The notes beneath the pieces are model-generated. The model was given only the letters and a program-made list of their open reading frames with translations, had not been told where the DNA came from and searched no databases. Source: Candidatus Magnetocorallium paracelense (GTDB lineage: Bacteria; Nitrospirota; Thermodesulfovibrionia; Thermodesulfovibrionales; Magnetobacteriaceae). From it: a DNA stretch of 64,000 bases. Location: NCBI GenBank assembly GCA_029001845.1, contig JAREWP010000076.1, forward strand, positions 1 to 64,000. Direction: 5' to 3'. A program made the position numbers and the translations under genes. Shown in pieces: positions 1 to 64,000 of this stretch; the stretch's first letter is position 1, and the number at the start of each line of letters is the position of its first letter.

Positions 1-37
1 CGAAAATCAAATCAATCAATTCAAACGGAGGAGTACT

Positions 38-1027
38 ATGGCAAGACCGGAAGCAAGAAAAAAAATGGGCTATTATCCCACCCCTGTAAGTACGATGAGA
101 TGCATAAAGAGTAAAATCAAACTACAGGCATCAGCAACTCTCATTGATCCCTGCTGTGGAGAAGGCCACGCACTGAGTCATATGGCTTATAAAGATGAAC
201 CGGAAAGAGCAGAGAGTTACGGCATTGAACCTGATACGCAAAGAGTGACAGAAGCCACCTGTCGTATTGACAACCTGTTGAGCGGAAGTATTTATGACGC
301 CATTATAAGACCACTTGAAAGCTTTTCACTTCTTTACCTTAATCCACCCTATGACTGGGAAAAAGGAGAGAGAATGGAGTTTCTCTTTTTAAAACAGAGT
401 CATAAATGGCTACAAAAGGGCGGAGTACTTGTTTACCTCGTACCGGAGCACTGTTTATCAATCAATAAAATCACTCACTGGATCGGAAGAAGGTATGAGC
501 ATATCAGAGTTTACCGCTTTACAAAAGAGGATTATCCCTTGTTCAAACAGGTAGCACTTTTTGGAATCAAAAGAGCAGTTGAAGCTGATGAAGGAGAGTT
601 TCCGAAAGGCTCATATCCACATATAGAGGACTCAGGTGATGATCTTATCTACACCATCCCGCCGGGCAAAGAGCCTGCCGTCTTTGAGTTAAAAGGAATC
701 AGTGAAAAAGATATTCACTCATATAAACCAGCAGCACTTCAAAATCTCTTTGAAGCGATTCATAGAGGTTCAGAGAAAAGCGGAGTCAATCTGCTTTCCC
801 CCATATTTCCCCTCAGAAAAGGACATCTTGTATCCCTTCTGATGAGTGGCGTACTAAACGGAGATTTAAAGACAAAAGGAAATCATCTGGTATTTAAATG
901 CTTTACCGAAAGAAGCCGGTCAACGAGAACAGAAAAAGCCGGACAAACAACCAAAGAGATCACACTGGATACGTACATATCAGGAATCAGAGTGATCGAA
1001 AGGAGCAAATGGTATGACGTTTTATAA
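38..1027 (+). CDS. DUF6094-type SAM-dependent DNA methyltransferase
   Basis: Probable N6-adenine DNA methyltransferase of the DUF6094 type. The N-terminus MARPEARKKMGYYPTPVSTM resembles that family. A SAM-binding motif I (DPCCGEG, about residues 37-43) is followed by an amino-methylase motif IV (NPPY, residues 102-105). The start has a GGAGGAG ribosome site at 27-33. The 3' end overlaps the next gene by 14 nt, so the two are probably co-translated. No restriction endonuclease lies beside it, so an orphan methylase protecting or marking the mobile element is more likely than a restriction-modification system. The family is common on integrative elements and plasmids. The target site cannot be read from sequence. 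Confidence 0.8.
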   Translation: MARPEARKKMGYYPTPVSTMRCIKSKIKLQASATLIDPCCGEGHALSHMAYKDEPERAESYGIEPDTQRVTEATCRIDNLLSGSIYDAIIRPLESFSLLYLNPPYDWEKGERMEFLFLKQSHKWLQKGGVLVYLVPEHCLSINKITHWIGRRYEHIRVYRFTKEDYPLFKQVALFGIKRAVEADEGEFPKGSYPHIEDSGDDLIYTIPPGKEPAVFELKGISEKDIHSYKPAALQNLFEAIHRGSEKSGVNLLSPIFPLRKGHLVSLLMSGVLNGDLKTKGNHLVFKCFTERSRSTRTEKAGQTTKEITLDTYISGIRVIERSKWYDVL

Positions 1028-1556
1028 AAACAATAAGTCCCTGGTTCAAGTGATATACAGAGGCGTAACAGGCATATGCGATATGTCGCTTTGGGCAGGT
1101 AACTCAAATGATGACAAATCCGCAAACATCACTCTAATCAGCCTTTATGGTTCGGAAAGTCAGGTAAAAGCGATTTCAGCGGCAGCAGCCACAGGAGACG
1201 AAATCATTATAAAAAAAGACAAAGAGAGAGTCAGGCTCTACAAAACATACCAAAACCATATCAGAATAAAAACATGGCGTTTTGGCTACGGTAAGTACCA
1301 TGCCCTGATCTGGGATGAAGAGCTGATTACGGACTGTATCATATACAACCAGCCGGAAAAGGAGTTGGAAGCATGGCGGCGATTCCTGAAAACAAGAAGA
1401 ATTCCGCTTCTTGCAGAGTGGATCACCAGGATCGTATCTATCTTAGCTAATAATGGCTTGATCACAGAACTCAAAGGACACGGAATCAACGGCTGGCGCT
1501 GGAGAGCCTCAGATGATGAGGTGTGTGATTTGATCGTCAAAGAGGCGTTAATTTAA
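1014..1556 (+). CDS. hypothetical protein coupled to the methylase gene
   Basis: A 180-residue soluble protein with no motif I recognise. It starts inside the last codons of the methylase gene, which suggests translational coupling and a shared role. The middle is basic and aromatic (IRIKTWRFGYGKYHALIWDE); the C-terminal half is helical with several Trp. No membrane segment or signal peptide. A terminator-like hairpin follows about 60 nt after the stop. Confidence 0.6.
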   Translation: MTFYKNNKSLVQVIYRGVTGICDMSLWAGNSNDDKSANITLISLYGSESQVKAISAAAATGDEIIIKKDKERVRLYKTYQNHIRIKTWRFGYGKYHALIWDEELITDCIIYNQPEKELEAWRRFLKTRRIPLLAEWITRIVSILANNGLITELKGHGINGWRWRASDDEVCDLIVKEALI

Positions 1557-1618
1557 AAAAGCAACCACAGATTACACAGATTTCAACAGATTAAAAAAAG
1601 AGAATTTCAAAACTTTTT

Positions 1619-1661
1619 AAAAGGCATGCATGAGGATTACCCCTTCGGCATGCCTTTTTTT
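1619..1661 (+). terminator. terminator-like hairpin A
   Basis: Perfect 11-bp stem (1619-1629 with 1648-1658), an 18-nt loop containing a weak AGG/CCT inner stem, then a T-run. It follows the methylase pair and precedes the helicase start by about 105 nt. It shares the GGCATG/CATGCC stem core with the hairpins at 4035 and 5964. Confidence 0.75.
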
Positions 1662-1765
1662 GTACCCGTATTTGTGAACCATAGAGGAGAGAGAGAAAAA
1701 CTTATAAAACTCTGTGTTTTCATTTTTTTAACTCTGTGCTCTCTTGGTTAAAAAGGAGGTATCAA

Positions 1766-3955
1766 ATGGGAATTACCCTTAGAGAATTTATAGAGAAAAA
1801 CGGAAAGGCTCTTGGAGATAAGATCGAAAAAGTACTCACACCGGTGTATAATCCCCTTAAAACTGACTCGGTTGTGGAAACATACACTCATAAGATCAAA
1901 ACTCTCCAAAGAAAACCCTATCCCGTTCAGGAAGAGATAATTAAGGGCCTTGCAAAGGCGATTTATCATGAAAGAAGAGAGAGGCTATTTTTGTGCGGCG
2001 AGATGGGAACAGGCAAGACTTCTTTAGGACTCAGTGTTATTGCCATGTCGCCCAAACCCCTGAGGAGTCTGATCGTGTGCCCTGGACATCTGGTGCAAAA
2101 GTGGATGAGAGAAGCTACACTTACACTGCCCGACGTAAAAGTGTACGATTTGGCCGTTAAGAATGTGATTACCATACTTGACGCACTGAGGTCTGAACCA
2201 AAAGAGCCCGCGACACACGAAATCTGGGTGGTATCCAAAGAGCGAATCAAACTGAGCTACTCCTGGCGAGCGGCTTTCTGTGAGACCGTTAAAAGTAAGC
2301 TGCCCATATGTCCTGACTGCGGAGAAAAGCCCACAGGGAAAGATGGTGAAGTGCTTACAAAAAATACAATCACAAAGAAGCGCTCACACTGCCACTGTGG
2401 AAGCTCACTATGGCAGTCCTCACAGAAACTGAGACGTTACTCCCCTGCCGAATATATCAAAAAGTATCTCAGGAACAGATTCCAAATGGTGATACTTGAT
2501 GAAATTCATGAGTATAAAGCGGGAGACTCCCTTCAGGGTCACGCAATGGGACAGCTTGCCGCAAGCAGTCAGTACTTTATGGGACTGACCGGAACATTAA
2601 ATGGTGGCTTTGCTGACAATTTATTTTATCTCCTCTATCGCCTGGAACCTCAACGTCTCAAAGAGTTTGGCTACACAGGAGTGCTTCAGTGGCAGCGAAC
2701 CTATGGAACTATTGAAGAGATCCAGAATTTGGAAGACGAAGATCACAAATACGGAAGAGTAAAGCGTAAAAATGTGATTGTCAAAAAGAGACCGGGCGTA
2801 TCACCGGAAGTTATCGGCAAGTACTTTTTAGACAAGAGCTGCTTTATCCGCTTATCAGACGTAATAGACGGCCTGCCCCCTTATGACGAAACGGTCGTGA
2901 CCATCAGTATGATCGGTACTCAGAAAAGGGAGTACAAAAAACTGAATGAAAAATTCAGAGAGGCAGTCAGAAAATACAGAATGAAGGCAAGCTCGTCAAT
3001 GCTGCAATCTCTACTGAGTTATCCTGACTCCTGTGTTGTTTTTCCTGAAGAGACAGAGATCAAAGCAAAGAGTGAAGAGGACAAAACCTACAGAGTACTG
3101 GCTCGAATAGAGGCTCCCAAAATTGAGACCAACACACTGCTTCCTAAGGAAAAGGAGTTGCTTGCGATTGTAAAGAGTGAGAAAAGCGAAAACCGAAAGG
3201 TCTTACTCTACCTCACATTTACAGGCACAAGAGATATGAGGAGTCGGATTAAAAACGTGCTGGAAGAGAGTGGTATTCAGGCAGGAATACTCCCTGAAAC
3301 GATAGAACCTAAAAAGAGAGAAAAGTGGATCAAAGAGAATGCCGATCATTTTGAGGTATTGATTACCAATCCGGAACTGGTGAAAGTGGGCCTTGATTTA
3401 ATTCAGTTTCCCACAATAGTGTTCTTCCAGGCAGGATACAATATCTTCACCTTAAGACAGGCGGCAAGAAGAAGCTGGCGTCTGGGACAAAAAGATGCTG
3501 TAAAAGTTATCTTTCTTACCTATAAAGATACCATGCAGGAACTTGCGATCTCTTTAATAGCCAAAAAGCTGGAAACATCACTCCTGGTGGAAGGAGACCT
3601 GCCGGAAGGACTGGCAAAGTATCATATCGAGAGCGGCTCTCTCTTTGAAGAGATGACAAAGGCTCTGGTAGAAGAACGAAAATATACGGGCGCTGAAACC
3701 GCATGGGCTAATTTCAGAAAGAAGGAGGTTGAGACCTCACTTGGAATTGGGAAAAAAGAGACAATCTTTACGGAAAAAAGCAACAAATCAGTGTCCTGTA
3801 CTATGCCCATAACCAAAACCACACTTACTGAAAACACAATGGTAAGCGTTACAGTGGTAGAGGGCAGGAAAAAGAGAGCTGCCTCTCTCTCCGTACGATA
3901 CGGTGATCTGGATAGGATATTTACAAACAAAACCGTACAGTTTGCTCTGTTTTAA
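1766..3955 (+). CDS. SNF2-type DEAD/DEAH helicase with zinc-ribbon insert
   Basis: Superfamily 2 helicase or translocase of about 729 residues. Walker A GEMGTGKTS lies near residue 80 and the DEIH box near residue 245. The motif VI region (QAARRSWRLGQKDAVKV) is SNF2-like. Between motifs I and II is a four-cysteine cluster (CPDC then CHC), a likely zinc ribbon for DNA contact. I place the start at 1766 because AAGGAGG lies just upstream; a longer reading from 1736 has no ribosome site. Probably acts in replication or recombination of the element with the SbcCD-like pair downstream. It could instead belong to a defence module, but no partner typical of one is visible. Confidence 0.8.
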   Translation: MGITLREFIEKNGKALGDKIEKVLTPVYNPLKTDSVVETYTHKIKTLQRKPYPVQEEIIKGLAKAIYHERRERLFLCGEMGTGKTSLGLSVIAMSPKPLRSLIVCPGHLVQKWMREATLTLPDVKVYDLAVKNVITILDALRSEPKEPATHEIWVVSKERIKLSYSWRAAFCETVKSKLPICPDCGEKPTGKDGEVLTKNTITKKRSHCHCGSSLWQSSQKLRRYSPAEYIKKYLRNRFQMVILDEIHEYKAGDSLQGHAMGQLAASSQYFMGLTGTLNGGFADNLFYLLYRLEPQRLKEFGYTGVLQWQRTYGTIEEIQNLEDEDHKYGRVKRKNVIVKKRPGVSPEVIGKYFLDKSCFIRLSDVIDGLPPYDETVVTISMIGTQKREYKKLNEKFREAVRKYRMKASSSMLQSLLSYPDSCVVFPEETEIKAKSEEDKTYRVLARIEAPKIETNTLLPKEKELLAIVKSEKSENRKVLLYLTFTGTRDMRSRIKNVLEESGIQAGILPETIEPKKREKWIKENADHFEVLITNPELVKVGLDLIQFPTIVFFQAGYNIFTLRQAARRSWRLGQKDAVKVIFLTYKDTMQELAISLIAKKLETSLLVEGDLPEGLAKYHIESGSLFEEMTKALVEERKYTGAETAWANFRKKEVETSLGIGKKETIFTEKSNKSVSCTMPITKTTLTENTMVSVTVVEGRKKRAASLSVRYGDLDRIFTNKTVQFALF

Positions 3956-4034
3956 AGCGCTATGACTTCAATAGGGCAAACAAAACAGGATGCGGTAATA
4001 CATCACTAAATGTAAATTTCAGTAGGTAACGAAT

Positions 4035-4077
4035 AAAGGGCATGTATCAGAGGGTTCCCCTCGGCATGCCCTTTTTT
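4035..4077 (+). terminator. terminator-like leader hairpin B
   Basis: Outer 10-bp stem (4035-4044 with 4065-4074) enclosing a 5-bp inner hairpin GAGGG/CCCTC (4050-4062) and followed by a T-run. It ends 31 nt before the start codon of the next gene, leaving little room for a promoter after it. Confidence 0.75.
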
Positions 4078-4108
4078 ATTTTATGAGATTAACAATTAGG
4101 AGTTTTTT

Positions 4109-4375
4109 ATGATGACTACCAGCATTGAAGAGGAATTGACCCAAAAGGCAATAGCAAATGGCTATGATCCAAAGCAGCTTATCTATTCTGTCACAATAAA
4201 TGACATTATAAAAGTTCTGGCTGACTGCATGAAAGAAGACGATTCATATAAGGTTGATGAACCCACAATGGGAAAGATATTAGCAAAGGTAACTACCAGT
4301 ATTGAAACAGCAGTACCCGCAGGTGATGTCGTTAAGAAAGCCTACCTGAATGAAGCAGATGACATGTTTCTATGA
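4109..4375 (+). CDS. small acidic hypothetical protein
   Basis: An 88-residue acidic protein with an AGGAG ribosome site 6 nt before the ATG. No recognised domain, signal peptide or membrane segment. Predicted mostly helical, with a repeated TTSIE motif near the start and in the middle (MMTTSIEEELT and KVTTSIETAV). Lies alone between a leader hairpin and a 337-nt repeat-rich gap. Confidence 0.55.
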   Translation: MMTTSIEEELTQKAIANGYDPKQLIYSVTINDIIKVLADCMKEDDSYKVDEPTMGKILAKVTTSIETAVPAGDVVKKAYLNEADDMFL

Positions 4376-4712
4376 AAACCTGTCATATCTATAAATTTAA
4401 AAAAAGCAGTCAGGTATAAGAGCTGTTAGCTATTAGCTTAAAGATTCCTGGAATTTGTTACTCACATTTGAGTGAATTGTTCTTTCGCTTATATTCAATG
4501 CGAAGCTTTGAATTTTCTTCGCTAACACCTAATACCTAACCAGGCGTAGCGGTCACCAAACACGATTCAAGGCATAAGGCAACAGGCATAAGGCATAAGT
4601 AAGAAAAATATTAGTGTTTTTTTGCGCACAATTTTATTTATAAGCGACTAACTGCTAACTGCTGTTTTTTAGGATAAATACAGCCAACCACACAGATTAG
4701 GAGGTATATCAA
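4376..4712. other. gene-free, repeat-rich gap before the SbcD-like gene
   Basis: Holds short degenerate direct repeats: GCTGTTAGCTATTAGCTT near 4421, tandem GGCATAAGGCA units near 4571-4600, and CTAACTGCTAACTGCTG near 4647. A 33-nt stretch at 4619-4651 recurs on the chromosomal side at 51824-51856 with three differences. No coding potential seen. An AGGAGG ribosome site near its right end serves the next gene. Confidence 0.6.
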
Positions 4713-5903
4713 ATGAAGATATTACACTTTGCAGATATACATTTCAGGCACGATCTGCTTGAGGAGATATGTAAGTGTACCGATTATATGATTGATAAAG
4801 CATCTGAACATAAAATTGACCTGGTAATCACAGCAGGTGATCTTTTTGATGAACGGCAGTCCTACGATTCACCGGTATTTTTAAAAGCTGTTGAATTTAT
4901 TCTAAAGCTTTGTAAGATAGCACCGCTGTTTATACTTAAAGGAACCAATTCACATGACGGCAACAGTTTGAAATTCCTGGAGAGTTTGTCACCGGAAAGG
5001 ATTTGTGTATCGGAAAGCATAGAGCAGGTGGTATTTGGAAACGGAAGGTTTGAAAAAAGTTCGGCCAACACAGATTCCGCAGATCTCATCATATCCTCTC
5101 TACCCTCTGTCAGCAAAGCGCAAATCGCATTAAACTTAAACGATCTGAATGAATCAAACCAAACCACTGTTGATCTGATTCGAGAAGTACTGAGAAGCTG
5201 GGCTGAAGTTAATCAAAATGTTGAAGTTCCGACCATTTTAGCAGGACACATCTCCCTTACAGGAGCAAGCTTATCAACAGGCCAACAGCTTATGGGAAGA
5301 GAGATTGAATTAGGAGCAGGAGACTTAAGAATGGCAGGCGCCGATCTGGTATGTCTGGGTCACATTCATAAAGCTCAAAGCTGGGGAGAAATATATTACT
5401 CAGGATCAATAACCAGGCTGAACTTTGGCGAAGAGGAAGAGAAGGGTTTTTGGATACATGAGTTTCACGGTAAGAAAGTCAACTCGCAATTCATAAACAC
5501 CCCTTCAAGAAGTTTAAAGACAATCGACATTGGAATACTGGCAGATAGTGAAAACATAACCGCTTTGTCTGATAAAGCGACAGACGTACAAGATGGTGCG
5601 GTTGTTAAAATCAGATATGAAGTGAGTGAAGAAAACGTACACAGTATAGACGAAAGTGTTTTAAAAAGCAAGCTGCTTAAATCCGGCGCTTCAGAGGTAA
5701 AGATTGAAAAAAGGGTTATACCGAAACAGAGAGTAAGGGCCGAAGGAATCACATTGCTTTCACCTGCTGAAAAGCTCAAACAATGGGGTGAGATAACAAA
5801 CACCCTGATCACAGACTCAATAACCAGGAAGCTCGATCTGCTGGTGGATGAGACAGATGTTATTCTGACAAATCAATACTCTGATTTATACAACATAAAT
5901 TAA
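4713..5903 (+). CDS. SbcD/Mre11-like DNA repair nuclease subunit
   Basis: Calcineurin-like metallophosphoesterase of 396 residues. Metal-binding motifs appear in order: DIH (8-10), GDLFDE (from 42), GTNSHD (77-82) and GHIHK. The third is the NSHD variant rather than plain GNHD; I recall this type from phage and plasmid SbcD-like proteins. An AGGAGG site precedes the ATG. It should form a nuclease with the SbcC-like ATPase encoded next, processing DNA ends or hairpins during element replication or recombination. Confidence 0.85.
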   Translation: MKILHFADIHFRHDLLEEICKCTDYMIDKASEHKIDLVITAGDLFDERQSYDSPVFLKAVEFILKLCKIAPLFILKGTNSHDGNSLKFLESLSPERICVSESIEQVVFGNGRFEKSSANTDSADLIISSLPSVSKAQIALNLNDLNESNQTTVDLIREVLRSWAEVNQNVEVPTILAGHISLTGASLSTGQQLMGREIELGAGDLRMAGADLVCLGHIHKAQSWGEIYYSGSITRLNFGEEEEKGFWIHEFHGKKVNSQFINTPSRSLKTIDIGILADSENITALSDKATDVQDGAVVKIRYEVSEENVHSIDESVLKSKLLKSGASEVKIEKRVIPKQRVRAEGITLLSPAEKLKQWGEITNTLITDSITRKLDLLVDETDVILTNQYSDLYNIN

Positions 5904-5963
5904 GCCACGGAATTGTATGGAAAAGATCCCGTAATTTCAAACATTAAGTGGCGATATTAACGT

Positions 5964-6006
5964 AAAAAGGCATACGACAGAGGTAATCTCTGCGTATGCC
6001 TTTTTT
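5964..6006 (+). terminator. terminator-like leader hairpin C between sbcD-like and sbcC-like genes
   Basis: Perfect 13-bp outer stem (5964-5976 with 5993-6005) with a 5-bp inner hairpin CAGAG/CTCTG (5978-5992) and a T-run. It ends about 22 nt before the sbcC-like ATG, and the ribosome site GGAGGAGAG directly follows. Any transcript reaching the gene from upstream must pass it. Confidence 0.8.
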
Positions 6007-6028
6007 GTTTCTATGGAGGAGAGAGATA

Positions 6029-8233
6029 ATGAGACCGTTATCAATAAAATTACAGGGTTTTAAAGGGATCAGTTCCGGCATAGGGAAAGAGGAGATAGAA
6101 ATCAACCTTTCTGATCTCCATGGCCTGGTAGCTGTAACAGGGCCTAACGGAGCAGGGAAAACCACTATTCTGGATAATATGCATCCCTTTAGAATCATGC
6201 CATACAGAGCCGGAGGCTATTCATCAAAAGCCTTTAGCTACTATAGTGAGTGTTATGAAAATAGTGTAAAGGAGTTTATCTTTCAAATCGGGCATACGAT
6301 TTATAAAAGCCTGATTATGATTGATGGCAGGAGAAAAAAACAGGAGGCTTACTTATATGAAAAAAACGAAGAAAACTGGCTGCCGCTCTGTGACGGTAAG
6401 GTGGATAATTACGACAAAACAGTCTGCTCATTAGTCGGCGCGTCTCAACTGTTTTTTACAACCGTGTTCAGATGTCAGGACGCTGTAAAGCTCAGTGATT
6501 ATACCAAAGGAGATATAAAGGATATCTTTATCGAGCTTTTGGGGATTGATTCATTTAAGCTGAAAGGACAAAGGGCTAAGGAAATCAGAGCTTTTTTACT
6601 GCAACAGCTTGAGATGATACAAAGGCAGGTAGAGAATCTGAAAGCAATCATTGTCGAATCTGAAAAAGCCAAAACAGAAGCCGGTGAAACAGAGTTAAAG
6701 CTCTCAGCGATAAAGTCACAAACTGAGGAGATAGAAAAAGCGCTGGATCGTAAAAGTACGGCTTTACAGACTCTTAAGTCGGAACTGGCCGTTTATGAAG
6801 CGGCAGTTAAGGAGAAAAAATCACTTCAACTGAAAGCATCTGAGATTCAAATGAGATGTGTAAGGCTTAAAGAGGTGATTGTCAAAGCAAAGGAGATTCG
6901 AACTGCCGTGGAGAGTGAAAAGAGTTATCTTACTGAATGTGAAAAATTGAAGTTGAGTTACACGGAAACAGACAAAGCGGTTAATACACTGCAAAGAGAA
7001 TTAAATACCCTCAGGGAAGTTGAGACTCAATTGGCGACTAAAGAGAGGATGCTTTCCGAAATCAGAGTCAAAAGAGAAAGCCAGCAGAAAGCTCTTAAAA
7101 ATGATCTCAGAAAAGCAAAGCATACCTCAGAACTGCTCCATAAGGTTCCCTGTGGAGATGAGTTACACGGTAAATGTGAACTTCTTAAAAACGCAGTAAC
7201 TGCCGGAGAGTCAATTCCAAAGCTGATCAAAGAGGTGCATCTGTCTGGCAAAGTGACGGAAGCTGAAAAGGGTCTTGCCAAAGAGATAACGGAGTTGATG
7301 AAAGGACGATCCAACACTGACATCAGACAACAGTTGGAAAACACCTTAAAGCATAAACAGGAGCTGTCAAATCTGATAGCAGAGTGTGAAAAGGTGTTAC
7401 TCAGGCAGAGAGAGCTGAGTAAAAGACTCCCTGAACTGGAACTGGCTGAAAAAACCCTTCCGGAATGCGAAAAGGAGCTTGCTGAAATCAACGGCAGGCT
7501 GGCTAAAATTAAAACCAATGGAGACCTTAACCAGAGGATTCAGTCTGCCTCAAAGGAGATTGCCACTTTGAAAAGCAGGCAAAAAAGCATTGTTCAGGAA
7601 GAATCAGAATTGAGAAAACATCTTGGCGCTAAAGAGGCTTTGATGAAGCAGGGAGTAACAGCATCTGCTGAGATGGTTACTGTTACTGAAAAAGTTGAAA
7701 CTCTCAAAAGAGAGATTTCCGAATGGTCCATACTGGAAAAAGCTCTTGGAAACGACGGAATCACAGCTCTTGAGATTGATGACGCCGGGCCTGCTATCAG
7801 CGTCATTACCAATGAGCTGCTCAACAGTTGTTTTGGATCACGTTTTTCCGTGCGCATAGATACGCAGGCAGTAAAGGCCAACAACAAGGGACTTAAGGAG
7901 ACCTTTGATATTGTGGTACTTGACAGTGAAAGAGATGAATCCAAATCACTGAAAAAAATGTCCGGCGGAGAGAAGACCTGGATTGAAGATGCGATTACAA
8001 AGGCGATCAGCCTTTTTAACGCAAGTAAAAGCGGTATCAGCTATGAAGCGCTCTTTACCGATGAAAAAGACGGGGCTCTGGACGCAAATCGAAAGAAAGA
8101 GTTCATCGCCATGAAGAAAAAGGTGCTTGATATCGGTAAGTACGATGTGGAGTTCTTTATATCCCAATCACCGGAACTCCATGAGCTGGCTGATCATAAA
8201 ATAGAGATTGGCCAAACAGTAACGATCTCATAG
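6029..8233 (+). CDS. SbcC/Rad50-like SMC-type ATPase
   Basis: ABC/SMC-type ATPase subunit of an SbcCD-like nuclease, about 734 residues. The N-terminal Walker A is GPNGAGKTT. A long Lys/Glu-rich coiled coil fills residues about 180-560. The C-terminal lobe holds the signature MSGGEK and the Walker B/D-loop region FTDEKDGALD. At the coiled-coil apex, in place of the usual CxxC hook, is CGDELHGKC (near residue 375), a C-x7-C pattern like the phage gp46 type. I chose 6029 because GGAGGAGAGAG lies directly upstream; the frame is open back to 5996, through the hairpin. Confidence 0.85.
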   Translation: MRPLSIKLQGFKGISSGIGKEEIEINLSDLHGLVAVTGPNGAGKTTILDNMHPFRIMPYRAGGYSSKAFSYYSECYENSVKEFIFQIGHTIYKSLIMIDGRRKKQEAYLYEKNEENWLPLCDGKVDNYDKTVCSLVGASQLFFTTVFRCQDAVKLSDYTKGDIKDIFIELLGIDSFKLKGQRAKEIRAFLLQQLEMIQRQVENLKAIIVESEKAKTEAGETELKLSAIKSQTEEIEKALDRKSTALQTLKSELAVYEAAVKEKKSLQLKASEIQMRCVRLKEVIVKAKEIRTAVESEKSYLTECEKLKLSYTETDKAVNTLQRELNTLREVETQLATKERMLSEIRVKRESQQKALKNDLRKAKHTSELLHKVPCGDELHGKCELLKNAVTAGESIPKLIKEVHLSGKVTEAEKGLAKEITELMKGRSNTDIRQQLENTLKHKQELSNLIAECEKVLLRQRELSKRLPELELAEKTLPECEKELAEINGRLAKIKTNGDLNQRIQSASKEIATLKSRQKSIVQEESELRKHLGAKEALMKQGVTASAEMVTVTEKVETLKREISEWSILEKALGNDGITALEIDDAGPAISVITNELLNSCFGSRFSVRIDTQAVKANNKGLKETFDIVVLDSERDESKSLKKMSGGEKTWIEDAITKAISLFNASKSGISYEALFTDEKDGALDANRKKEFIAMKKKVLDIGKYDVEFFISQSPELHELADHKIEIGQTVTIS

Positions 8234-8256
8234 CTATTAAAATCATACACAATCAG

Positions 8257-8302
8257 AAATCCCCCTGCCAGGAGTAAAATCCAGGACAGGGGGATTTTTT
8301 TT
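8257..8302 (+). terminator. intrinsic terminator after the sbcC-like gene
   Basis: An 11-bp stem (8257-8267 with 8287-8297) rich in G/C, followed by a run of eight T. It lies 24 nt after the stop codon. Confidence 0.85.
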
Positions 8303-8339
8303 AAGCTTTATTTAACATCTTTCATAAAGCCCAAAAAGT

Positions 8340-8575
8340 ACTTTACACTTTGTTTTATCTCGCAAAGGCGCAAAGAGCTCAAAGTTTTATGGTATGGTCA
8401 TGAATATTCTCTCACAGATATATTTTTCTTTGCGTTCTTAGCGTCTTTGCGGGAAACATTTTTTAATTTATTTGCTCTGCTATCTTCTTATTTGTAAACC
8501 GGGAAATGAAGGATGCACTTTATGCCCTTCTTTTTCTTTGTGCCTTTGTGTCTTTGTGTGAGAAACAATATAAGA
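8340..8575. repeat. inverted pairs of TTTGCG-type intergenic repeats
   Basis: Holds CGCAAAGGCGCAAAGAGC (from about 8359) and, in opposite orientation, TTTGCG-TTCTTAGCG-TCTTTGCG (from 8431), then CTTTGTGCCTTTGTGTCTT near 8537. Similar tracts occur near 39090, 57500 and 63365. These resemble the simple CTTTGCG/CTCTGTG repeats seen in many bacterial genomes. No coding potential. Confidence 0.5.
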
Positions 8576-8657
8576 AGATGAGCTGTCAGGTAAGCCGTAA
8601 CCCCTCCTACAGTAATACATAAGCATTAACTAATTTATGTAGCTTTTGCGAAAAGAT

Positions 8658-8707
8658 AACCCTTATCGAATTGCTCTTTGAGAGCTGTTTGTTTAAGGGT
8701 TTTTTTG
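8658..8707 (+). terminator. nested hairpin with T-run upstream of a small gene
   Basis: Outer stem AACCCTTA/TAAGGGTT (8658-8665 with 8694-8701) enclosing an inner hairpin GCTCT-TTG-AGAGC (8673-8685), then a T-run. The architecture matches leader hairpins B and C. Confidence 0.65.
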
Positions 8708-8724
8708 TTTATACCCCGGTCCTG

Positions 8725-8785
8725 CTCCTGTGGGGTTCATGGTCGACCAACATGTCTTAGACATGTAACCCCAACCTTACAGGAG
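8725..8785 (+). ncRNA. candidate multi-branched RNA structure in a leader
   Basis: Four nested or adjacent complementary segments are visible: CTCCTGT/ACAGGAG (8725-8731 with 8779-8785), GGGGTT/AACCCC (8732-8737 with 8767-8772), a small hairpin around GGTCGACC (8741-8748), and ACATGTC-TTA-GACATGT (8750-8766). Together they could form a three-way junction 37 nt upstream of the next start codon. It may be a leader regulator, but no known riboswitch class was recognised. Confidence 0.35.
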
Positions 8786-8821
8786 AGGCTGGGAGTCTGT
8801 TTTGATAAGAGGGTTTATAAA

Positions 8822-9037
8822 ATGGCAACTACTGTAAGAATGAGAAATTTCTCCGATCTTTTAAAAAGTATGCAACAAGGGAATTCCAGAGGTTCTGTAG
8901 ACCTGTCACCTGAAGAGGCTCTTCGAATTTTTGAAAAGGATGAGGTTTATAAGGTGGTTGAAGGTTTTAATGTCAATATTGGCTGGCTCCATGATCCTCA
9001 GGGTAACCTTGAAAAGGTGAGTGTTTACGTAAGGTAA
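8822..9037 (+). CDS. small hypothetical protein
   Basis: A 71-residue protein beginning MATTVRMRNFSDLL. The start at 8822 follows GATAAGAGGG; the frame is open back to 8678, but that extension runs through the leader structure and looks noncoding. Contains LSPEEALRIFEKDEVYKVV and a C-terminal beta-like segment ending VSVYVR. No family recognised. It lies between two leader hairpins. Confidence 0.55.
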   Translation: MATTVRMRNFSDLLKSMQQGNSRGSVDLSPEEALRIFEKDEVYKVVEGFNVNIGWLHDPQGNLEKVSVYVR

Positions 9038-9064
9038 AGAAAATCAAGAGGTTCATAAGCTTAG

Positions 9065-9099
9065 TGCAGGGAAAATATGCTTTTCCCTGCATGTTTTTT
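9065..9099 (+). terminator. terminator-like leader hairpin D
   Basis: An 11-bp stem (9065-9075 with 9081-9091), a 5-nt loop and a six-T run. The next ribosome site (AGGGGGG, about 9104-9110) and ATG (9118) follow at once. Confidence 0.8.
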
Positions 9100-9117
9100 A
9101 ACCAGGGGGGACTGTAT

Positions 9118-9372
9118 ATGAGCAAATCATCGGGCAACAATTGTATTTCACCGATTGTATGTCATCTCTATCAGGAAGGATTTCATAATGAGATTTCATT
9201 AGTAGGAAATAAATCGGCTCTTCAATCTTTACTTACTGCATTAACGGACGCTGTTGAAAAGGGCAGGGGAGAGTTATCCATAACTGTTGAGAAGGATATG
9301 TGCTGCAGGATAGAGATTTTACTTAATAAAACCGGAATAAACGACATTCCGGAAGTGTATCTATCGATATAA
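9118..9372 (+). CDS. small hypothetical protein
   Basis: An 84-residue protein with a strong AGGGGGG ribosome site. Contains four Cys (NNCISPIVCH and DMCCRIEILL) and an ALTDAVEKGRGELSITVE segment. No family recognised. It ends 15 nt before the gp3-like gene, so it is probably in the same operon. Confidence 0.6.
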   Translation: MSKSSGNNCISPIVCHLYQEGFHNEISLVGNKSALQSLLTALTDAVEKGRGELSITVEKDMCCRIEILLNKTGINDIPEVYLSI

Positions 9373-9387
9373 AAGGAGGTTTTTAAT

Positions 9388-10950
9388 ATGTTGAACAATA
9401 TAGAGAATACAACAAATAACACTTCAGGTGTTGTAAGGGAGTTAGAGTTTGGCAATGAGGAAATGATACAGACCATTCTTGGCCCTGCTTATAAACTACC
9501 CAAAGCCGGGGTTATACGTCCCGGTATTAAAGTACTGAAAAAAGGGTGCAGTGACAGTGACAGCTCTGTGTACAACAGAATGACAGATGAGGGTTCTTCC
9601 TGGGATGAGATAGATAAAAGAATCGGGAAGGACAGAAAGGGCAAAAGCAAACTCATCCCTAAAAACGCTGACTACTTTACAGTGCGCCCTTCTGATTGTA
9701 AAAATCCGGATGATGTGAGGCTGCTTTATGATCTCTACGCTGACTCTGACGGTAAGATCAGAACTATTCCCGTCTGGTTTGCCTCGAATGAGTGGTATAA
9801 CATTATCCCCCACAACCTGAGATGCTTTGGCGCTCGTTCAGGGTTGAGGTTTTATAGTTGTTTCAGAGAGATAAAAACCCCCACAGGTAAGGTGATTGGT
9901 AGTGAAAGAATCTGTAAGTTTCCTTTGTCATTAGAGGAAAGAAAGAGGAGTTATGGTAAAAGAAAATGGGGAGAAAGGCCATGTGATCCTGAGAACTGTC
10001 CTGAGTATCAGCAGGGGGAGTGTAATTTTGGCGGTGTGATTAACTGTTATATCCCCGGTATTAAAGGAATCGGAGTGTGGTGCATACCCACAACCTCCTG
10101 GCACTCTATGGTGAACATAAAGAGTACTTTGGAGACTGTTTCAGGAATTACAGGAGGTAAAATATCCGGTCTTGTCAACAACAGAGCCTTTTTTCAGTTG
10201 AGAAAGGTCAGGGAAATGATTCACAAAACAAATGCCGAAACAGGGACTGTACAAAAAGTAGAGCAGTTTCTGATCCATCTGGATGTAGATATAGATATGA
10301 CGGAGTTAGCTGCTTATTATGAAAAGAGTCAGATATTTTATCGGGCCATGAATGCGGCTCAGTTACTGACCCCACAGGCGCCTCCGCTTGTAAATAGTGA
10401 TGATTCCCAGGCTCCTGATAATTTGGATACTTTTCAAAGTGAATCAGTAGAGGCTGATGACCATGATATTGAACTGTCACCTTCAGTCATCCAATCTACA
10501 GGTGATAACAGGAGTGATGGAGTAATTCAATCTGCAACCACTTCCAACAAACAACTCAGTGAAAATGCTGAATTACTTTTTAAGGTTTTAAACCTTCAGT
10601 GTAATGGGGAGAGAGAATTAATGAAACAGGAGCTAAACAAGTACACAGGAATCGACTCCTTTTATAAGGTTACTGAAGAACAGGCGGAAAAGGTTGTAAA
10701 TCTGATCCGTAAGAAAAATGGTGACCATTCGGAGCTTGACTCTACAAATAACTGTAGTAGCGCCCCTTTTAAACTTACAGGTGAAGTAAAAAAGCTCTTT
10801 GACACACTTACTTCCATTTGTGATGGTGATGAAGAGGTGATAAGTGAGCTTAAAAAGCTGACCGGTGTGGATTCATTTATGAAGGTAACGGAAAAGATGG
10901 CTAAGGAAGCGATCTCCAAACTCACTGACGCTGTGTTAGAAGAGTTTTAG
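9388..10950 (+). CDS. gp3-like / 'hydrolase or metal-binding' element protein
   Basis: A 520-residue protein. Its middle resembles the phage gp3-like recombination directionality factors and the 'hydrolase or metal-binding protein' of integrative elements: a Cys cluster (CDPENCPEYQQGEC), then a PGIKGIG segment and TTSWHSMVNI. The C-terminus carries two about 50-residue copies of one module, ending IDSFYKVTEEQAEKVV and VDSFMKVTEKMAKEAI, separated by a low-complexity Ser/Asp-rich linker. An AAGGAGG site precedes the ATG. Probably involved in element DNA metabolism. The family assignment is from memory of motif layout, so it is moderate. Confidence 0.55.
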   Translation: MLNNIENTTNNTSGVVRELEFGNEEMIQTILGPAYKLPKAGVIRPGIKVLKKGCSDSDSSVYNRMTDEGSSWDEIDKRIGKDRKGKSKLIPKNADYFTVRPSDCKNPDDVRLLYDLYADSDGKIRTIPVWFASNEWYNIIPHNLRCFGARSGLRFYSCFREIKTPTGKVIGSERICKFPLSLEERKRSYGKRKWGERPCDPENCPEYQQGECNFGGVINCYIPGIKGIGVWCIPTTSWHSMVNIKSTLETVSGITGGKISGLVNNRAFFQLRKVREMIHKTNAETGTVQKVEQFLIHLDVDIDMTELAAYYEKSQIFYRAMNAAQLLTPQAPPLVNSDDSQAPDNLDTFQSESVEADDHDIELSPSVIQSTGDNRSDGVIQSATTSNKQLSENAELLFKVLNLQCNGERELMKQELNKYTGIDSFYKVTEEQAEKVVNLIRKKNGDHSELDSTNNCSSAPFKLTGEVKKLFDTLTSICDGDEEVISELKKLTGVDSFMKVTEKMAKEAISKLTDAVLEEF

Positions 10951-11104
10951 AGCGAATTTAATGTTTTTATAGTTGCTTAATGTACAGCCACAGAGGTTAC
11001 AGAGGGAATATGGGAAAAAACACTGAGACAAAAAGAAGTTGCTCTGTGTGCTCATTTTTTTCAGCTCTGCGCTCTCTGTGGTTTTCCTGTTAGAAGGAGG
11101 ATAT

Positions 11105-12079
11105 ATGCTGGCTAAAGAGTTGATTGAAAAAGCAAAAACCGTAAATCTTCCCGACTTTATAGAAACTGTAACCGGTCAGTCAGCCTTAAGAGGCAGCAGG
11201 CCGGAAAAGAGGCGTTACTATTCTCCTTTTAGAGATGAAAAGGAGGGCTCTCTTTTTGTCTCTTTTAAAAATGGTATCTGGGTATGGTTTGATTTCGGTG
11301 TTTCTGAACAAAACGGGGGTGATGCCATCAAATTTGTCATGCAGTTAAAGAGGTGCTCTTTTAAGGAGGCAGTTGAGTCTTTAATCAGTTTTAATGGCTG
11401 TGATGTAGCTTTATCCGAAACCGGTGACTATCATCGTTCTGATGCTAAAGGTGAAAAGCTGGACAGTATTCTTTATGCAAAAAGTATTTATAACAAGCTG
11501 CCTGACAATAATACCTCTCTGTTGAACAAATATTTTACTGAGAGAGGTTTGCCCTTTTATCCTGAAATGGGCTGTAAGATACTTAACCATTTTAAGGACA
11601 AAACAAGATACCTCGCAGTTCCGCTTCCAAACACTAAAAACCTGAGAGGTCTGGAGCTTAGGGAGATTGTCAATCTCTCACAGGAACTGACTGGTTATTG
11701 TGAGAGAAAGAGAAAGTGCTATGGTATTAAAACATTGTGGGTGTTAAAGAGAAACCTGTCTCAGATGATTATTACCGAGTCTGTCACTGACTCTCTTGCA
11801 GGTGATGTTTTACTCGGTTTGAATGAGGCTACTCTTGTTGCTTTAAATGGTGTGAGCCAGGTTAATCAGTTGCCTTTACTGTTGAAATCTGTACGGCCTG
11901 ATAAAGTTTTTTTGGCTTTAGACAATGACTGCTCAGGCAGGGAAGCTCAGAATAGGGTTGTTATGATTCTTAATGAGTTTGGTGTGAATGTCGAGGTGAT
12001 TGAAATAAAAGAGAAAGACCTTTTCAGGGAACTCTGTTTGCAAAAGCTGATGCACAAAGATGCTGTTAATCTGAGTTAA
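11105..12079 (+). CDS. Toprim-domain DNA primase-like protein
   Basis: A 324-residue DnaG-like primase. The N-terminal part matches the fold context of the CHC2 primase domain (YYSPFRDEKEGSLFVS, WVWFDFG, GGDAIKFVMQL) but lacks the usual zinc cysteines. The C-terminal part is a Toprim domain with the Glu in ITESVTDSLAG and the acidic pair in LALDNDCSG. The start at 11105 has AGAAGGAGG upstream; the longer frame from 11039 crosses repeat-like sequence. There is no helicase domain, so it is a short accessory primase for the element. Confidence 0.8.
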   Translation: MLAKELIEKAKTVNLPDFIETVTGQSALRGSRPEKRRYYSPFRDEKEGSLFVSFKNGIWVWFDFGVSEQNGGDAIKFVMQLKRCSFKEAVESLISFNGCDVALSETGDYHRSDAKGEKLDSILYAKSIYNKLPDNNTSLLNKYFTERGLPFYPEMGCKILNHFKDKTRYLAVPLPNTKNLRGLELREIVNLSQELTGYCERKRKCYGIKTLWVLKRNLSQMIITESVTDSLAGDVLLGLNEATLVALNGVSQVNQLPLLLKSVRPDKVFLALDNDCSGREAQNRVVMILNEFGVNVEVIEIKEKDLFRELCLQKLMHKDAVNLS

Positions 12080-12624
12080 GAAAAGTCTTTGATGTCTGTT
12101 TGTTTATTAAAAAACCTGGTAGCGGTTTCTGTTACCAGGTTTTTTTATTTCTGCACAAGGTTAAAAGTAATACTTCTATAAAAGGGTAGCTTTCTCTTTT
12201 ACATGAGTTTCTGCGATCCTGTTTATCTTGGCCAATTAAATCAAACAAGTAAACAACTATAGGTGTGCCTGCTCTATTCATAAAGTCAGCCTTGTTCAAC
12301 TTAAATGGCCAGAGAATTATGAATCGCCGAAAGTCATGTTTTATTTCCTTCTGTGCTGTGTTGCAGTAATTTTTAGACAGTTGAGATGTAGTTATTCAGC
12401 AGGGAATTCCCGGAAAAATATAAATAAATTGTCAAAAAGTACTGCTTTTGTAAACTTTTTTAAATTAGATGTTTTGATTGAATGCCTTATGTTTCCATAT
12501 TAACTTTTACATATTTATTAAATCAAGAGGTAAGTTTTTTGTTTATTTTCTACAGATCTGCTTATCTGAACTCTCTCTTTATCAATATAAATGGTTACCT
12601 GCTATAAGAAGGTTGGAGTTTTTT
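12080..12624. other. gap after the primase gene
   Basis: Contains a terminator at 12109-12146 and then about 480 nt of AT-rich sequence with no convincing gene. The frame upstream of 12625 is open back to a TTG at 12478, but its residues are hydrophobic/aromatic and no ribosome site is seen. It probably holds the promoter of the two regulators downstream. Confidence 0.5.
12109..12146 (+). terminator. intrinsic terminator after the primase gene
   Basis: Stem ACCTGGTA/TACCAGGT flanked by A-run and T-run (12109-12121 with 12133-12146). Confidence 0.85.
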
Positions 12625-13092
12625 GTGGAAGATAGCGAACTGTATATTTCCGTCAGAGAGGAGATAAATGTTGAAGCTTTTGAGTTGTTTCAAACCATGG
12701 AATTTCAGAAAATGGTTAGAAAAACTATTTTAAAAGTGCTTCCCTTTAACAGGGTTTATACTTTTGAGGACTATCATCAGGAGTCTTTTATTGCCTGTCT
12801 CTCTGCTGTTGAAAAGTTTAACAGAATTCATAAGAGCAATAATGGAAATGGTGCTGGTTCTAACAAAATGAGTTTACGCACTTACGCTATGTGGCATGTT
12901 TTTAAAGCTATTTATAAACTTGCAGACACTGGGGAGGTTGTCTGGGATGTAATGGACGAAAACGGTGAGTATGTTGAAACGATCTCCAATAAGGAGTTTA
13001 GAAGACGTAAAAAATCTCTTGAGTTAAAAAATTACACTTTCAATGCTATTTCTCTAATACAAGAGTTATATGAGGAAAACAGCGAACTTTAG
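12625..13092 (+). CDS. sigma-70 region-2-like protein, lacking region 4
   Basis: A 155-residue protein read from a GTG preceded by GGAG. The centre resembles sigma factor region 2: FEDYHQESFIACLSAVEKFN followed by LRTYAMWHVFKAIYKL, comparable to the region 2.1-2.4 pattern (DxxQEGF...A...F, TYA.W.I). No region 4 HTH follows. The next gene overlaps its end region and contributes an HTH, so the two may act together. It could instead be a sigma-derived anti-sigma or appropriator. Reading from the upstream TTG at 12478 would add 49 doubtful residues. Confidence 0.55.
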   Translation: MEDSELYISVREEINVEAFELFQTMEFQKMVRKTILKVLPFNRVYTFEDYHQESFIACLSAVEKFNRIHKSNNGNGAGSNKMSLRTYAMWHVFKAIYKLADTGEVVWDVMDENGEYVETISNKEFRRRKKSLELKNYTFNAISLIQELYEENSEL

Positions 13093-13098
13093 GTAGTG

Positions 13099-13716
13099 AT
13101 GGACAAATCAGATAAAGAAAAACTTCTGGATACTTTGATTGAAAAAGGTCTTTGCTTTAGTGATCTGGAGAAGCATGGATTGGAATTTGAGGATTGCTGT
13201 CAATATCTGTTTATGAATGACAGGATCAGCCTGGCTGAAATAGCCAATTTTTTCAAGATAAACAAGTCTACTGCTTACAGGCGATATTATAAAAAGGCAA
13301 CAAAGAATCAAAAGATCAACAATCTTCTTTACAATGATGATAATAGTAGAAAAAGTCAAAAAATATTGTTGAACCCTTTAACAATATTTGAAAAACTTAA
13401 TGAACCTTTAGAGCAATATAAAATTTTCATTCAATGGAGAAGATTGGATAGTGACAGGAAAACAAGAAATAATATTACTAAATCTATGATTTCGATAAAT
13501 CATGCTGCAAAACTCCTAAATATAACAACAAGACAGATGTACAAAATCATAGATAGAGAAAATATAGACAACATTAAAGGTTATTTATCCTTAATCTCCT
13601 TTGAGAAATACTTGAAGAAAAGACGGGATCAAATAAAAGTTGAAGAAGAGCGTATCAGTTCACTTATTTGGGCAGTTAAGGAAAAAAGAAAAAATGCAAT
13701 GAAATCAGCGAACTGA
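13099..13716 (+). CDS. double-HTH regulator
   Basis: A 205-residue, Lys/Arg-rich protein. A first HTH (LAEIANFFKINKSTAYRRYY, near residues 50-70) resembles sigma region 4 or a transposase-type HTH. A second (SINHAAKLLNITTRQMYKII) is excisionase/MerR-like. It starts 6 nt after the stop of the sigma-like gene; a GTG three bases earlier is the alternative start. The coupling suggests a two-protein transcription regulator of the element. Confidence 0.55.
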   Translation: MDKSDKEKLLDTLIEKGLCFSDLEKHGLEFEDCCQYLFMNDRISLAEIANFFKINKSTAYRRYYKKATKNQKINNLLYNDDNSRKSQKILLNPLTIFEKLNEPLEQYKIFIQWRRLDSDRKTRNNITKSMISINHAAKLLNITTRQMYKIIDRENIDNIKGYLSLISFEKYLKKRRDQIKVEEERISSLIWAVKEKRKNAMKSAN

Positions 13717-13873
13717 GAATCATTCAAAATTTTGCATTATGCATAAATATCTATGAATCGGAGTTCATCTCTTTTTACTACGTATAAATTCAGGAATTGT
13801 TCCTAAGCCATACTTATCAAGGGTTTATGATGTGTATAAAAATTAATTTCACCTTAAAACATTAAAAATCAAC

Positions 13874-13906
13874 AAAAGGTATGGGGACTATCACCCATAC
13901 CTTTTT
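13874..13906 (+). terminator. terminator-like leader hairpin E
   Basis: A 12-bp perfect stem (13874-13885 with 13894-13905), an 8-nt loop and a T-run. It ends 22 nt before the antirepressor-like ATG; GGGAGG lies between. Confidence 0.8.
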
Positions 13907-13928
13907 ATACTTAATCGGGAGGTTATAT

Positions 13929-15110
13929 ATGGAGAAGGGTATCATTCCATTTCGAAATACTGAGCTTCTTACCGCAAAAAACGAAGAGTCAAAAGAAATA
14001 TATGTTGCACTTAAACCTATAATTGAAGGAATTGGCCTGAACTGGAAAGATCAAATAGTAAAAATTAAAAATGACAAGAGGTTTAAACATATGCTAATTC
14101 ACTTTTCAACCAACAGAGGCTCTCAGGAGATGATTTGTATCCCATACAGCCATCTCCCGGCATTTCTTTATTCAATCAATCCAAATAAAATCAATAATGA
14201 TTCAAAAGAGATCCTTTTAACTTTTCAGGAAGAGACTTTTGGTGTTATTAATGACTATTGGCTAAAAGGTTATGCGATAAAAAGAGACCTTAATTATAGT
14301 TTCCCCTTACAGGAAGAGTTAAAACAGATAACACCAGAGCTTCAGGAATCGGTCAAAAGAATTTTTGACGATGTAAAAGATATACAAGTGGTTCGCAAAA
14401 TCGCCTCCTTATCCCCTGAAAAACAAAAGGTCATGATCAAAGAAATCGAATTTATTATCGATTCTGAAAATGAAGATGAAAAACTGACAGAGGAGAAAAA
14501 AACTCTTGAACAGGAGGTGAAAAGGCTTCAGAACATTGAAAAGGAATACAAAAAACTTGAACGAGAGCGCAATCTGCTTTTAACGGGCATGAAGAAAAAG
14601 GTTCAGGAGAAACTTGAGGAACGAGAAACTGAAATCAAAGTGCAGTATAAAGAGACATCCAAAAACATTACAAAAGTCATTGAAGAAGAACGAGCCAAAA
14701 TCCAGGCTGAGTATAAAGATGAGATTGAAACGCTGAGTAAGGAACTGAGAAACATGTCTCTGGCCAGAAAAAAAGTAGCTGACCATACCGAACAATATAA
14801 AGATGAAATAAAAGCGCTAAAAGAGAAGATTAAGGAAAGCAACAATACGGCTGTGAAATTCAAAAATGACAAAGACTACTGGATGAAGCTGCATGATGAA
14901 GCCACCAACAGAGAAAATCTGCCCGTACTCATCCATCTGATACGAGATGAAATGCGTATATTTAATAAACAGCTTCTTAAAGCCGGTGGAACAACTGATT
15001 CAAATAAACAAACAATAACGGAAGCTCTGGATGAAATACAGGAGATTCTTGATGAGACTAAAGACACAATCACCCAACTGAATCAGCTTCCGGTAATAAA
15101 TGATAATTAA
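13929..15110 (+). CDS. phage antirepressor-like (P22_AR_N) coiled-coil protein
   Basis: A 393-residue protein. The N-terminal about 110 residues match the P22 antirepressor N-terminal domain (VALKPIIEGIGLNWKDQ, GSQEMICIPYSHLPAFLYSI, ILLTFQEETFGVINDYWLKG). A long Lys/Glu coiled coil follows (about residues 170-320), then a short helical tail. The family usually relieves prophage repression or binds DNA-regulating partners. The start at 13929 has GGGAGG upstream; an in-frame ATG at 13881 lies within the hairpin and is less likely. Confidence 0.75.
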   Translation: MEKGIIPFRNTELLTAKNEESKEIYVALKPIIEGIGLNWKDQIVKIKNDKRFKHMLIHFSTNRGSQEMICIPYSHLPAFLYSINPNKINNDSKEILLTFQEETFGVINDYWLKGYAIKRDLNYSFPLQEELKQITPELQESVKRIFDDVKDIQVVRKIASLSPEKQKVMIKEIEFIIDSENEDEKLTEEKKTLEQEVKRLQNIEKEYKKLERERNLLLTGMKKKVQEKLEERETEIKVQYKETSKNITKVIEEERAKIQAEYKDEIETLSKELRNMSLARKKVADHTEQYKDEIKALKEKIKESNNTAVKFKNDKDYWMKLHDEATNRENLPVLIHLIRDEMRIFNKQLLKAGGTTDSNKQTITEALDEIQEILDETKDTITQLNQLPVINDN

Positions 15111-15118
15111 TACATTAC

Positions 15119-15321
15119 TAAGGGTCTGAGTCAAAATAGGTAGTATTCTTTAGCCCTCAGGTTTAGCTTGGATTTAGACGATCTGATTGAACAAAAACGT
15201 AGGAATTGCAGAGACGTAAAATTTTGTGTCTCTACTATGACGCTTTTGTGATTGAAGAGCGTTCAAAGATGACCTGAAGATGAGATGCGAAATGGAGAAC
15301 TTATTTTGACTCAGACCCTGA
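15119..15321. repeat. long palindromic repeat, family P2, copy 1
   Basis: About 203 bp imperfect inverted repeat with ends TAAGGGTCTGAGTCAAAATA and its near-complement. The inner arm boxes GATTGAACAAAAACG and GCTTTTGTGATTGA, and a central GAGACG...GTCTC hairpin, are visible. Same layout as the copies at 17294 and 23403. It ends 25 nt before the xis-like start codon. Confidence 0.8.
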
Positions 15322-15346
15322 CTCTTTAAATTCTCAGGAGGTCATA

Positions 15347-15583
15347 ATGGAGGAGTATTTGACGGTTAAGGAATTAAGTGAAAAGATAAAGTTCTCTAAA
15401 CAAACTCTGTATAACCTGATTCATACAAAAAGATTTGTTCCTGGAAAACACTATATAAAGCCGACTCCTAAAAAAATACTCTTTAAGTGGACAGAGATAG
15501 AAAAATGGATGTCTCTTAATTCTGATGATAACGGGATTAATAATGTTTTGAGTAAATTTAATATCAAAAGCCAACCTGAATAA
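15347..15583 (+). CDS. excisionase/AlpA-like HTH protein
   Basis: A 78-residue MerR-type HTH of the excisionase/HTH_17 class: YLTVKELSEKIKFSKQTLYN recognition helix, then PTPKKILFKWTEIEKWM. It lies immediately before the recombinase gene, the usual place for a directionality factor. An AGGAGG site precedes the ATG. Confidence 0.75.
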   Translation: MEEYLTVKELSEKIKFSKQTLYNLIHTKRFVPGKHYIKPTPKKILFKWTEIEKWMSLNSDDNGINNVLSKFNIKSQPE

Positions 15584-15668
15584 AAACTCTCCTTTCATTG
15601 ATCATATTCTTTTTATTATAATTTTATAGTGAAGACCAATGGAAGGAGGTGGTAGGAAGGAGTTTTAA

Positions 15669-16988
15669 ATGTCTGCCAGACCAACTTTACAGCCAAATGT
15701 TCTTAATTTTCCTACAACAAAGAACAGAAAAAAAGTACGAAAAGGGGGTGTTAACAGAAACAAAGAAGGGTCAGTGAGAAAAATAAATGGAAGAGTTTAT
15801 ATTGACTTTAGATATTTAGGGGAAAGAGTGAGGGAAGCTTCAGGATTAGTCTGGTCGGAAGAAAATGTCAGGATAGTCAGGAAGCAGTTAGACAAAATCG
15901 TGGCATCAATACAAATCGGTACGTTCAATTTTTCAGAAGTTTTCCCTGACAGTCCAAGAAAGGAATACTTCACGGCTAAAGAGTGTGCTATTAATGGGAT
16001 AGAAGTGCCCGTTAAAGAACCAGGTGATGTTACCTGCGGGCAGTATATTCAGGAATGGTACGAGAAGCTTAGAGGTATTGGCAGAGTTTCAGAGCGGACA
16101 ATGCTGGGTTATAAAAGTCATATTAACCTTTATCTAATGGATTTTTTTGGTCAAATGACTTTTGTAGAACTTAGTCTGAATGTTCTTGAAAAGTTTACCT
16201 TGTGGTCAAGAGGTAAGAAGATTAAAGGCAGAGAGGTTGGCAACCAAACAATAAACAAGTGTCTGACATTGTTTAAAAGGATTTACGATGATGCTGTAAT
16301 TAATTATAGGTGGAGAGATCTTCAAACGCCTTTCTTTGGCTATAAGAAGCTGCCAGAGAGTGATCCTTATGAAAAGATTTTTCCATTTACTGTTGATGAG
16401 CAGGATCAGTTAAATAATCAACTCTCTGAGCATTGGAAGCCATATTTCAAATTTGCGTTTTGTTCCGGTTTAAGGCAGGGTGAGCAAATTGGGTTGTATC
16501 CGAAAGATATTGACTGGGAGTCTGAGTTATTGCATGTTAGAAGAGCGATAACGAAAAACGAAGAGGGGAAGATAGTAGAAGGACCGACAAAGAACAAATA
16601 CAGCAGAAGATCTATCAAGCTTATACCTACAATGAAGGAAGCTTTATTGGAGCAAAAAATGATCTATGAGAAGTACAAAGGAAAGTATTTTTTCTGTAAT
16701 ACAGCCGGGGCAAGGATCGACTCAAGTACTCTTAGACGAAATGCCTGGTTACCGGCACTAAAAAAAGCAGGGCTTAAAATACGAGAGGTGAAACAAACTC
16801 GTCATACTTTTGCCACAATTGCACTGAGTTGTGGTGAAAACCCATTATGGGTTGCTAAAGTGATGGGACACCGGGACACTGATATGGTAAGTAGAGTTTA
16901 TGCTAAGTATATTGAGAATTTCAAAGGCTCAGAGGATGGTTTAAGCTTGAACAAGTTGTATCAGGGAGATAGAAGTAAAGACAGGTAA
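15669..16988 (+). CDS. tyrosine recombinase (integrase)
   Basis: A 439-residue phage-type integrase. The N-terminal arm-binding region (NKEGSVRKINGRVYIDFRYL) is DUF3596-like; the core-binding SAM-like region spans about 115-210. In the catalytic domain the first Arg is in SGLRQGEQIGL (near 268), the second in QTRHTFATIA, and GHRDTDMVSRVYAKY carries the nucleophilic Tyr. Upstream AAGGAGG-rich sequence gives good initiation. It lies about 110 nt from the 3' end of tRNA-Leu, which marks this as the integrase end of the element. Confidence 0.92.
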   Translation: MSARPTLQPNVLNFPTTKNRKKVRKGGVNRNKEGSVRKINGRVYIDFRYLGERVREASGLVWSEENVRIVRKQLDKIVASIQIGTFNFSEVFPDSPRKEYFTAKECAINGIEVPVKEPGDVTCGQYIQEWYEKLRGIGRVSERTMLGYKSHINLYLMDFFGQMTFVELSLNVLEKFTLWSRGKKIKGREVGNQTINKCLTLFKRIYDDAVINYRWRDLQTPFFGYKKLPESDPYEKIFPFTVDEQDQLNNQLSEHWKPYFKFAFCSGLRQGEQIGLYPKDIDWESELLHVRRAITKNEEGKIVEGPTKNKYSRRSIKLIPTMKEALLEQKMIYEKYKGKYFFCNTAGARIDSSTLRRNAWLPALKKAGLKIREVKQTRHTFATIALSCGENPLWVAKVMGHRDTDMVSRVYAKYIENFKGSEDGLSLNKLYQGDRSKDR

Positions 16989-16994
16989 CTTACA

Positions 16995-17027
16995 ATTTGG
17001 GCAATATTTGGGCAATGTTTGGGCAAA
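16995..17027 (+). repeat. three 11-bp direct repeats near the attachment end
   Basis: ATTTGGGCAAT, ATTTGGGCAAT and GTTTGGGCAAA lie head to tail directly after the integrase stop. The 11-bp period is about one DNA turn, as expected for binding sites of integrase arms or excisionase. That role is inference. Confidence 0.6.
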
Positions 17028-17041
17028 TATCCGTTGACAGC

Positions 17042-17082
17042 AATTCAAGGAGTTATAGAAAGTGACAGTAACTCCTTGAATT
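17042..17082. terminator. 14-bp inverted repeat between integrase and tRNA
   Basis: Perfect 14-bp inverted repeat AATTCAAGGAGTTA (17042-17055) with its complement (17069-17082), 13-nt loop, no long T-run. It could end integrase or tRNA transcription, or be part of the attachment region. Confidence 0.5.
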
Positions 17083-17097
17083 TAAAGGCTTTATAGT

Positions 17098-17184
<87 letters not shown>

Positions 17185-17293
17185 ATGGTTGATTTTACAA
17201 GGTTTTCTTCAATTTAATCAACTCCGATTTTTTCTGCTGTCGCCGATTTGTTAAACTGATCAAATTAACAGGAAAAATCCTGCTTTATCCAGT

Positions 17294-17475
17294 TAGGGAC
17301 TCGGAAATTACTAATATACCTGGATCGCGCCCGGATTTAGGTCAGATTTGGGTGCAATGATTGAGCAAAACCACAGGCATAGCAGTGCTATGTTGAGGAT
17401 TTTGCGATTGAGGCGCACCCAAAGATGGCCTGAATCCGGGTGCGTTATGGTATATTAGTAATTTGCGAGTCCCTA
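17294..17475. repeat. long palindromic repeat, family P2, copy 2
   Basis: A 182-bp near-complete inverted repeat: ends TAGGGACTCGGAAATTACTA and complement, middle boxes GATTGAGCAAAACC and GGATTTTGCGATTGAG, and apex CATAGCAGTGCTATG. It begins about 110 bp beyond the tRNA on the chromosomal side and ends 67 nt before the next start codon. The rest of the 17,185-17,542 gap holds short AGCTGATAGCTGATGGCTG repeats. Confidence 0.85.
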
Positions 17476-17542
17476 AAAGCTGATAGCTGATGGCTGACAG
17501 CTAAATGCTCTTTTAGGTTAATAATTACAGTTGCGATAGACA

Positions 17543-18403
17543 ATGCAAACCAATAATCCGATAGTAACCATACGAGGTCTGTCAAAAACATATAGCGGGA
17601 AAAAAGTTGTAGACAACATCGATCTCGATATGGATGAAGGAGATTTCACAGGTCTCCTTGGACCAAACGGCGCCGGCAAGACAACGACTATTAAGATGCT
17701 TACAGGGCTTATAAAACCCGGCGAAGGAAGTATCGGCTACTATGGAAAAGACTTTCTCGGATCATCAAAGGAATCGAAAAAGTTTATCGGTGTTGTTCCT
17801 CAACAAAGTAACCTGGATAGAGACCTTACTGCCTATGAAAACCTCTATTTTCATTCCATACTCTTCGGGGTGCCGTCAAAGGAAAGAAGAGACAGAATCG
17901 AAGAGTCGCTTACATTTGCAGGATTATCTGATTACAGAGACAAGCAGGTCAAGACTTTCTCCGGCGGTATGAAAAGGAGACTGGTGATTGTAAGAGCCCT
18001 TTTACATGATCCAAAGATACTCTTTCTCGACGAACCTACCGTCGGTCTGGATCCACAGATAAGGCGCAGTATTTGGGAGCTTATCGTAAAGGTGAATCAG
18101 ACGAGAAAAACGGCCATACTCCTGACTACCCATTATATTGAAGAGGCCGAAAAGCTCTGTAACAAAGTGATGATTATCAATGCAGGTAAAATAATAGCAA
18201 AAGGAAAGCCCGATAAGCTGAAAAAAGAGGTCGGCGCTTTTGTGCTCGAGACATTTATGGAAACAACGATAGACGAACAATTCTTCGATACAAGGGAGGA
18301 AGCACTCGCCTCCATTCAGGAGTGCAAATATCCCTGCAAAGTAAGGGAAGTGACCCTTGAGGATATATTTATTAAGATTACTGGAAAAAGAATAAATGTT
18401 TAA
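17543..18403 (+). CDS. ABC-2-type transporter ATP-binding protein
   Basis: A 286-residue ABC ATPase of the NodI/drug-exporter class. Walker A GPNGAGKTT, Q-loop VVPQQSNLD, signature FSGGMKRRL, Walker B LFLDEPTVGLD and switch His in LLTTHYIEEAE are all intact. It overlaps the permease gene by 8 nt. It starts an operon of exporter, metal or cobamide-type importer and corrin methyltransferase genes. Substrate unknown. Confidence 0.9.
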   Translation: MQTNNPIVTIRGLSKTYSGKKVVDNIDLDMDEGDFTGLLGPNGAGKTTTIKMLTGLIKPGEGSIGYYGKDFLGSSKESKKFIGVVPQQSNLDRDLTAYENLYFHSILFGVPSKERRDRIEESLTFAGLSDYRDKQVKTFSGGMKRRLVIVRALLHDPKILFLDEPTVGLDPQIRRSIWELIVKVNQTRKTAILLTTHYIEEAEKLCNKVMIINAGKIIAKGKPDKLKKEVGAFVLETFMETTIDEQFFDTREEALASIQECKYPCKVREVTLEDIFIKITGKRINV

Positions 18404-19133
18404 AGGTTTTACAGGCGTACTTTACAGAGAGTTGAACGTTTTCAGAAGAAAGGCCAAAAAACAGATACTGGCTTCTTCACTGTCTCCATTACTCTTTCTT
18501 GTGGCCTTCGGCTGGGGATTCGGCGACAAAGTGACTGTAGAGGGTCTCAGTTACATCACCTTTCTGATTCCCGGTCTGGTTACTATGAGCAGTCTGAACC
18601 AGAGCTATTCCATCGCACAGGAGATCAATATTACAAGGTTCTATTTTCATGTCTTTGACGAATACCTCATCGCCCCTGTGTCTCACGCTGAGATTGCCTT
18701 GGGAGAGGCGGTATACGGAATTTTCAGAGGATTGTTGAGCACAATACTGATTTTCCTGTTTTCCCTCCTCTTTGGAGTGAATCTGGTTTTTAATCCCATA
18801 TTCATTCCTGCCATACTTGTGCATACATTCATGTTCGCCTCTTTAGGCGTTACAATCGCCATGATAGTGAGGGACCACGGCGATCAGGCCACAGTCAATA
18901 CCTTTGTGATAACTCCGATGATTTTTCTTTGCGGGACATTTTTTCCTGTTGACAAACTTCCGGCTCTGGTAAAAGGAATTATATTTTTTTTTCCGCTCAC
19001 CTATTCCACAAAGGTAATACGCGCCTCTCTTACCGGAGGGGATGTAAGCGTCCTTTACCTTTTAGCAATGGTCGGTTTCGGGATAATTTTTTTTAGCACA
19101 GCCCTTCTGGCGCTGAGAAGGGTCGAGGGATGA
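18396..19133 (+). CDS. ABC-2-type transporter permease
   Basis: A 245-residue integral membrane protein with about six hydrophobic segments and the ABC-2 pattern (LIPGLVTMSSLNQSYSIAQE; FLCGTFFPVDKLP). NodJ-like. It overlaps both the ATPase gene before it and the FecCD permease gene after it (ATGA), so it belongs to the same operon. Its pairing with a substrate importer is unusual; it may export a product or may be co-opted. Confidence 0.88.
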   Translation: MFKGFTGVLYRELNVFRRKAKKQILASSLSPLLFLVAFGWGFGDKVTVEGLSYITFLIPGLVTMSSLNQSYSIAQEINITRFYFHVFDEYLIAPVSHAEIALGEAVYGIFRGLLSTILIFLFSLLFGVNLVFNPIFIPAILVHTFMFASLGVTIAMIVRDHGDQATVNTFVITPMIFLCGTFFPVDKLPALVKGIIFFFPLTYSTKVIRASLTGGDVSVLYLLAMVGFGIIFFSTALLALRRVEG

Positions 19134-20080
19134 AGTATATTCTCCTGCTTATCCTTTGTATAACCTTCTGCATGGCCTTATTCGCAGGCGCCGTGGATAT
19201 TAACTTTAGATCAATGAGTGAAATTGAGAAAAATATTTTAATAGATGTGAGACTTCCAAGAGTTATGCTCGCCGGTCTCGTTGGCGCCTCCCTTGCCATG
19301 AGCGGCGCGCTTTTTCAATACGTTATGAAAAACCCCCTTGCCGACTCTTTTACGACCGGCGTTTCCGCTTCATCGGCAATGGGTGCGGTTGTAGCGATTC
19401 TTTTGGGACTTTCCCCATTCATACCGCTATTTTCGCTTATCAGCGGAATTACGGGATTGTACATTGTGTACCGCATAGCCTCTTACAGGGGCAGAGTACA
19501 GCCGATTACCATGCTTCTTGCCGGGATCGTAATCAGCACATTCGCCTCATCGGCCATCAGCTTTATGAAATTTTTAAGCGACGATGCCGTTAGCTCTATC
19601 GTATTCTGGCTGATGGGAGGATTTCAGTCTGCAACGTTCACAAAAAATCTTGTACTCCTTTTGATACTCTCTTTTTCATATATAATTATCGGAAAGGATT
19701 ACCTTAAACTGGATATACTCTGTTTTGACGATACAACGGCCCTCTCATCAGGTGTAGATGTCAGCGCACTGAGAAAAAAGATTTTCTTCCTTGCCGCTCT
19801 TCTTACATCATTTAGTGTCGGATATTCCGGAATAATAGGGTTTGTCGGTTTAATTATTCCCCATATACTCAGGCTTGCCAAGCTTGTGAGAGCCTCACTG
19901 CTTATTCCGGCCACTGTAACGGGCGGAGCTGCATTCATGATAGCCACGGACACTGCGGCAAGGACCATGCTTACGCAGGGGCAGGAGCTTCCTGTGGGAG
20001 TTATCACATCCTCTACGGGAGGACTCTTTTTTCTCTATCTCCTTATAAAACGGAGAAAGGAGCTATTTTATTTTGATTGA
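19130..20080 (+). CDS. FecCD/BtuC-type importer permease
   Basis: A 316-residue polytopic protein of the iron-siderophore/cobalamin importer family. The conserved stretch ALFQYVMKNPLADSFTTGVS and the late GFVGLIIPHILRL are diagnostic. About 9-10 membrane segments. It overlaps the next ATPase gene by 8 nt. Confidence 0.9.
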   Translation: MKYILLLILCITFCMALFAGAVDINFRSMSEIEKNILIDVRLPRVMLAGLVGASLAMSGALFQYVMKNPLADSFTTGVSASSAMGAVVAILLGLSPFIPLFSLISGITGLYIVYRIASYRGRVQPITMLLAGIVISTFASSAISFMKFLSDDAVSSIVFWLMGGFQSATFTKNLVLLLILSFSYIIIGKDYLKLDILCFDDTTALSSGVDVSALRKKIFFLAALLTSFSVGYSGIIGFVGLIIPHILRLAKLVRASLLIPATVTGGAAFMIATDTAARTMLTQGQELPVGVITSSTGGLFFLYLLIKRRKELFYFD

Positions 20081-20822
20081 ATTGAAGAATATAAGAATGA
20101 ACCAAGGCGATTTTAATTTGCACGTGGAAAACGCAACACTCCACAGAGGTGAGTTAACCGCTGTCCTGGGAAACAACGGGAGCGGCAAATCCACATTTCT
20201 CTCCATGTTATCCGGATTAAAGCCCTTTGAGGGAGAGTACACAATCAATAACAGAGACTTTAATAAATCCGACAGAACCTCGCTCTCCAGACAAATAGGT
20301 TACCTTCCTCAAGAGGCGTCTCTCAATATGCCTTTTGATGTATCCTATGTCGTTCTTACAGGAAGATTCTCTCACTCCGACGGAATGAGTTACAGAGAGA
20401 GCGATTTGGCGCTTACAGAACAAACAATGAGGACTCTCGATGTATATCACCTCAAAAACAGACCCTTTAACGAACTTTCAGGAGGCGAAAAGCAAAGAGT
20501 CCTCTTTGCAAGAATACTCAACATGAGTACGGAAGTCCTGCTCCTTGACGAGCCTTTTAGCGGAGTGGATATATTCCACAGGATTAGAATTTTAAATTTA
20601 CTGCAAAAAAAGAAGGAATCAGGCCTGATTCTTGTGGTTATTCACGATATTTCCGTTGCTGTACAACATTTTGACAGACTTTTGTTATTTAAAGGAGGAA
20701 AACTTTGCTACAATATGGGAAAGGACGAAATTCTTCCCCATAAGCTCTCGGAGATTTTCGGGGTAAAGATGAGTTTTATAGAACAAGGAGAAAAACGATT
20801 CCTTTATACAGAGGAGGTTTGA
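20073..20822 (+). CDS. FecE/BtuD-type importer ATPase
   Basis: A 249-residue ABC ATPase: Walker A GNNGSGKST, signature LSGGEKQRV, Walker B LLLDEPFSGVD, switch His in VVIHDISVAV. It begins with TTG after an AAGGAG site. Companion of the FecCD permease. Confidence 0.9.
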   Translation: MIELKNIRMNQGDFNLHVENATLHRGELTAVLGNNGSGKSTFLSMLSGLKPFEGEYTINNRDFNKSDRTSLSRQIGYLPQEASLNMPFDVSYVVLTGRFSHSDGMSYRESDLALTEQTMRTLDVYHLKNRPFNELSGGEKQRVLFARILNMSTEVLLLDEPFSGVDIFHRIRILNLLQKKKESGLILVVIHDISVAVQHFDRLLLFKGGKLCYNMGKDEILPHKLSEIFGVKMSFIEQGEKRFLYTEEV

Positions 20823-20827
20823 GATAT

Positions 20828-21646
20828 ATGCAAAAAATCAGTTTTATTGCCAAAGTTTTATTCTCAATACTGTTTGTATTCGTTCTTACTTGTAATTCTT
20901 ACGCTTACGAACGGATCATTGTACTCTATCCGGCAGTGACTCCCATACTCATGAAACTTGGAATAGCCGAAAAGGTTGTTGGCACGACACGGAGCGACAA
21001 AGCTGCGATCGATGCCGTAAAAGTGGGCTCCCATCTTCGTCCCAACATAGAGCTCTTAAACGCCCTGCAGCCGGACATAATTCTGGCAGGTTCGAAAAGA
21101 GCCTTTCCCGTTGAGATGAAAGAGAGAGTGAATGCGGAAGTATACTACTACAATCCCCCTACACTGAACAACATAATTGAGGAAATAAAAAAGCTTGGTA
21201 ATATGTTTAACAGAGACGCTGAGGCCAACCGATTAATCGACAATCTTAGGGCGAACCTCAAAGGAATTAAAGCACTCTCATGGAAACCGACTGTTGTCTA
21301 TGAAGTCATGGCGGATCCTTTGAGAGTTGCAGGTGAAAAGAGCATAATCACTTCCATAATCGATACTGCCGGCGGAAGGAATCTCATTGAAGTGAATAAA
21401 AAACATGCCGTCGTCTCTATAGAGGAGATAATCCGAATAAATCCCGATATATACATTTATCAAATCGGGCCTATGAACAAAAAACCCGTGCCCCCGGGCG
21501 AGCGCCCTCAGTTTCGCTCTTTACATGCAAATTTTACAAAAGTGGATCAACTCTCCTTTGCGAGGCCGGGCATAAATGCATTTGATGCAGCAATAAAATT
21601 AAACGAAATTTTTCTTGAAATGGAGGATGGAAAGGGTTTTAAATAG
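20828..21646 (+). CDS. periplasmic substrate-binding protein, BtuF/FecB type
   Basis: A 272-residue binding protein with a signal peptide (hydrophobic stretch ending NSYA, cleaved before YERI). Fold cues include AEKVVGTTRSD, ALQPDIILAG and INPDIYIYQIGP. I chose ATG 20828, 10 nt after AGGAGG. It supplies the importer, probably with a cobalt-corrinoid or iron chelate; the corrin-pathway gene next to it supports the former. Confidence 0.85.
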   Translation: MQKISFIAKVLFSILFVFVLTCNSYAYERIIVLYPAVTPILMKLGIAEKVVGTTRSDKAAIDAVKVGSHLRPNIELLNALQPDIILAGSKRAFPVEMKERVNAEVYYYNPPTLNNIIEEIKKLGNMFNRDAEANRLIDNLRANLKGIKALSWKPTVVYEVMADPLRVAGEKSIITSIIDTAGGRNLIEVNKKHAVVSIEEIIRINPDIYIYQIGPMNKKPVPPGERPQFRSLHANFTKVDQLSFARPGINAFDAAIKLNEIFLEMEDGKGFK

Positions 21647-21649
21647 AAT

Positions 21650-22342
21650 ATGGACAAAATGATTTATTCAATAGGGCTCGGCCCGGGCGATCCTGAACTG
21701 ATTACTGTTAAGGCCGCAAAAATCCTTGAACAGGCGGATATTGTTATGGTGCCTCAATCCGACGCAACCGGCAGAAGCGTTGCCAGAGATATTGTACTGC
21801 ATTATATTGACCGGGAAAAAATCGATATGTATTACTTTCCCATGAACAATGACAGAGAGGAGTTACAAAGGAGATACACCGAACTGGCGGAGAGAATAAA
21901 GATTCTAATCGATGAAAAACGAAAGGTCGTATATGTGACGATGGGCGATCCCACGATTTTCAGCACTTCTAATTACCTTACAGAAAGGTTGAATCACCTT
22001 GGCGTGCTTGTGTCTCATATACCGGGAATCAGCTCCATCAATGCCGTCTCTTCTCTGCTTGGTCTGCCGCTGTGCGTAAAGGGAGAAAACTTCGGAGTAT
22101 ACGAGATGCCCGGCGATGTCGAAACAGCAGTAACATATATAAAGCGCCATCCCACCACCGTTTTTTTAAAGGTGAACAAAAAGTTGCCCCCCCTTATGGA
22201 GGCAGTAAACTCCGCCAAGCCTGTTCAAGCCTTTCTTGTCGGGAAAATCGGTCTTGAAAATGAAGTGATATACAATATGCTGAACTGCGCGCCTCCTCCC
22301 GAGGCAGCCTATTTGTCAGTGGCCGTTATTAAACAGTCCTAA
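21650..22342 (+). CDS. cbiL: precorrin-2/cobalt-factor II C20-methyltransferase
   Basis: A 230-residue tetrapyrrole methylase. It has the N-terminal GLGPGDPELITVKA motif, the VTMGDPTIFS loop and the second motif IPGISSINAVSSLLGLPL. Length and motifs match CobI/CbiL, which adds the C20 methyl group in cobalamin synthesis. It starts 3 nt after the binding-protein stop, so the operon links corrin synthesis to uptake. No other cobalamin synthesis gene is in the window, and no cobalamin riboswitch was found upstream. Confidence 0.85.
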   Translation: MDKMIYSIGLGPGDPELITVKAAKILEQADIVMVPQSDATGRSVARDIVLHYIDREKIDMYYFPMNNDREELQRRYTELAERIKILIDEKRKVVYVTMGDPTIFSTSNYLTERLNHLGVLVSHIPGISSINAVSSLLGLPLCVKGENFGVYEMPGDVETAVTYIKRHPTTVFLKVNKKLPPLMEAVNSAKPVQAFLVGKIGLENEVIYNMLNCAPPPEAAYLSVAVIKQS

Positions 22343-22420
22343 TAGGAGGAACTGTGTTCTGATAGGAAAAAGATGAGCATTCAGGATAAATGTGTCTAAT
22401 TTTCACACATATATCTCGAA

Positions 22421-22552
22421 AATAGACTAATGCGTACCGGAAGCTGCAGTAATGTCCTGCCAAAACAAGCTGAAACTCGTAAACTCAAACACCACCTTGT
22501 TTTGGCAGGACATCACTGCTGCTTCTTACGTTTTTCATGCTTTGTGGTGATC
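22421..22552. repeat. palindromic repeat family P3, copy 1
   Basis: Arms at 22441-22469 and 22496-22524 share CAGTAATGTCCTGCCAAAAC and its near-complement, with a 26-nt centre. The unit, from ATAGACTAATGCG to CATGCTTTGT, recurs inverted at 51857-51991. The rest of the 22,343-22,676 gap holds a GGAGCAGAC/GTCTGCCCC hairpin near 22604. Confidence 0.8.
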
Positions 22553-22676
22553 CTGAGGATCATGGACGTTTATCCCGAAAATAGACACCTGTAAAAAATG
22601 TAGGAGCAGACCTGTGTGTCTGCCCCGGCGTTGGCAAACAAACAAACGCGCCGGAGTACCGGTATAAGGAATATTT

Positions 22677-23153
22677 ATGCAGCAATCTCTACGTACAGGC
22701 ATCAGCTTCGGCATTACATCGGGCATTATAACCACTCTCGGACTGATGACAGGGTTGCACGCCGGCACTCATTCCCGTGCTGTACTGATAGGCGGTGTGC
22801 TGACGATAGCCATTGCCGACTCCTTTTCCGATGCTCTTGGCATTCATATCTCCGAGGAATCGGAGAATATCCACTCTTTAAGAGAAATCTGGACCGCCAC
22901 AATCGCGACATTTCTTTCGAAATTCTTATTTGCCCTGACTTTTTTAATTCCCATTCTTCTCTTCGATTTGTCCGTCGCCATTATCATAAGTCTGATCTGG
23001 GGCCTGTCCATGCTTGCCACCTTGAGTTACCTTATAGCAAGAGACCAGCAAAAACAGCCCTTCCCGGTAATTTGCGAACACCTGTTCATTGCCATAATAG
23101 TAGTTTGCATTACACACTACGTTGGAGAGTGGATATCTTCTATAACAGGGTGA
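22677..23153 (+). CDS. VIT1/CCC1-like membrane protein
   Basis: A 158-residue polytopic protein with about five hydrophobic segments. The motif ADSFSDALGIHISEESE fits the VIT/CCC1 iron-manganese transporter family. It is shorter than full eukaryotic VIT1 and without an added domain. AAGGA precedes the ATG. The nearby importer operon makes a metal-handling role plausible. Confidence 0.75.
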   Translation: MQQSLRTGISFGITSGIITTLGLMTGLHAGTHSRAVLIGGVLTIAIADSFSDALGIHISEESENIHSLREIWTATIATFLSKFLFALTFLIPILLFDLSVAIIISLIWGLSMLATLSYLIARDQQKQPFPVICEHLFIAIIVVCITHYVGEWISSITG

Positions 23154-23165
23154 GGTTTTTCTGTC

Positions 23166-23369
23166 ATGATAAAAAAGCCAATAATCAAAGAGCTGAAAAC
23201 CGCTTCAGAAAGGTTTAAATATATTTCCTTGAAAGAGACGGAAAAAAGAGGGGGAAGTGACGGTATCGGTGTTCTTGGTTGGGGTGTAGGAGGGATAGAG
23301 GCCGAGGCGGCGATGTTGGGGCAACCGCTCTACATGCTTCAATACATTCCAATGATTATGGTATACTGA
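23166..23369 (+). pseudogene. remnant of aconitate hydratase A
   Basis: The frame carries [20 protein letters not shown], a near-exact match to the conserved core of AcnA-type aconitases, followed by GQPLYML. The flanks do not resemble aconitase and there is no cluster-binding Cys. At 67 residues against about 900 it must be a deletion remnant. Confidence 0.75.
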
Positions 23370-23402
23370 TCTCAACTTATTAAACTCAAAAAACCGAAAG
23401 CT

Positions 23403-23587
23403 TAGGGTCGAGTCAGAAATAAGTTGTATATTTAAAAAAAGACAAATTGGCATTGGATTTGATTGAACCGATTGAGTAAAACCGCAGGCGTAGCTGAGCT
23501 ACGTTGAGGATTTTACGATTGAGATTCGATCGAAGACAATGTCAGGTGTCACCTTTAAATACCAACTTATTTCTGACTCGACCCTTA
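23403..23587. repeat. long palindromic repeat, family P2, copy 3
   Basis: About 185 bp with ends TTAGGGTCGAGTCAGAAATA and its complement (right end CTTATTTCTGACTCGACCCT). The internal boxes GATTGAGTAAAACCGCAGG and GAGGATTTTACGATTGAG match copy 2. It ends 51 nt before the next start codon. Confidence 0.85.
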
Positions 23588-23638
23588 ACACTGTTTACTG
23601 AATATTCACTTTTTAAAATCATAACAGAGATGTTACAA

Positions 23639-25156
23639 ATGTCAAAACGATACTTTAACACTTCCGGGCCGAACATTCCTGATGAACACTATACTTTACT
23701 TCGCGATGAATTAGTGCAAAAGGGAGTAAATCTGGTAAAAAAAAAGAGATACTTCACCATATGGGCGCCCAGACAAACGGGAAAGAGCACATACTTCAGG
23801 CTGGTAGCCAAAAAACTGAAATGTGAAGGCTGCAAGACGGTATTTTTTTCAGCAGAAGGTTTTGATGATTATACAACGGAAGACGTATTTGACACCTTTT
23901 GCAGATCACTTGATCAACAGTGCGGTATAAAGAGCACAATTAAGACATTTAAAGATTTTGAGAGATTTATATCCTCAAATGATGCATATGGGCTTACATT
24001 AATCATAGACGAGATAGAGGGCTTAAATCCTGAAATATTCAATCAATTCCTCCATACCATAAGAAACCTCTACCATTCGAGAGAAACCCACTGCCTGAAG
24101 AGTGTCATTCTGGTGGGAGTAAGTAATATCACTGGAATTATCCGAGACAATGCCTCGCCTTTTAACATAGCCGATACACTTGAGGTTCCCTATTTTACAG
24201 AGAAAGAGGTAATGGAACTGCTTAGACAGCATGAGGATGAGACATGTCAGAGTTTTGAGGACAGGGTAAAAGAAAAGGTTTATAACATTACATCGGGCCA
24301 GCCGGGATTGGTAAACGGATTTGCCCATAAACTGACGGAAAGATGTGAAGGTAAAGAGGTTATAACATATGGCGATTATCTGAAAGTTGAGGATTGGTAC
24401 ATAAAAGCGGCAATAGATAAGAACATCTCTAATGTGATAAATAAGGCAAAAATGTACAGGCGCTTTGTGGAACGACTCCTGTTCAAAGAGGAAAAAATTG
24501 AGTTCGATATAGAGAGAGAATCCATAAAATTATTGCATCTTAATGGTGTCATAAGGATGGATGAAAAGGGGTATATAGAGTTTTGGGTGCCTTTGTACAA
24601 AAAGAAACTGTTTAAGGCTTTTTATCCCCACTTAAATGGAGAGGGGTCTATATTCTTCAAAAGAATAGATTTTGACGATCTCTTCACAGGAGATGGAAGG
24701 ATAAACTTTGACAGATTGATAACAAACTTTAAGGAGTATGCAAAACGCAGGAGTTTCCGCTATTTCAGGGAGAGGGATAAGGAGACGGGAGAGTACCTGC
24801 AAATAAAGGAGGCTGCTCTGGTTTATGCCTTTGAGACCTATATTCAGTACTTTTTGAGCATTATTGAGGGAAAGAGCTACCTGGAAGCTCATGCCGGTTT
24901 GGGCAGGAGTGATCTGATTGTAAATTATGGAAATGATGAGTATGTAATAGAGGCAAAGATATTCAGGGATACCTTTCAGTTTAAGAAGGGGAAGAAACAG
25001 TTGACCCATTACTGTAAAAGCGTAAACATAAGGGAGGGGATTTATCTGGTGTTTGTGCCCCACGATGTAGAGAAGGTAACAGAGGAAGTCGAGGATATAG
25101 AGGGTGTCACGGTAAGGACATATATAGTCAAATACGATGAAGAAAAAGACTTTTAA
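23639..25156 (+). CDS. AAA-like ATPase with C-terminal PD-(D/E)XK nuclease-like domain
   Basis: About 505 residues. An N-terminal P-loop (TIWAPRQTGKSTYFRL) and Walker B-like TLIIDEIEGLN are followed by a winged region and a C-terminal nuclease-like motif (GRSDLIV then YVIEAKIF). This is the AAA-ATPase-like/DUF1703 architecture common in many bacteria, often lineage-expanded, of unclear function. The start is ATG 23639 (ATG 23630 possible); the frame upstream lies in the P2 repeat. A defence or DNA-processing role is possible but unproved. Confidence 0.7.
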   Translation: MSKRYFNTSGPNIPDEHYTLLRDELVQKGVNLVKKKRYFTIWAPRQTGKSTYFRLVAKKLKCEGCKTVFFSAEGFDDYTTEDVFDTFCRSLDQQCGIKSTIKTFKDFERFISSNDAYGLTLIIDEIEGLNPEIFNQFLHTIRNLYHSRETHCLKSVILVGVSNITGIIRDNASPFNIADTLEVPYFTEKEVMELLRQHEDETCQSFEDRVKEKVYNITSGQPGLVNGFAHKLTERCEGKEVITYGDYLKVEDWYIKAAIDKNISNVINKAKMYRRFVERLLFKEEKIEFDIERESIKLLHLNGVIRMDEKGYIEFWVPLYKKKLFKAFYPHLNGEGSIFFKRIDFDDLFTGDGRINFDRLITNFKEYAKRRSFRYFRERDKETGEYLQIKEAALVYAFETYIQYFLSIIEGKSYLEAHAGLGRSDLIVNYGNDEYVIEAKIFRDTFQFKKGKKQLTHYCKSVNIREGIYLVFVPHDVEKVTEEVEDIEGVTVRTYIVKYDEEKDF

Positions 25157-25175
25157 AAAAAGTACCTGATTTGCA

Positions 25176-25364
25176 TTAGTCCGAACCTTTTTCCTGTAGA
25201 ATAAACCCGGTGAGGTGCTCTGCATCCATGGGGGATAAATTAAATCGAAAACAAGCCTCTTCAATCAGCTTCGAATCTTTCTGGGAGGCGTCATCTCTCC
25301 GCTTCTCGGAAATCCACTGGACAGCCTTTCGTAAGTCTTCGCCTTTCGGTTGTATTGTTCCCAT
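25176..25364 (-). CDS. small conserved protein, MGTIQPKGEDLRKA type
   Basis: A 62-residue protein: MGTIQPKGEDLRKAVQWISE, then KLIEEACFRFNLSPMDAEHL. I recall near-identical small proteins from Desulfobacterota and related bacteria, of unknown function. A conserved acidic/amphipathic helix pair is likely. No neighbour link. Confidence 0.65.
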   Translation of the reverse strand: MGTIQPKGEDLRKAVQWISEKRRDDASQKDSKLIEEACFRFNLSPMDAEHLTGFILQEKGSD

Positions 25365-25756
25365 AGCAAGATGTCTTTTTTACTTTCTTTAGTGCCGTAC
25401 TGCAATTATGAGTGTAAGGGGCCTGTTTACAAACTATTTTCCTGTATCATAAAACAATTTGTATTTTAACCTAATGCAATAAAAAAAGAAAACCTCGTAA
25501 GGATACCTTCAGAGCTTCCCATTTTAATGGAAAATCTTATGTGACATGTTGGAGATATACAGTTGTTTTTTTTAGCCGGTGTGCTATTATTTTCCTACAA
25601 TTGAAATACTCGTTACGTAACCCAGATTACAGTAACACATGTTACTTAATGTTCCCACTCTGTTAATCATATGAAATTCTACAGTTTTATCATATCAATT
25701 CTTCTGTATATTCCGACATTCAACATCTTTGGGATCTGAATAAAGGAGCCTGTCAT
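25365..25756. other. gene-free gap
   Basis: AT-rich sequence without coding potential. It holds a palindrome GTAACACATGTTAC (about 25631-25644) and CGTTACGTAAC just before it, which could be protein-binding sites. TGTGACATGTT near 25541 echoes the hairpin at 28230. Confidence 0.4.
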
Positions 25757-26011
25757 TTGAATGTAATATTCATTGGCTCCGTCTACTCCCTTATACACAA
25801 GATATTTAAGGATTCAAAAGAGCCTTTATTTGGCGGAAGTGAAAGAATTATCCATCTGAGACCTTTTAGTATAAAAACCGTTCACACCATTTTGAACGAC
25901 AATGGAATTGATAATGTAAAGACTTTGTTTGACTACACCAATTTACTTTATATCGGCAGCATCCCACAACATCTTTCAGGAACATATGAGCAAAATAACC
26001 TCGTCACGTAG
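25757..26011 (+). pseudogene. fragment of archaeal-type ATPase
   Basis: 84 residues resembling the sensor region of COG1672/archaeal-type AAA ATPases: FIGSVYSLIHKIFKDSKEPL, then FGGSER and LRPFS. The P-loop end and the C-terminal domain are absent, so this is a remnant. It has no companion. Confidence 0.55.
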
Positions 26012-26017
26012 CTGTTT

Positions 26018-27523
26018 TTAATTTTTCGCAGGCAATGTTATTAAAAACGTCGTTCCCTTCCCGAGCCGGGATTCGCATTTTATATCACCCCTATGGTCTC
26101 TTATAATTCCATATACAATTGACAGACCGACTCCCGTCCCTTTCCCTACTTCTTTAGTAGTAAAAAAGGGTTCATAAATCCTGTCCACTATTTCATTATC
26201 CATTCCAGACCCGTTATCTGAAAACGAAATCTCTACAAAATTTCCGCTGCCGTCCTGCTTTATAACAATTTCTATTATAGCGTTGTTAGTACTTTCTTCA
26301 AAAGAGTCCATCGCATTTTGCAAAAGATTAATAAGAACCTGTTCCAACTGTTGTTCATTACCATACAGCTCAGGGAGGTCATGACCGACTCTTCTAACCA
26401 GTTTGATGTTCTTCAAAGCCACTCTCTTTTCCATCAGAAGAAGGGTATTGCTTAATACATCCTCTATTCGGATTGTAGTGAATATCGAATCATCTTTTCT
26501 GCCAAACATTTTCAAGTGATTTATAATTCTGGTAATACGCTTTATCTGTGCATAGGCAATATCCAGATCCTCTTCATGGTCCATCAGGGAGGATTCTTTT
26601 TTGTCCTTTATATCTATTTTCATGGATTGAATAAGACTGTTGATATAGGTAAGCGGCTGATTTATCTCGTGGGCCACACCTGTCGAAACTTCACCCAAAG
26701 TGGCCAGCTTGGATACTGACAGCATCTTGAGCATCATCTCTTTTTCCAGCTTTTCAGATGCTTTTCGTTCGCTTATGTTTTGAGCCACACAAACAATCAA
26801 CTTGCTCTCCTCTGTATAATCGTTCATTAGTGATCCGGTAAGAAGCACAGGGATCTCCTGTCCGTTTTTCGTCAAAAAAGTCTTCTCGATACTGTTGATA
26901 TCCCCCTTATTAATTGCTTCCTCCACCCAGTTACGCTCTCCCTGTAAAGCTTCGGGAATAACGATAGTGTACTCTTTTCCCAATAGTTCATTGAGTTGAT
27001 ATCCCAGGAGTTTCAGTGTTTTCTCGTTGGCGAATTCAATCATACCCTCAAGGGTTATGACAATAAGCGATTCTCCCATGCTTTTGAGAATATTGTCAGT
27101 GTACTCTTTTTCTCTCTTAATTTCTTTAAGGAGCTTTTTTCTTTCCAAATGCGTTTTCACCCTTGCCAACAACTCATAGGGATTAAAAGGTTTGCTTACA
27201 TAATCAGCGGCTCCTTTTTCGAATACCCTTACAATTGTTTTCTGATCGTTTTTTGCCGTTAGAAATATGACGGGAATGTCACAGGTTCTGTCATTGCCCT
27301 TTAGATGCCTGCACACCTCAAACCCGTTCATCTCAGGCATCACGATATCGAGCAATACAAGATCAGGAAGTATGGCGCCGGAATTCAGACGTTTCAATGC
27401 CTGCTCTCCGCTTTTGGCGATAACTGTTTTGTAATCATCTTTAAGAAGGTTAACAAGAAGATCTATTATAAGATTTTCGTCATCTACGATAAGAATCTTT
27501 GGTTTTTTCCGATTCATAGTCAT
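26018..27523 (-). CDS. REC-PAS-histidine kinase
   Basis: A 501-residue cytoplasmic hybrid kinase with no membrane segment. An N-terminal receiver (phospho-Asp in LVLLDIVMPEMNG, Lys in YVSKPF) is followed by a PAS domain (about 145-265), an H-box GVAHEINQPLTYI, N-box LINLLQNAMDSFEE and G-boxes FSDNGSGMD and KGTGVGLSIVYGI. The receiver-first order suggests it is driven by another kinase. Start uncertain between ATG 27523 and ATG 27517. Confidence 0.9.
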   Translation of the reverse strand: MTMNRKKPKILIVDDENLIIDLLVNLLKDDYKTVIAKSGEQALKRLNSGAILPDLVLLDIVMPEMNGFEVCRHLKGNDRTCDIPVIFLTAKNDQKTIVRVFEKGAADYVSKPFNPYELLARVKTHLERKKLLKEIKREKEYTDNILKSMGESLIVITLEGMIEFANEKTLKLLGYQLNELLGKEYTIVIPEALQGERNWVEEAINKGDINSIEKTFLTKNGQEIPVLLTGSLMNDYTEESKLIVCVAQNISERKASEKLEKEMMLKMLSVSKLATLGEVSTGVAHEINQPLTYINSLIQSMKIDIKDKKESSLMDHEEDLDIAYAQIKRITRIINHLKMFGRKDDSIFTTIRIEDVLSNTLLLMEKRVALKNIKLVRRVGHDLPELYGNEQQLEQVLINLLQNAMDSFEESTNNAIIEIVIKQDGSGNFVEISFSDNGSGMDNEIVDRIYEPFFTTKEVGKGTGVGLSIVYGIIRDHRGDIKCESRLGKGTTFLITLPAKN

Positions 27524-27596
27524 ATCCCTTTTCTTACATTTTTTGTTCCTATTGTGTAACTATTCAGTATGACGTTTCAATTCGACATTTAAGTAT

Positions 27597-27688
27597 GGGT
27601 GGCATGGATAAACTTGTTTATCCGTGACTGTCTCGCTTTTGATGCGTTGTGATCACTGCACGGACAAACAAGTTTGTCCATGCCACCC
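27597..27688. repeat. cruciform-like repeat with compensatory changes
   Basis: 30-nt arms at 27597-27626 and 27659-27688 are inverted copies (28 of 30 match). Each arm is itself a hairpin: GGATAAAC/GTTTATCC in the left and GGACAAAC/GTTTGTCC in the right. The T-A to C-G change keeps the within-arm pairing. It lies 73 nt upstream of the kinase start. Confidence 0.75.
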
Positions 27689-27990
27689 TCTTGATACGAA
27701 GATTTAAGAAAACAACGCCTTTAACTGAATACTCACGAAAAATAAAATGATATTAACTGCTATTATTTCATTTTTCAGGCATAAAATTTGATTACTTACC
27801 ATGCATATAATCCACTGTCGTCATTTCCGCAAAAAACGGAATGAGACAAAGAGCTTGCAGTTAATTTGGCAAATTCAATGCCCGAAAAAATCCGATTCCT
27901 GTAATTATACACTGTAAGCGGCAACTTATTGTATAAGAATTTCCTTTCCTGTCTCCTCTCCCCTTCAAAGAGGGAGAGGAGGTAAAAAAA

Positions 27991-28020
27991 TGTAGCCGCA
28001 GGCTTCAGCCTGCGGCTACA
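27991..28020. repeat. perfect 13-bp hairpin
   Basis: TGTAGCCGCAGGC-TTCA-GCCTGCGGCTACA, followed by TTTTAA. Resembles a REP-type hairpin seen in many genomes and could end transcription. The remainder of 27,524-28,320 shows no gene; a CCTCTCCCCTTCAAAGAGGG tract lies just before. Confidence 0.7.
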
Positions 28021-28229
28021 TTTTAAGAGTCAGTCAGAAGGACGCCAACTTGATATAATTATATAAAACCGGCAGTTGCCGATTTAATGCGTAAAAGGTG
28101 ACACCTACAAAATATATGCCAAAAGAAAAAAGCGCCTTTAAAGATGAACGGACAATACTCTTGAAATTCACAACAAAGAGTATGGGAAAAAATTTGATGC
28201 CATAAACTCCAATTCAGTTGACAACAAAC

Positions 28230-28272
28230 GTGACATGTTACATTGTGCTTACCACACAGTGCAACATGTCAC
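28230..28272. promoter_or_regulatory. operator-like inverted repeat upstream of the 796-residue protein
   Basis: 18-nt arms GTGACATGTTACATTGTG (28230-28247) and its near-complement (28255-28272; 16 of 18 match), spaced 7 nt, 48 nt before the ATG. There is no T-run, so a protein-binding site or leader hairpin is more likely than a terminator. Confidence 0.5.
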
Positions 28273-28320
28273 ATAATAGAATTAAGATAATAACAATTCA
28301 ACGTATCGAAAAAAACATAT

Positions 28321-30711
28321 ATGATCACCCCGGTAAAAAATAAGAAAACAATCGTCAATAGAAGATTCACCCCTTCAAGACATACATTAACGCTCGATCA
28401 ACTGCGTCTTATAATCGCCAGGGCAATGGGCATGATGGGTTTGATGTCAAAAGCGGAAAAAAAGAAAAAAGAGATTTTAAAAGATGCATTGAGCATATTG
28501 ACAGATCAATCAAAAATACCAACAAAACCCACCAACAAATTACTGACAAATTACATTTCGGAATGGGAGAAGTATTACAACGTTAGAAAAATTCCCGAAT
28601 TGGCCCACCAGACCTTATATAAAGAGGCGGACAACTACTTAAAAAGAAAGCTCAGGAAAGTCAGCGAAAGCAGGTATGCTTACTTTTTTTATAAAGACAG
28701 TGTTGCAGATTCCGTAAAAAAGAAGGAACTTATGCTCGACGAGTTTGCAATGCCTGTTATTCGTTTTTTAACGGTTCATACTCTGTCCATAAAAAATGAT
28801 GAAAAGGCAATCAGAAAGCTTGCCGATATTTTAAACTATCTCCCCGCCGATCTTTACAGGATATTAAAGAGCAGTAAATTTGTCAAACTTGGCAAACACC
28901 TTACAGATACTCAGTCGAAAAAAATAGAAGATATGAGCAAATCCGGTCTCTTTATAGATGAAAAAATTCAGGCTTCCACCCTTGATAAAAAAAACAACAT
29001 TAGTAAGGAGCTCGACTTTTATAAAACCAAAGGAGTTATTGCAGGTAATAACAATGAGAGACAAGGCTTTTTCGTTCATGTTAAGTGGCCCGATAATCAT
29101 ATTATTGAGAAAGCCGGGAAAACATTACTCTATTATCCCTTTCTAACAGACGTCATTTCAGATGCAAGAAAGATATGCATGCCCCATATTCGTCTCAATG
29201 AAGTAATCACTTGGGAAATGCTCTTTGAGTATGTAAGAAACATGGGGATTATTCAGGCAGAATCGAAGAACTATTACCCGAAAGACATTATTCATCTTAT
29301 AGACGAAATCATAAGCAAAAGAGGTGATTTTGCAAAATCTCCTTTAACAGAATTACCCGGGACTGAACTTGAATCGATTTGGAAAAAAACGGAAGAGCTT
29401 ATGTCAGAGGAGCAGCAGTTAACACATGAGGGACTAAATGAGATTCTTAACCATGAAGAGATCAATCGAAAGAGCCTCCTTTTTGACGATACAAGCAAGC
29501 CAGATAAAGAAATTGAGCTTAACGACAACCTGGACGATAATATAATCGAACATCTATTCTATAGTGATGAGACAACTCCAAGGCCGGACAAAAACAGAAC
29601 TCTTTCCGATACGATTATTCACAGTTTAAAAGAATATACTCGAACAACTCCTGAAAAGCTTTTACAGGAGTTGTTTATTAAAACCAAAAGAGGCGAAAAG
29701 AGCATTCTCGCCAATTATGCTTTTAACAAGGCCTTTGATATAGACAGAGGAACTGCCGTCACGTTAACAAACGAGAGGTATAGAACGCTTGATGCAAAAT
29801 ATGAAAGGACCGAAACAGATAAGATATGGGTGAAGACAAAAGCCGGCGATATGGGATATTATGTGCTTGCCGGACTGAAATCGATGGACCTCCCTGATAA
29901 AAAGTCAGATATTCAACCGGCGCAACTTGCCGGGAAATTCAAGGAACAGGTGAAAAGTTTTTTTAGTAAAAACAGGGACGTGCTCATTGACATGGTAGAA
30001 GAAGGAGGCGCGGCGCCCTACTATACAGTATATGTACAAGAGTTAATCGACGTTGAACATAACTTGCGGAACAAAGACAAAGTCATCGTGCAACTGAAAG
30101 AGAGGGAGCCTCAAGAGTTTACTTATTTGGGTTTAGCTAAGGTTGCGAAGGAAGGCAAAAAGAGTTTTCATCTTGCTTTACAATATTTGGATAATGAACC
30201 TGATTTTATTGATTTGGAAGATATTGCAGGGATAGAGAAACCTGTCTACTCAGGGTTCGATGAAAATACTCCCCATCAGGATGAGTACATCCATCCTTCC
30301 GATGTGGAGGAAGTTAAAGCAAAACTTCTTAAAGGTGATATCGTCAGACTTTATCGAAAAACGGAAGAAGATGAGACCTTTTCCAAGCTTCAACAAAAGG
30401 GATTTACAACAATACTGGGAGACGGAAGTACAGGCTCAAAAGCGGTTGTATTCGATCTTATGCCACCGCCTCTCGACTCTGTCGATGTAGATGAATTTAT
30501 ATATATTATGATTAACGGATTCAGAATTTATGATTGTTCCGACATAAATGAAACAAAATTACCTCAAGACCACTCTCTTATGAAGCAGGGATATGGGGGA
30601 TTATTCTTTTATCGTGAAACAAGACTTGGAATGAAGGAGCAGGTCAGGATATTTGAGGGTTCTAAACTAAAAGGATATATCAGCAAAGTGTCCGAGCTTT
30701 ATTTAGGGTAA
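28321..30711 (+). CDS. unrecognised 796-residue protein
   Basis: A large, highly charged soluble protein I do not recognise. There is no signal peptide, membrane segment, P-loop or clear catalytic motif. The N-terminal about 220 residues are Lys-rich and helical. The middle has an acidic region (LNDNLDDNIIEHLFYSDE), and the C-terminal third has beta-rich, Gly-containing stretches (TILGDGSTGSKAVVF; MIKQ-free QGYGGLFFYRETRLG). It stands alone between gene-free flanks and behind the inverted repeat at 28230. No strong ribosome site is evident (ACATAT before ATG), so the start is provisional. Confidence 0.65.
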   Translation: MITPVKNKKTIVNRRFTPSRHTLTLDQLRLIIARAMGMMGLMSKAEKKKKEILKDALSILTDQSKIPTKPTNKLLTNYISEWEKYYNVRKIPELAHQTLYKEADNYLKRKLRKVSESRYAYFFYKDSVADSVKKKELMLDEFAMPVIRFLTVHTLSIKNDEKAIRKLADILNYLPADLYRILKSSKFVKLGKHLTDTQSKKIEDMSKSGLFIDEKIQASTLDKKNNISKELDFYKTKGVIAGNNNERQGFFVHVKWPDNHIIEKAGKTLLYYPFLTDVISDARKICMPHIRLNEVITWEMLFEYVRNMGIIQAESKNYYPKDIIHLIDEIISKRGDFAKSPLTELPGTELESIWKKTEELMSEEQQLTHEGLNEILNHEEINRKSLLFDDTSKPDKEIELNDNLDDNIIEHLFYSDETTPRPDKNRTLSDTIIHSLKEYTRTTPEKLLQELFIKTKRGEKSILANYAFNKAFDIDRGTAVTLTNERYRTLDAKYERTETDKIWVKTKAGDMGYYVLAGLKSMDLPDKKSDIQPAQLAGKFKEQVKSFFSKNRDVLIDMVEEGGAAPYYTVYVQELIDVEHNLRNKDKVIVQLKEREPQEFTYLGLAKVAKEGKKSFHLALQYLDNEPDFIDLEDIAGIEKPVYSGFDENTPHQDEYIHPSDVEEVKAKLLKGDIVRLYRKTEEDETFSKLQQKGFTTILGDGSTGSKAVVFDLMPPPLDSVDVDEFIYIMINGFRIYDCSDINETKLPQDHSLMKQGYGGLFFYRETRLGMKEQVRIFEGSKLKGYISKVSELYLG

Positions 30712-30949
30712 TCGATTTCATAAACCTGCCCGAAAGTCAATCTGTATTATACACCGTTTTTAGGCCTTAGGGACTCTATATCGACAATTTTTTATCTATC
30801 CTACATATAGCAACGGCTCTTAGAACGCAGTATCGCATAGAAAAAAGCCGGCATTAAAAAATTAATAATTGACAATCCTTAAATCGTCAATCGTCAATCG
30901 AAAATCGTCAATTAAAACAGTCGCTTTGTAACCGCCTGCCGGATCAAAA

Positions 30950-31156
30950 TCAACACGTACTACAGGAGCTCTTGCTGCAACCGCCGCAGTTTCCGCCGGA
31001 GCTTACCTGTTTCTCTGCTCCGCTTACTCCAAAGAGAGACATTTTTCTGCGGACATCGCCGGTTTCGCACTCAGGGCATTTGATGTCTTTTTTACCGAAA
31101 ACCAGAAGCTCGAATTCGTTGGCGCATTTATTACAGGCAAACTCATATATAGGCAT
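30950..31156 (-). CDS. FmdB-family zinc-ribbon protein
   Basis: A 68-residue protein: MPIYEFACNKCANEFE and the second CPEC pair form a zinc ribbon, as in FmdB regulators. The tail is Gly/Cys-rich (GGNCGGCSKSSCSTC). It lies 9 nt after the trpS stop in the same direction, so it is probably an operon member. Confidence 0.88.
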   Translation of the reverse strand: MPIYEFACNKCANEFELLVFGKKDIKCPECETGDVRRKMSLFGVSGAEKQVSSGGNCGGCSKSSCSTC

Positions 31157-31165
31157 ATCCGCACC

Positions 31166-32152
31166 TCACTGAAATTTCATGGCCCCTCTGACGAGAGACA
31201 TTGTCTCCTCTGCAGTGACAGAGGCTTTTTTATTCCCCTCCTCTATGACATCGGCCAGGTATGAAGGGTTATGGTTAAGCTCCTCTCTCCTCTTCCATAT
31301 AGGATCAAGAACGTGAAGAACATTTTTAACAAGAATCTTCTTACAGTCGATACATCCGATTTCAGCGGTACGGCATCCGTTGGCTACATGGGCAAGCTCT
31401 TGTTCAGAGGAAAAAATCTTATGAAGATGATACACAGGAGAGAGCTCCGGCGTTCCGGGATCACGTCTTCTCTCTCTGGCGGGATCGGTCATCATGGTCT
31501 TTATCTTTTTTTCAACAACATCGGGAGAATCGGAGAGATAAATGGCATTTTCATAACTCTTGGACATCTTTCTTCCGTCCGTACCCACGACTTTGGGAAA
31601 TTTGGTCAGGAGTGTCTCCGGTTCAACAAAGACATCGACTTCATAAAGATGGTGGAAACGTCTGGCGATCTCCCTGGTAATTTCTATATGAGGCTCCTGA
31701 TCCACGCCAACGGGAACATATCCCGCCCTGTAGAGAAGTATGTCGGCAGTCTGTAGCAGAGGATATCCCAAAAAACCGTAGGTATTCAAATCTTTCTCCT
31801 TTAATTCGGTCTGTTTTTCTTTATAAGTGGGAACTCTTTCAAGCCTGCTCAAGGGAGTTATCATACCAAGGAGCAGATGAAGCTCCGCATGCTGGTAAAC
31901 TTTTGATTGCAGAAAAACCGTACACTTATCCGGGTCTATTCCCGCGGCCAGGTAATTTAAAAGCAGGTCCTTCGAGTACTCACCTATCACCTCGGGATTG
32001 GCATAGCCGGTTGTCAATGCATGCCAGTCAACTATACAATAATAACACTCGTAACGCTCCTGGAGTTCAACCCAATTTTGGAGAGCGCCCAGTAAATTTC
32101 CGATATGAAGGCGGCCGCTTGGCTGCATTCCGCTGAGTACCCTTCCTTTCAC
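31166..32152 (-). CDS. trpS: tryptophanyl-tRNA synthetase
   Basis: A 328-residue class I aminoacyl-tRNA synthetase charging tRNA-Trp. The HIGH motif appears as GRLHIGNLLGAL, KMSKS is in DGRKMSKSYENAI, and GYPLLQTADILLY is a TrpRS signature. The start overlaps the stop of the upstream protease gene by 4 nt, so translation is coupled. Confidence 0.95.
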   Translation of the reverse strand: MKGRVLSGMQPSGRLHIGNLLGALQNWVELQERYECYYCIVDWHALTTGYANPEVIGEYSKDLLLNYLAAGIDPDKCTVFLQSKVYQHAELHLLLGMITPLSRLERVPTYKEKQTELKEKDLNTYGFLGYPLLQTADILLYRAGYVPVGVDQEPHIEITREIARRFHHLYEVDVFVEPETLLTKFPKVVGTDGRKMSKSYENAIYLSDSPDVVEKKIKTMMTDPARERRRDPGTPELSPVYHLHKIFSSEQELAHVANGCRTAEIGCIDCKKILVKNVLHVLDPIWKRREELNHNPSYLADVIEEGNKKASVTAEETMSLVRGAMKFQ

Positions 32153-32835
32153 ATCAAACCTCCAAAGGGCAATAGAATTAAACCGATAATCAATTTAACA
32201 AGTCTCTCAATGGGGTTAATGATGTAGTGCGCAACCCCGGTAAACCATAGGACCAGTACGATTATTATACCATAGGGTTCGATTTTGCTGAACTGATAGG
32301 CCTGTCTGGCAGGCAGCATACTGACAACGATCCTTCCTCCGTCAAGAGGAGGAAAGGGGAGCAGATTAAAGGATGCAAGAAATATATTAAATAAAATACT
32401 ATATTCCAGCATCTTCGACAATGGTACGGCAACAAATGACATCTGCGCCGAATGGGGTTTCGGAGAATCAAAAAGGAGCAAATAAACGATAAAGCTGATT
32501 GCCGCCAAAAGAATATTCATTACAGGGCCGGCAGCCGCAACAAGGGCGGAATCTCTTCTCGGGTGTCTGAGGTTGCCGAAATTTACAGGCACGGGCTTGG
32601 CCATGCCGAATGTAAAAGCGCCTTTATTGACGATAAAAAGCAGTACCGGAACAATAAGCGTCCAAACCAAATCGATATGGGGAACAGGGTTTAATGTGAG
32701 CCTTCCCATATCCTTTGCCGTGGAGTCACCGCATTTATTCGCAACCCACCCGTGCGCAGCCTCATGAAACGTGATGGCTACAATAATCGGAATAACGGCT
32801 GTTGTAAGCCCTTTGACAAGTGCTACGATATCCAT
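32149..32835 (-). CDS. site-2 protease family (M50) metalloprotease
   Basis: A 228-residue membrane zinc protease with HEAAHGW near residue 24 (HExxH) and the second motif NLLPFPPLDGG near residue 165. About five membrane segments. Often next to trpS in this type of genome, which matches the overlap here. Probably intramembrane proteolysis of unknown substrates. Confidence 0.9.
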   Translation of the reverse strand: MDIVALVKGLTTAVIPIIVAITFHEAAHGWVANKCGDSTAKDMGRLTLNPVPHIDLVWTLIVPVLLFIVNKGAFTFGMAKPVPVNFGNLRHPRRDSALVAAAGPVMNILLAAISFIVYLLLFDSPKPHSAQMSFVAVPLSKMLEYSILFNIFLASFNLLPFPPLDGGRIVVSMLPARQAYQFSKIEPYGIIIVLVLWFTGVAHYIINPIERLVKLIIGLILLPFGGLM

Positions 32836-32949
32836 ATGAATGAATTCAAAAAATTAAGGAATTGATGAATTATCGATTCCGTATTTTTACAAACAAATAT
32901 AATGCTTAAAGGAGTTAATTGTCAAGTTAAGCTGTTTGTTCAGGCGACA

Positions 32950-34017
32950 TCAGAGTTTATTTACATAATCGACGACCAGATCGCCTATCTCGCTTGTACT
33001 GTGTCCCATATGCCCTGCGCCGAGGCTTTTCAAGTGATTCTTTGTAACTTCCATAACCGCCTTTTCTATCGTTTTGCCGCCCTCTTTCTCCCCAATATGT
33101 TCGAGCATCATTCCTGCTGCGCATATTGCGGCAAGGGGGTTGATCTTGTTCTGTCCTGTATATTTAGGTGCGGAACCGCCGATTGGCTCGAACATGGAAA
33201 CTTTTTCAGGATTCAGATTACCTCCGGCGGCAATCCCCATTCCGCCCTGTATCATAGCTCCAAGGTCAGTAATAATATCTCCAAACATATTATCCGTAAC
33301 AATCACGTCGAACCACTCCGGATTTTTTACAAACCACATGGTGATGGCGTCAACATGAGCGTAATCCGCTTTTATGTCAGGATACTCCCCGGCAACTTCA
33401 TAAAACGTTCTCTCCCACAGGTCAAAGGCAAAAGTAAGGACATTTGTTTTTCCGCACAACGTGAGTTTCTTCTCTTTATTTCTGCTCCTGCAATACTCGA
33501 ATGCGAATCGGATACATCTTTCAACGCCTTTACGAGTGTTTACAGACTCCTGAACGGCTATCTCGTCTGGGGTTCCCTTTTTTAAAAAACCGCCTGCGCC
33601 TGTATAGAGACCTTCAGTATTCTCTCTTACGACAACAAAATCGATATGTTCGGGCTCTTTATCCTTAAGCGGACACTCGACACCGGGATAGAGTTTTACA
33701 GGTCTTAGATTGATATATTGGTCCATTTCGAATCTAAGCCTTAAAAGGATTCCCTTTTCCAAAATACCCGGTTTCACATCGGGATGGCCGATAGCGCCAA
33801 GAAATATGGCGTTATGTCCACCCAATTCGCCGACAATTGTGTCAGGCATCGCCTCTCCGGTTTTCAAATATCTCTCTCCGCCAAGATCGAATTCATTAAA
33901 TTTCAAATTAAATCCAAACCTAGACGAGGTCGCATCAAGCACTTTCAGGCCCTCTCTTACCACCTCAGGCCCAGTTCCGTCACCTGGTATGACAGCTATA
34001 TCGTATTGCTTAGACAT
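32950..34017 (-). CDS. leuB: 3-isopropylmalate dehydrogenase
   Basis: A 355-residue beta-decarboxylating dehydrogenase of leucine synthesis. Begins with the PGDGTGPEV motif; substrate-binding Arg and Lys regions include [15 protein letters not shown] and [12 protein letters not shown]-binding motif [16 protein letters not shown] favours LeuB over isocitrate dehydrogenase, although tartrate/homoisocitrate relatives are close. GGGAGG precedes ATG. Confidence 0.85.
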
Positions 34018-34030
34018 ATGATCCTCCCTT

Positions 34031-34128
34031 TACTAAGACACAAAAGACGGATATCTTTGGGCTGTGTACGGTATATCCCGAAATTATCTTTATAACAGAA
34101 CTTCAAATTACCTGTTTGTGTCTTAGTA
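34031..34128. repeat. 98-bp element with 14-bp terminal inverted repeats
   Basis: TACTAAGACACAAA at 34031-34044 and its complement TTTGTGTCTTAGTA at 34115-34128. It lies between the CULT gene and leuB, upstream of leuB. Confidence 0.6.
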
Positions 34129-34176
34129 TCTTTAGTGTGAGTTATATTTATGAAATTAAGTACAATAAAGTCCTTT

Positions 34177-34557
34177 TTACTCGGCAAAATCGAGTTTCTC
34201 TCTAATAAGCGCATAAAAAAGGGACGGGCTTTTTTCGACAGATGTAAAACGCCAACCAAGATGCTCATTACAGGAGGCGCAACAAATTATAATCCATACA
34301 TACCCGTTAAACCACGAAAACTCTCCTGACGGCAAAGAGGCGTCCAGCAGAGACTCACAGTGGGAAAAAGTTATTACATTAAATCCAAAACCGCTTGGAT
34401 TAAAAAAAGTGTGATAATAATCATCTCCCTGAACAACCAGCAGGAAACGTTTCTCTGTAATAAAGGTCTTGCAAAAATCACAGAGAATCCTCGATTTATC
34501 GTCAGGAATTTTAGAAACCGTACGGCTCAGTAGTTTTGCATTTACAAAAAAGGGCAT
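34177..34557 (-). CDS. bacterial cereblon-like CULT-domain protein
   Basis: A 126-residue single CULT domain, the ligand-binding fold of cereblon. Zinc cysteines are at CDFC (26, 29) and CASC (93, 96). The aromatic cage is W82, W88 and W102, within SWFNGYVW and LGWRF; the W spacing 6 and 14 equals human W380/W386/W400, and N53-P54 matches human N351-P352. Bacterial cereblons (such as the Magnetospirillum one) are known to bind uracil and imides. The ATG directly follows the aspS stop codon with zero gap, so it is co-expressed with aspartyl-tRNA synthetase. Confidence 0.88.
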   Translation of the reverse strand: MPFFVNAKLLSRTVSKIPDDKSRILCDFCKTFITEKRFLLVVQGDDYYHTFFNPSGFGFNVITFSHCESLLDASLPSGEFSWFNGYVWIIICCASCNEHLGWRFTSVEKSPSLFYALIREKLDFAE

Positions 34558-36336
34558 CTATTCGGCTACTTTGGATTTAATATAAAGCTCTCGTAACTGC
34601 TTTTCGTCCACCTGGGAAGGAGCGTTGCTCAACATGCAATATCCCTTTTGAGTTTTTGGAAAGGCAATCACATCTCTTATAGACTCGGCCCCCGTCATTA
34701 ACATGATCATCCGATCCAGGCCAAGAGCAAGTCCGCCGTGAGGAGGAGCTCCGTATTTAAGGGCATCCAGAAGAAAACCGAACTTACTTTTCGCCTCTTC
34801 ATCGGATATGCCCAGTATTCGAAACATCTTTTTCTGAACATCGCCGGAATGAATACGGATACTTCCGCCGCCTATTTCATTACCATTCAATACAATATCG
34901 TATGACTTTGCTTTTATGGACGAAATTCTGTCTCTATCCGTAATATCCTCCCTGAGCATAAGCTCTATATCTTTGTCAGAGGGAGAAGTAAAGGGGTGGT
35001 GCATGGCCTGGAACCGCGCCTCATCGTCATTCCATTCAAGCAGAGGGTAATCCACAATCCATACGAATTTATTGGGTCCCTTTAACAAATTGTTTCGTTT
35101 GGCGATGTCGAGACGTAATCTGCTTAAAACGTCATTTGTCACTGATTCCCTGTCAGCAACAAAGAGCATCATGTCGCCCGGCGCGGCTTCCAATCTGTCA
35201 GCCATACGTTGGAGAATCTCATTTGGAAAGAATTTTTTAATTGGCGATTCGAAGCCGTCCGTGACCTTTATCCAGGCAAGCCCCTTAGCTCCGTATGACT
35301 GTACCTCTTCTGTAAGCAGATCAACTTCCCTGCGAGAGAGTTCGTTCATATTCTTTCCCAACAGGGCTTTCACCTTGCCACCCTTTTCGATTGCATCGAG
35401 AAAAACCCTGAATTTACAATCAGGCACAAGGTCCGCCATATCTTTCAGTTCCAGACCGAATCTCATGTCCGGTTTATCATTACCGAATCTCTCCATGGAC
35501 TCGTCATAACAAAGCCTCTCTATGGGAGTATCTATCTCCTCGCCATTAATGTCTTTAAAGAGCCCCGATATAAGACCTGTCACCAACTCTATGACATTGT
35601 CAACGGTTACAAATGACATCTCCAGGTCTACCTGCGTAAATTCGGGTTGACGATCCGCTCTCAGGTCTTCGTCCCTGAAGCATTTGACTATTTGAAAATA
35701 CTTGTCCAGTCCGGCAACCATCAATATTTGTTTAAATAACTGCGGAGACTGTGGCAAAGCGAAAAAATGTCCCGGATTCAGCCTGCTTGGCACGAGAAAG
35801 TCCCTCGCCCCCTCGGGAGTGGATTTTGTAAGTACAGGCGTTTCGACTTCGATAAACCCCCTTGCATCAAGGTAATTCCTGACACCTTTATAAACCTTAT
35901 GTCTTTTAATCAGATTGGCGGTCATCTCCGGTCTTCTCATGTCAAGGTATCTGTATTTGAACCTGAGATTTTCCGAAACCTCTTGATCCTCTTCCAGTAC
36001 AAAGGGAAGAACTTCCGATTTATTAAGAATTTCAAGTTTTTCCGCATATATTTCAACCATCCCTGTCGGAATATTTGGATTTTCAGTGCCATCCGGTCTC
36101 TTGCTGACCTTACCGGTAATCGAGATCACATATTCTGACCGCAACGTATGGGCTGTTTCGTGATTCCCCTTAGACACATCGGGGCTGAAAACGATTTGCG
36201 ACACACCGCTTCTGTCTCTGAGATCGATAAAAATCAGCCCCCCGTGGTCCCGCCTTCTGAATACCCAGCCGGCCAGAGTAATCTCTTTACCGATATCGTC
36301 TTCCGTCAATTGGCCGCAATTTTTGTCTCTATACAT
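34558..36336 (-). CDS. aspS: aspartyl-tRNA synthetase
   Basis: A class II synthetase of about 592 residues in bacterial AspS layout. N-terminal OB fold (GWVFRRRDHGGLIFIDLRDR), class II motif 2 around FRDEDLRADRQPEFTQ, inserted GAD domain, motif 3 GLALGLDRMIM. I place the start at 36336 (MYRDKNCGQL) because AGGAGG lies just upstream; a frame extension of 8 residues reaches into a repeat. May charge tRNA-Asp only or also tRNA-Asn. Confidence 0.93.
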   Translation of the reverse strand: MYRDKNCGQLTEDDIGKEITLAGWVFRRRDHGGLIFIDLRDRSGVSQIVFSPDVSKGNHETAHTLRSEYVISITGKVSKRPDGTENPNIPTGMVEIYAEKLEILNKSEVLPFVLEEDQEVSENLRFKYRYLDMRRPEMTANLIKRHKVYKGVRNYLDARGFIEVETPVLTKSTPEGARDFLVPSRLNPGHFFALPQSPQLFKQILMVAGLDKYFQIVKCFRDEDLRADRQPEFTQVDLEMSFVTVDNVIELVTGLISGLFKDINGEEIDTPIERLCYDESMERFGNDKPDMRFGLELKDMADLVPDCKFRVFLDAIEKGGKVKALLGKNMNELSRREVDLLTEEVQSYGAKGLAWIKVTDGFESPIKKFFPNEILQRMADRLEAAPGDMMLFVADRESVTNDVLSRLRLDIAKRNNLLKGPNKFVWIVDYPLLEWNDDEARFQAMHHPFTSPSDKDIELMLREDITDRDRISSIKAKSYDIVLNGNEIGGGSIRIHSGDVQKKMFRILGISDEEAKSKFGFLLDALKYGAPPHGGLALGLDRMIMLMTGAESIRDVIAFPKTQKGYCMLSNAPSQVDEKQLRELYIKSKVAE

Positions 36337-36352
36337 CTTTCCTCCTGCATTC

Positions 36353-36484
36353 AATGTCATTCACTTAAGGAGCAAAGCACCATCCGCCTTCATCGGCTAA
36401 ACTCGAAGGCTCCGCTTCGCTGCGCCTTCTCAAACATGACCCGCTTACGTCGGAAGGTGCTTCACCCCTTAAGTGAATGGTATT
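36353..36484. repeat. 130-bp TIR repeat, family P1, copy 1
   Basis: 132 bp with terminal inverted repeats: AATGTCATTCACTTAAGGAG at one end and AATACCATTCACTTAAGGGG (complement strand) at the other. The interior holds CTCGAAGGCTCCGCTTCGCT. It ends 16 nt before the aspS start, in its 5' leader. Confidence 0.9.
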
Positions 36485-36507
36485 GCTCCTGCATTTATAA
36501 ATAACTG

Positions 36508-37284
36508 TCAAGACCCCTTAAAACTGTGAAAATGTTTTATTTTTCTTAATTCCCACTCTGTAAGCGGAAGCCATTGTCCCGGCTTTAGTGGTTCCAAAGA
36601 TACGCCGCCGATGGATACCCTCATTATTTTAGTTACCTGATATCCTACTTTTTGAGCCATTCTCCTGATCTGTCTCTTTCTGCCTTCATGGAGTGTCATT
36701 TCAATCCAACTGTTTACATCGGTTTTGGTCTTTTTTAACCTTTTTACCTCGGCAGGAGCGGTTATTCCGTCTTCCAGCATCACGCCCCTTCTCAATTTCT
36801 TTATATCTTCCTCATCAACCGCACCTTTCAGTTTCACAAAGTAGGTTTTGGGAATCTTTTTAGAGGGATGGAGCACCCTGTTGGCAAACTCGCCGTCGTT
36901 CGTTAAAATAAGGAGACCCTCGGAATGATAATCCAATCGACCGACAGGATAGATTCTTTCCTTGAATTCCTTTAAAAAATCGATTACCGTCGTCCTGCCT
37001 TCATTGTCGGAAAGAGATGTGATCACCCCTCTGGGTTTATAAAACTTTATATATACTCTTTTTTGCTCTTTTGGACCGACATTTACCAGCTTGCCGCTTA
37101 TTTTTATATGATCCCTGTCAACAATGGCTTTCGTTCCTATTTCCGCTACTCTGCCGTTGACTGTCACCTTGCCCTCCTTTATCCATAACTCGGCGTTTCG
37201 CCTGGAGGTGATTCCAAGGTTCGATATTATTTTTTGCAGTCTCTCTTCCACAATAATCACTGACACGCCTGAGGGAGATATCAT
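36508..37284 (-). CDS. RluB/RsuA-family 23S/16S rRNA pseudouridine synthase
   Basis: A 258-residue protein. N-terminal S4 RNA-binding domain (RRNAELWIKEGKVTVNGR) and catalytic region with GRLDYHSEGLLILTNDG carrying the active-site Asp. The family isomerises specific uridines of rRNA. The first residues from 37284 do not look conserved; a GTG at 37251 (VEERLQKIISNLGI) is a good alternative start. Confidence 0.88.
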   Translation of the reverse strand: MISPSGVSVIIVEERLQKIISNLGITSRRNAELWIKEGKVTVNGRVAEIGTKAIVDRDHIKISGKLVNVGPKEQKRVYIKFYKPRGVITSLSDNEGRTTVIDFLKEFKERIYPVGRLDYHSEGLLILTNDGEFANRVLHPSKKIPKTYFVKLKGAVDEEDIKKLRRGVMLEDGITAPAEVKRLKKTKTDVNSWIEMTLHEGRKRQIRRMAQKVGYQVTKIMRVSIGGVSLEPLKPGQWLPLTEWELRKIKHFHSFKGS

Positions 37285-37474
37285 GATGCCGCGTATACAG
37301 ACAGATATTCACGGATATATTACAGGCGAATAGAAATTATATCATTTTTGAGTGTTTCTTTATACAAAAAATATAAAAAAACAGCAGCAGCCATCAATCT
37401 GTACAGAACTATTGTTTACCCCATTGCTCAATATGTTATAATTTTGCTTCTTTATCTTACAGGAGGTGCTATGT

Positions 37475-38986
37475 ATGAAAATCAGAGGAGACGGCAGAAG
37501 TCAATGGAATAACCAATGGGGTTTTATCGTAGCTGCCGTAGGTTCCGCAATCGGTCTTGGTAATATTTGGCGCTTCAGCTACATGGCCTATGAAAACGGC
37601 GGAGGCGCTTTTTTGATACCCTACTTAGTGGCGCTTTTCACAGCCGGCTTGCCCTTGCTGTTGCTTGAGTTCGTAATCGGACATGAAAGAGTCGGAAGTG
37701 CTCCCTTAGCCTACGCGAAGATTAAAGAGAGGTGGGAATGGCTCGGGTGGTGGGCTGTCACTTTCGTTATGTTCGGGATAATACTCTACTATGTTGTGGT
37801 GATTGCATGGTGCCTTAACTTTTTCTTCCTCTCCTTTAACCTTGGATGGGGGGCCGATCCGAACAGTTTCTTTTTTAAGGATTTTCTCAAGGTATCGGGG
37901 GCTCCGTCGGAGATAGGCGGAATTCGGGAACGTATCCTCCTTGCAACTGTGTTTATATGGTTTTTAAACTGGCTCATCGTCTACAGAGGAGTAGACAGGG
38001 GGATAGAGGTAGCGAACAAGATATTCATGCCCCTTCTCTTCCTTCTCACCGTTGTACTTGTTGTGTGGTCATCGACCCTGGAGGGTATCGGAATCGGACT
38101 TAAAGCCTACATAACTCCCGATTTTTCAAAATTAGCCAAACCAAAAGTCTGGATAGACGCCTACAGTCAAATATTTTATACACTCACTCTCGGCTTCGGC
38201 ATTATGATCGTCTATGCCAGTTATCTTCCCGAAAAAACCAATCTCTCGAAAAGCTCGCTTCTAATCGCATTCCTGAACAGCGGATATTCTCTCTTTGCAG
38301 GCATTGCGACATTTTCCATTCTCGGATACATGGCGACTCAGCAGGGCAAAGAGATATCGGAAGTTGTTTCTCAGAGCATAGGACTTGCCTTTGTCGCATA
38401 TCCCAAAGCTCTCAGCCTCATACCGGGCGGAAATATTTTCGGTGTCATATTTTTCTTTTGTCTTGTTGTAGCGGGCCTTTCATCGGCCATATCGATAATT
38501 GAGGCTTTTGTCAGCGCAATGATCGATAAATTCGATATGAACAGAACTTTTCTGATTACGGTTTTTTCCATACTGGGGCTCCTTGGGTCCATTATCTTCA
38601 CAACGGAAGCAGGTCTGTTATGGCTGGATATCGTCGATCACTTTCTCACGCACTACTGTCTGGTAGCAGTAGGCATTTTGGAGTGCATTCTCGTAGGTTG
38701 GCTTTTCAGACTCGACAGTATGAGGCAATATATAAACAGAATTTCAAGTGTCCATATTGGACCGTGGTGGAACTTTCTCATAAAATTCTTTATCCCCTGT
38801 ATACTTTTAGTAATTTTGATTGGAAACTTATACAGTGAATTAAAAGAACCCTATGAAGGGTATACCTGGTCTTCCCTCTTTTTTATAGGATGGACCTGGA
38901 TAGTGATCACCCTGATTGTTGCATTTATCCTTTCCTCCCGCCCATGGAGGACAAATAAACGGACAGGAGAGGGAAGATCGGAGTAA
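37475..38986 (+). CDS. sodium-dependent transporter (NSS/SNF family)
   Basis: A 503-residue membrane protein with about 12 hydrophobic segments. The hallmark SAIGLGNIWRFSYMAYENGG is near the N-terminus and ENGGGAFLIPYL follows. Imports an amino acid or related amine with sodium. I chose ATG 37475, 8 nt after AGGAGG; the GTG at 37466 lies inside that site. Confidence 0.92.
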   Translation: MKIRGDGRSQWNNQWGFIVAAVGSAIGLGNIWRFSYMAYENGGGAFLIPYLVALFTAGLPLLLLEFVIGHERVGSAPLAYAKIKERWEWLGWWAVTFVMFGIILYYVVVIAWCLNFFFLSFNLGWGADPNSFFFKDFLKVSGAPSEIGGIRERILLATVFIWFLNWLIVYRGVDRGIEVANKIFMPLLFLLTVVLVVWSSTLEGIGIGLKAYITPDFSKLAKPKVWIDAYSQIFYTLTLGFGIMIVYASYLPEKTNLSKSSLLIAFLNSGYSLFAGIATFSILGYMATQQGKEISEVVSQSIGLAFVAYPKALSLIPGGNIFGVIFFFCLVVAGLSSAISIIEAFVSAMIDKFDMNRTFLITVFSILGLLGSIIFTTEAGLLWLDIVDHFLTHYCLVAVGILECILVGWLFRLDSMRQYINRISSVHIGPWWNFLIKFFIPCILLVILIGNLYSELKEPYEGYTWSSLFFIGWTWIVITLIVAFILSSRPWRTNKRTGEGRSE

Positions 38987-39087
38987 ACGCCCATACCCCA
39001 ACCTGTGTGCGATTACTCCGGCGTCTTTGTCGGTTTTCCATCGTTTAGGTGGTGACTCAGGTCTATCCACCGGAACAGAGTATTTTT

Positions 39088-39174
39088 TAACGCAGAGGAC
39101 GCAGAGAGGACTATTTTTTCATTAATTCATTGACTGCTTTTTTTAAAGTTTATCCTCCGCGACCTCTGCGTTAA
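39088..39174. repeat. inverted GCAGAG-type repeat
   Basis: TTAACGCAGAGGACGCAGAG (from 39088) is answered by TCCGCGACCTCTGCGTTAA (to 39174), with CCACCGGAACAG and CACACCGGTTCCGG outside. It is a member of the simple CTCTGCG-type repeats. It lies in the 278-nt gap before the acylphosphatase gene. Confidence 0.6.
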
Positions 39175-39264
39175 AACAGCACCACACCGGTTCCGGTTGA
39201 GCCCATTTTTATAAGTAGGAAAAATATCTATACACCTCTGTAAACTTTTTGATATAATAACGCC

Positions 39265-39549
39265 ATGTCCGAAAACAACGCAAGAGCAAGATTAATTATC
39301 GAAGGCAGGGTTCAGGGTGTGTTTTACAGAGCCTTTACCAGAGAAACCGCTGCTTTTCTTGGACTTAGAGGCTGGGTGAGAAATCTTCCTGACGGCAATG
39401 TAGAGGCTGTACTGGAGGGAGATAAAAAAAGTATTGGCAAAGCCATTGCCAAATGTTACAAGGGCCCGCCGGCAAGCAGAGTAACAAATATCGATATAAA
39501 GTGGGAGGAGTTTACAGCCTCCTATGATACGTTTTCGATCCGCTATTAA
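39265..39549 (+). CDS. acyP: acylphosphatase
   Basis: A 94-residue enzyme hydrolysing acyl phosphates. The motif GRVQGVFYRAFTRETA holds the catalytic Arg; GWVRNLPDGNVEAVLEG holds the catalytic Asn. Length is typical. No strong ribosome site is visible before ATG. Confidence 0.93.
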   Translation: MSENNARARLIIEGRVQGVFYRAFTRETAAFLGLRGWVRNLPDGNVEAVLEGDKKSIGKAIAKCYKGPPASRVTNIDIKWEEFTASYDTFSIRY

Positions 39550-39587
39550 TACCCCGCTTTCCACTGCTCCCCTAAATCCGCAAATTT

Positions 39588-41081
39588 ATGAAAAAATTTA
39601 AATATTTTACATTAATTCTTTTCTTCCTTATCACCATTGCTCTGGCAGTCTTTTACTTTTATAAAAAAGGGTACCTCACCTATCTTTATCAACTGCAAAA
39701 AAGCGACACAAAAGTCAGAGTTGTCGAAAAGACCCCCACCCCTATACCCGACGGCGTCGCCACCTCTCCATGGCCAATGTATATGGGAGCTGCAAAGAGA
39801 GGTGGTGCAAGTCCTTTCGAGGGGCCGGCAAGGGGAGTGGTGAAATGGAAATTTCCGATTAAGGGGCTCATAGAGGCGTCTCCTGTCATAGGACCGGAGG
39901 GAACGATTTATTTTGGCGGAGACAACTCGAAGTTTTATGCCGTTTCTAAATATGGAAAGTTTCTTTGGTCTTTTGACACAAGGGATATAAACAGAAATTC
40001 CGCAGCCATCGCTTCCGACGGCGCCATATATCTCCCTTCAGCCGATCACAGCCTTTACGCGCTCACTTCCAAAGGCAGGATTAAATGGATTTTCCGAACG
40101 GAAGGCAGAGTGAACTCGTCGCCTGCCTTAGACAAAGACGGAACAATATATTTCGGTTCCCACGACAAGCACTTATACGCACTGACACCTTCTGGAACGC
40201 TTAAATGGAAAATACGCCTTGGTACGATCAGTGCATCCTCTCCTGCAATTTCCCAAAATGGAAACATTTATATTGGCTCCTATGACACGTATCTCTATGC
40301 AGTAACCAGAGAGGGAAAACAGGCATGGAGGTTCAAAGCGGACAGCGGTGTCAGAACGACCCCTGCCATTGGCCCCGAAGGGAATGTGTATGTGGGATCG
40401 AGAAAAGGAACATTGTATGCAATTTCACCTGAAGGAAAGGTTATATGGAAATTCGAAACAGGAGATGACATAAGAGCTTCCGTAGCTGTAAGCAAAGAGG
40501 GATCGATTTATGTCGGATCGTGGAATCACTATATTTACGCCTTTAACAGCAGCGGCAAATCTTTATGGAAATATAAGACCGACGGGCCTGTGGAAGCGTC
40601 CCCTGTCGTCGATTCGGCAGGTAACATCTATGCGGGCGCCATAAGCGACGGCATTTATTCTTTTGATCGTTCAGGCAATGTAAGATGGAAGATAAGAGGA
40701 GGAATGCTGAATACCTCTTCTGCAATCGATTATGACAATACTTTATATATTTGCAGGGAGCATCATTTACTCGCAATTGGCGAACCCGATCCCGAGATAG
40801 AGCTGGAATCAGAGGGAGAGAGACGATTTAAGGTGAAAGTAATAAACAACTCCCTTAGAAAACGAAGCGTTGATTTAAGAGTCTTTGTCAGAACAGGCAA
40901 TAGAGAGGCTCTTTCACTGATAAGAGACAAAGTGACAGTAGAGCCAAACGATACAGTCGAAAAATCAATAACACCTCCTTTGAGCCTTCCTAAGGGGAAT
41001 CATTTAATCGTTGCAAGAATCCTCGATCCGACAGAGGGAGAGTTAATTGATGAAATTTATACATTTTACGAAAGCAGGTAA
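39588..41081 (+). CDS. membrane-anchored PQQ-type beta-propeller protein
   Basis: 497 residues. One N-terminal hydrophobic segment (about 5-25) anchors it, followed by a proline-rich linker. Eight or so repeats of the GTIYFGS-x-D-x-x-LYAL-x-x-x-G-x-x-KWxF pattern then form a propeller. Each blade carries the Trp of the PQQ/BamB motif. The last about 85 residues form a beta-sandwich-like tail (RRFKVKVINNSLRKRSVDL). A scaffold or extracellular sensor is possible; no enzymatic PQQ residues were identified. Confidence 0.8.
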   Translation: MKKFKYFTLILFFLITIALAVFYFYKKGYLTYLYQLQKSDTKVRVVEKTPTPIPDGVATSPWPMYMGAAKRGGASPFEGPARGVVKWKFPIKGLIEASPVIGPEGTIYFGGDNSKFYAVSKYGKFLWSFDTRDINRNSAAIASDGAIYLPSADHSLYALTSKGRIKWIFRTEGRVNSSPALDKDGTIYFGSHDKHLYALTPSGTLKWKIRLGTISASSPAISQNGNIYIGSYDTYLYAVTREGKQAWRFKADSGVRTTPAIGPEGNVYVGSRKGTLYAISPEGKVIWKFETGDDIRASVAVSKEGSIYVGSWNHYIYAFNSSGKSLWKYKTDGPVEASPVVDSAGNIYAGAISDGIYSFDRSGNVRWKIRGGMLNTSSAIDYDNTLYICREHHLLAIGEPDPEIELESEGERRFKVKVINNSLRKRSVDLRVFVRTGNREALSLIRDKVTVEPNDTVEKSITPPLSLPKGNHLIVARILDPTEGELIDEIYTFYESR

Positions 41082-41275
41082 GCCGGGCGAATACAACACT
41101 CTTAACGAACCCAAATAAATTATGCAATCCTCAATACTCTTGTTGATGTAGTCTTATTTCTTTGACGCTACCTTTATAATTTTCTTACCAAAGTTTCCTT
41201 TGCTGACCGCTGATAGCTGACTGCTGTTACCCGTTTTATTTGACTTTAAGTATTCATGGTTGTTAGAATTAATAC

Positions 41276-41890
41276 ATGAAAAGCATTATAATTACAATAA
41301 TTTTCTCCTGCCTTTTCTTTCTCCCCGGATACACCGGCGCCGTTGAAAAGGCGGACAAGATATCAGACAGAGAAATCATCGAGTCTCTTGTATCATTAAA
41401 GGAAGGGCAGGCTGCTCTGATTATCCGCATAGATGACACGAACAAACGTATCGATGATATAAACGGACGTATAGATGACCTAAACGGGCGCATTGATGAC
41501 TTAAACGGACGCATTGATGATGTTAAAGGAGAGCTTAACAGTCGTATGGATGACTTAAGAATTGAGTTTAATAGTCGTATTGATAACTTAAAAACTGAGT
41601 TTAATAGTCGTATTGATGATTTAAAAACTGAAATCAATAATCGTATTGATGATTTACGCTCGGAAATGAGAAGTCTTTTTCATGCCATGCAATGGATGTT
41701 TGGTATATTTATAACCCTGTCTCTGGTAATATTGGGATTTATTTTAAGGCTTTTATGGAAAATGCAGAGTAAACAGGTAGAGATAGAGGCAAACCTGGCG
41801 GCGCAAAGGGAAGAAACAGCATTCCTGAAAACTCTTATCGAAAAACTGATTCCTTCCAATCAAACCGCTTCTAAAGTTCTTCACTCATAA
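41276..41890 (+). CDS. coiled-coil membrane protein with heptad and hendecad repeats
   Basis: 204 residues with a signal peptide (cleavage after GYTGA). The middle starts with 7-residue repeats (five units, IDDTNKR to IDDVKGE), then switches to 11-residue repeats (four units of the LNSRMDDLRIE type). A membrane segment follows near residue 143 (FGIFITLSLVILGFIL), then a short helical tail. The DNA carries matching near-tandem repeats at about 41441-41660. Related proteins are often of unknown function. Confidence 0.75.
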   Translation: MKSIIITIIFSCLFFLPGYTGAVEKADKISDREIIESLVSLKEGQAALIIRIDDTNKRIDDINGRIDDLNGRIDDLNGRIDDVKGELNSRMDDLRIEFNSRIDNLKTEFNSRIDDLKTEINNRIDDLRSEMRSLFHAMQWMFGIFITLSLVILGFILRLLWKMQSKQVEIEANLAAQREETAFLKTLIEKLIPSNQTASKVLHS

Positions 41891-42130
41891 TTTGACAATA
41901 CCTGCCAATAAAAACGTAACGATTCAAAGTAAAAAAATATTTGACAGGATGACAGGATAAAAGAAATTTTATATTCTGTTAAATATTTTTCTCTTACTTT
42001 CCTCATCCCCCTCACCCCAACCCTCTTCCCCTTCAAAACTTACCATGTCCCACATCTTTTACCGACACGGGTGTAAAAGGAGTCAAGCTAAAAACAGCAG
42101 TCAGCTATCAGCTATCAGCCTTCAGCTTCT

Positions 42131-43408
42131 GATGGAGGATTTATTATAGTCGGACAGTCACAATCGGACAATAATACCTTAGAACGAGATATATTTATTG
42201 TTAAGACCGATAATGAAGGAACCGAACAATGGAGGAAACATCTTGATATTGAAGATGATGATACGAACCTTCAATATGCATACGATGTTGTGCAGGCACC
42301 TGACGGCGGGTATGTCGTAATAGGCACATTTGGCGCACAGGACTCAGACACAGACGGCTATCTTTTCAAGATAAGACCTGAAGCCCGGAATATCAGAGTT
42401 GATTTCGAAGCCCATGACTTTGGCGATGTCATGGTAAATGAATCTTCAGACTCTTTTACCTTTACAGTAGAAAATAATGGCTCTACAGACCTTACTCTCG
42501 GACAAATAAGCATTGAAGGAAACGATTCTACTGAATTTGAGATTAGCAGAAACACCTGTACAAACACGCTGACGAAAGATGGTGCAAAATGCGAAGTTGA
42601 TGTGATATTTACCCCTGCTTCCACCCTTCCCACCCCCAACAAAAACACCACCTTAGTAATTCCTTCCGATGATCCCGATACAGAGACGGATGAAATGACT
42701 ATTGAGTTAACAGGCAATGCAACTACTCAGCCTTTTACACTTACTGCACAAGTCAACGGAAGCGGAACAATAACCGATACAGGTGGTTTAATTAACTGTG
42801 GTACAGGCGGTACAGATTGTGAAGAAATATATAATTCAGGCACAACGGTAACCTTGTCCGCCGAAGCGGACCCCGGCAGTGTTTTATCCGAATGGTCAGG
42901 CGGAGGATGTTCAGGTAACGGCGATTGTATCGTCACAATTACAGGCGACACCACCGTAACAGCCACCTTTACGGATGAACCGACAGGTGTCCCCCCCGCA
43001 CCTGACATCAAAGTCAACGGCGTAGATAACGATATGGTGATAAAGAGAGATATGGATATCCTGATTACCGTATCCCTGGACCCCGGAGATTGGGAAGGCA
43101 GCTTTGCCGATATGTGGCTCCTCAGCGAGACACCGGGCGGATGGCATTTCTATGAATACGATGAAATCGCAGGCACCGGTGAATGGATTAACGACTACTA
43201 TCCCTTTTGGCAGGGTGAACTCGATTCCGCCGGCACACCGGGCATTGCCGACTCAATTACCATATACGACACAGCTGCAATGGCAACCCCTCCCGATGTA
43301 GGTATATATACATTCTATTTCGCCATAGACGATACAATGAACGGCGTATTCGACAACAATGAAGGCAGCCTTTTCATAGACTCCCTTGAACTCGATATTA
43401 TGTATTAA
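42131..43408 (+). pseudogene. 5'-truncated surface/repeat protein
   Basis: The frame is open from about 42092 but the first ATG or strong start is missing. Homology-like sequence begins abruptly at DGGFIIVGQSQS (42131), directly after AGCTATCAGCTATCAGCC repeats. It contains part of a DGGYVVIG-type repeat, a choice-of-anchor/HYDIN-like Ig domain (FDFGDVM-type: HDFGDVMVNESSDSFTF), a divergent InlB-B-like repeat (SAEADPGSVLSEWSGGGC) and a C-terminal beta-rich domain. The gene has lost its 5' end; a remnant GTG at 42290 could still start a short product. Confidence 0.7.
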
Positions 43409-43516
43409 ACCTATGCAGTTCTGCCCGGTCGCCAAGACCGGGCAGGAAAGTTGAAAAAAACAGAGGGCTGACAGCTGAATGCTGATAGCTGAATGCTGTT
43501 TTTTTGATTAAAATTC

Positions 43517-43840
43517 TTACTTATAACCATCCTCTGACGGATCGTAAATGATTTCTACAAGTCTTCCGTCACCATCGAACTCAAGTCGCCCCTCTCCCTT
43601 GTAAAACCATACAATTCTGCCAATATCAGGTCCCATATAAAAAGGGTTAAGCATATTACCTGTGATCCTGTCGACAGTATCGGTAGGATTTCCAATTAAA
43701 TCCTGCACTTGCGTTTCAGCCATCTCGACCTTAACTTTTGCAAATAAACTATTAGATGGAATAGCTTCTCTGGAATTTGATGAAGCACATCCAAACAAAA
43801 CAAGAAATAATAGAAGAGCAAATAATCTTTTTGCTGTCAT
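43517..43840 (-). CDS. BamE/SmpA-like lipoprotein
   Basis: A 107-residue lipoprotein: signal peptide with lipobox LFGC at residues 15-18. The body has VKVEMAETQVQDLIGNPTDT, the typical OmlA/SmpA pattern, and ends with a beta-hairpin (VWFYKGEGRLEFDGDGRLV). May assist outer-membrane assembly. It stands alone, with P1 repeat copy 2 60 nt upstream. Confidence 0.8.
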   Translation of the reverse strand: MTAKRLFALLLFLVLFGCASSNSREAIPSNSLFAKVKVEMAETQVQDLIGNPTDTVDRITGNMLNPFYMGPDIGRIVWFYKGEGRLEFDGDGRLVEIIYDPSEDGYK

Positions 43841-43900
43841 CCTGTCTCCTTACTAAACATTATATCCGTGTCAAAGACACAATTGGCATCCCCGGACCAA

Positions 43901-44001
43901 CACCATTAACTTAAGGGGTGAAGCACCTTCCGACGGAAGCGGAGCCTTCGAGTTTAGCCGATGAAGGCGGATGGTGCTTTGCTCCTTAAGTTAATGACAT
44001 T
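43901..44001. repeat. TIR repeat family P1, copy 2 (internally shortened)
   Basis: 101 bp, ends CACCATTAACTTAAGGGGTG and complement of AATGTCATTAACTTAAGGAG. About 30 bp in the middle, present in other copies, is missing. It lies 60 nt upstream of the lipoprotein start. Confidence 0.85.
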
Positions 44002-44070
44002 GAGTCCCGGACTGCTGCATTTTCAAGGCATTATAAATTTTTTTTTTCACAGCTTAATAATGACTTCGAT

Positions 44071-44232
44071 AAATTCTACTTTGTCACATTACTCAAAAAG
44101 CAACGTTTATCAATATAAGGACAGGCGGGACGCCTGTCCTCCGGTCTGTAATTGCTAAAATTGTCTGTAAGACAGGCGTCTCGCCTGTCCATGGTCGCTT
44201 GCTTCCCAATCATAATGTGACAAAGAAGAATT
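44071..44232. repeat. 162-bp element with TIRs and inner hairpins
   Basis: Ends AATTCTACTTTGTCACATTA (44072-44091) and its near-complement (44213-44232), 18 of 20 matching. Inside are two hairpins, GGACAGGCGGGACGCCTGTCC (44119-44139, given here as arms GGACAGGCG and CGCCTGTCC) and a GACAGGCG/CGCCTGTC one at 44171-44190. Confidence 0.75.
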
Positions 44233-44303
44233 GAGCAAAGACGACAAAAGATTCGCCCTTACATATCTTTTATTCTCTATTTTGACACCGGAATTCCGAA
44301 TCA

Positions 44304-45422
44304 TCACAAAACTCTTTTCCTTTTACAACCTGAAAAATTCAGTTCCAACAAAGCCTCTGCTATGGCGGAAGTCGATAACACACATCCGGCCGCTCCTGTC
44401 TCTATCGCCTGTTTGGGCATGCCGAATACAATACTGGTCTCTTCATCCTGAGCGATCGTAATGCCTTTGGCAAGGAAGATATCTTTTAAACCGTCGGCCC
44501 CGTCTTTACCCATTCCGCTCAGGAGGATCCCCATAGAAGAGGCGCCGTAATATCGTGCCAGTGATTTGAAAGTTACGCTTATAGACGGTCTGTGGCCGTC
44601 AAATGCGGGCTCCGAAGACATCCGGAATCTCCCTCTGTCGTCTACTTTCAGATGAAGCCTCTCCGGGGGGAAATATACTTTTCCCGGCATCGGTTTTTCA
44701 CCCTCAGAGGCGATCACTACCTTTAATTTACATTGAAGCGACAACCAGTCAATAAGACCCTGTAAAAATCCTTCGCTAATATGTTGTACACAGATAAGAG
44801 GAATCTTATAATTTAACGGCAGATCCTTCAAAATCGTATGAATGGTCTGAGGTCCGCCGGTAGAGGCGCCTACAGCTATAATAGAAGGGGTTTCCTGACA
44901 AATAAAAGAGCTTACCGATTTTACGGACTTTTCTGCTGTCTTTTCCCTGTTCGACACACTCGCTGCCGGCTTTTTCTTATGCTTTCTAATAGGCATTACG
45001 CCTGACAGGATCCGGATCTTCTTTATAAGCTCATCAGTCAGATGGCTGCTGTCGGACTTCAACCCTGCCCTTGGCTTAGGAAATACATCGATCGCCCCTG
45101 CTTTGAGTACATCGAAAATATTCTTACTGTCATCATTATGAACCGATACGCTGATCACGAGTATGGGCAATGGGAACCTGCTCATAACCTCCCTGGTGAA
45201 ATCGACGCCGTTCATTTTAGGCATATGGATATCAGTACAAATAACATGAGGATTCACCTCGGGAATCAACCTCAAAGCCTCTTTCCCGTTATGCGCCGTA
45301 CCAACGACTTCAATATCAGTCGCCGAAGAGAGCATCCGCTTCAGTACGGCAAGGGCGACCGGTGAGTCTTCGACAAGAAGAAGTCTTATGATTTTATCAT
45401 TTCCTGAATTCTTGTTTAACAT
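44304..45422 (-). CDS. cheB: CheB-type protein-glutamate methylesterase
   Basis: 372 residues: receiver domain (phospho-Asp in VICTDIHMPKMNG) and C-terminal methylesterase. The catalytic Ser is in VGASTGGPQTI, the His in CVQHISEGF, and the Asp in SGMGKDGADGL. It removes methyl groups from the MCP. It starts 25 nt after the cheA stop in the same operon. FrzG-like within the Frz-type layout of this cluster. Confidence 0.93.
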   Translation of the reverse strand: MLNKNSGNDKIIRLLLVEDSPVALAVLKRMLSSATDIEVVGTAHNGKEALRLIPEVNPHVICTDIHMPKMNGVDFTREVMSRFPLPILVISVSVHNDDSKNIFDVLKAGAIDVFPKPRAGLKSDSSHLTDELIKKIRILSGVMPIRKHKKKPAASVSNREKTAEKSVKSVSSFICQETPSIIAVGASTGGPQTIHTILKDLPLNYKIPLICVQHISEGFLQGLIDWLSLQCKLKVVIASEGEKPMPGKVYFPPERLHLKVDDRGRFRMSSEPAFDGHRPSISVTFKSLARYYGASSMGILLSGMGKDGADGLKDIFLAKGITIAQDEETSIVFGMPKQAIETGAAGCVLSTSAIAEALLELNFSGCKRKRVL

Positions 45423-45447
45423 CGATATGATATCTGTGATCCCTTTT

Positions 45448-47799
45448 TCAAACCAATCTTTTTATAGTCTCCACAAAAATCTTCTGATCGAAGGAGGGTT
45501 TCGTTATATAAGCGTTCGCCCCTACTTCTATCCCCCTCTTTCTGTCCTCGTCAGAGGCGAGAGCCGTTACAAGGATGATTGGAAGTTCTTTGTATTTAGC
45601 CTCCTGCCTTATCTTCTCGGTGAGACTGAGACCGTCCATTCTGGGCATCTGGATATCGGAGACAACAGCATCGAACGGGCGAGAGCCAAGCTTACCATAT
45701 GCATCTTCACCATCCACTGCCGCTACGACTTCAAATCCCGCTCCTTCGAGAATCCTCTTTTCCTGAGTTCTTGTTGTAATAGAATCCTCAACAAGTAATA
45801 TAAGCTGCCTCTTTTTGGATATCTCCACATCCTCAAGAGGAGATATAGGGATTTCATGCTTTTTAACACTTTTCAACAGATCCGGGGGATTGAGGATCAT
45901 GCAAATCTCTCCGGTGCCCAGAATAGTGGAACCGGAAATATTTCTCACTCTCTTTAAAATCGAATTATGGGGCTTAATTACTATCTCCAGTTCATCGAGA
46001 AGTTCATCGACAAGAATACCGACCTGCTCGCTGCCGTGAGACAAAACGATACAGGGAACGACATCCGCCTTATTCGTACTTTTCTCCTCATTCGATAAGG
46101 AACTCTCGGTGACGCCTCCTTTTAATTCCAGCAGATCGGAGAGCCATACAACAGAGACAGGCCGCTCGTCTATAATCAGTGTCCCCTTACCTTCAATGCT
46201 GAAAATATCCTTTTTAGATACATTTTTTGTTGTTTTTACAAATTCCACAGACAATGCAAATAGTCTCTCTCTGGTTTTTACAAGAAAAACTCGAGTAGTG
46301 GAGAGAGTCAGCGGTAGTTTAATTCTTATTGTACAGCCCTTACCTCTTTCCGACTCCACGCCGATGCTGCCCTTTAGTCTTTCCACATTAGTCCTGACGA
46401 CATCCAGCCCTACCCCTCTGCCTGACAGATCCGTAATAATCTCGCTCGTTGAAAATCCGGGAGAAAATATCATAGAGTAAATTTGCTCTTTTGTCATAGA
46501 GTCGACCTCATCCTGCCTTACAATACCTCTTTGCAGGGCGAGAAGAGCAATCTCATTGCTGTCAAGACCTTTCCCGTTGTCTTCTACCTCTATAACAATA
46601 TTGGTCGAAGTTTTTAAAGCGCGCAAAGTAATAACACCGCCCCCTTCTTTCCCCGCTTTTTTTCTCTCATCGGAAGTCTCGATGCCATGATCCACGGCGT
46701 TTCTGATCATGTGCATCAAAGGGTCCTTCAATTCCTCGATAATCAGTTTATCGGCTGTCGTTTCTCCGCCCTCTATTTTAATTTCTATATCCTTTGACCT
46801 CTCTCTGGCCATATCTCGAACCATCCTGGGAAAGAGATTAAAAAGAGTCGATAAGGGAAGGAGTCTGATTTTCCTGATACCCTCTTCAAGTTCGTTCGAA
46901 ATAAAGCCGAGCCGCGAATTATCCTCGTATAAATCACTTTTCATCTCTCCAAGCATCTTTCCCAGATCGTCTAAAAGCTCCTTGGACAGAGAGGAGCTAT
47001 AATCATTGCGAACATCTCTTTTATCGAAAAAATCTCCCCATAATTCCTCATATACAGAAATAATTTGATCTATTTCATTTAACCGCCTCGACAGTCTTGT
47101 CTTGGCAACGATTAACTCACCGGCATGTGTCAAGAGAGAATCGAGCTTTTGAGGTTCTACTCTTATTGTATCGATTTTGTAAGATGGAATATCAGCACTT
47201 CCGCTGTCGTCCGGTTTTGACAGAGCAACAATCTCCGTTTGCCTGGAAGAAGTTGCATTAGCTTCTTCCGCGGCAATGACTTTTGGTTCCGCCTTTCCTG
47301 CCCTTTCACCGGCATCAGGCTTACTATTATCGACAATTTCTGTCTCCCTTGGAGTATCTGGTGAAGGCGGCTCCTTTTTTTCCTGGTCCAGAGCTTTTGT
47401 AAGTCTGCTCTTTTTTTCTACAGGAGATTCACCGCTTAGAACGGAAAGGGTTTCCAGAACATTTACATTGGCAGGCTCTCCTGCAACCTCTTCCTTAACC
47501 AACAGCTTTACTGCATCAAGGGCGAAATAAACCCTGTCTATTACCTCTGAAGTAAGGGCGCTTTTTCCTTTAAAGGCATCTCCAAGAATATCCTCTATTC
47601 TGTGAGAAATTGTCTCTATATCGCTGATTCCCAGCATACGGGCAGAACCTTTCAGACTGTGAGACTCCCGAAAAAGTTCTTCAAGGATGTCGGGGTCGTC
47701 CGGTTTTTTCTCTATACTAAGAAGGCCGTTATAGAGCTGTTCAAGATGCTCCTCGCTTTCGGCGTTAAAAAGATCTCTTAGTTCCTTATCTTCTATCAT
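45448..47799 (-). CDS. cheA: CheA-REC hybrid histidine kinase (FrzE-like)
   Basis: 783 residues. HPt domain (ESHSLKGSARMLGI, His near 47), a Pro/Glu/Ser-rich linker without a P2 domain, dimerisation and HATPase domains (MHMIRNAVDHGIE; SGRGVGLDVVRTNV), a CheW-like domain and a C-terminal receiver (phospho-Asp in VVSDIQMPRMDG). The fused receiver means no separate CheY is needed. No ribosome site is evident; P1 copy 3 lies 20 nt upstream. Confidence 0.93.
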   Translation of the reverse strand: MIEDKELRDLFNAESEEHLEQLYNGLLSIEKKPDDPDILEELFRESHSLKGSARMLGISDIETISHRIEDILGDAFKGKSALTSEVIDRVYFALDAVKLLVKEEVAGEPANVNVLETLSVLSGESPVEKKSRLTKALDQEKKEPPSPDTPRETEIVDNSKPDAGERAGKAEPKVIAAEEANATSSRQTEIVALSKPDDSGSADIPSYKIDTIRVEPQKLDSLLTHAGELIVAKTRLSRRLNEIDQIISVYEELWGDFFDKRDVRNDYSSSLSKELLDDLGKMLGEMKSDLYEDNSRLGFISNELEEGIRKIRLLPLSTLFNLFPRMVRDMARERSKDIEIKIEGGETTADKLIIEELKDPLMHMIRNAVDHGIETSDERKKAGKEGGGVITLRALKTSTNIVIEVEDNGKGLDSNEIALLALQRGIVRQDEVDSMTKEQIYSMIFSPGFSTSEIITDLSGRGVGLDVVRTNVERLKGSIGVESERGKGCTIRIKLPLTLSTTRVFLVKTRERLFALSVEFVKTTKNVSKKDIFSIEGKGTLIIDERPVSVVWLSDLLELKGGVTESSLSNEEKSTNKADVVPCIVLSHGSEQVGILVDELLDELEIVIKPHNSILKRVRNISGSTILGTGEICMILNPPDLLKSVKKHEIPISPLEDVEISKKRQLILLVEDSITTRTQEKRILEGAGFEVVAAVDGEDAYGKLGSRPFDAVVSDIQMPRMDGLSLTEKIRQEAKYKELPIILVTALASDEDRKRGIEVGANAYITKPSFDQKIFVETIKRLV

Positions 47800-47819
47800 A
47801 ATTTTTCAACTGTAAACTC

Positions 47820-47951
47820 AATACCATTCACTTAAGGGGTAAAGCACCTTCCGACAGAAGCGGGTCATGTTTGAGAAGGCGCAGCGAAGCGGAGCCTTCG
47901 AGTTTAGCCGATGAAGGCGGATGGTGCTTTGCTCCTTAAGTGAATGACATT
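47820..47951. repeat. TIR repeat family P1, copy 3
   Basis: 132 bp, ends AATACCATTCACTTAAGGGG and complement of AATGTCATTCACTTAAGGAG. It lies between the MCP and cheA genes, 20 nt before the cheA start. Confidence 0.9.
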
Positions 47952-47979
47952 AACCGTAAACCGATAATTAATAACCGTC

Positions 47980-50118
47980 CTATACCATAGCCTTTAATTT
48001 TTGCGCTGCTTCGTTGAGTTTCTCTATTGCCGTTTTTGTCTGACTGATTCCGGCAGCCGTTTCCTTGGCGCCTGTGTTTAGTGAGTTCATTGCCTCTACA
48101 ATCTGCTTGATGGCGACTGCCTGCTGTTTTATATTGAGAGAAATCTGCTGTGTATTCTCTGATGTCCCAGTGATGGAAAGTGCGACACCGTTAAAAGAAT
48201 CGGCTGTTTCAGTGGCAAGCATCATTCCTTCGTCAACCGTTTTTGTGCCATCTTCCGCTACCATGACAGTGGCGTTTGTCACCTTACGAATATCATCTAT
48301 CAGGCTGTTGATCTTTTCAGCCGATTTCTTACTCTCATCGGCAAGTTTACGAATCTCCATGGCCACAACGGAAAAACCCTTTCCATGCTCCCCTGCTCTC
48401 ACGGCCTCTACCGCTGCGTTCATGGCGAGCATCTTGGTTTCACTTGCGAAATCGGTAACCATGTTTGTTATATTTCCAATCTGGCCGGTTTGTTCACTCA
48501 ACTTTAAAATCTGCTCCGCAAAGGCAGTGACCTTTCCTCTAAGGTCTTCCATTCCCTTTAACATTTGTCGAACTTTTTCATTTCCCATTTCAGCAGATGT
48601 CATTGCATTGTGTGAATCAGAAGCTGCGGCTTCGGCCTGTTCGGCGGATTGTCTTGAAGAGGCGCTTAACTCGTCCATCGTGGTAGTTGTCTCGTTAACG
48701 GAAGAAGACTGCTGATTGGCAATCCTTTCGTGTTGGTTAATGGTCGAAGCGATTTCATTTGATGTGGACGAAAGTTCGTTGACAATGGCATTAATAGGAA
48801 CACTGACGGATCTGGCGAAATAAAGAGCTATTGCGAATACGACAACCATGATAATAATCCCGAAGATCCACATCGCCTTTCGTAAAAGTATAGTAGCCAA
48901 AAGCGCTTCCTCTTCGTTCATTTCCGTTAGAATAGCCCATTTTACACCCTCGATATCGACCGGGGCATGGGCGATGAATACCGGTTGATTTAAGTAGCTG
49001 ACAGTAGTCTCGGAATGATGAGTCTCGCCTGCCAAAGCCTCCTCGGCGTCTCGATGCTTAATCTCGACAAGTCCCACAGTTGAGTCGTTCCTTTTTATTT
49101 TCTCTATAACACCTTCCGAAACTCCCTTGGCTTTTAGGATATCCAGAAAACCGGATCGATCTTCTATAAACATTCTGGAATCGTTTCTCATCTTATAATC
49201 TTCGCCTATCAAAAAGGATTCCCCGGTCTTACCGAGACCAACGTTCTCCCACTTGCCGCCATAGGTCATAATCATATTGACTTTATTTATGGGCATTTGA
49301 AAAACAAGGATCCCCAGTAGTTTGTCGCCATCAAAGACAGGAGAGGAGATAAAAGAAGCCATTGTATTATATGATGGAACGTAGGGTTTAAAATCAACGA
49401 GTTTTGTATAATCCGCCTTACCGGAGCCAAGGGCCGCTTTAAAGGCTTCACCAATACCGGAATCGCTGTAAGGACCGTTAAGCAGACTTGTACCTATATC
49501 GAGTTCCTTTGCTACGGAGTAGACAATACGGCCCGTATCGGCTTCTACTAAAAAGATGTCGTAATACTTAAAGCGGTTTAGAAAGTTCCTTATCACGGGA
49601 TGGTATTTTGCATGAACCTTACTGTAAGTGCTTCCGTCACTCTGGAAATCAAGTTTTTCTTTTTCATCAATAGGATAGGGATTGGATGAAATATAGAGAT
49701 GCTGCAGGAGCAGCGTCGTCTTTTCTGCAGGCCACCACTTCATCATATCCCCATCTGTCACGCCGGGAGTATTCTCTTTCTGGTATCTGTACCTCGCTCT
49801 AAGCATTTTTTCACTTTCAGAGCCTGAGAGATCGATACTGCTTCCGAGCTCATCTTCAATCTTTAAAAAAGCTTTCCTGAATTCCCGCATAGCGTCTGAG
49901 ATCATAATGTTTTCGGAATAAGTAATGATCTGACTCCTGACTATTCTAAAATACTCCTCTATCTGATGTTTTTTCGTCTCCCTCATGGATATCAGTTCAT
50001 CAAAGGCGCTCTCTTTCAACGCCTTCTCCGATTTGACATAAGAGAAAATCCCTATAATAAGAAAGGGAATCAGTCCGAGCAATATAAATAGCACCTTTAG
50101 TTTCGTTCCAAGTTTCAT
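47980..50118 (-). CDS. methyl-accepting chemotaxis protein
   Basis: A 712-residue sensor. N-terminal membrane segment (about 8-28), a periplasmic dCache-like region (about 30-405), a second membrane segment (WIFGIIIMVVVFAIALYF), then a signalling domain with the tip LAMNAAVEAVRAGEHGKGFS. It has no obvious HAMP of usual length. AGGAGG precedes ATG. It presumably feeds the CheA-REC kinase encoded just after it. Confidence 0.93.
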   Translation of the reverse strand: MKLGTKLKVLFILLGLIPFLIIGIFSYVKSEKALKESAFDELISMRETKKHQIEEYFRIVRSQIITYSENIMISDAMREFRKAFLKIEDELGSSIDLSGSESEKMLRARYRYQKENTPGVTDGDMMKWWPAEKTTLLLQHLYISSNPYPIDEKEKLDFQSDGSTYSKVHAKYHPVIRNFLNRFKYYDIFLVEADTGRIVYSVAKELDIGTSLLNGPYSDSGIGEAFKAALGSGKADYTKLVDFKPYVPSYNTMASFISSPVFDGDKLLGILVFQMPINKVNMIMTYGGKWENVGLGKTGESFLIGEDYKMRNDSRMFIEDRSGFLDILKAKGVSEGVIEKIKRNDSTVGLVEIKHRDAEEALAGETHHSETTVSYLNQPVFIAHAPVDIEGVKWAILTEMNEEEALLATILLRKAMWIFGIIIMVVVFAIALYFARSVSVPINAIVNELSSTSNEIASTINQHERIANQQSSSVNETTTTMDELSASSRQSAEQAEAAASDSHNAMTSAEMGNEKVRQMLKGMEDLRGKVTAFAEQILKLSEQTGQIGNITNMVTDFASETKMLAMNAAVEAVRAGEHGKGFSVVAMEIRKLADESKKSAEKINSLIDDIRKVTNATVMVAEDGTKTVDEGMMLATETADSFNGVALSITGTSENTQQISLNIKQQAVAIKQIVEAMNSLNTGAKETAAGISQTKTAIEKLNEAAQKLKAMV

Positions 50119-50217
50119 TATTACCTCCTGGTAATGTAATTAATAAAAAATTAAAGAATTCACAATTCAGGAATTAATAATTTTTATTCCCAAATTCCTA
50201 ACCCGGCCTAGCCGGAA

Positions 50218-50400
50218 CTAAACAGGTTTGGTGTAACGATTAAGGAATTTCGTAGAAATTCCCGCCGGTCTTCTCTCCCCTTGAGGGGAGAGGACTAAGG
50301 TGAGAGGTGACGGTGGAGAAGCGTTAACAAATCGAGAACCGTACCGAACCCCCTCACCCCAACCCTCTCCCCCTTCGAAGGGGGAGAGGGAGTAAAAGAA
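50218..50400. repeat. CTCTCCCC-type inverted repeat tract
   Basis: CTCTCCCCTTGAGGGGAGAG near 50273 and CTCTCCCCCTTCGAAGGGGG near 50366 with flanking CCTCACCCCAACC. Resembles a simple repeat seen in many bacterial genomes; also at 27950 and 42010. A short tandem CCTGAATCCCTAAATT tract follows (about 50446-50505). Confidence 0.5.
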
Positions 50401-50525
50401 TAATTGCTGCTTTAGCAGCTTTCGCTGAAAAGTCAAAGCACATTCCTAAATCCCTAAATTCCTGAATCCCTAAATTCCTGAATCCCTAAATCCCTGAATC
50501 GGTTAATTAATTTATTTTCATACAA

Positions 50526-51554
50526 TCACACATTTTCGTCAACAACCAGATTGCCATCTCTGAGAATACGTTTAATATCGAGAATTGCGAGAATTTTATT
50601 TTCGTATCGGACCGTGCCTTTTAAAAACTCTATTCCATCTGACTGTACTGCTACAGGTACAAGGTTAATCTCCCTGGGATCGATAAAGGCGACATCATGG
50701 ATATTGTCGACTGTTATGCCGGTTATAAAGTCGTCAACTGCTACAACAACAATATCTGCTCCTGTATAGGAATCTGTCGTCGATAAATTCAGTGTTTGTC
50801 TGATATCGATCAGAGTCAGTATATCGCCCCTTAGATTAATATTACCTACTATATGGGAAGGACAACATGGTACAGGGGTATAGGAGCGAACTTTTGAAAA
50901 CTCCCGTATATCTTTCAGCTCGATCCCGTAGTATTCATCGGCAATGTTTACAACTGCCATAGCATTTAATGTCGCTGCCTCTCTAGAGCTTACAGGGAGC
51001 TTAAGAGTCCGGGCCCGAGTCGAAAGTATATCTCTCTCATCCGATGTTGCATCAGGAAAATGATCGGTGAAAGATTTTTCAACATCGGAAGCACCGGCTT
51101 TTATATCTCCAAAGGAGATGTTAAAGTCTGCGTCAAAGACCCTGGTATGATCTAAAAGCATAATGATTCCTTCATCGGATCTCGCCATGTTTGTTATGAA
51201 GGCATTGTCCAAACCTTTTTGTCTGCCGTAATCAGGAGCATTCTCGATATCTTTTGCAGGTATTGGACAAACATCGTAAATATCGTTAATTACGATACCC
51301 GTTATACTATTGTCTGACTCTACGACCAAAACACGATCCGTTATTTTGAAATTTTCGGCCTCTGCACCAATACGACGTCCAAGACTCATGACAGGGACAA
51401 CTCTTTCTCTAAGATTAATAACGCCGATAATATAATCGGGCGCCTCTTCGATGCCCGTTATCTCAGGCAGCCAAACAATCTCACGAACAATATGAGCCTC
51501 TATACCATAGTTTCGTTCATTTAAAGTAAATAATAAATAATGAGTCACTTCCAT
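50526..51554 (-). CDS. double CheW-domain coupling protein
   Basis: 342 residues with two CheW domains in tandem (about 5-140 and 190-335). Each carries the core NLRERVVPVMSLGRRIG and NLRGDILTLIDIRQTLNL. It links the receptor to CheA. A two-domain CheW replaces separate FrzA/FrzB-like proteins. Followed upstream by a 640-nt repeat-rich gap. Confidence 0.9.
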   Translation of the reverse strand: MEVTHYLLFTLNERNYGIEAHIVREIVWLPEITGIEEAPDYIIGVINLRERVVPVMSLGRRIGAEAENFKITDRVLVVESDNSITGIVINDIYDVCPIPAKDIENAPDYGRQKGLDNAFITNMARSDEGIIMLLDHTRVFDADFNISFGDIKAGASDVEKSFTDHFPDATSDERDILSTRARTLKLPVSSREAATLNAMAVVNIADEYYGIELKDIREFSKVRSYTPVPCCPSHIVGNINLRGDILTLIDIRQTLNLSTTDSYTGADIVVVAVDDFITGITVDNIHDVAFIDPREINLVPVAVQSDGIEFLKGTVRYENKILAILDIKRILRDGNLVVDENV

Positions 51555-51856
51555 AATTTACTCTCACTCATACTCTTAATTACAACCGTATAGATAAAAA
51601 TAAGAGTATGAAGGAAAAACACGTCCATAATCCTAACCTGGCAAAGCCAGTACCAAAAAGGTTTCCTGCTACCTATTAATGACAAATGACAAAAACCAAA
51701 TGTCAAATCAAATCCAAATGACTAAATGTCAAAGCCTGCTCACTTCTCTTTTTTTGACATTTGAGCTTTGACATTGATTTGGCTTTTGAGCTTTGGAATT
51801 TGACATTCATAAATATTGTTGCCTTTTTGCGCACGATTTTACTTATAAGCGACTAA

Positions 51857-51991
51857 GGATCATAACAAAGCATGAAAATCGTTAGAAGCAGCAGTAATGT
51901 CCTGCCAAAACAAGGTGGTGTTTGAGTTTACGAGTTTCAGCTTGTTTTGGCAGGACATTGCTGCTGCTTCCGGTTCGCATTCGTCTATTTA
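51857..51991. repeat. palindromic repeat family P3, copy 2 (inverted)
   Basis: Inverted copy of 22421-22552: arms with CAGTAATGTCCTGCCAAAAC and complement, the same 26-nt centre, and flanks matching. It lies in the gap 51,555-52,197 between the CheW and CheR genes. Confidence 0.85.
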
Positions 51992-52054
51992 CGGAGCAAA
52001 ACAAGTTTATTCCTACCGTTATAATATTAATATTGCCCTAATCTGCCTGTTTAT

Positions 52055-52193
52055 ATAACTACTCGGGTATTTAGACTGAAGCAAAAAATCAAATGACTTG
52101 TGAGCACCGGCCAATAAAAACTCAAAAACTTATCAATGACACTTGTTTTACCTGATAGTCTTCAGCCTTCAGTTTGAACACCTAAATAATTAT
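52055..52193. repeat. dispersed repeat family P4, copy 1
   Basis: TAACTACTCGGGTAT start, then blocks AAATCAAATGA, CAATAAAAACT and TGTTTTACCTGATAGTCTTC shared with the inverted copy at 57349-57494. It ends directly before the CheR stop. Confidence 0.75.
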
Positions 52194-52197
52194 CTGT

Positions 52198-53736
52198 TTA
52201 TGTAGTTAACATATTTCTTATATATTGTGCAAGTTCCTTTGCCGTATATTCTCTGTAAGGCTCTATGGAAGTCTCAGGTGGCAGATGATCAAGTAATTCC
52301 AGAGCAGTAGAGCGCATCTTATTCGCTCTTGTCATGTCATTTTCTCTTTCATATAAAGCTCCCAGTTCAATATAGGCTGCTATATCGGAAGGCGCCAGAT
52401 ATATCACCTTCTTAAACAAAGCCTTTGCTTCTTCCACATCCCCCTGTACTTCCGCTATATGGGCTAACAGATAATAAGCTTTATCAGATGCATAATCGGC
52501 TTCTATTGCCTTGTTACACCAAGTCGCCGCCTTTTCATACTCTCCCAGATTGGCGCCGGCTTTTGCAACGAACAAGTAAGCCGCGTAAAAATCCGAATGC
52601 TTGTTAATCAGCGCCTCTGCTTTACTTAAAACTTCCTCATATTTTCCTTCGGAATAAGAAGCCTCTATGTCGACAAGCCCGGCTTTAAGTTCGTTTTTTT
52701 CGATTACTTCGGCGGATGCATCCTTGTTTGTAGTGAAACCATCCTTTTTCCCCTCTCTTTGTAAACTTTTTACTGCCCTGTTATCGTTTCCCGCTGTGTT
52801 CGGAGTAATCTTACTTTTAGAAAGTGTCTGAAATTTATTTGACAGACCGACAACAGGTGCTATATTCACCGAATTCGTGTCTTTACGTATAGAAGAAGAG
52901 AGAGAGTCGGTTTTTTGATAAATAACTGACTCAGGGTACATCTTTGGTAAAAGTCCCTCAGGTCTTTTGGCATAAAGTTCCGCATGACCTGTTATAAGAA
53001 CACCATCTTTCCTCAACGTCTCTGTAAACTTTTTGACTACAGATGATATAGTATTATTATCGAAATAGATAAACACATTTCTACAAAGAATTAAATCCAT
53101 CTCATACATACCTGTTGCAGCATCGGGGAAAGTGTCTTTTAACAGGTTGCCGACTTTAAAAATGACCATCTCTCTAATCTCTTTGTCTATTCTCCACCCT
53201 TTGCCTTGTTTTATAAAATAACTCGATCTCACACTATCATCGACATGCCTGAATGACCACTCGCCATAATGACCTTCCTTTGCTTTGATGATGGATTCTT
53301 CGTTAATATCAGTACCGATTATCGTTATATTCCAGTGTTCCTTAAGAGGAATTAATTCTTTTAGCAAAACAGCGACAGAATATGGTTCCTCGCCTGTGGA
53401 ACATCCGGCGCTCCATATCCTTATGGAACCACTGTTTCTGTTCCTTCTTATGATATCAGGGATTATACTGCCTCTTAAAATAGTAAACTGCCCTCTGTCT
53501 CTAAAAAAATAACTCTCCCCCGTAGTTAAAGATCGAGTGAACTCTCTCCACTCCTGAAAACTATTCGGCGATTCAGTACTCAGAAGACGGTAATAGCTTT
53601 CAGTATCCCGCAGTTTCAGAGAACGCACTCTTCCGGCTACCGCTTTTTTAAAATTTCTATAATCCTGCACACGTATATGCAATCCCGTCTGTTCGGATAT
53701 GAGTTCCTGAAAACTTTTCAAAAGATAATCATTCAT
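52198..53736 (-). CDS. cheR: CheR-TPR protein-glutamate methyltransferase (FrzF-like)
   Basis: 512 residues. N-terminal CheR (SYFFRDRGQF; SAGCSTGEEPYSVAVLL; ILCRNVFIYFDNNTI) with SAM motifs, then a linker, then three or four TPR-like repeats (about 360-490; YAAYLFVAKAGANLGEYEKA). Adds methyl groups to MCP glutamates; the TPR part likely limits access, as in FrzF. It starts 81 nt from the ABC-ATPase gene end. Confidence 0.92.
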   Translation of the reverse strand: MNDYLLKSFQELISEQTGLHIRVQDYRNFKKAVAGRVRSLKLRDTESYYRLLSTESPNSFQEWREFTRSLTTGESYFFRDRGQFTILRGSIIPDIIRRNRNSGSIRIWSAGCSTGEEPYSVAVLLKELIPLKEHWNITIIGTDINEESIIKAKEGHYGEWSFRHVDDSVRSSYFIKQGKGWRIDKEIREMVIFKVGNLLKDTFPDAATGMYEMDLILCRNVFIYFDNNTISSVVKKFTETLRKDGVLITGHAELYAKRPEGLLPKMYPESVIYQKTDSLSSSIRKDTNSVNIAPVVGLSNKFQTLSKSKITPNTAGNDNRAVKSLQREGKKDGFTTNKDASAEVIEKNELKAGLVDIEASYSEGKYEEVLSKAEALINKHSDFYAAYLFVAKAGANLGEYEKAATWCNKAIEADYASDKAYYLLAHIAEVQGDVEEAKALFKKVIYLAPSDIAAYIELGALYERENDMTRANKMRSTALELLDHLPPETSIEPYREYTAKELAQYIRNMLTT

Positions 53737-53817
53737 GCTCTTCGCTTTCTGTGTATTATGGCATTTGCAATGGTATTGATCACTTTTGTGCGAGAAAAAA
53801 AAGAGATCGATGAATTA

Positions 53818-55527
53818 TCAACTTATTTTTAATGTTCTTAACCTGTTTATTGCACAGGCCAGTTCCTGCCCTCTGAATGTTGCCATATCTCCGGTCGGAA
53901 ACTTTGTCAAAATATCGAGACCATGATCAGAGATATCCCTCATAACCAGTTGTATTATTTCACCCAGACTCCTGGCGCCGTTAATATATTTATTAAGGGC
54001 ATAATATATAGCCATTCCTATCGCTCTTGTCTGACTGCTGTCTACGATCTGCTCGACTGCGCCAAGATCAATATTATAATTACCGAAATCTATCGATTTC
54101 AATCCTCTTGCAACAATTTTTGCATCACTCTTTCCCCTTGACGGATCGAATCCGCTCTTTACAGGGAATCTCTTTTTTAAAGCACCAAAATCAGGACCAC
54201 CCTCCGCTTTCCGGCCGTTTTTATACTTGCCGGCTATCTCCTTTGCCTTTTCCGTTACATCTACAGAAAGATATTCGTCCATACAAATAACGATATCCGC
54301 TACATCAAAATAGTCTCCTGAACCACCCATAACAAGTACTACCGAAACTCCAAACTCATCTCTAAGTTGACGCATTTTATCGATAAAAGGCGTGACAGGC
54401 TCCTTATCCTTCGAAACCAGCTCCTGCATTCTCCTGTCTCTGATCATAAAATTGGTTGCCGATGTATCCTCATCGATCAGTAACAAATCGGTTCCAATTT
54501 CTACGGCTTCGAGAATATTAGCTGCCTGAGACGTGCTGCCGCTTGCATCTTCAGTAGAAAAAGAGGTTGTGTCCAAACCAAGGGGCAGATTATTTATAAA
54601 AGGCGAGACATCTACATTACTAACCCGTCGGCCATCTTCTGACCTTATTTTAACGGCATTGGCCACAGTTACGGTAAATTCCCTTCCGTCCCCCGGTATA
54701 TGGTTGTACACACCAAGCTCAAGAGCTTTTAAAAGAGTCGACTTACCGTGATAGCCGCCTCCTGCAATTAATGTAATACCGGCCGGAATTCCCATACCTG
54801 TAATTTTACCGGCATTAGGTAAATTGATTTCCACTCTCAGACTGTCAGGTGAGGTAAATTGTACGACATGCTTTGACAACAAAGGGCAGTTATCCGCACC
54901 GCTTGCGCGAGGCAGGATGGCGCCGTCAGGTACAAAAGCTTTAAGGCCAAGCGTTTTTAACTCACTTCTTATGAAATCTGCATCTTCAACGGTTTTAACA
55001 TGTTTGGACATGGAGTCATTATCAATATTTTCGTAAAATAACGAATCAAGAACAATTCTCGGAATCTCGGCGAATATAATAGTTTCAGCCTCTTTGCCGG
55101 CCACGGACCTGCCAAAAGCCGGCAGACCGAGAGTAAAACGCACCTCTATCGACTCATTGTCAACGCTCACAGCCGATATTTCCAATACCTCCTGCCCGGG
55201 CGTGTCGATTGACAGAAGACCACTTTTACCGACGCCTCTGACACCCTTTGAGTATTTTCCAACGGACTTTGAGAATTGTCTCGCAAGATAATCTCGCAGC
55301 GCAATTTCACGGGATTTTGTGTGAAAAATTTCGAGAGGGATTGCCGATCTTTTCAAAGATACTCTCACCCTTACTCTGCTGGGCAGTGCAAAGGGATCTC
55401 CCTGGACATGATCTATAATAAACACATAATCGCTAAAATCATAACTTCCGGTTGTATCCTTATACGCCTTATAGCCTTTACCGTTGATCCTTTTTAATAT
55501 ACGCCTTAATTCTTCCTTATTTTTCAT
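53818..55527 (-). CDS. COG3044-type ABC-class ATPase
   Basis: 569 residues, predicted ATPase of the ABC class (PF09818-type). The middle holds a glycine-rich Walker A (IAGGGYHGKSTLLKALELG) and Walker B-like DLLLIDEDTSATNF. The N-terminus IKRINGKGYKAYKD-like region and the C-terminal GLDILTKFPTGDMATFR fit the family. Function poorly known; nucleic-acid metabolism has been suggested. A partial P1 repeat lies 17 nt upstream. Confidence 0.85.
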   Translation of the reverse strand: MKNKEELRRILKRINGKGYKAYKDTTGSYDFSDYVFIIDHVQGDPFALPSRVRVRVSLKRSAIPLEIFHTKSREIALRDYLARQFSKSVGKYSKGVRGVGKSGLLSIDTPGQEVLEISAVSVDNESIEVRFTLGLPAFGRSVAGKEAETIIFAEIPRIVLDSLFYENIDNDSMSKHVKTVEDADFIRSELKTLGLKAFVPDGAILPRASGADNCPLLSKHVVQFTSPDSLRVEINLPNAGKITGMGIPAGITLIAGGGYHGKSTLLKALELGVYNHIPGDGREFTVTVANAVKIRSEDGRRVSNVDVSPFINNLPLGLDTTSFSTEDASGSTSQAANILEAVEIGTDLLLIDEDTSATNFMIRDRRMQELVSKDKEPVTPFIDKMRQLRDEFGVSVVLVMGGSGDYFDVADIVICMDEYLSVDVTEKAKEIAGKYKNGRKAEGGPDFGALKKRFPVKSGFDPSRGKSDAKIVARGLKSIDFGNYNIDLGAVEQIVDSSQTRAIGMAIYYALNKYINGARSLGEIIQLVMRDISDHGLDILTKFPTGDMATFRGQELACAINRLRTLKIS

Positions 55528-55544
55528 CTTTCACCGGAGATCCA

Positions 55545-55575
55545 AAGGTGCTTTGCTCCTTAAGTGAATGACATT
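55545..55575. repeat. partial P1 repeat (one arm)
   Basis: About 31 bp equal to the terminal arm AGGTGCTTTGCTCCTTAAG plus TGAATGACATT. The other arm and interior are missing. 17 nt from the ABC-ATPase start. Confidence 0.8.
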
Positions 55576-55901
55576 GACCTCCACTATAAAACCATGCACT
55601 TAAGCTTCAAATCAATCTATTTTAACAGTATATAAGAGTTTTTAGGAAGGAAGACATCGTTGAGAGAGTTTCTGTTCTAATGAGCAGTCATGATATCTTA
55701 AATATATTAATCTAATTAAAATCAAAACTTTACTGAAATGAATCTACAAATAAACAAAAAAAATAAAAAAACTCCTGCAACATCTAACTTGGATGTGGTA
55801 TAATCCGGAGAATAATCATAGTTCTCATGTAAAGGAGATTTAGACAATATAAAACAAGATAATATTCTTAACCCTGCTTATCCGAATACCTGTCTAAAGA
55901 C

Positions 55902-56033
55902 AATACCAATAACTTAAGGGGTGAAGCACCTTCCGATGGAATCGGGTCATGTTTGAGAAGGCGAAGCGCAGCGAAGCCTTCGAGTTTAGCCGCTGAAGGC
56001 GGAAGGTGCTTTGTTCTTTAAATTAATGACAAT
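55902..56033. repeat. TIR repeat family P1, copy 4
   Basis: 132 bp, ends AATACCAATAACTTAAGGGG and ATTAATGACAATG. More diverged than copies 1 and 3. It ends 64 nt before the FkbK-like GTG. The rest of the 55,528-56,097 gap is AT-rich and probably carries the divergent promoters of the two transcription units. Confidence 0.85.
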
Positions 56034-56097
56034 GTTCCTAAAGAATTAATGGGATGTGCTTTTATCACGAATCAATTTTATAAATGATGGAGGGATT

Positions 56098-56955
56098 GTG
56101 AGTATTAAGAAAGTTGCCGTTTTGGGCGCAGGCGTCATGGGAGGCGGTGTCGCTCAAAACCTCGCACAAAAGGGTTACGATGTGGTTTTAGTGGATTTAA
56201 CCGATGAAATCCTGGAAAAATCCAAGACCGAGATAATCAATAATATTAGATTTCAGAGTTTCTTTACAAAAAGCGAGACCGTAAGCGATCCGGACGAAAT
56301 ACTGGGTAGAATAAAATTTACAACCGACTATGAACTTATTGGAGATGCCGAGTATCTTGTGGAGAATGTAATCGAGAAACAAAATGTCAAAAGAGAGGTC
56401 TACAAAAAAATAGACAAAATATGCAGGGACGATACTATTTTCGCCTGCAACACCTCGGCTATTCCGATTACACAAATCGCCTCTGCTACAAAAAGACCCC
56501 AGCAAGTCATAGGCATACACTTCATGAATCCCGTCCCGCTGAAAACAACGGTAGAAGTAATCAAAGGCTTTCATACATCAGATAAAACAATCGATATAAC
56601 AAAAGAATTACTCTCGAATATGGGTAAAGAGTCTATTATCGTCAACGATTCCCCCGGTTTCGTATCCAACAGGGTTTTGATGCTTACCATAAACGAAGCT
56701 GTATACCTGGTCCATGAAAATGTCTCTTCCGTTGAAGATGTGGACGGTGTATTCAAATCATGCTTCGGACACCCAATGGGGCCGCTGGAAACAGCCGACC
56801 TTATCGGACTCGATACGATTCTTTATTCTATTGAAGTCTTATATGAGAGTTTTAATGACAGTAAATACAGACCCTGCCCTTTACTGAAGAAGATGGTGGA
56901 CGCAGGATTATACGGCAGAAAGAGCGGCAAAGGATTTTACGATTATAATATATAA
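56098..56955 (+). CDS. FkbK-like 3-hydroxyacyl-ACP dehydrogenase
   Basis: A 285-residue member of the 3-hydroxyacyl-CoA dehydrogenase family. N-terminal NAD motif [20 protein letters not shown]; catalytic His in [22 protein letters not shown] near the C-terminus. In FK506-type clusters FkbK oxidises glyceryl-ACP to the aldehyde. Here it heads an FkbK-J-I-H set, which is the main reason for this reading; a plain 3-hydroxybutyryl-CoA dehydrogenase is the alternative. GTG start at 56098 follows TGGAGGG; the frame upstream to 56056 is not conserved. Confidence 0.8.
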
Positions 56956-57007
56956 ATAACCCCCAGCCCCACTTTGTTGAGTGGAAAAGATAAGGTGAAC
57001 GATAATT

Positions 57008-57247
57008 ATGACTATTGAAGAAATCAGAGATAAAATTCGCACTTTTCTCTCTAAATTTATAAAAAACAAGGAAATAGACGACGACTTCGACCTTTTTGGC
57101 TCCAAACTGTTAAACTCAATGTTTGCAATGCAAATGGTTATGTTCGTTGAAAAGGAATTTAAAATAAAGGTAGAGAATAAAGACCTTAAGATCGACAACT
57201 TCAAATCCATAAACGCATTAAAGAGTTTTGTTTCAGGTAAATTGTAA
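57008..57247 (+). CDS. FkbJ-like acyl carrier protein
   Basis: A 79-residue carrier protein. The phosphopantetheine Ser is Ser37 in GSKLLNSMFAMQM; the following MFVEKEFKIKV is typical of FkbJ-type carriers of glyceryl/hydroxymalonyl units. It lies 52 nt after the FkbK-like gene. It would be charged by FkbH. Confidence 0.82.
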   Translation: MTIEEIRDKIRTFLSKFIKNKEIDDDFDLFGSKLLNSMFAMQMVMFVEKEFKIKVENKDLKIDNFKSINALKSFVSGKL

Positions 57248-57348
57248 CGATAAACGATAGACACCCTCTAATGAATGCCTTACACAAAGACACAGAGATA
57301 CAAAATTTTTTATTTCAATGTTTAGGAAGATATTTAAACTATTTTAGC

Positions 57349-57494
57349 AACTGCTTAGTTGTATAGACTGAAGGCTGAAGACTGTCAGGTAAAACATACG
57401 CTGTCGATAAAACTTTAAGCTTTTTATTGATCAACGCGCCAAATTCATTTGATTTCCTGCTTCAATCTTCAGCTTAGTATACCTGAGTAGTTAC
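57349..57494. repeat. dispersed repeat family P4, copy 2 (inverted)
   Basis: Inverted relative of 52055-52193: GACTGAAGGCTGAAGACTG, GGTAAAACA, TTTTTATTGATCAACG, TCATTTGATTTCCTG and TACCTGAGTAGTTAC. It splits the FkbJ- and FkbI-like genes. Afterwards a TTTGCGCCTTTGTG tract and a TTAATGACATTG relic of P1 occur in the same 335-nt gap. Confidence 0.75.
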
Positions 57495-57582
57495 CAATTT
57501 TATCTTTCTTTGCGCCTTTGTGTGTGAAACATTAATGACATTGTGAGAAACAATATATACTTGTATTACACCGGGGAGTATT

Positions 57583-58719
57583 ATGGAGATAGAACTTACA
57601 GACAAACAACTTGAGGATCAGAAGATATTCAAAGAATTTACAGATAATGAAATAGCACCATATGCCGATCGAAACGACAATGAGGAGAGGACTCCTCCCG
57701 AGACGATTGAAAAGCTGGCAAACAAGGGGTATCTTGGATTTGTAATTCCTGAAGAGCATGGCGGTTCAGGTGGGGATATGATAACCTACGGCCTGCTTTG
57801 TGAAGAAATAGGAAGAGGAAGTTCATCAATCCTGAGCCTTCTTACCGTACAAGGAATGACTTCCCTGAGTATTCTCAGATGGGGAGACGACCACCAAATA
57901 GAAAAGTATCTTTCAGGGCTTGCCAAAGGTGAAATGATCGGCGCCTTTGGTCTCACGGAACCTAATATTGGCAGCGACGCCAACAATGTCGAGACAGTTG
58001 CGGAGCTCAGAAACGGGAAGTATATTCTAAATGGCAGGAAAAAGTGGATATCCTTTGGACAGATAGCCGACATTTTCTTAATTCTTGCACAGTGTAACGG
58101 AAAACCGACAACCTTTATTGTCGAAAAAAATACACCCGGATTTTCCGTTCATCCCCTTTCCGGGCTGATGGGTTTCAGATCCGCCATGATAGCGGAACTC
58201 CATCTAAATGAGTGCGCCATACCTGAAGAAAATCTGTTAGGTAAAATAGGGTTTGGTTTTTCATATGTCGTTAATTATGCTCTCGATTTTGGTAGATATA
58301 ATGTCGGATGGGGATGTGTCGGCCTCATAAGGGCGGCTCTTGAGGCAAGCCTTTTATATACACAGTCTCGAAAGCAATTTGGGGCATTATTGAGAAAACA
58401 CCAGCTTATTCAACAAATGATCACCGATATGATTACGGATCTGACCGCTGCCAGGATGCTCTCTTATCAGGCCGGTTATCTGAAAGACTCGGGGGACCCC
58501 AGAACGATTATGGAAACATCGATAGCCAAATACTTCGCCTCTCGGGCAGCCGTAAAAGCGTCGGGCAACGCGCTACAGATTCACGGCGCGAACGGAACAA
58601 GCAGCGAATATCCTGTGCAGCGATACTTTAGAGACGCAAAAATCATGGAAATAATAGAAGGAAGCACACAGATGCAACAGATGATTATTTCCAGATATGG
58701 GTATCAGCATTTTATATAG
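57583..58719 (+). CDS. FkbI-like acyl-ACP dehydrogenase
   Basis: 378 residues of the acyl-CoA dehydrogenase family. FAD-binding GLTEPNIGSD and the KKWIS segment; the C-terminal EIIEGSTQM holds the place of the catalytic Glu. In FkbK-J-I-H sets it oxidises the aldehyde (hydroxy-malonaldehyde) stage to hydroxymalonyl-ACP. A fatty acyl-CoA dehydrogenase is the alternative, but the context favours the former. GGGG-rich site before ATG. Confidence 0.82.
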   Translation: MEIELTDKQLEDQKIFKEFTDNEIAPYADRNDNEERTPPETIEKLANKGYLGFVIPEEHGGSGGDMITYGLLCEEIGRGSSSILSLLTVQGMTSLSILRWGDDHQIEKYLSGLAKGEMIGAFGLTEPNIGSDANNVETVAELRNGKYILNGRKKWISFGQIADIFLILAQCNGKPTTFIVEKNTPGFSVHPLSGLMGFRSAMIAELHLNECAIPEENLLGKIGFGFSYVVNYALDFGRYNVGWGCVGLIRAALEASLLYTQSRKQFGALLRKHQLIQQMITDMITDLTAARMLSYQAGYLKDSGDPRTIMETSIAKYFASRAAVKASGNALQIHGANGTSSEYPVQRYFRDAKIMEIIEGSTQMQQMIISRYGYQHFI

Positions 58720-58757
58720 GCATTCGACATAAGTTGGAAGAACAGAGCAATTTACCA

Positions 58758-59798
58758 ATGAAGCCGATTGAGGAAAGAAAGATTAAATGTGTCGTCTGGG
58801 ATCTGGATAACACCCTTTGGGACGGCGTTCTGCTTGAAGACAAAAACGTTACCCTTCGACAGGAGGCGCTGGAAACCATCAAGACCCTGGACAGCAGGGG
58901 AATTTTGCACTCCGTTGCAAGTAAAAACGACTTTGATACCGCCATGTCCAAGATCGAAGAATTTGGACTGAAAGAGTATTTCCTCTATCCTAAAATAAAC
59001 TGGAATCCCAAGTCCGATTCTGTTTTGGAAATCACAAAACTGATAAATATCGGCATCGATACAATAGCCTTTATAGACGATCAACCCTTTGAAAGGGATG
59101 AAGTCAGCTATGCACTTCCCGATGTTCTCTGCATAGACTCCCTGGATATTTCCAAAGTACCCCGCCTGCCCGAGATGATGCCCCGCTTTATCACCGAAGA
59201 TTCCAAAAACAGAAGACATATGTATATGGCCGATATCTGTCGCAATAAAATAGAGAACGAGTTCAAAGGCCCCCAGGAAGAGTTCCTTGCCGGGTTGAAT
59301 ATGGTATTTACAATATCAAAAGCAAAAGAGGAAGATCTGAAGCGAGCCGAGGAACTTACTGTGCGAACCCATCAACTGAATACGACCGGTTACACCTATT
59401 CCTATGAGGAGCTCGATCGATTCAGAAAATCGGACAATCACAAACTGTTGATAGCAAGCCTTACGGACAAGTACGGCAGCTATGGCAAAATCGGATTGGT
59501 TTTATTAGAGTGCGTCGAAAATCTCTATACAATTAAACTCCTTCTCATGTCCTGTCGTGTGATGTCAAGGGGAGTGGGTTCTATTATGATAAATCATATA
59601 AGAAATATGGCCAGAAAGGAAGGCGCTGTATTAAGAGCGATAATGGTCCCCAGCGAAGTTAACAGAATGATGTATGTAACCTACAAATTTTCCCACTTCA
59701 CCGAGATTGAAGAATCCGACTCCTTAGTCCTTTTCGAAAACGACTTAACAACGGTACAGGACTTCCCCGAATATGTAGATGTAAAAATTGTCGATTAA
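58758..59798 (+). CDS. FkbH-like glyceryl-ACP synthase (HAD superfamily)
   Basis: About 347 residues. HAD phosphatase motif WDLDNTLWDGVL with D15 and D17, DDQPFERDEV, then a GNAT-like C-terminal domain with the conserved Cys motif LLMSCRVMSRGVGSI. FkbH uses 1,3-bisphosphoglycerate to load glyceryl onto the carrier and removes the phosphate. ATG 58758 chosen; a TTG at 58734 is also in frame but without a ribosome site. It ends 18 nt before the histidine kinase gene, so both are likely co-transcribed. Confidence 0.85.
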   Translation: MKPIEERKIKCVVWDLDNTLWDGVLLEDKNVTLRQEALETIKTLDSRGILHSVASKNDFDTAMSKIEEFGLKEYFLYPKINWNPKSDSVLEITKLINIGIDTIAFIDDQPFERDEVSYALPDVLCIDSLDISKVPRLPEMMPRFITEDSKNRRHMYMADICRNKIENEFKGPQEEFLAGLNMVFTISKAKEEDLKRAEELTVRTHQLNTTGYTYSYEELDRFRKSDNHKLLIASLTDKYGSYGKIGLVLLECVENLYTIKLLLMSCRVMSRGVGSIMINHIRNMARKEGAVLRAIMVPSEVNRMMYVTYKFSHFTEIEESDSLVLFENDLTTVQDFPEYVDVKIVD

Positions 59799-59816
59799 TG
59801 CTTAGAGCAGCAAGCA

Positions 59817-62186
59817 ATGAACATCCTCAATAAAATACCTCTCACACTCAAACTGACACTCCTCCTTATTCTGATGATTTGCGGTCTTCTTACGGTAGGA
59901 TATATCTCCCTCAGCAGCCTGGGTGAGATAAAGAGGGGTCTGGATACTGTATATTTCGGCAGTATGCTGCCTACGAAACAACTGAAAACAATCACGGATA
60001 TGTATACAATCGAAATTGCCGAAACCATAGAAAAAACCCTATCAGAATCGTTCACCATTGATCAGGCCATAGAGGAGATCACTAAGGCAAGAGAGAAAAT
60101 AGACAAAAACAGGACGCAATATTTTAACAGCTACCATAAACCGGAAGAGATGAAGCTGTTGGAGCTTGCAGACACTGAGATGGAAAAGACGGATATCCTT
60201 ATAGACAAAGTCCTCTCCCATTACAGTAAAAACGATTTAAAAGAAATAGCCGATGTTTATCATAATGAGCTGTACAACGCTGTTTCGTCAACAAGAAAGG
60301 CCGTTTATACAGTTATCGATCATGAATACAAAGCTGCCGAAGCGGAGAAAGACAACGCCTGGATTACATACAGGAAGACCAAAAAGAGCATGCTCACAGC
60401 ATTCATAATAATTGCCGTTATGGTAATTATTATTACAACACCTGTACTTACAAACATCCGGTCCAATCAAAAGGAACTACTCACAAAAACCATAAAACTG
60501 AAAGAACTGAATGAAAACCTGGAAGACGAAAAAGACAGACTTGCCGATTTTACCGAATATCTCTCTTCCATTAATTCGGTAGACACGGGATATCTGGCTG
60601 AAAATGCACTCTCACAACTTCTCATAGCAACAGACTCACAGATCGGTGTATTTTACCATTATCAAAACGGCCAATTACGTCTGTTATCAAGCAAAAGCGT
60701 TGACGACACTGTTTTTGAATCGGAAAGCTTCTCCCTTTCCAATGAAGGTCTCCCTAAAAAAGCGATCGAATCCAACAAGTGGCTCACTATAAAAGATTTG
60801 GAAGAGAGTACGATACCACAAATAGACACCGGGTTATTCAAAGCATCGATAAAGAGGATTCATGCCATACCGGTTGTTTTTAAAAATATCAAACTGGGCG
60901 TTCTCCTTCTTGCTTCCGTCTCGGACAGGGAAAAAGAAACCCCATACATCAGAGGATACATAAACAGCCTTGCGAACTCCCTGAGTAACGCCTCATCATA
61001 TGCAACAATAGAACGACAATCCTCACATCTGTCTCAGGCGAATATGGAGCTGGAAAGGGCCAATAAAATGAAAAACGAATTCCTGGCCAATGTTTCCCAC
61101 GAACTTCGCACGCCACTTAATTCTATAATAGGCTTTTCCGCTATTCTGATGAAAAACAAAAAAAATCATCTCGACGAAAAGGAGTTGAGCCATATAGAAA
61201 AGGTAAACAGGAACGGCATATATCTTTTAAAAATAATCAATGACATCCTCGACCTGTCAAAGGTAGAAGCCGGAAGGACCGACATCGAGATTACAAGTTT
61301 TAAAATCTCGACGCTGATGACTGAAATTCTTTCGATGTTAAAAACCCAGACCCTGGACAAAAACGTATCCCTCGAACTTATCAATCTTCTGGAAAAAGAT
61401 ATAGATATGGAGAGCGACGAGCAAAAGCTGAGGCAGGTAATTATAAATATCGTTGGTAATGCAATAAAATTTGTCGATCCCGGTAAAGGTAAAGTGGAAG
61501 TAATGCTTTCTCAAAGAGAAACAAACATTGTTATAGCAGTAAAAGACAATGGTATCGGCATAGAGCAGGAAAAGCAGGAAACTATATTTGACGCCTTTAG
61601 TCAGGCCGATGCAGGGTCGGCAAAAAGATATGGAGGTACAGGGCTTGGACTTACCATATCAAAGAATCTGATACATCTGCTTGGTGGTGCAATCGATCTG
61701 GAGTCAACACCCGGAGAGGGTTCACTCTTTATTGTCACCCTCCCCTTTAAAGACAAAAACAATCGCGCTGCCGTTAATTCCGACTTCGGGAAAACTCAAC
61801 CTCTCGCAATGGCGCACCCAAGGGAGCTGACAATTCTTCATATAGATGACGATGAAGACAGTCTGAACCTGATAAGAGAGTACGTCAGGGATCACGGACA
61901 CAAAGTAATTCATACAAAAACCGGAGAATCCGGAATCGCCAAGGCGAAACAACACAAACCGGACGCTATCATCCTGGATGTTATACTGCCTGACATAAAC
62001 GGTTGGGAAGTTCTGAAAATTCTTAAATCCGATACAGATACATCGAACATATCTGTTATTATAGTAAGTATTGTGGCTGACGAAAGAAAAGATGATGCAT
62101 CCGGTGCAATGGCTTATCTGTCAAAACCCTTATCAAAGGAAGAGTTTCTAAACTCGATAAGCAATATTTCAATACCATTAACTTAA
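59817..62186 (+). CDS. hybrid histidine kinase with GAF and REC domains
   Basis: 789 residues. Membrane segments near 10-30 and 195-215 flank a helical four-helix-bundle sensor region. GAF-like domain (about 245-395), H-box NVSHELRTPLNSII, N-box VIINIVGNAIKF, G2-box GGTGLGLTISKN, and a receiver with phospho-Asp in AIILDVILPDING. It is in line with the FkbH gene. Its last residues IPLT and the stop lie inside P1 repeat copy 5, so the original C-terminus may have been altered. Confidence 0.92.
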   Translation: MNILNKIPLTLKLTLLLILMICGLLTVGYISLSSLGEIKRGLDTVYFGSMLPTKQLKTITDMYTIEIAETIEKTLSESFTIDQAIEEITKAREKIDKNRTQYFNSYHKPEEMKLLELADTEMEKTDILIDKVLSHYSKNDLKEIADVYHNELYNAVSSTRKAVYTVIDHEYKAAEAEKDNAWITYRKTKKSMLTAFIIIAVMVIIITTPVLTNIRSNQKELLTKTIKLKELNENLEDEKDRLADFTEYLSSINSVDTGYLAENALSQLLIATDSQIGVFYHYQNGQLRLLSSKSVDDTVFESESFSLSNEGLPKKAIESNKWLTIKDLEESTIPQIDTGLFKASIKRIHAIPVVFKNIKLGVLLLASVSDREKETPYIRGYINSLANSLSNASSYATIERQSSHLSQANMELERANKMKNEFLANVSHELRTPLNSIIGFSAILMKNKKNHLDEKELSHIEKVNRNGIYLLKIINDILDLSKVEAGRTDIEITSFKISTLMTEILSMLKTQTLDKNVSLELINLLEKDIDMESDEQKLRQVIINIVGNAIKFVDPGKGKVEVMLSQRETNIVIAVKDNGIGIEQEKQETIFDAFSQADAGSAKRYGGTGLGLTISKNLIHLLGGAIDLESTPGEGSLFIVTLPFKDKNNRAAVNSDFGKTQPLAMAHPRELTILHIDDDEDSLNLIREYVRDHGHKVIHTKTGESGIAKAKQHKPDAIILDVILPDINGWEVLKILKSDTDTSNISVIIVSIVADERKDDASGAMAYLSKPLSKEEFLNSISNISIPLT

Positions 62187-62301
62187 AGGTGAAGCGGCTT
62201 CCGACTGAAGCGGGTCATGTTTGAGAAGGTGTAGCAAAGCGGAACCTTCGAGTTTAGCCGATGAAGGCGGAAGTCGCTTTGCTCTTTAAGTTAATGACAT
62301 T
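62171..62301. repeat. TIR repeat family P1, copy 5, overlapping a gene end
   Basis: 131 bp, ends AATACCATTAACTTAAAGGT and complement of AATGTCATTAACTTAAAGAG. The first 16 bases form the last codons and stop of the histidine kinase gene. It ends 61 nt before the next start. Confidence 0.9.
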
Positions 62302-62362
62302 GAACAATATTTAATAATCCTGTCAAAATATTAAAAACCTGTTCATTAACCGGGGAGGACTT

Positions 62363-63337
62363 ATGAGCGAGACGAAACAAATGTCAATACTGATAGTAGA
62401 CGACAGAGAAGATAACCTGGAGCTAATAAAAATTATTCTTCAAGACGAGGGCTACAGCAACCTGCATACATCTTCTACTGTTGCTGATTGTTATGACATT
62501 CTCGAATCCACTCCGATAGATCTTATACTAATGGATGTCATGATGCCGGAAACGGACGGGCTTTCCGGGTGTAAAGTGATAAAAGAGAGAGAAGAGTGGA
62601 AAGATATCCCCCTGATTATAGTAACGGCAAAATCCGATAACGAGACACTGAAAATGAGTTTTGACTGTAAGGCTACCGACTATATCAGAAAGCCTGTAAA
62701 TGAGACAGAGCTTATAGTCAGAGTAAAATCCGCTTTAATAAGTAAACAAGACCTTGATTACAGGAAATCCAGAGAGAACGAGCTTACCGAAGCGTCAATA
62801 ACGGATCCTCTGACAGGCCTCTTTAACCGCCGCTATATGGATATCGTTCTTGAAAAGGAGTTGCTGAGGACAAAGAGAGAAAAAGACCATCTATCTCTGA
62901 TACTTGCAGACATTGATTTCTTTAAACAATATAATGACAACTACGGCCATCAGGCAGGCGACGAAGTTTTAAAAAAGGTAGCTCAAGTAATGAAAAAAAG
63001 CTTTAAAAGACAAGGCGACTTCGCAGCCAGATTCGGCGGTGAGGAATTCGTCGCCTTTTTTACCGGTCTAAATGAAGCCCGATCCACAGATTATGCAAAT
63101 CTCATAAAAAACAACATCGAAAACCTCCATATAGAGCATTCCAAAAGCCATGTAAGCAATGTCATTACACTTTCCATCGGATTAACAGTATTAAGCGGAG
63201 ACATCAACACGGACTCCGAGGAGATTATTAAAAGAGCTGACGACGCCCTTTATAAAGCAAAAAGGGAGGGGAGAAATCGGGTGGTTTTATGGAGACCGGT
63301 TAATGCTCAACCATATTTACAATCTTTAGATAAATAA
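62363..63337 (+). CDS. PleD-like response regulator diguanylate cyclase
   Basis: 324 residues: an N-terminal receiver (phospho-Asp near 58 in LILMDVMMPETDG) and GGDEF domain with active-site GGEEF (about 226-230). The allosteric I-site RQGD lies five residues before it, so the enzyme should make cyclic di-GMP and be product-inhibited. GGGGAGG precedes ATG. Likely output of the kinase encoded just before. Confidence 0.95.
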   Translation: MSETKQMSILIVDDREDNLELIKIILQDEGYSNLHTSSTVADCYDILESTPIDLILMDVMMPETDGLSGCKVIKEREEWKDIPLIIVTAKSDNETLKMSFDCKATDYIRKPVNETELIVRVKSALISKQDLDYRKSRENELTEASITDPLTGLFNRRYMDIVLEKELLRTKREKDHLSLILADIDFFKQYNDNYGHQAGDEVLKKVAQVMKKSFKRQGDFAARFGGEEFVAFFTGLNEARSTDYANLIKNNIENLHIEHSKSHVSNVITLSIGLTVLSGDINTDSEEIIKRADDALYKAKREGRNRVVLWRPVNAQPYLQSLDK

Positions 63338-63413
63338 TCTAACCTATCTGTCATTATATTTATTTTTCTTTGCGCCTTTGCGCGGCATCAAAAACTATTT
63401 CAAAGCAGGATTT

Positions 63414-64000
63414 ATGTGTTTGGGTTATTTTAAAAAGACATTACTTTTTCTCACTGTTTTTGTATTGTTTGTTGCAATCCTCGCATGGATCAGCTTGAAA
63501 GAAATAGAGGACCAGACAAAAAGAGACCTGAAAAGTACATTATTGGCTGTTCTTACGACAACTCACAAGGGAATGCAGTTATGGGCAAACGATAAAATAG
63601 AGGATGTCCGACTTTTTGCCGGCAGACCCGATGCCGTTGAAGCTATAAAAAAACTTCTTACGATGATCAGCGAGAGGGAACGTCTCATAACAAGCTTCGA
63701 ACTTACCGAATTAAGGAAAGTAATGAACCAATTTATAGAGGAGCACGAATTTAAAGGTTTTTTTATAATTTCGCCGGATTACATTAATCTGGTGTCCGGT
63801 GTTGACAATGCTATCGGTGAACTGAACCTGCTGTTTAACAAAGAGCAATATCTCAAAAGAATTTTTCGAGGCGAAAGCCTGTTGACTCTGCCTCTGCTTT
63901 TCACCAACCTCTCACCTTCATCGGACAAAAATACTATTCGCAACACAGCAGCGATGTTCGCCGGGACTCCGGTGCATGACACAGATGGAAGTATCATAGC
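63414..64000 (+). CDS. membrane sensor protein, truncated by window end
   Basis: Open frame of 195 codons running off the right edge; start ATG 63414 with GCAGGA upstream. A membrane segment (about 6-26, TLLFLTVFVLFVAILAW) is followed by an extracytoplasmic region resembling a dCache sensor: STLLAVLTTTHKGMQLW, IISPDYINLVSG, then PVHDTDGSII. The C-terminal output domain is outside the window. Another sensor kinase is likely by context. Confidence 0.7.
   Translation, partial: MCLGYFKKTLLFLTVFVLFVAILAWISLKEIEDQTKRDLKSTLLAVLTTTHKGMQLWANDKIEDVRLFAGRPDAVEAIKKLLTMISERERLITSFELTELRKVMNQFIEEHEFKGFFIISPDYINLVSGVDNAIGELNLLFNKEQYLKRIFRGESLLTLPLLFTNLSPSSDKNTIRNTAAMFAGTPVHDTDGSII

Follow-up and report, generated by a model that had tools for sequence, protein, structure and literature searches.

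The stretch of DNA analysed here, which we call the window, spans positions 1-64000 on a contig of 100,875 bases belonging to a genome of 6.0 Mb, and its first 17 kb are occupied by an integrated element truncated by the contig end. This element encodes a DUF6094 methyltransferase, an SNF2-type helicase, an SbcD-like metallophosphoesterase, an SbcC-like and a Gp3-like protein, a Toprim/CHC2 primase, a P22_AR_N protein, and a tyrosine integrase. For SbcD and SbcC, the naming is based on domain and sequence reading. The integrase gene lies at the right end of the element and adjoins a tRNA-Leu gene. No clear second att site was found for this element, nor was its missing left part, the search for a TraD homolog in the window's genome being negative. 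Neither the SbcC-like nor the Gp3-like protein had a match in the viral contigs searched, and no Gp3-like relative was present in the phage records searched. The main genes and hairpins of the element are the following, with gaps to the start codon counted from the last paired base:

1619 to 1658, + strand: predicted leader terminator, hairpin with T-run, 107 nt to the ATG at 1766
1766 to 3955, + strand: SNF2-type helicase gene, anchor to the relatives (63-65% identity)
4035 to 4074, + strand: predicted leader terminator, hairpin with T-run, 34 nt to the ATG at 4109 (88-aa ORF)
5964 to 6005, + strand: predicted leader terminator hairpin, 23 nt to the ATG at 6029
6029 to 8233, + strand: SbcC-like gene
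8255 to 8299, + strand: predicted trailer terminator of the SbcC-like gene, 21 nt past the stop
8658 to 8700, + strand: predicted leader terminator, hairpin with T-run, 121 nt to the ATG at 8822
9063 to 9093, + strand: hairpin, ambiguous between leader and trailer, with a stop 25 nt before and the ATG at 9118 24 nt after
12111 to 12143, + strand: predicted trailer terminator of the primase gene, 31 nt past the stop
13874 to 13905, + strand: predicted leader terminator hairpin, 23 nt to the ATG at 13929 (P22_AR_N protein)
15669 to 16988, + strand: tyrosine integrase gene
17098 to 17184, - strand: tRNA-Leu gene

Six of these hairpins (1619, 4035, 5964, 8658, 9063, and 13874), each followed by a T-run, have the look of intrinsic terminators upon folding, with energies of -18.5 to -29 kcal/mol for the folded stretches. 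Their existence had been proposed in an initial annotation of this DNA, and all six are recovered both by folding and by a stricter terminator scan, the one at 8658 solely through its inner stem. The outer stems, formerly given as 10-13 bp, measure 11-13 bp in five hairpins, with 8658 as the exception. Nesting around an inner GAGG-type stem, attributed to several hairpins, is present in 1619, 4035, and 5964, and these are also the three sharing the GGCATG/GGCATA core, as had been noted; 13874 has GGTATGG instead, and it is called on both strands by the scan. Two terminators absent from the initial annotation, 8255 and 12111, lie far from any start codon and are ordinary gene-end terminators. 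With a G+C-containing stem and an immediate T-run, all six hairpins, plus these two, appear to be intrinsic terminators.

The hairpins at 4035, 5964, 9063, and 13874 are separated from the ATG by a ribosome site only. The spacing previously reported for them, 18-31 nt, had been measured past part of the T-run and becomes 23-34 nt from the last paired base, so that a usual promoter would not fit between hairpin and start; the greater distance reported for 1619 and 8658 is borne out. A generic terminator scan covering both strands of the first 20 kb returned 28 sites, against a shuffle mean of 15.6, and stricter rules applied to the coding strand gave eight terminators in the element's 14 kb vs two weak ones in the next 47 kb. 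When the closeness of the window's hairpins to start codons is compared with random placement of each hairpin inside its own intergenic space, p is about 0.05; hairpin position in the window considered alone is therefore weak evidence, and the window by itself proves little.

The strong evidence lies in the related elements. Alignment of their leaders, a check already suggested with the initial annotation, supported a conserved leader. Public genomes labelled Nitrospira or Nitrospiraceae contain two close relatives of the window's helicase, on DYJL01000001.1 (63%) and QZJG01000070.1 (65%), the latter being our L023 and also G401, with which G453 is the same by identical coordinates. The best relative is in genome G196, where the SNF2 gene is 63% identical to that of the window and contig C57 encodes homologs of the methyltransferase, ORF180, the helicase, SbcD, SbcC, the Gp3-like protein, and the primase. 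The same contig encodes TraD-like, RadC-like, ThiF, prokaryotic-ubiquitin, and ArdC-like proteins, as well as ParM-like and DnaN-like proteins and a PRTRC-type cassette, named from sequence reading.

In G196 and L023, a common sequence lies directly 5' of the leader hairpins, and its end is only a few bases away from the hairpin. This cis-element of about 40-45 nt follows the pattern GTAATAC-N17..24-AGTAG-N..-CGAA (also written GTAATAC-N17..24-AGTA-G..C-GAA). A looser pattern run over 230 genomes of the class, combined with profile searches, gave a total of 25 copies in eight genomes of the class (the window's, G196, G401/G453, G399, G458, G027, G038, and G057). The exact pattern matches four of 395 phylum genomes, with seven matches in G196, one in the window, two in G399, and one, a probable chance match, in G366; a reversed-pattern control gave one match across all listed genomes. 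Homologs of the G196 conjugation region are present in G038, G057, and G399, and the motif thus tracks one mobile-element family. The comparison with Rfam gave no match, and a relaxed threshold chance-level matches only; nor was a description of the cis-element found in the literature searched. A profile built without the window detects two copies in it, directly preceding the hairpins at 4035 and 8658:

3994 to 4033, + strand: cis-element copy 1 (GTAATAC..AGTAGGTAACGAA), exact pattern, window-free profile E=2.4e-4
8611 to 8652, + strand: cis-element copy 2 (GTAATAC..TGTA-GC-TTTT-GC-GAA), window-free profile E=0.002, aligned over 8611-8645

The next-best window match of this profile has E=0.7, and it finds no copy at the remaining four of the six window hairpins (1619, 5964, 9063, and 13874).

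A terminator follows the cis-element in 12 of the 25 copies under a strict scan and in 16 under a looser one, and it can be seen by eye after a further few (G196 225191, G458 2464, and G038 5180); none follows the G038 copy at 7823, and there is no clear one at the G027 and G057 copies. Among 72 matches to the exact pattern in viral contigs, which we read as chance, none is followed by a terminator. G196 has ten counted copies, all on the coding strand and nearly all at the start of transcription units, including one unit that contains the relative of the SbcC-like gene, and nine motif-linked hairpins there end 25-79 nt ahead of a start codon, closer than random placement would give (p about 3e-4). 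The order is constant, namely cis-element, hairpin, U-run, ribosome site, and start. The hairpin sequences vary between copies, and the genes behind them share no common pathway beyond the element's own upkeep. In the same genome, the terminators at unit ends (117750, 124296, 134561, and 228364) lie 7-18 nt past the stop and lack the motif. Terminators thus fall into two classes, leaders and trailers, both of which the window has. Taking window and G196 together, leader hairpins stand 41-458 nt past the previous feature, 9063 excepted, and 23-79 nt ahead of most starts, whereas trailers lie 7-31 nt after stops, without the motif.

We give a modest preference to the reading in which these leader terminators would be read through under a common, element-specific antitermination signal. 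Each leader hairpin would act as an intrinsic terminator, halting transcription just ahead of the gene unless the RNA polymerase has been made resistant; the signal for resistance would be the conserved 40-45-nt cis-element abutting the 5' side of the terminator, so that many transcription units could be opened jointly by a single element-specific factor. The sequence itself shows the terminators and the cis-element in a constant order, the confinement of this cis-element to one family of mobile elements, and a KOW protein of the NusG type linked to the element; from these we infer conditional read-through, the cis-element as loading site, the KOW protein as the factor, and a coordination that spans the element. 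Within the window, antitermination would apply most directly to 4035 and 8658; at 1619, 5964, and 13874 it is only their position that marks the hairpins as leader terminators, and 9063 could be either leader or trailer. One cis copy per terminator seems to fit local, per-unit control at least as well as processive read-through. The initial annotation had proposed that every gene is read through its hairpin in a single element-wide scheme. This idea gains genuine support from the relatives, where leader hairpins are joined to a conserved sequence at many unit starts and three motif carriers encode the KOW protein, but it is supported only in part: in the window, the cis-element accompanies just two of the six hairpins, a further two terminators are plain gene-end ones, and no antitermination factor was found in the window's genome.

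The candidate for such a factor is a KOW-domain protein of 140 aa encoded in G196 at 92408-92830 (KOW E=3.4e-5, above the Pfam cut-off), whose gene stands behind the motif at 90981 and immediately before the TraD-like gene. A two-sequence profile of this protein compared with the PDB matched the NusG C-terminal domain, and that domain only (E=1.2e-7); the N-terminal half gave no significant match. At E<=1e-8 the protein occurs in three of 230 class genomes (G196, G038, and G057), all of them motif carriers, two of which had supplied the search profile. Since linkage inside one element would give the same pattern, this co-occurrence is a lead for the factor rather than proof. Across those 230 genomes, the protein was found neither in the window's genome nor in most motif carriers, and an NGN-domain search for a NusG paralog on the element contigs returned none.

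As for the level at which the cis-element is recognized, we slightly favour RNA, in the manner of LoaP, rather than promoter DNA, in the manner of Q and AlpA. Several observations speak for RNA. The length of the cap that separates AGTAG from CGAA ranges from 6 to 10 nt, with invariant G and C ends, and, where it has at least 8 nt, a second Watson-Crick pair is present in six of eight copies and in four kinds (p 0.004-0.009, in a test chosen after seeing some copies). Two copies have GNRA loops, GUAA in the window at 3995 and GAAA in G399. AGUA and GAA flanking a loop closed by G-C are the signature of the bulged-G (sarcin-ricin) motif. Against RNA, the core is not more stable than its shuffles (mean z +0.4), and RNAalifold predicted no consensus fold for the alignment. 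An antiterminator stem between the motif and the 5' arm of the terminator, drawn by hand, works in some G196 copies and fails in G399, and a boxA-like reading of ACTTTAAG concerns a stretch that is not conserved in G399; both were dropped. A wider proposal, which we regard as possible but rather unlikely, is that of an undescribed antitermination regulon in a family of Nitrospirota mobile elements, in which a sarcin-ricin-like RNA fused to a terminator would head most units and the element's KOW protein would be the master switch.

Many copies lie 0-137 nt behind the previous gene feature, with 225191 about 7 nt behind another U-run, and, with several of them so tightly placed, the motif itself may hold a promoter. 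This packing, the spacing of about 26 nt between two of the blocks, and a further block near a possible start site would suit an explanation in which the conserved sequence serves as a promoter for a sigma factor or activator specific to the element. The hairpin, at the very beginning of the transcript, would then shield the mRNA or adjust its translation, with no regulated termination. A weak Sigma70_r2 match (E=0.014, below the cut-off) in the window ORF at 12622-13089 points the same way. However, the blocks are unlike the usual -35 and -10, the distance to CGAA varies with the 6 to 10 nt cap, and the U-runs kept beyond the stem would be unneeded by a protective hairpin; the sigma-like ORF, moreover, has no match among G196 proteins by tblastn, and its model is of low confidence (pLDDT 57), with no significant fold match. 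Altogether, we hold this explanation to be unlikely.

It is also improbable, in our judgement, that the hairpins simply terminate the upstream genes or insulate against stray host transcription, standing near the next gene only on account of short spacers, with the downstream genes expressed through weak constitutive read-through. The only mildly unusual placement in the window, the hairpin at 9063, which suits either role, and the four window hairpins that lack the motif would all agree with this possibility, and insulating terminators are known in Tn916 (PMC11658703). It accounts poorly, however, for the different positions of trailers and leaders with respect to the preceding stop and the following start, and for the leader hairpins tied to a conserved sequence in the relatives. 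Even though a terminator and a ribosome site behind a conserved stretch are what a riboswitch typically looks like, and many occurrences in one element could also suggest a functionless mobile repeat, either alternative seems very improbable: a small-molecule sensor of that kind is at odds with the lack of Rfam matches, the little canonical structure, and the varied genes downstream, and a copied repeat with hairpins that differ among copies.

If regulated antitermination at the leaders is true, most units of a mobile element would be under the control of terminators sharing one cis-signal, in place of promoter repressors or of one site for processive loading, and specialised regulators of the NusG type would extend to Nitrospirota mobile elements. 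The candidate protein accompanying the cis-element makes the idea directly testable.

Among known systems, LoaP of Bacillus velezensis is a NusG paralog that performs leader antitermination in two long biosynthesis operons, where it binds a UNCG-type hairpin (PMC12691694). The likeness consists of a specific leader element followed by an intrinsic terminator before the first gene, and of a NusG-type protein, which is here a candidate only and in which the NusG C-terminal domain is matched but the N-terminal half is without a significant match. Contrary to LoaP targets, the cis-element shows no UNCG hairpin in the motif alignment and stands before many short mobile-element units. AlpA acts on terminators directly upstream of alpB and PA0807 and loads at the DNA site GGGACGN5GGTA between -35 and -10 (PMC7969949). 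AlpA and phage Q resemble the present case in having intrinsic terminators directly upstream of their target genes and in serving several units with one factor, as is proposed here; however, the cis-element has neither the ABE consensus nor an evident sigma-70 -35/-10, even though its tight packing upstream leaves a promoter possible. The window's methyltransferase and helicase belong to the DUF6094/SNF2-helicase gene pair of large plasmids and ICEs such as pKLC102 and pMU3262, in 20-kb stretches of which the cis-element profile gave no match at E<=1. The control of a conjugative element by terminators and antitermination is shared with canT of Tn916 (PMC11658703) and conAn of pLS20 (PMC8955417), where a single loading at the start of a long operon lets many terminators be read through. 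Contrary to canT, conAn, put, and nut, there appears to be one cis copy per leader terminator here, and the unit-end terminators seem to be kept. Because it has neither a UNCG hairpin nor a single loading site, this would be regulated leader termination of a new form, apart from the LoaP, canT, and conAn systems.

Ahead of the primase gene, both the contig with the best related element (G196:C57, 225146-225276) and another motif-carrying genome (G458:C204, 2418-2540) present a plain terminator followed, after 7-13 nt, by the conserved cis-element motif and a second terminator, an order relevant to the question of a promoter inside the motif. In the window, half of this motif, AAAAGTAATACTTC, is found at 12163-12193 (profile E=0.7), close 3' of the trailer terminator of the primase gene at 12111, with neither a hairpin nor a gene start; it is possibly a remnant.

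Dyads of the CCACAGA..CTCTGTGG and GCAAAGGCGCAAAG type, which look like dispersed repeats, occupy three intergenic stretches of the window:
1559-1760, intergenic dyad
8340-8570, intergenic dyad
10980-11095, intergenic dyad
The first of these encloses the 1619 leader hairpin, where the dyad may have taken the place of a cis-element. Between the 8658 leader hairpin and the ATG at 8822, positions 8713-8800 contain nested inverted repeats (CTCCTGTGGGGTT..AACCCCAACCTTACAGGAG) and fold strongly (-42 kcal/mol for a 101-nt segment).

The element also encodes a possible sigma-like pair, proposed from sequence matches, whose predicted structure is poor:
12478-13092, ORF with a weak Sigma70_r2 match (E=0.014, below cut-off)
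13096-13716, adjoining ORF with weak helix-turn-helix matches

On another contig of the window's genome (G000:C10, L047), a second NusG-type protein is encoded around 1474-1995 (61 bits for PF02357), and appears RfaH-like by eye. In G196:C57, one motif-hairpin leader precedes genes with prokaryotic-ubiquitin and ThiF domains (120170-124288, stretch L033), which we read as a PRTRC-type cassette.
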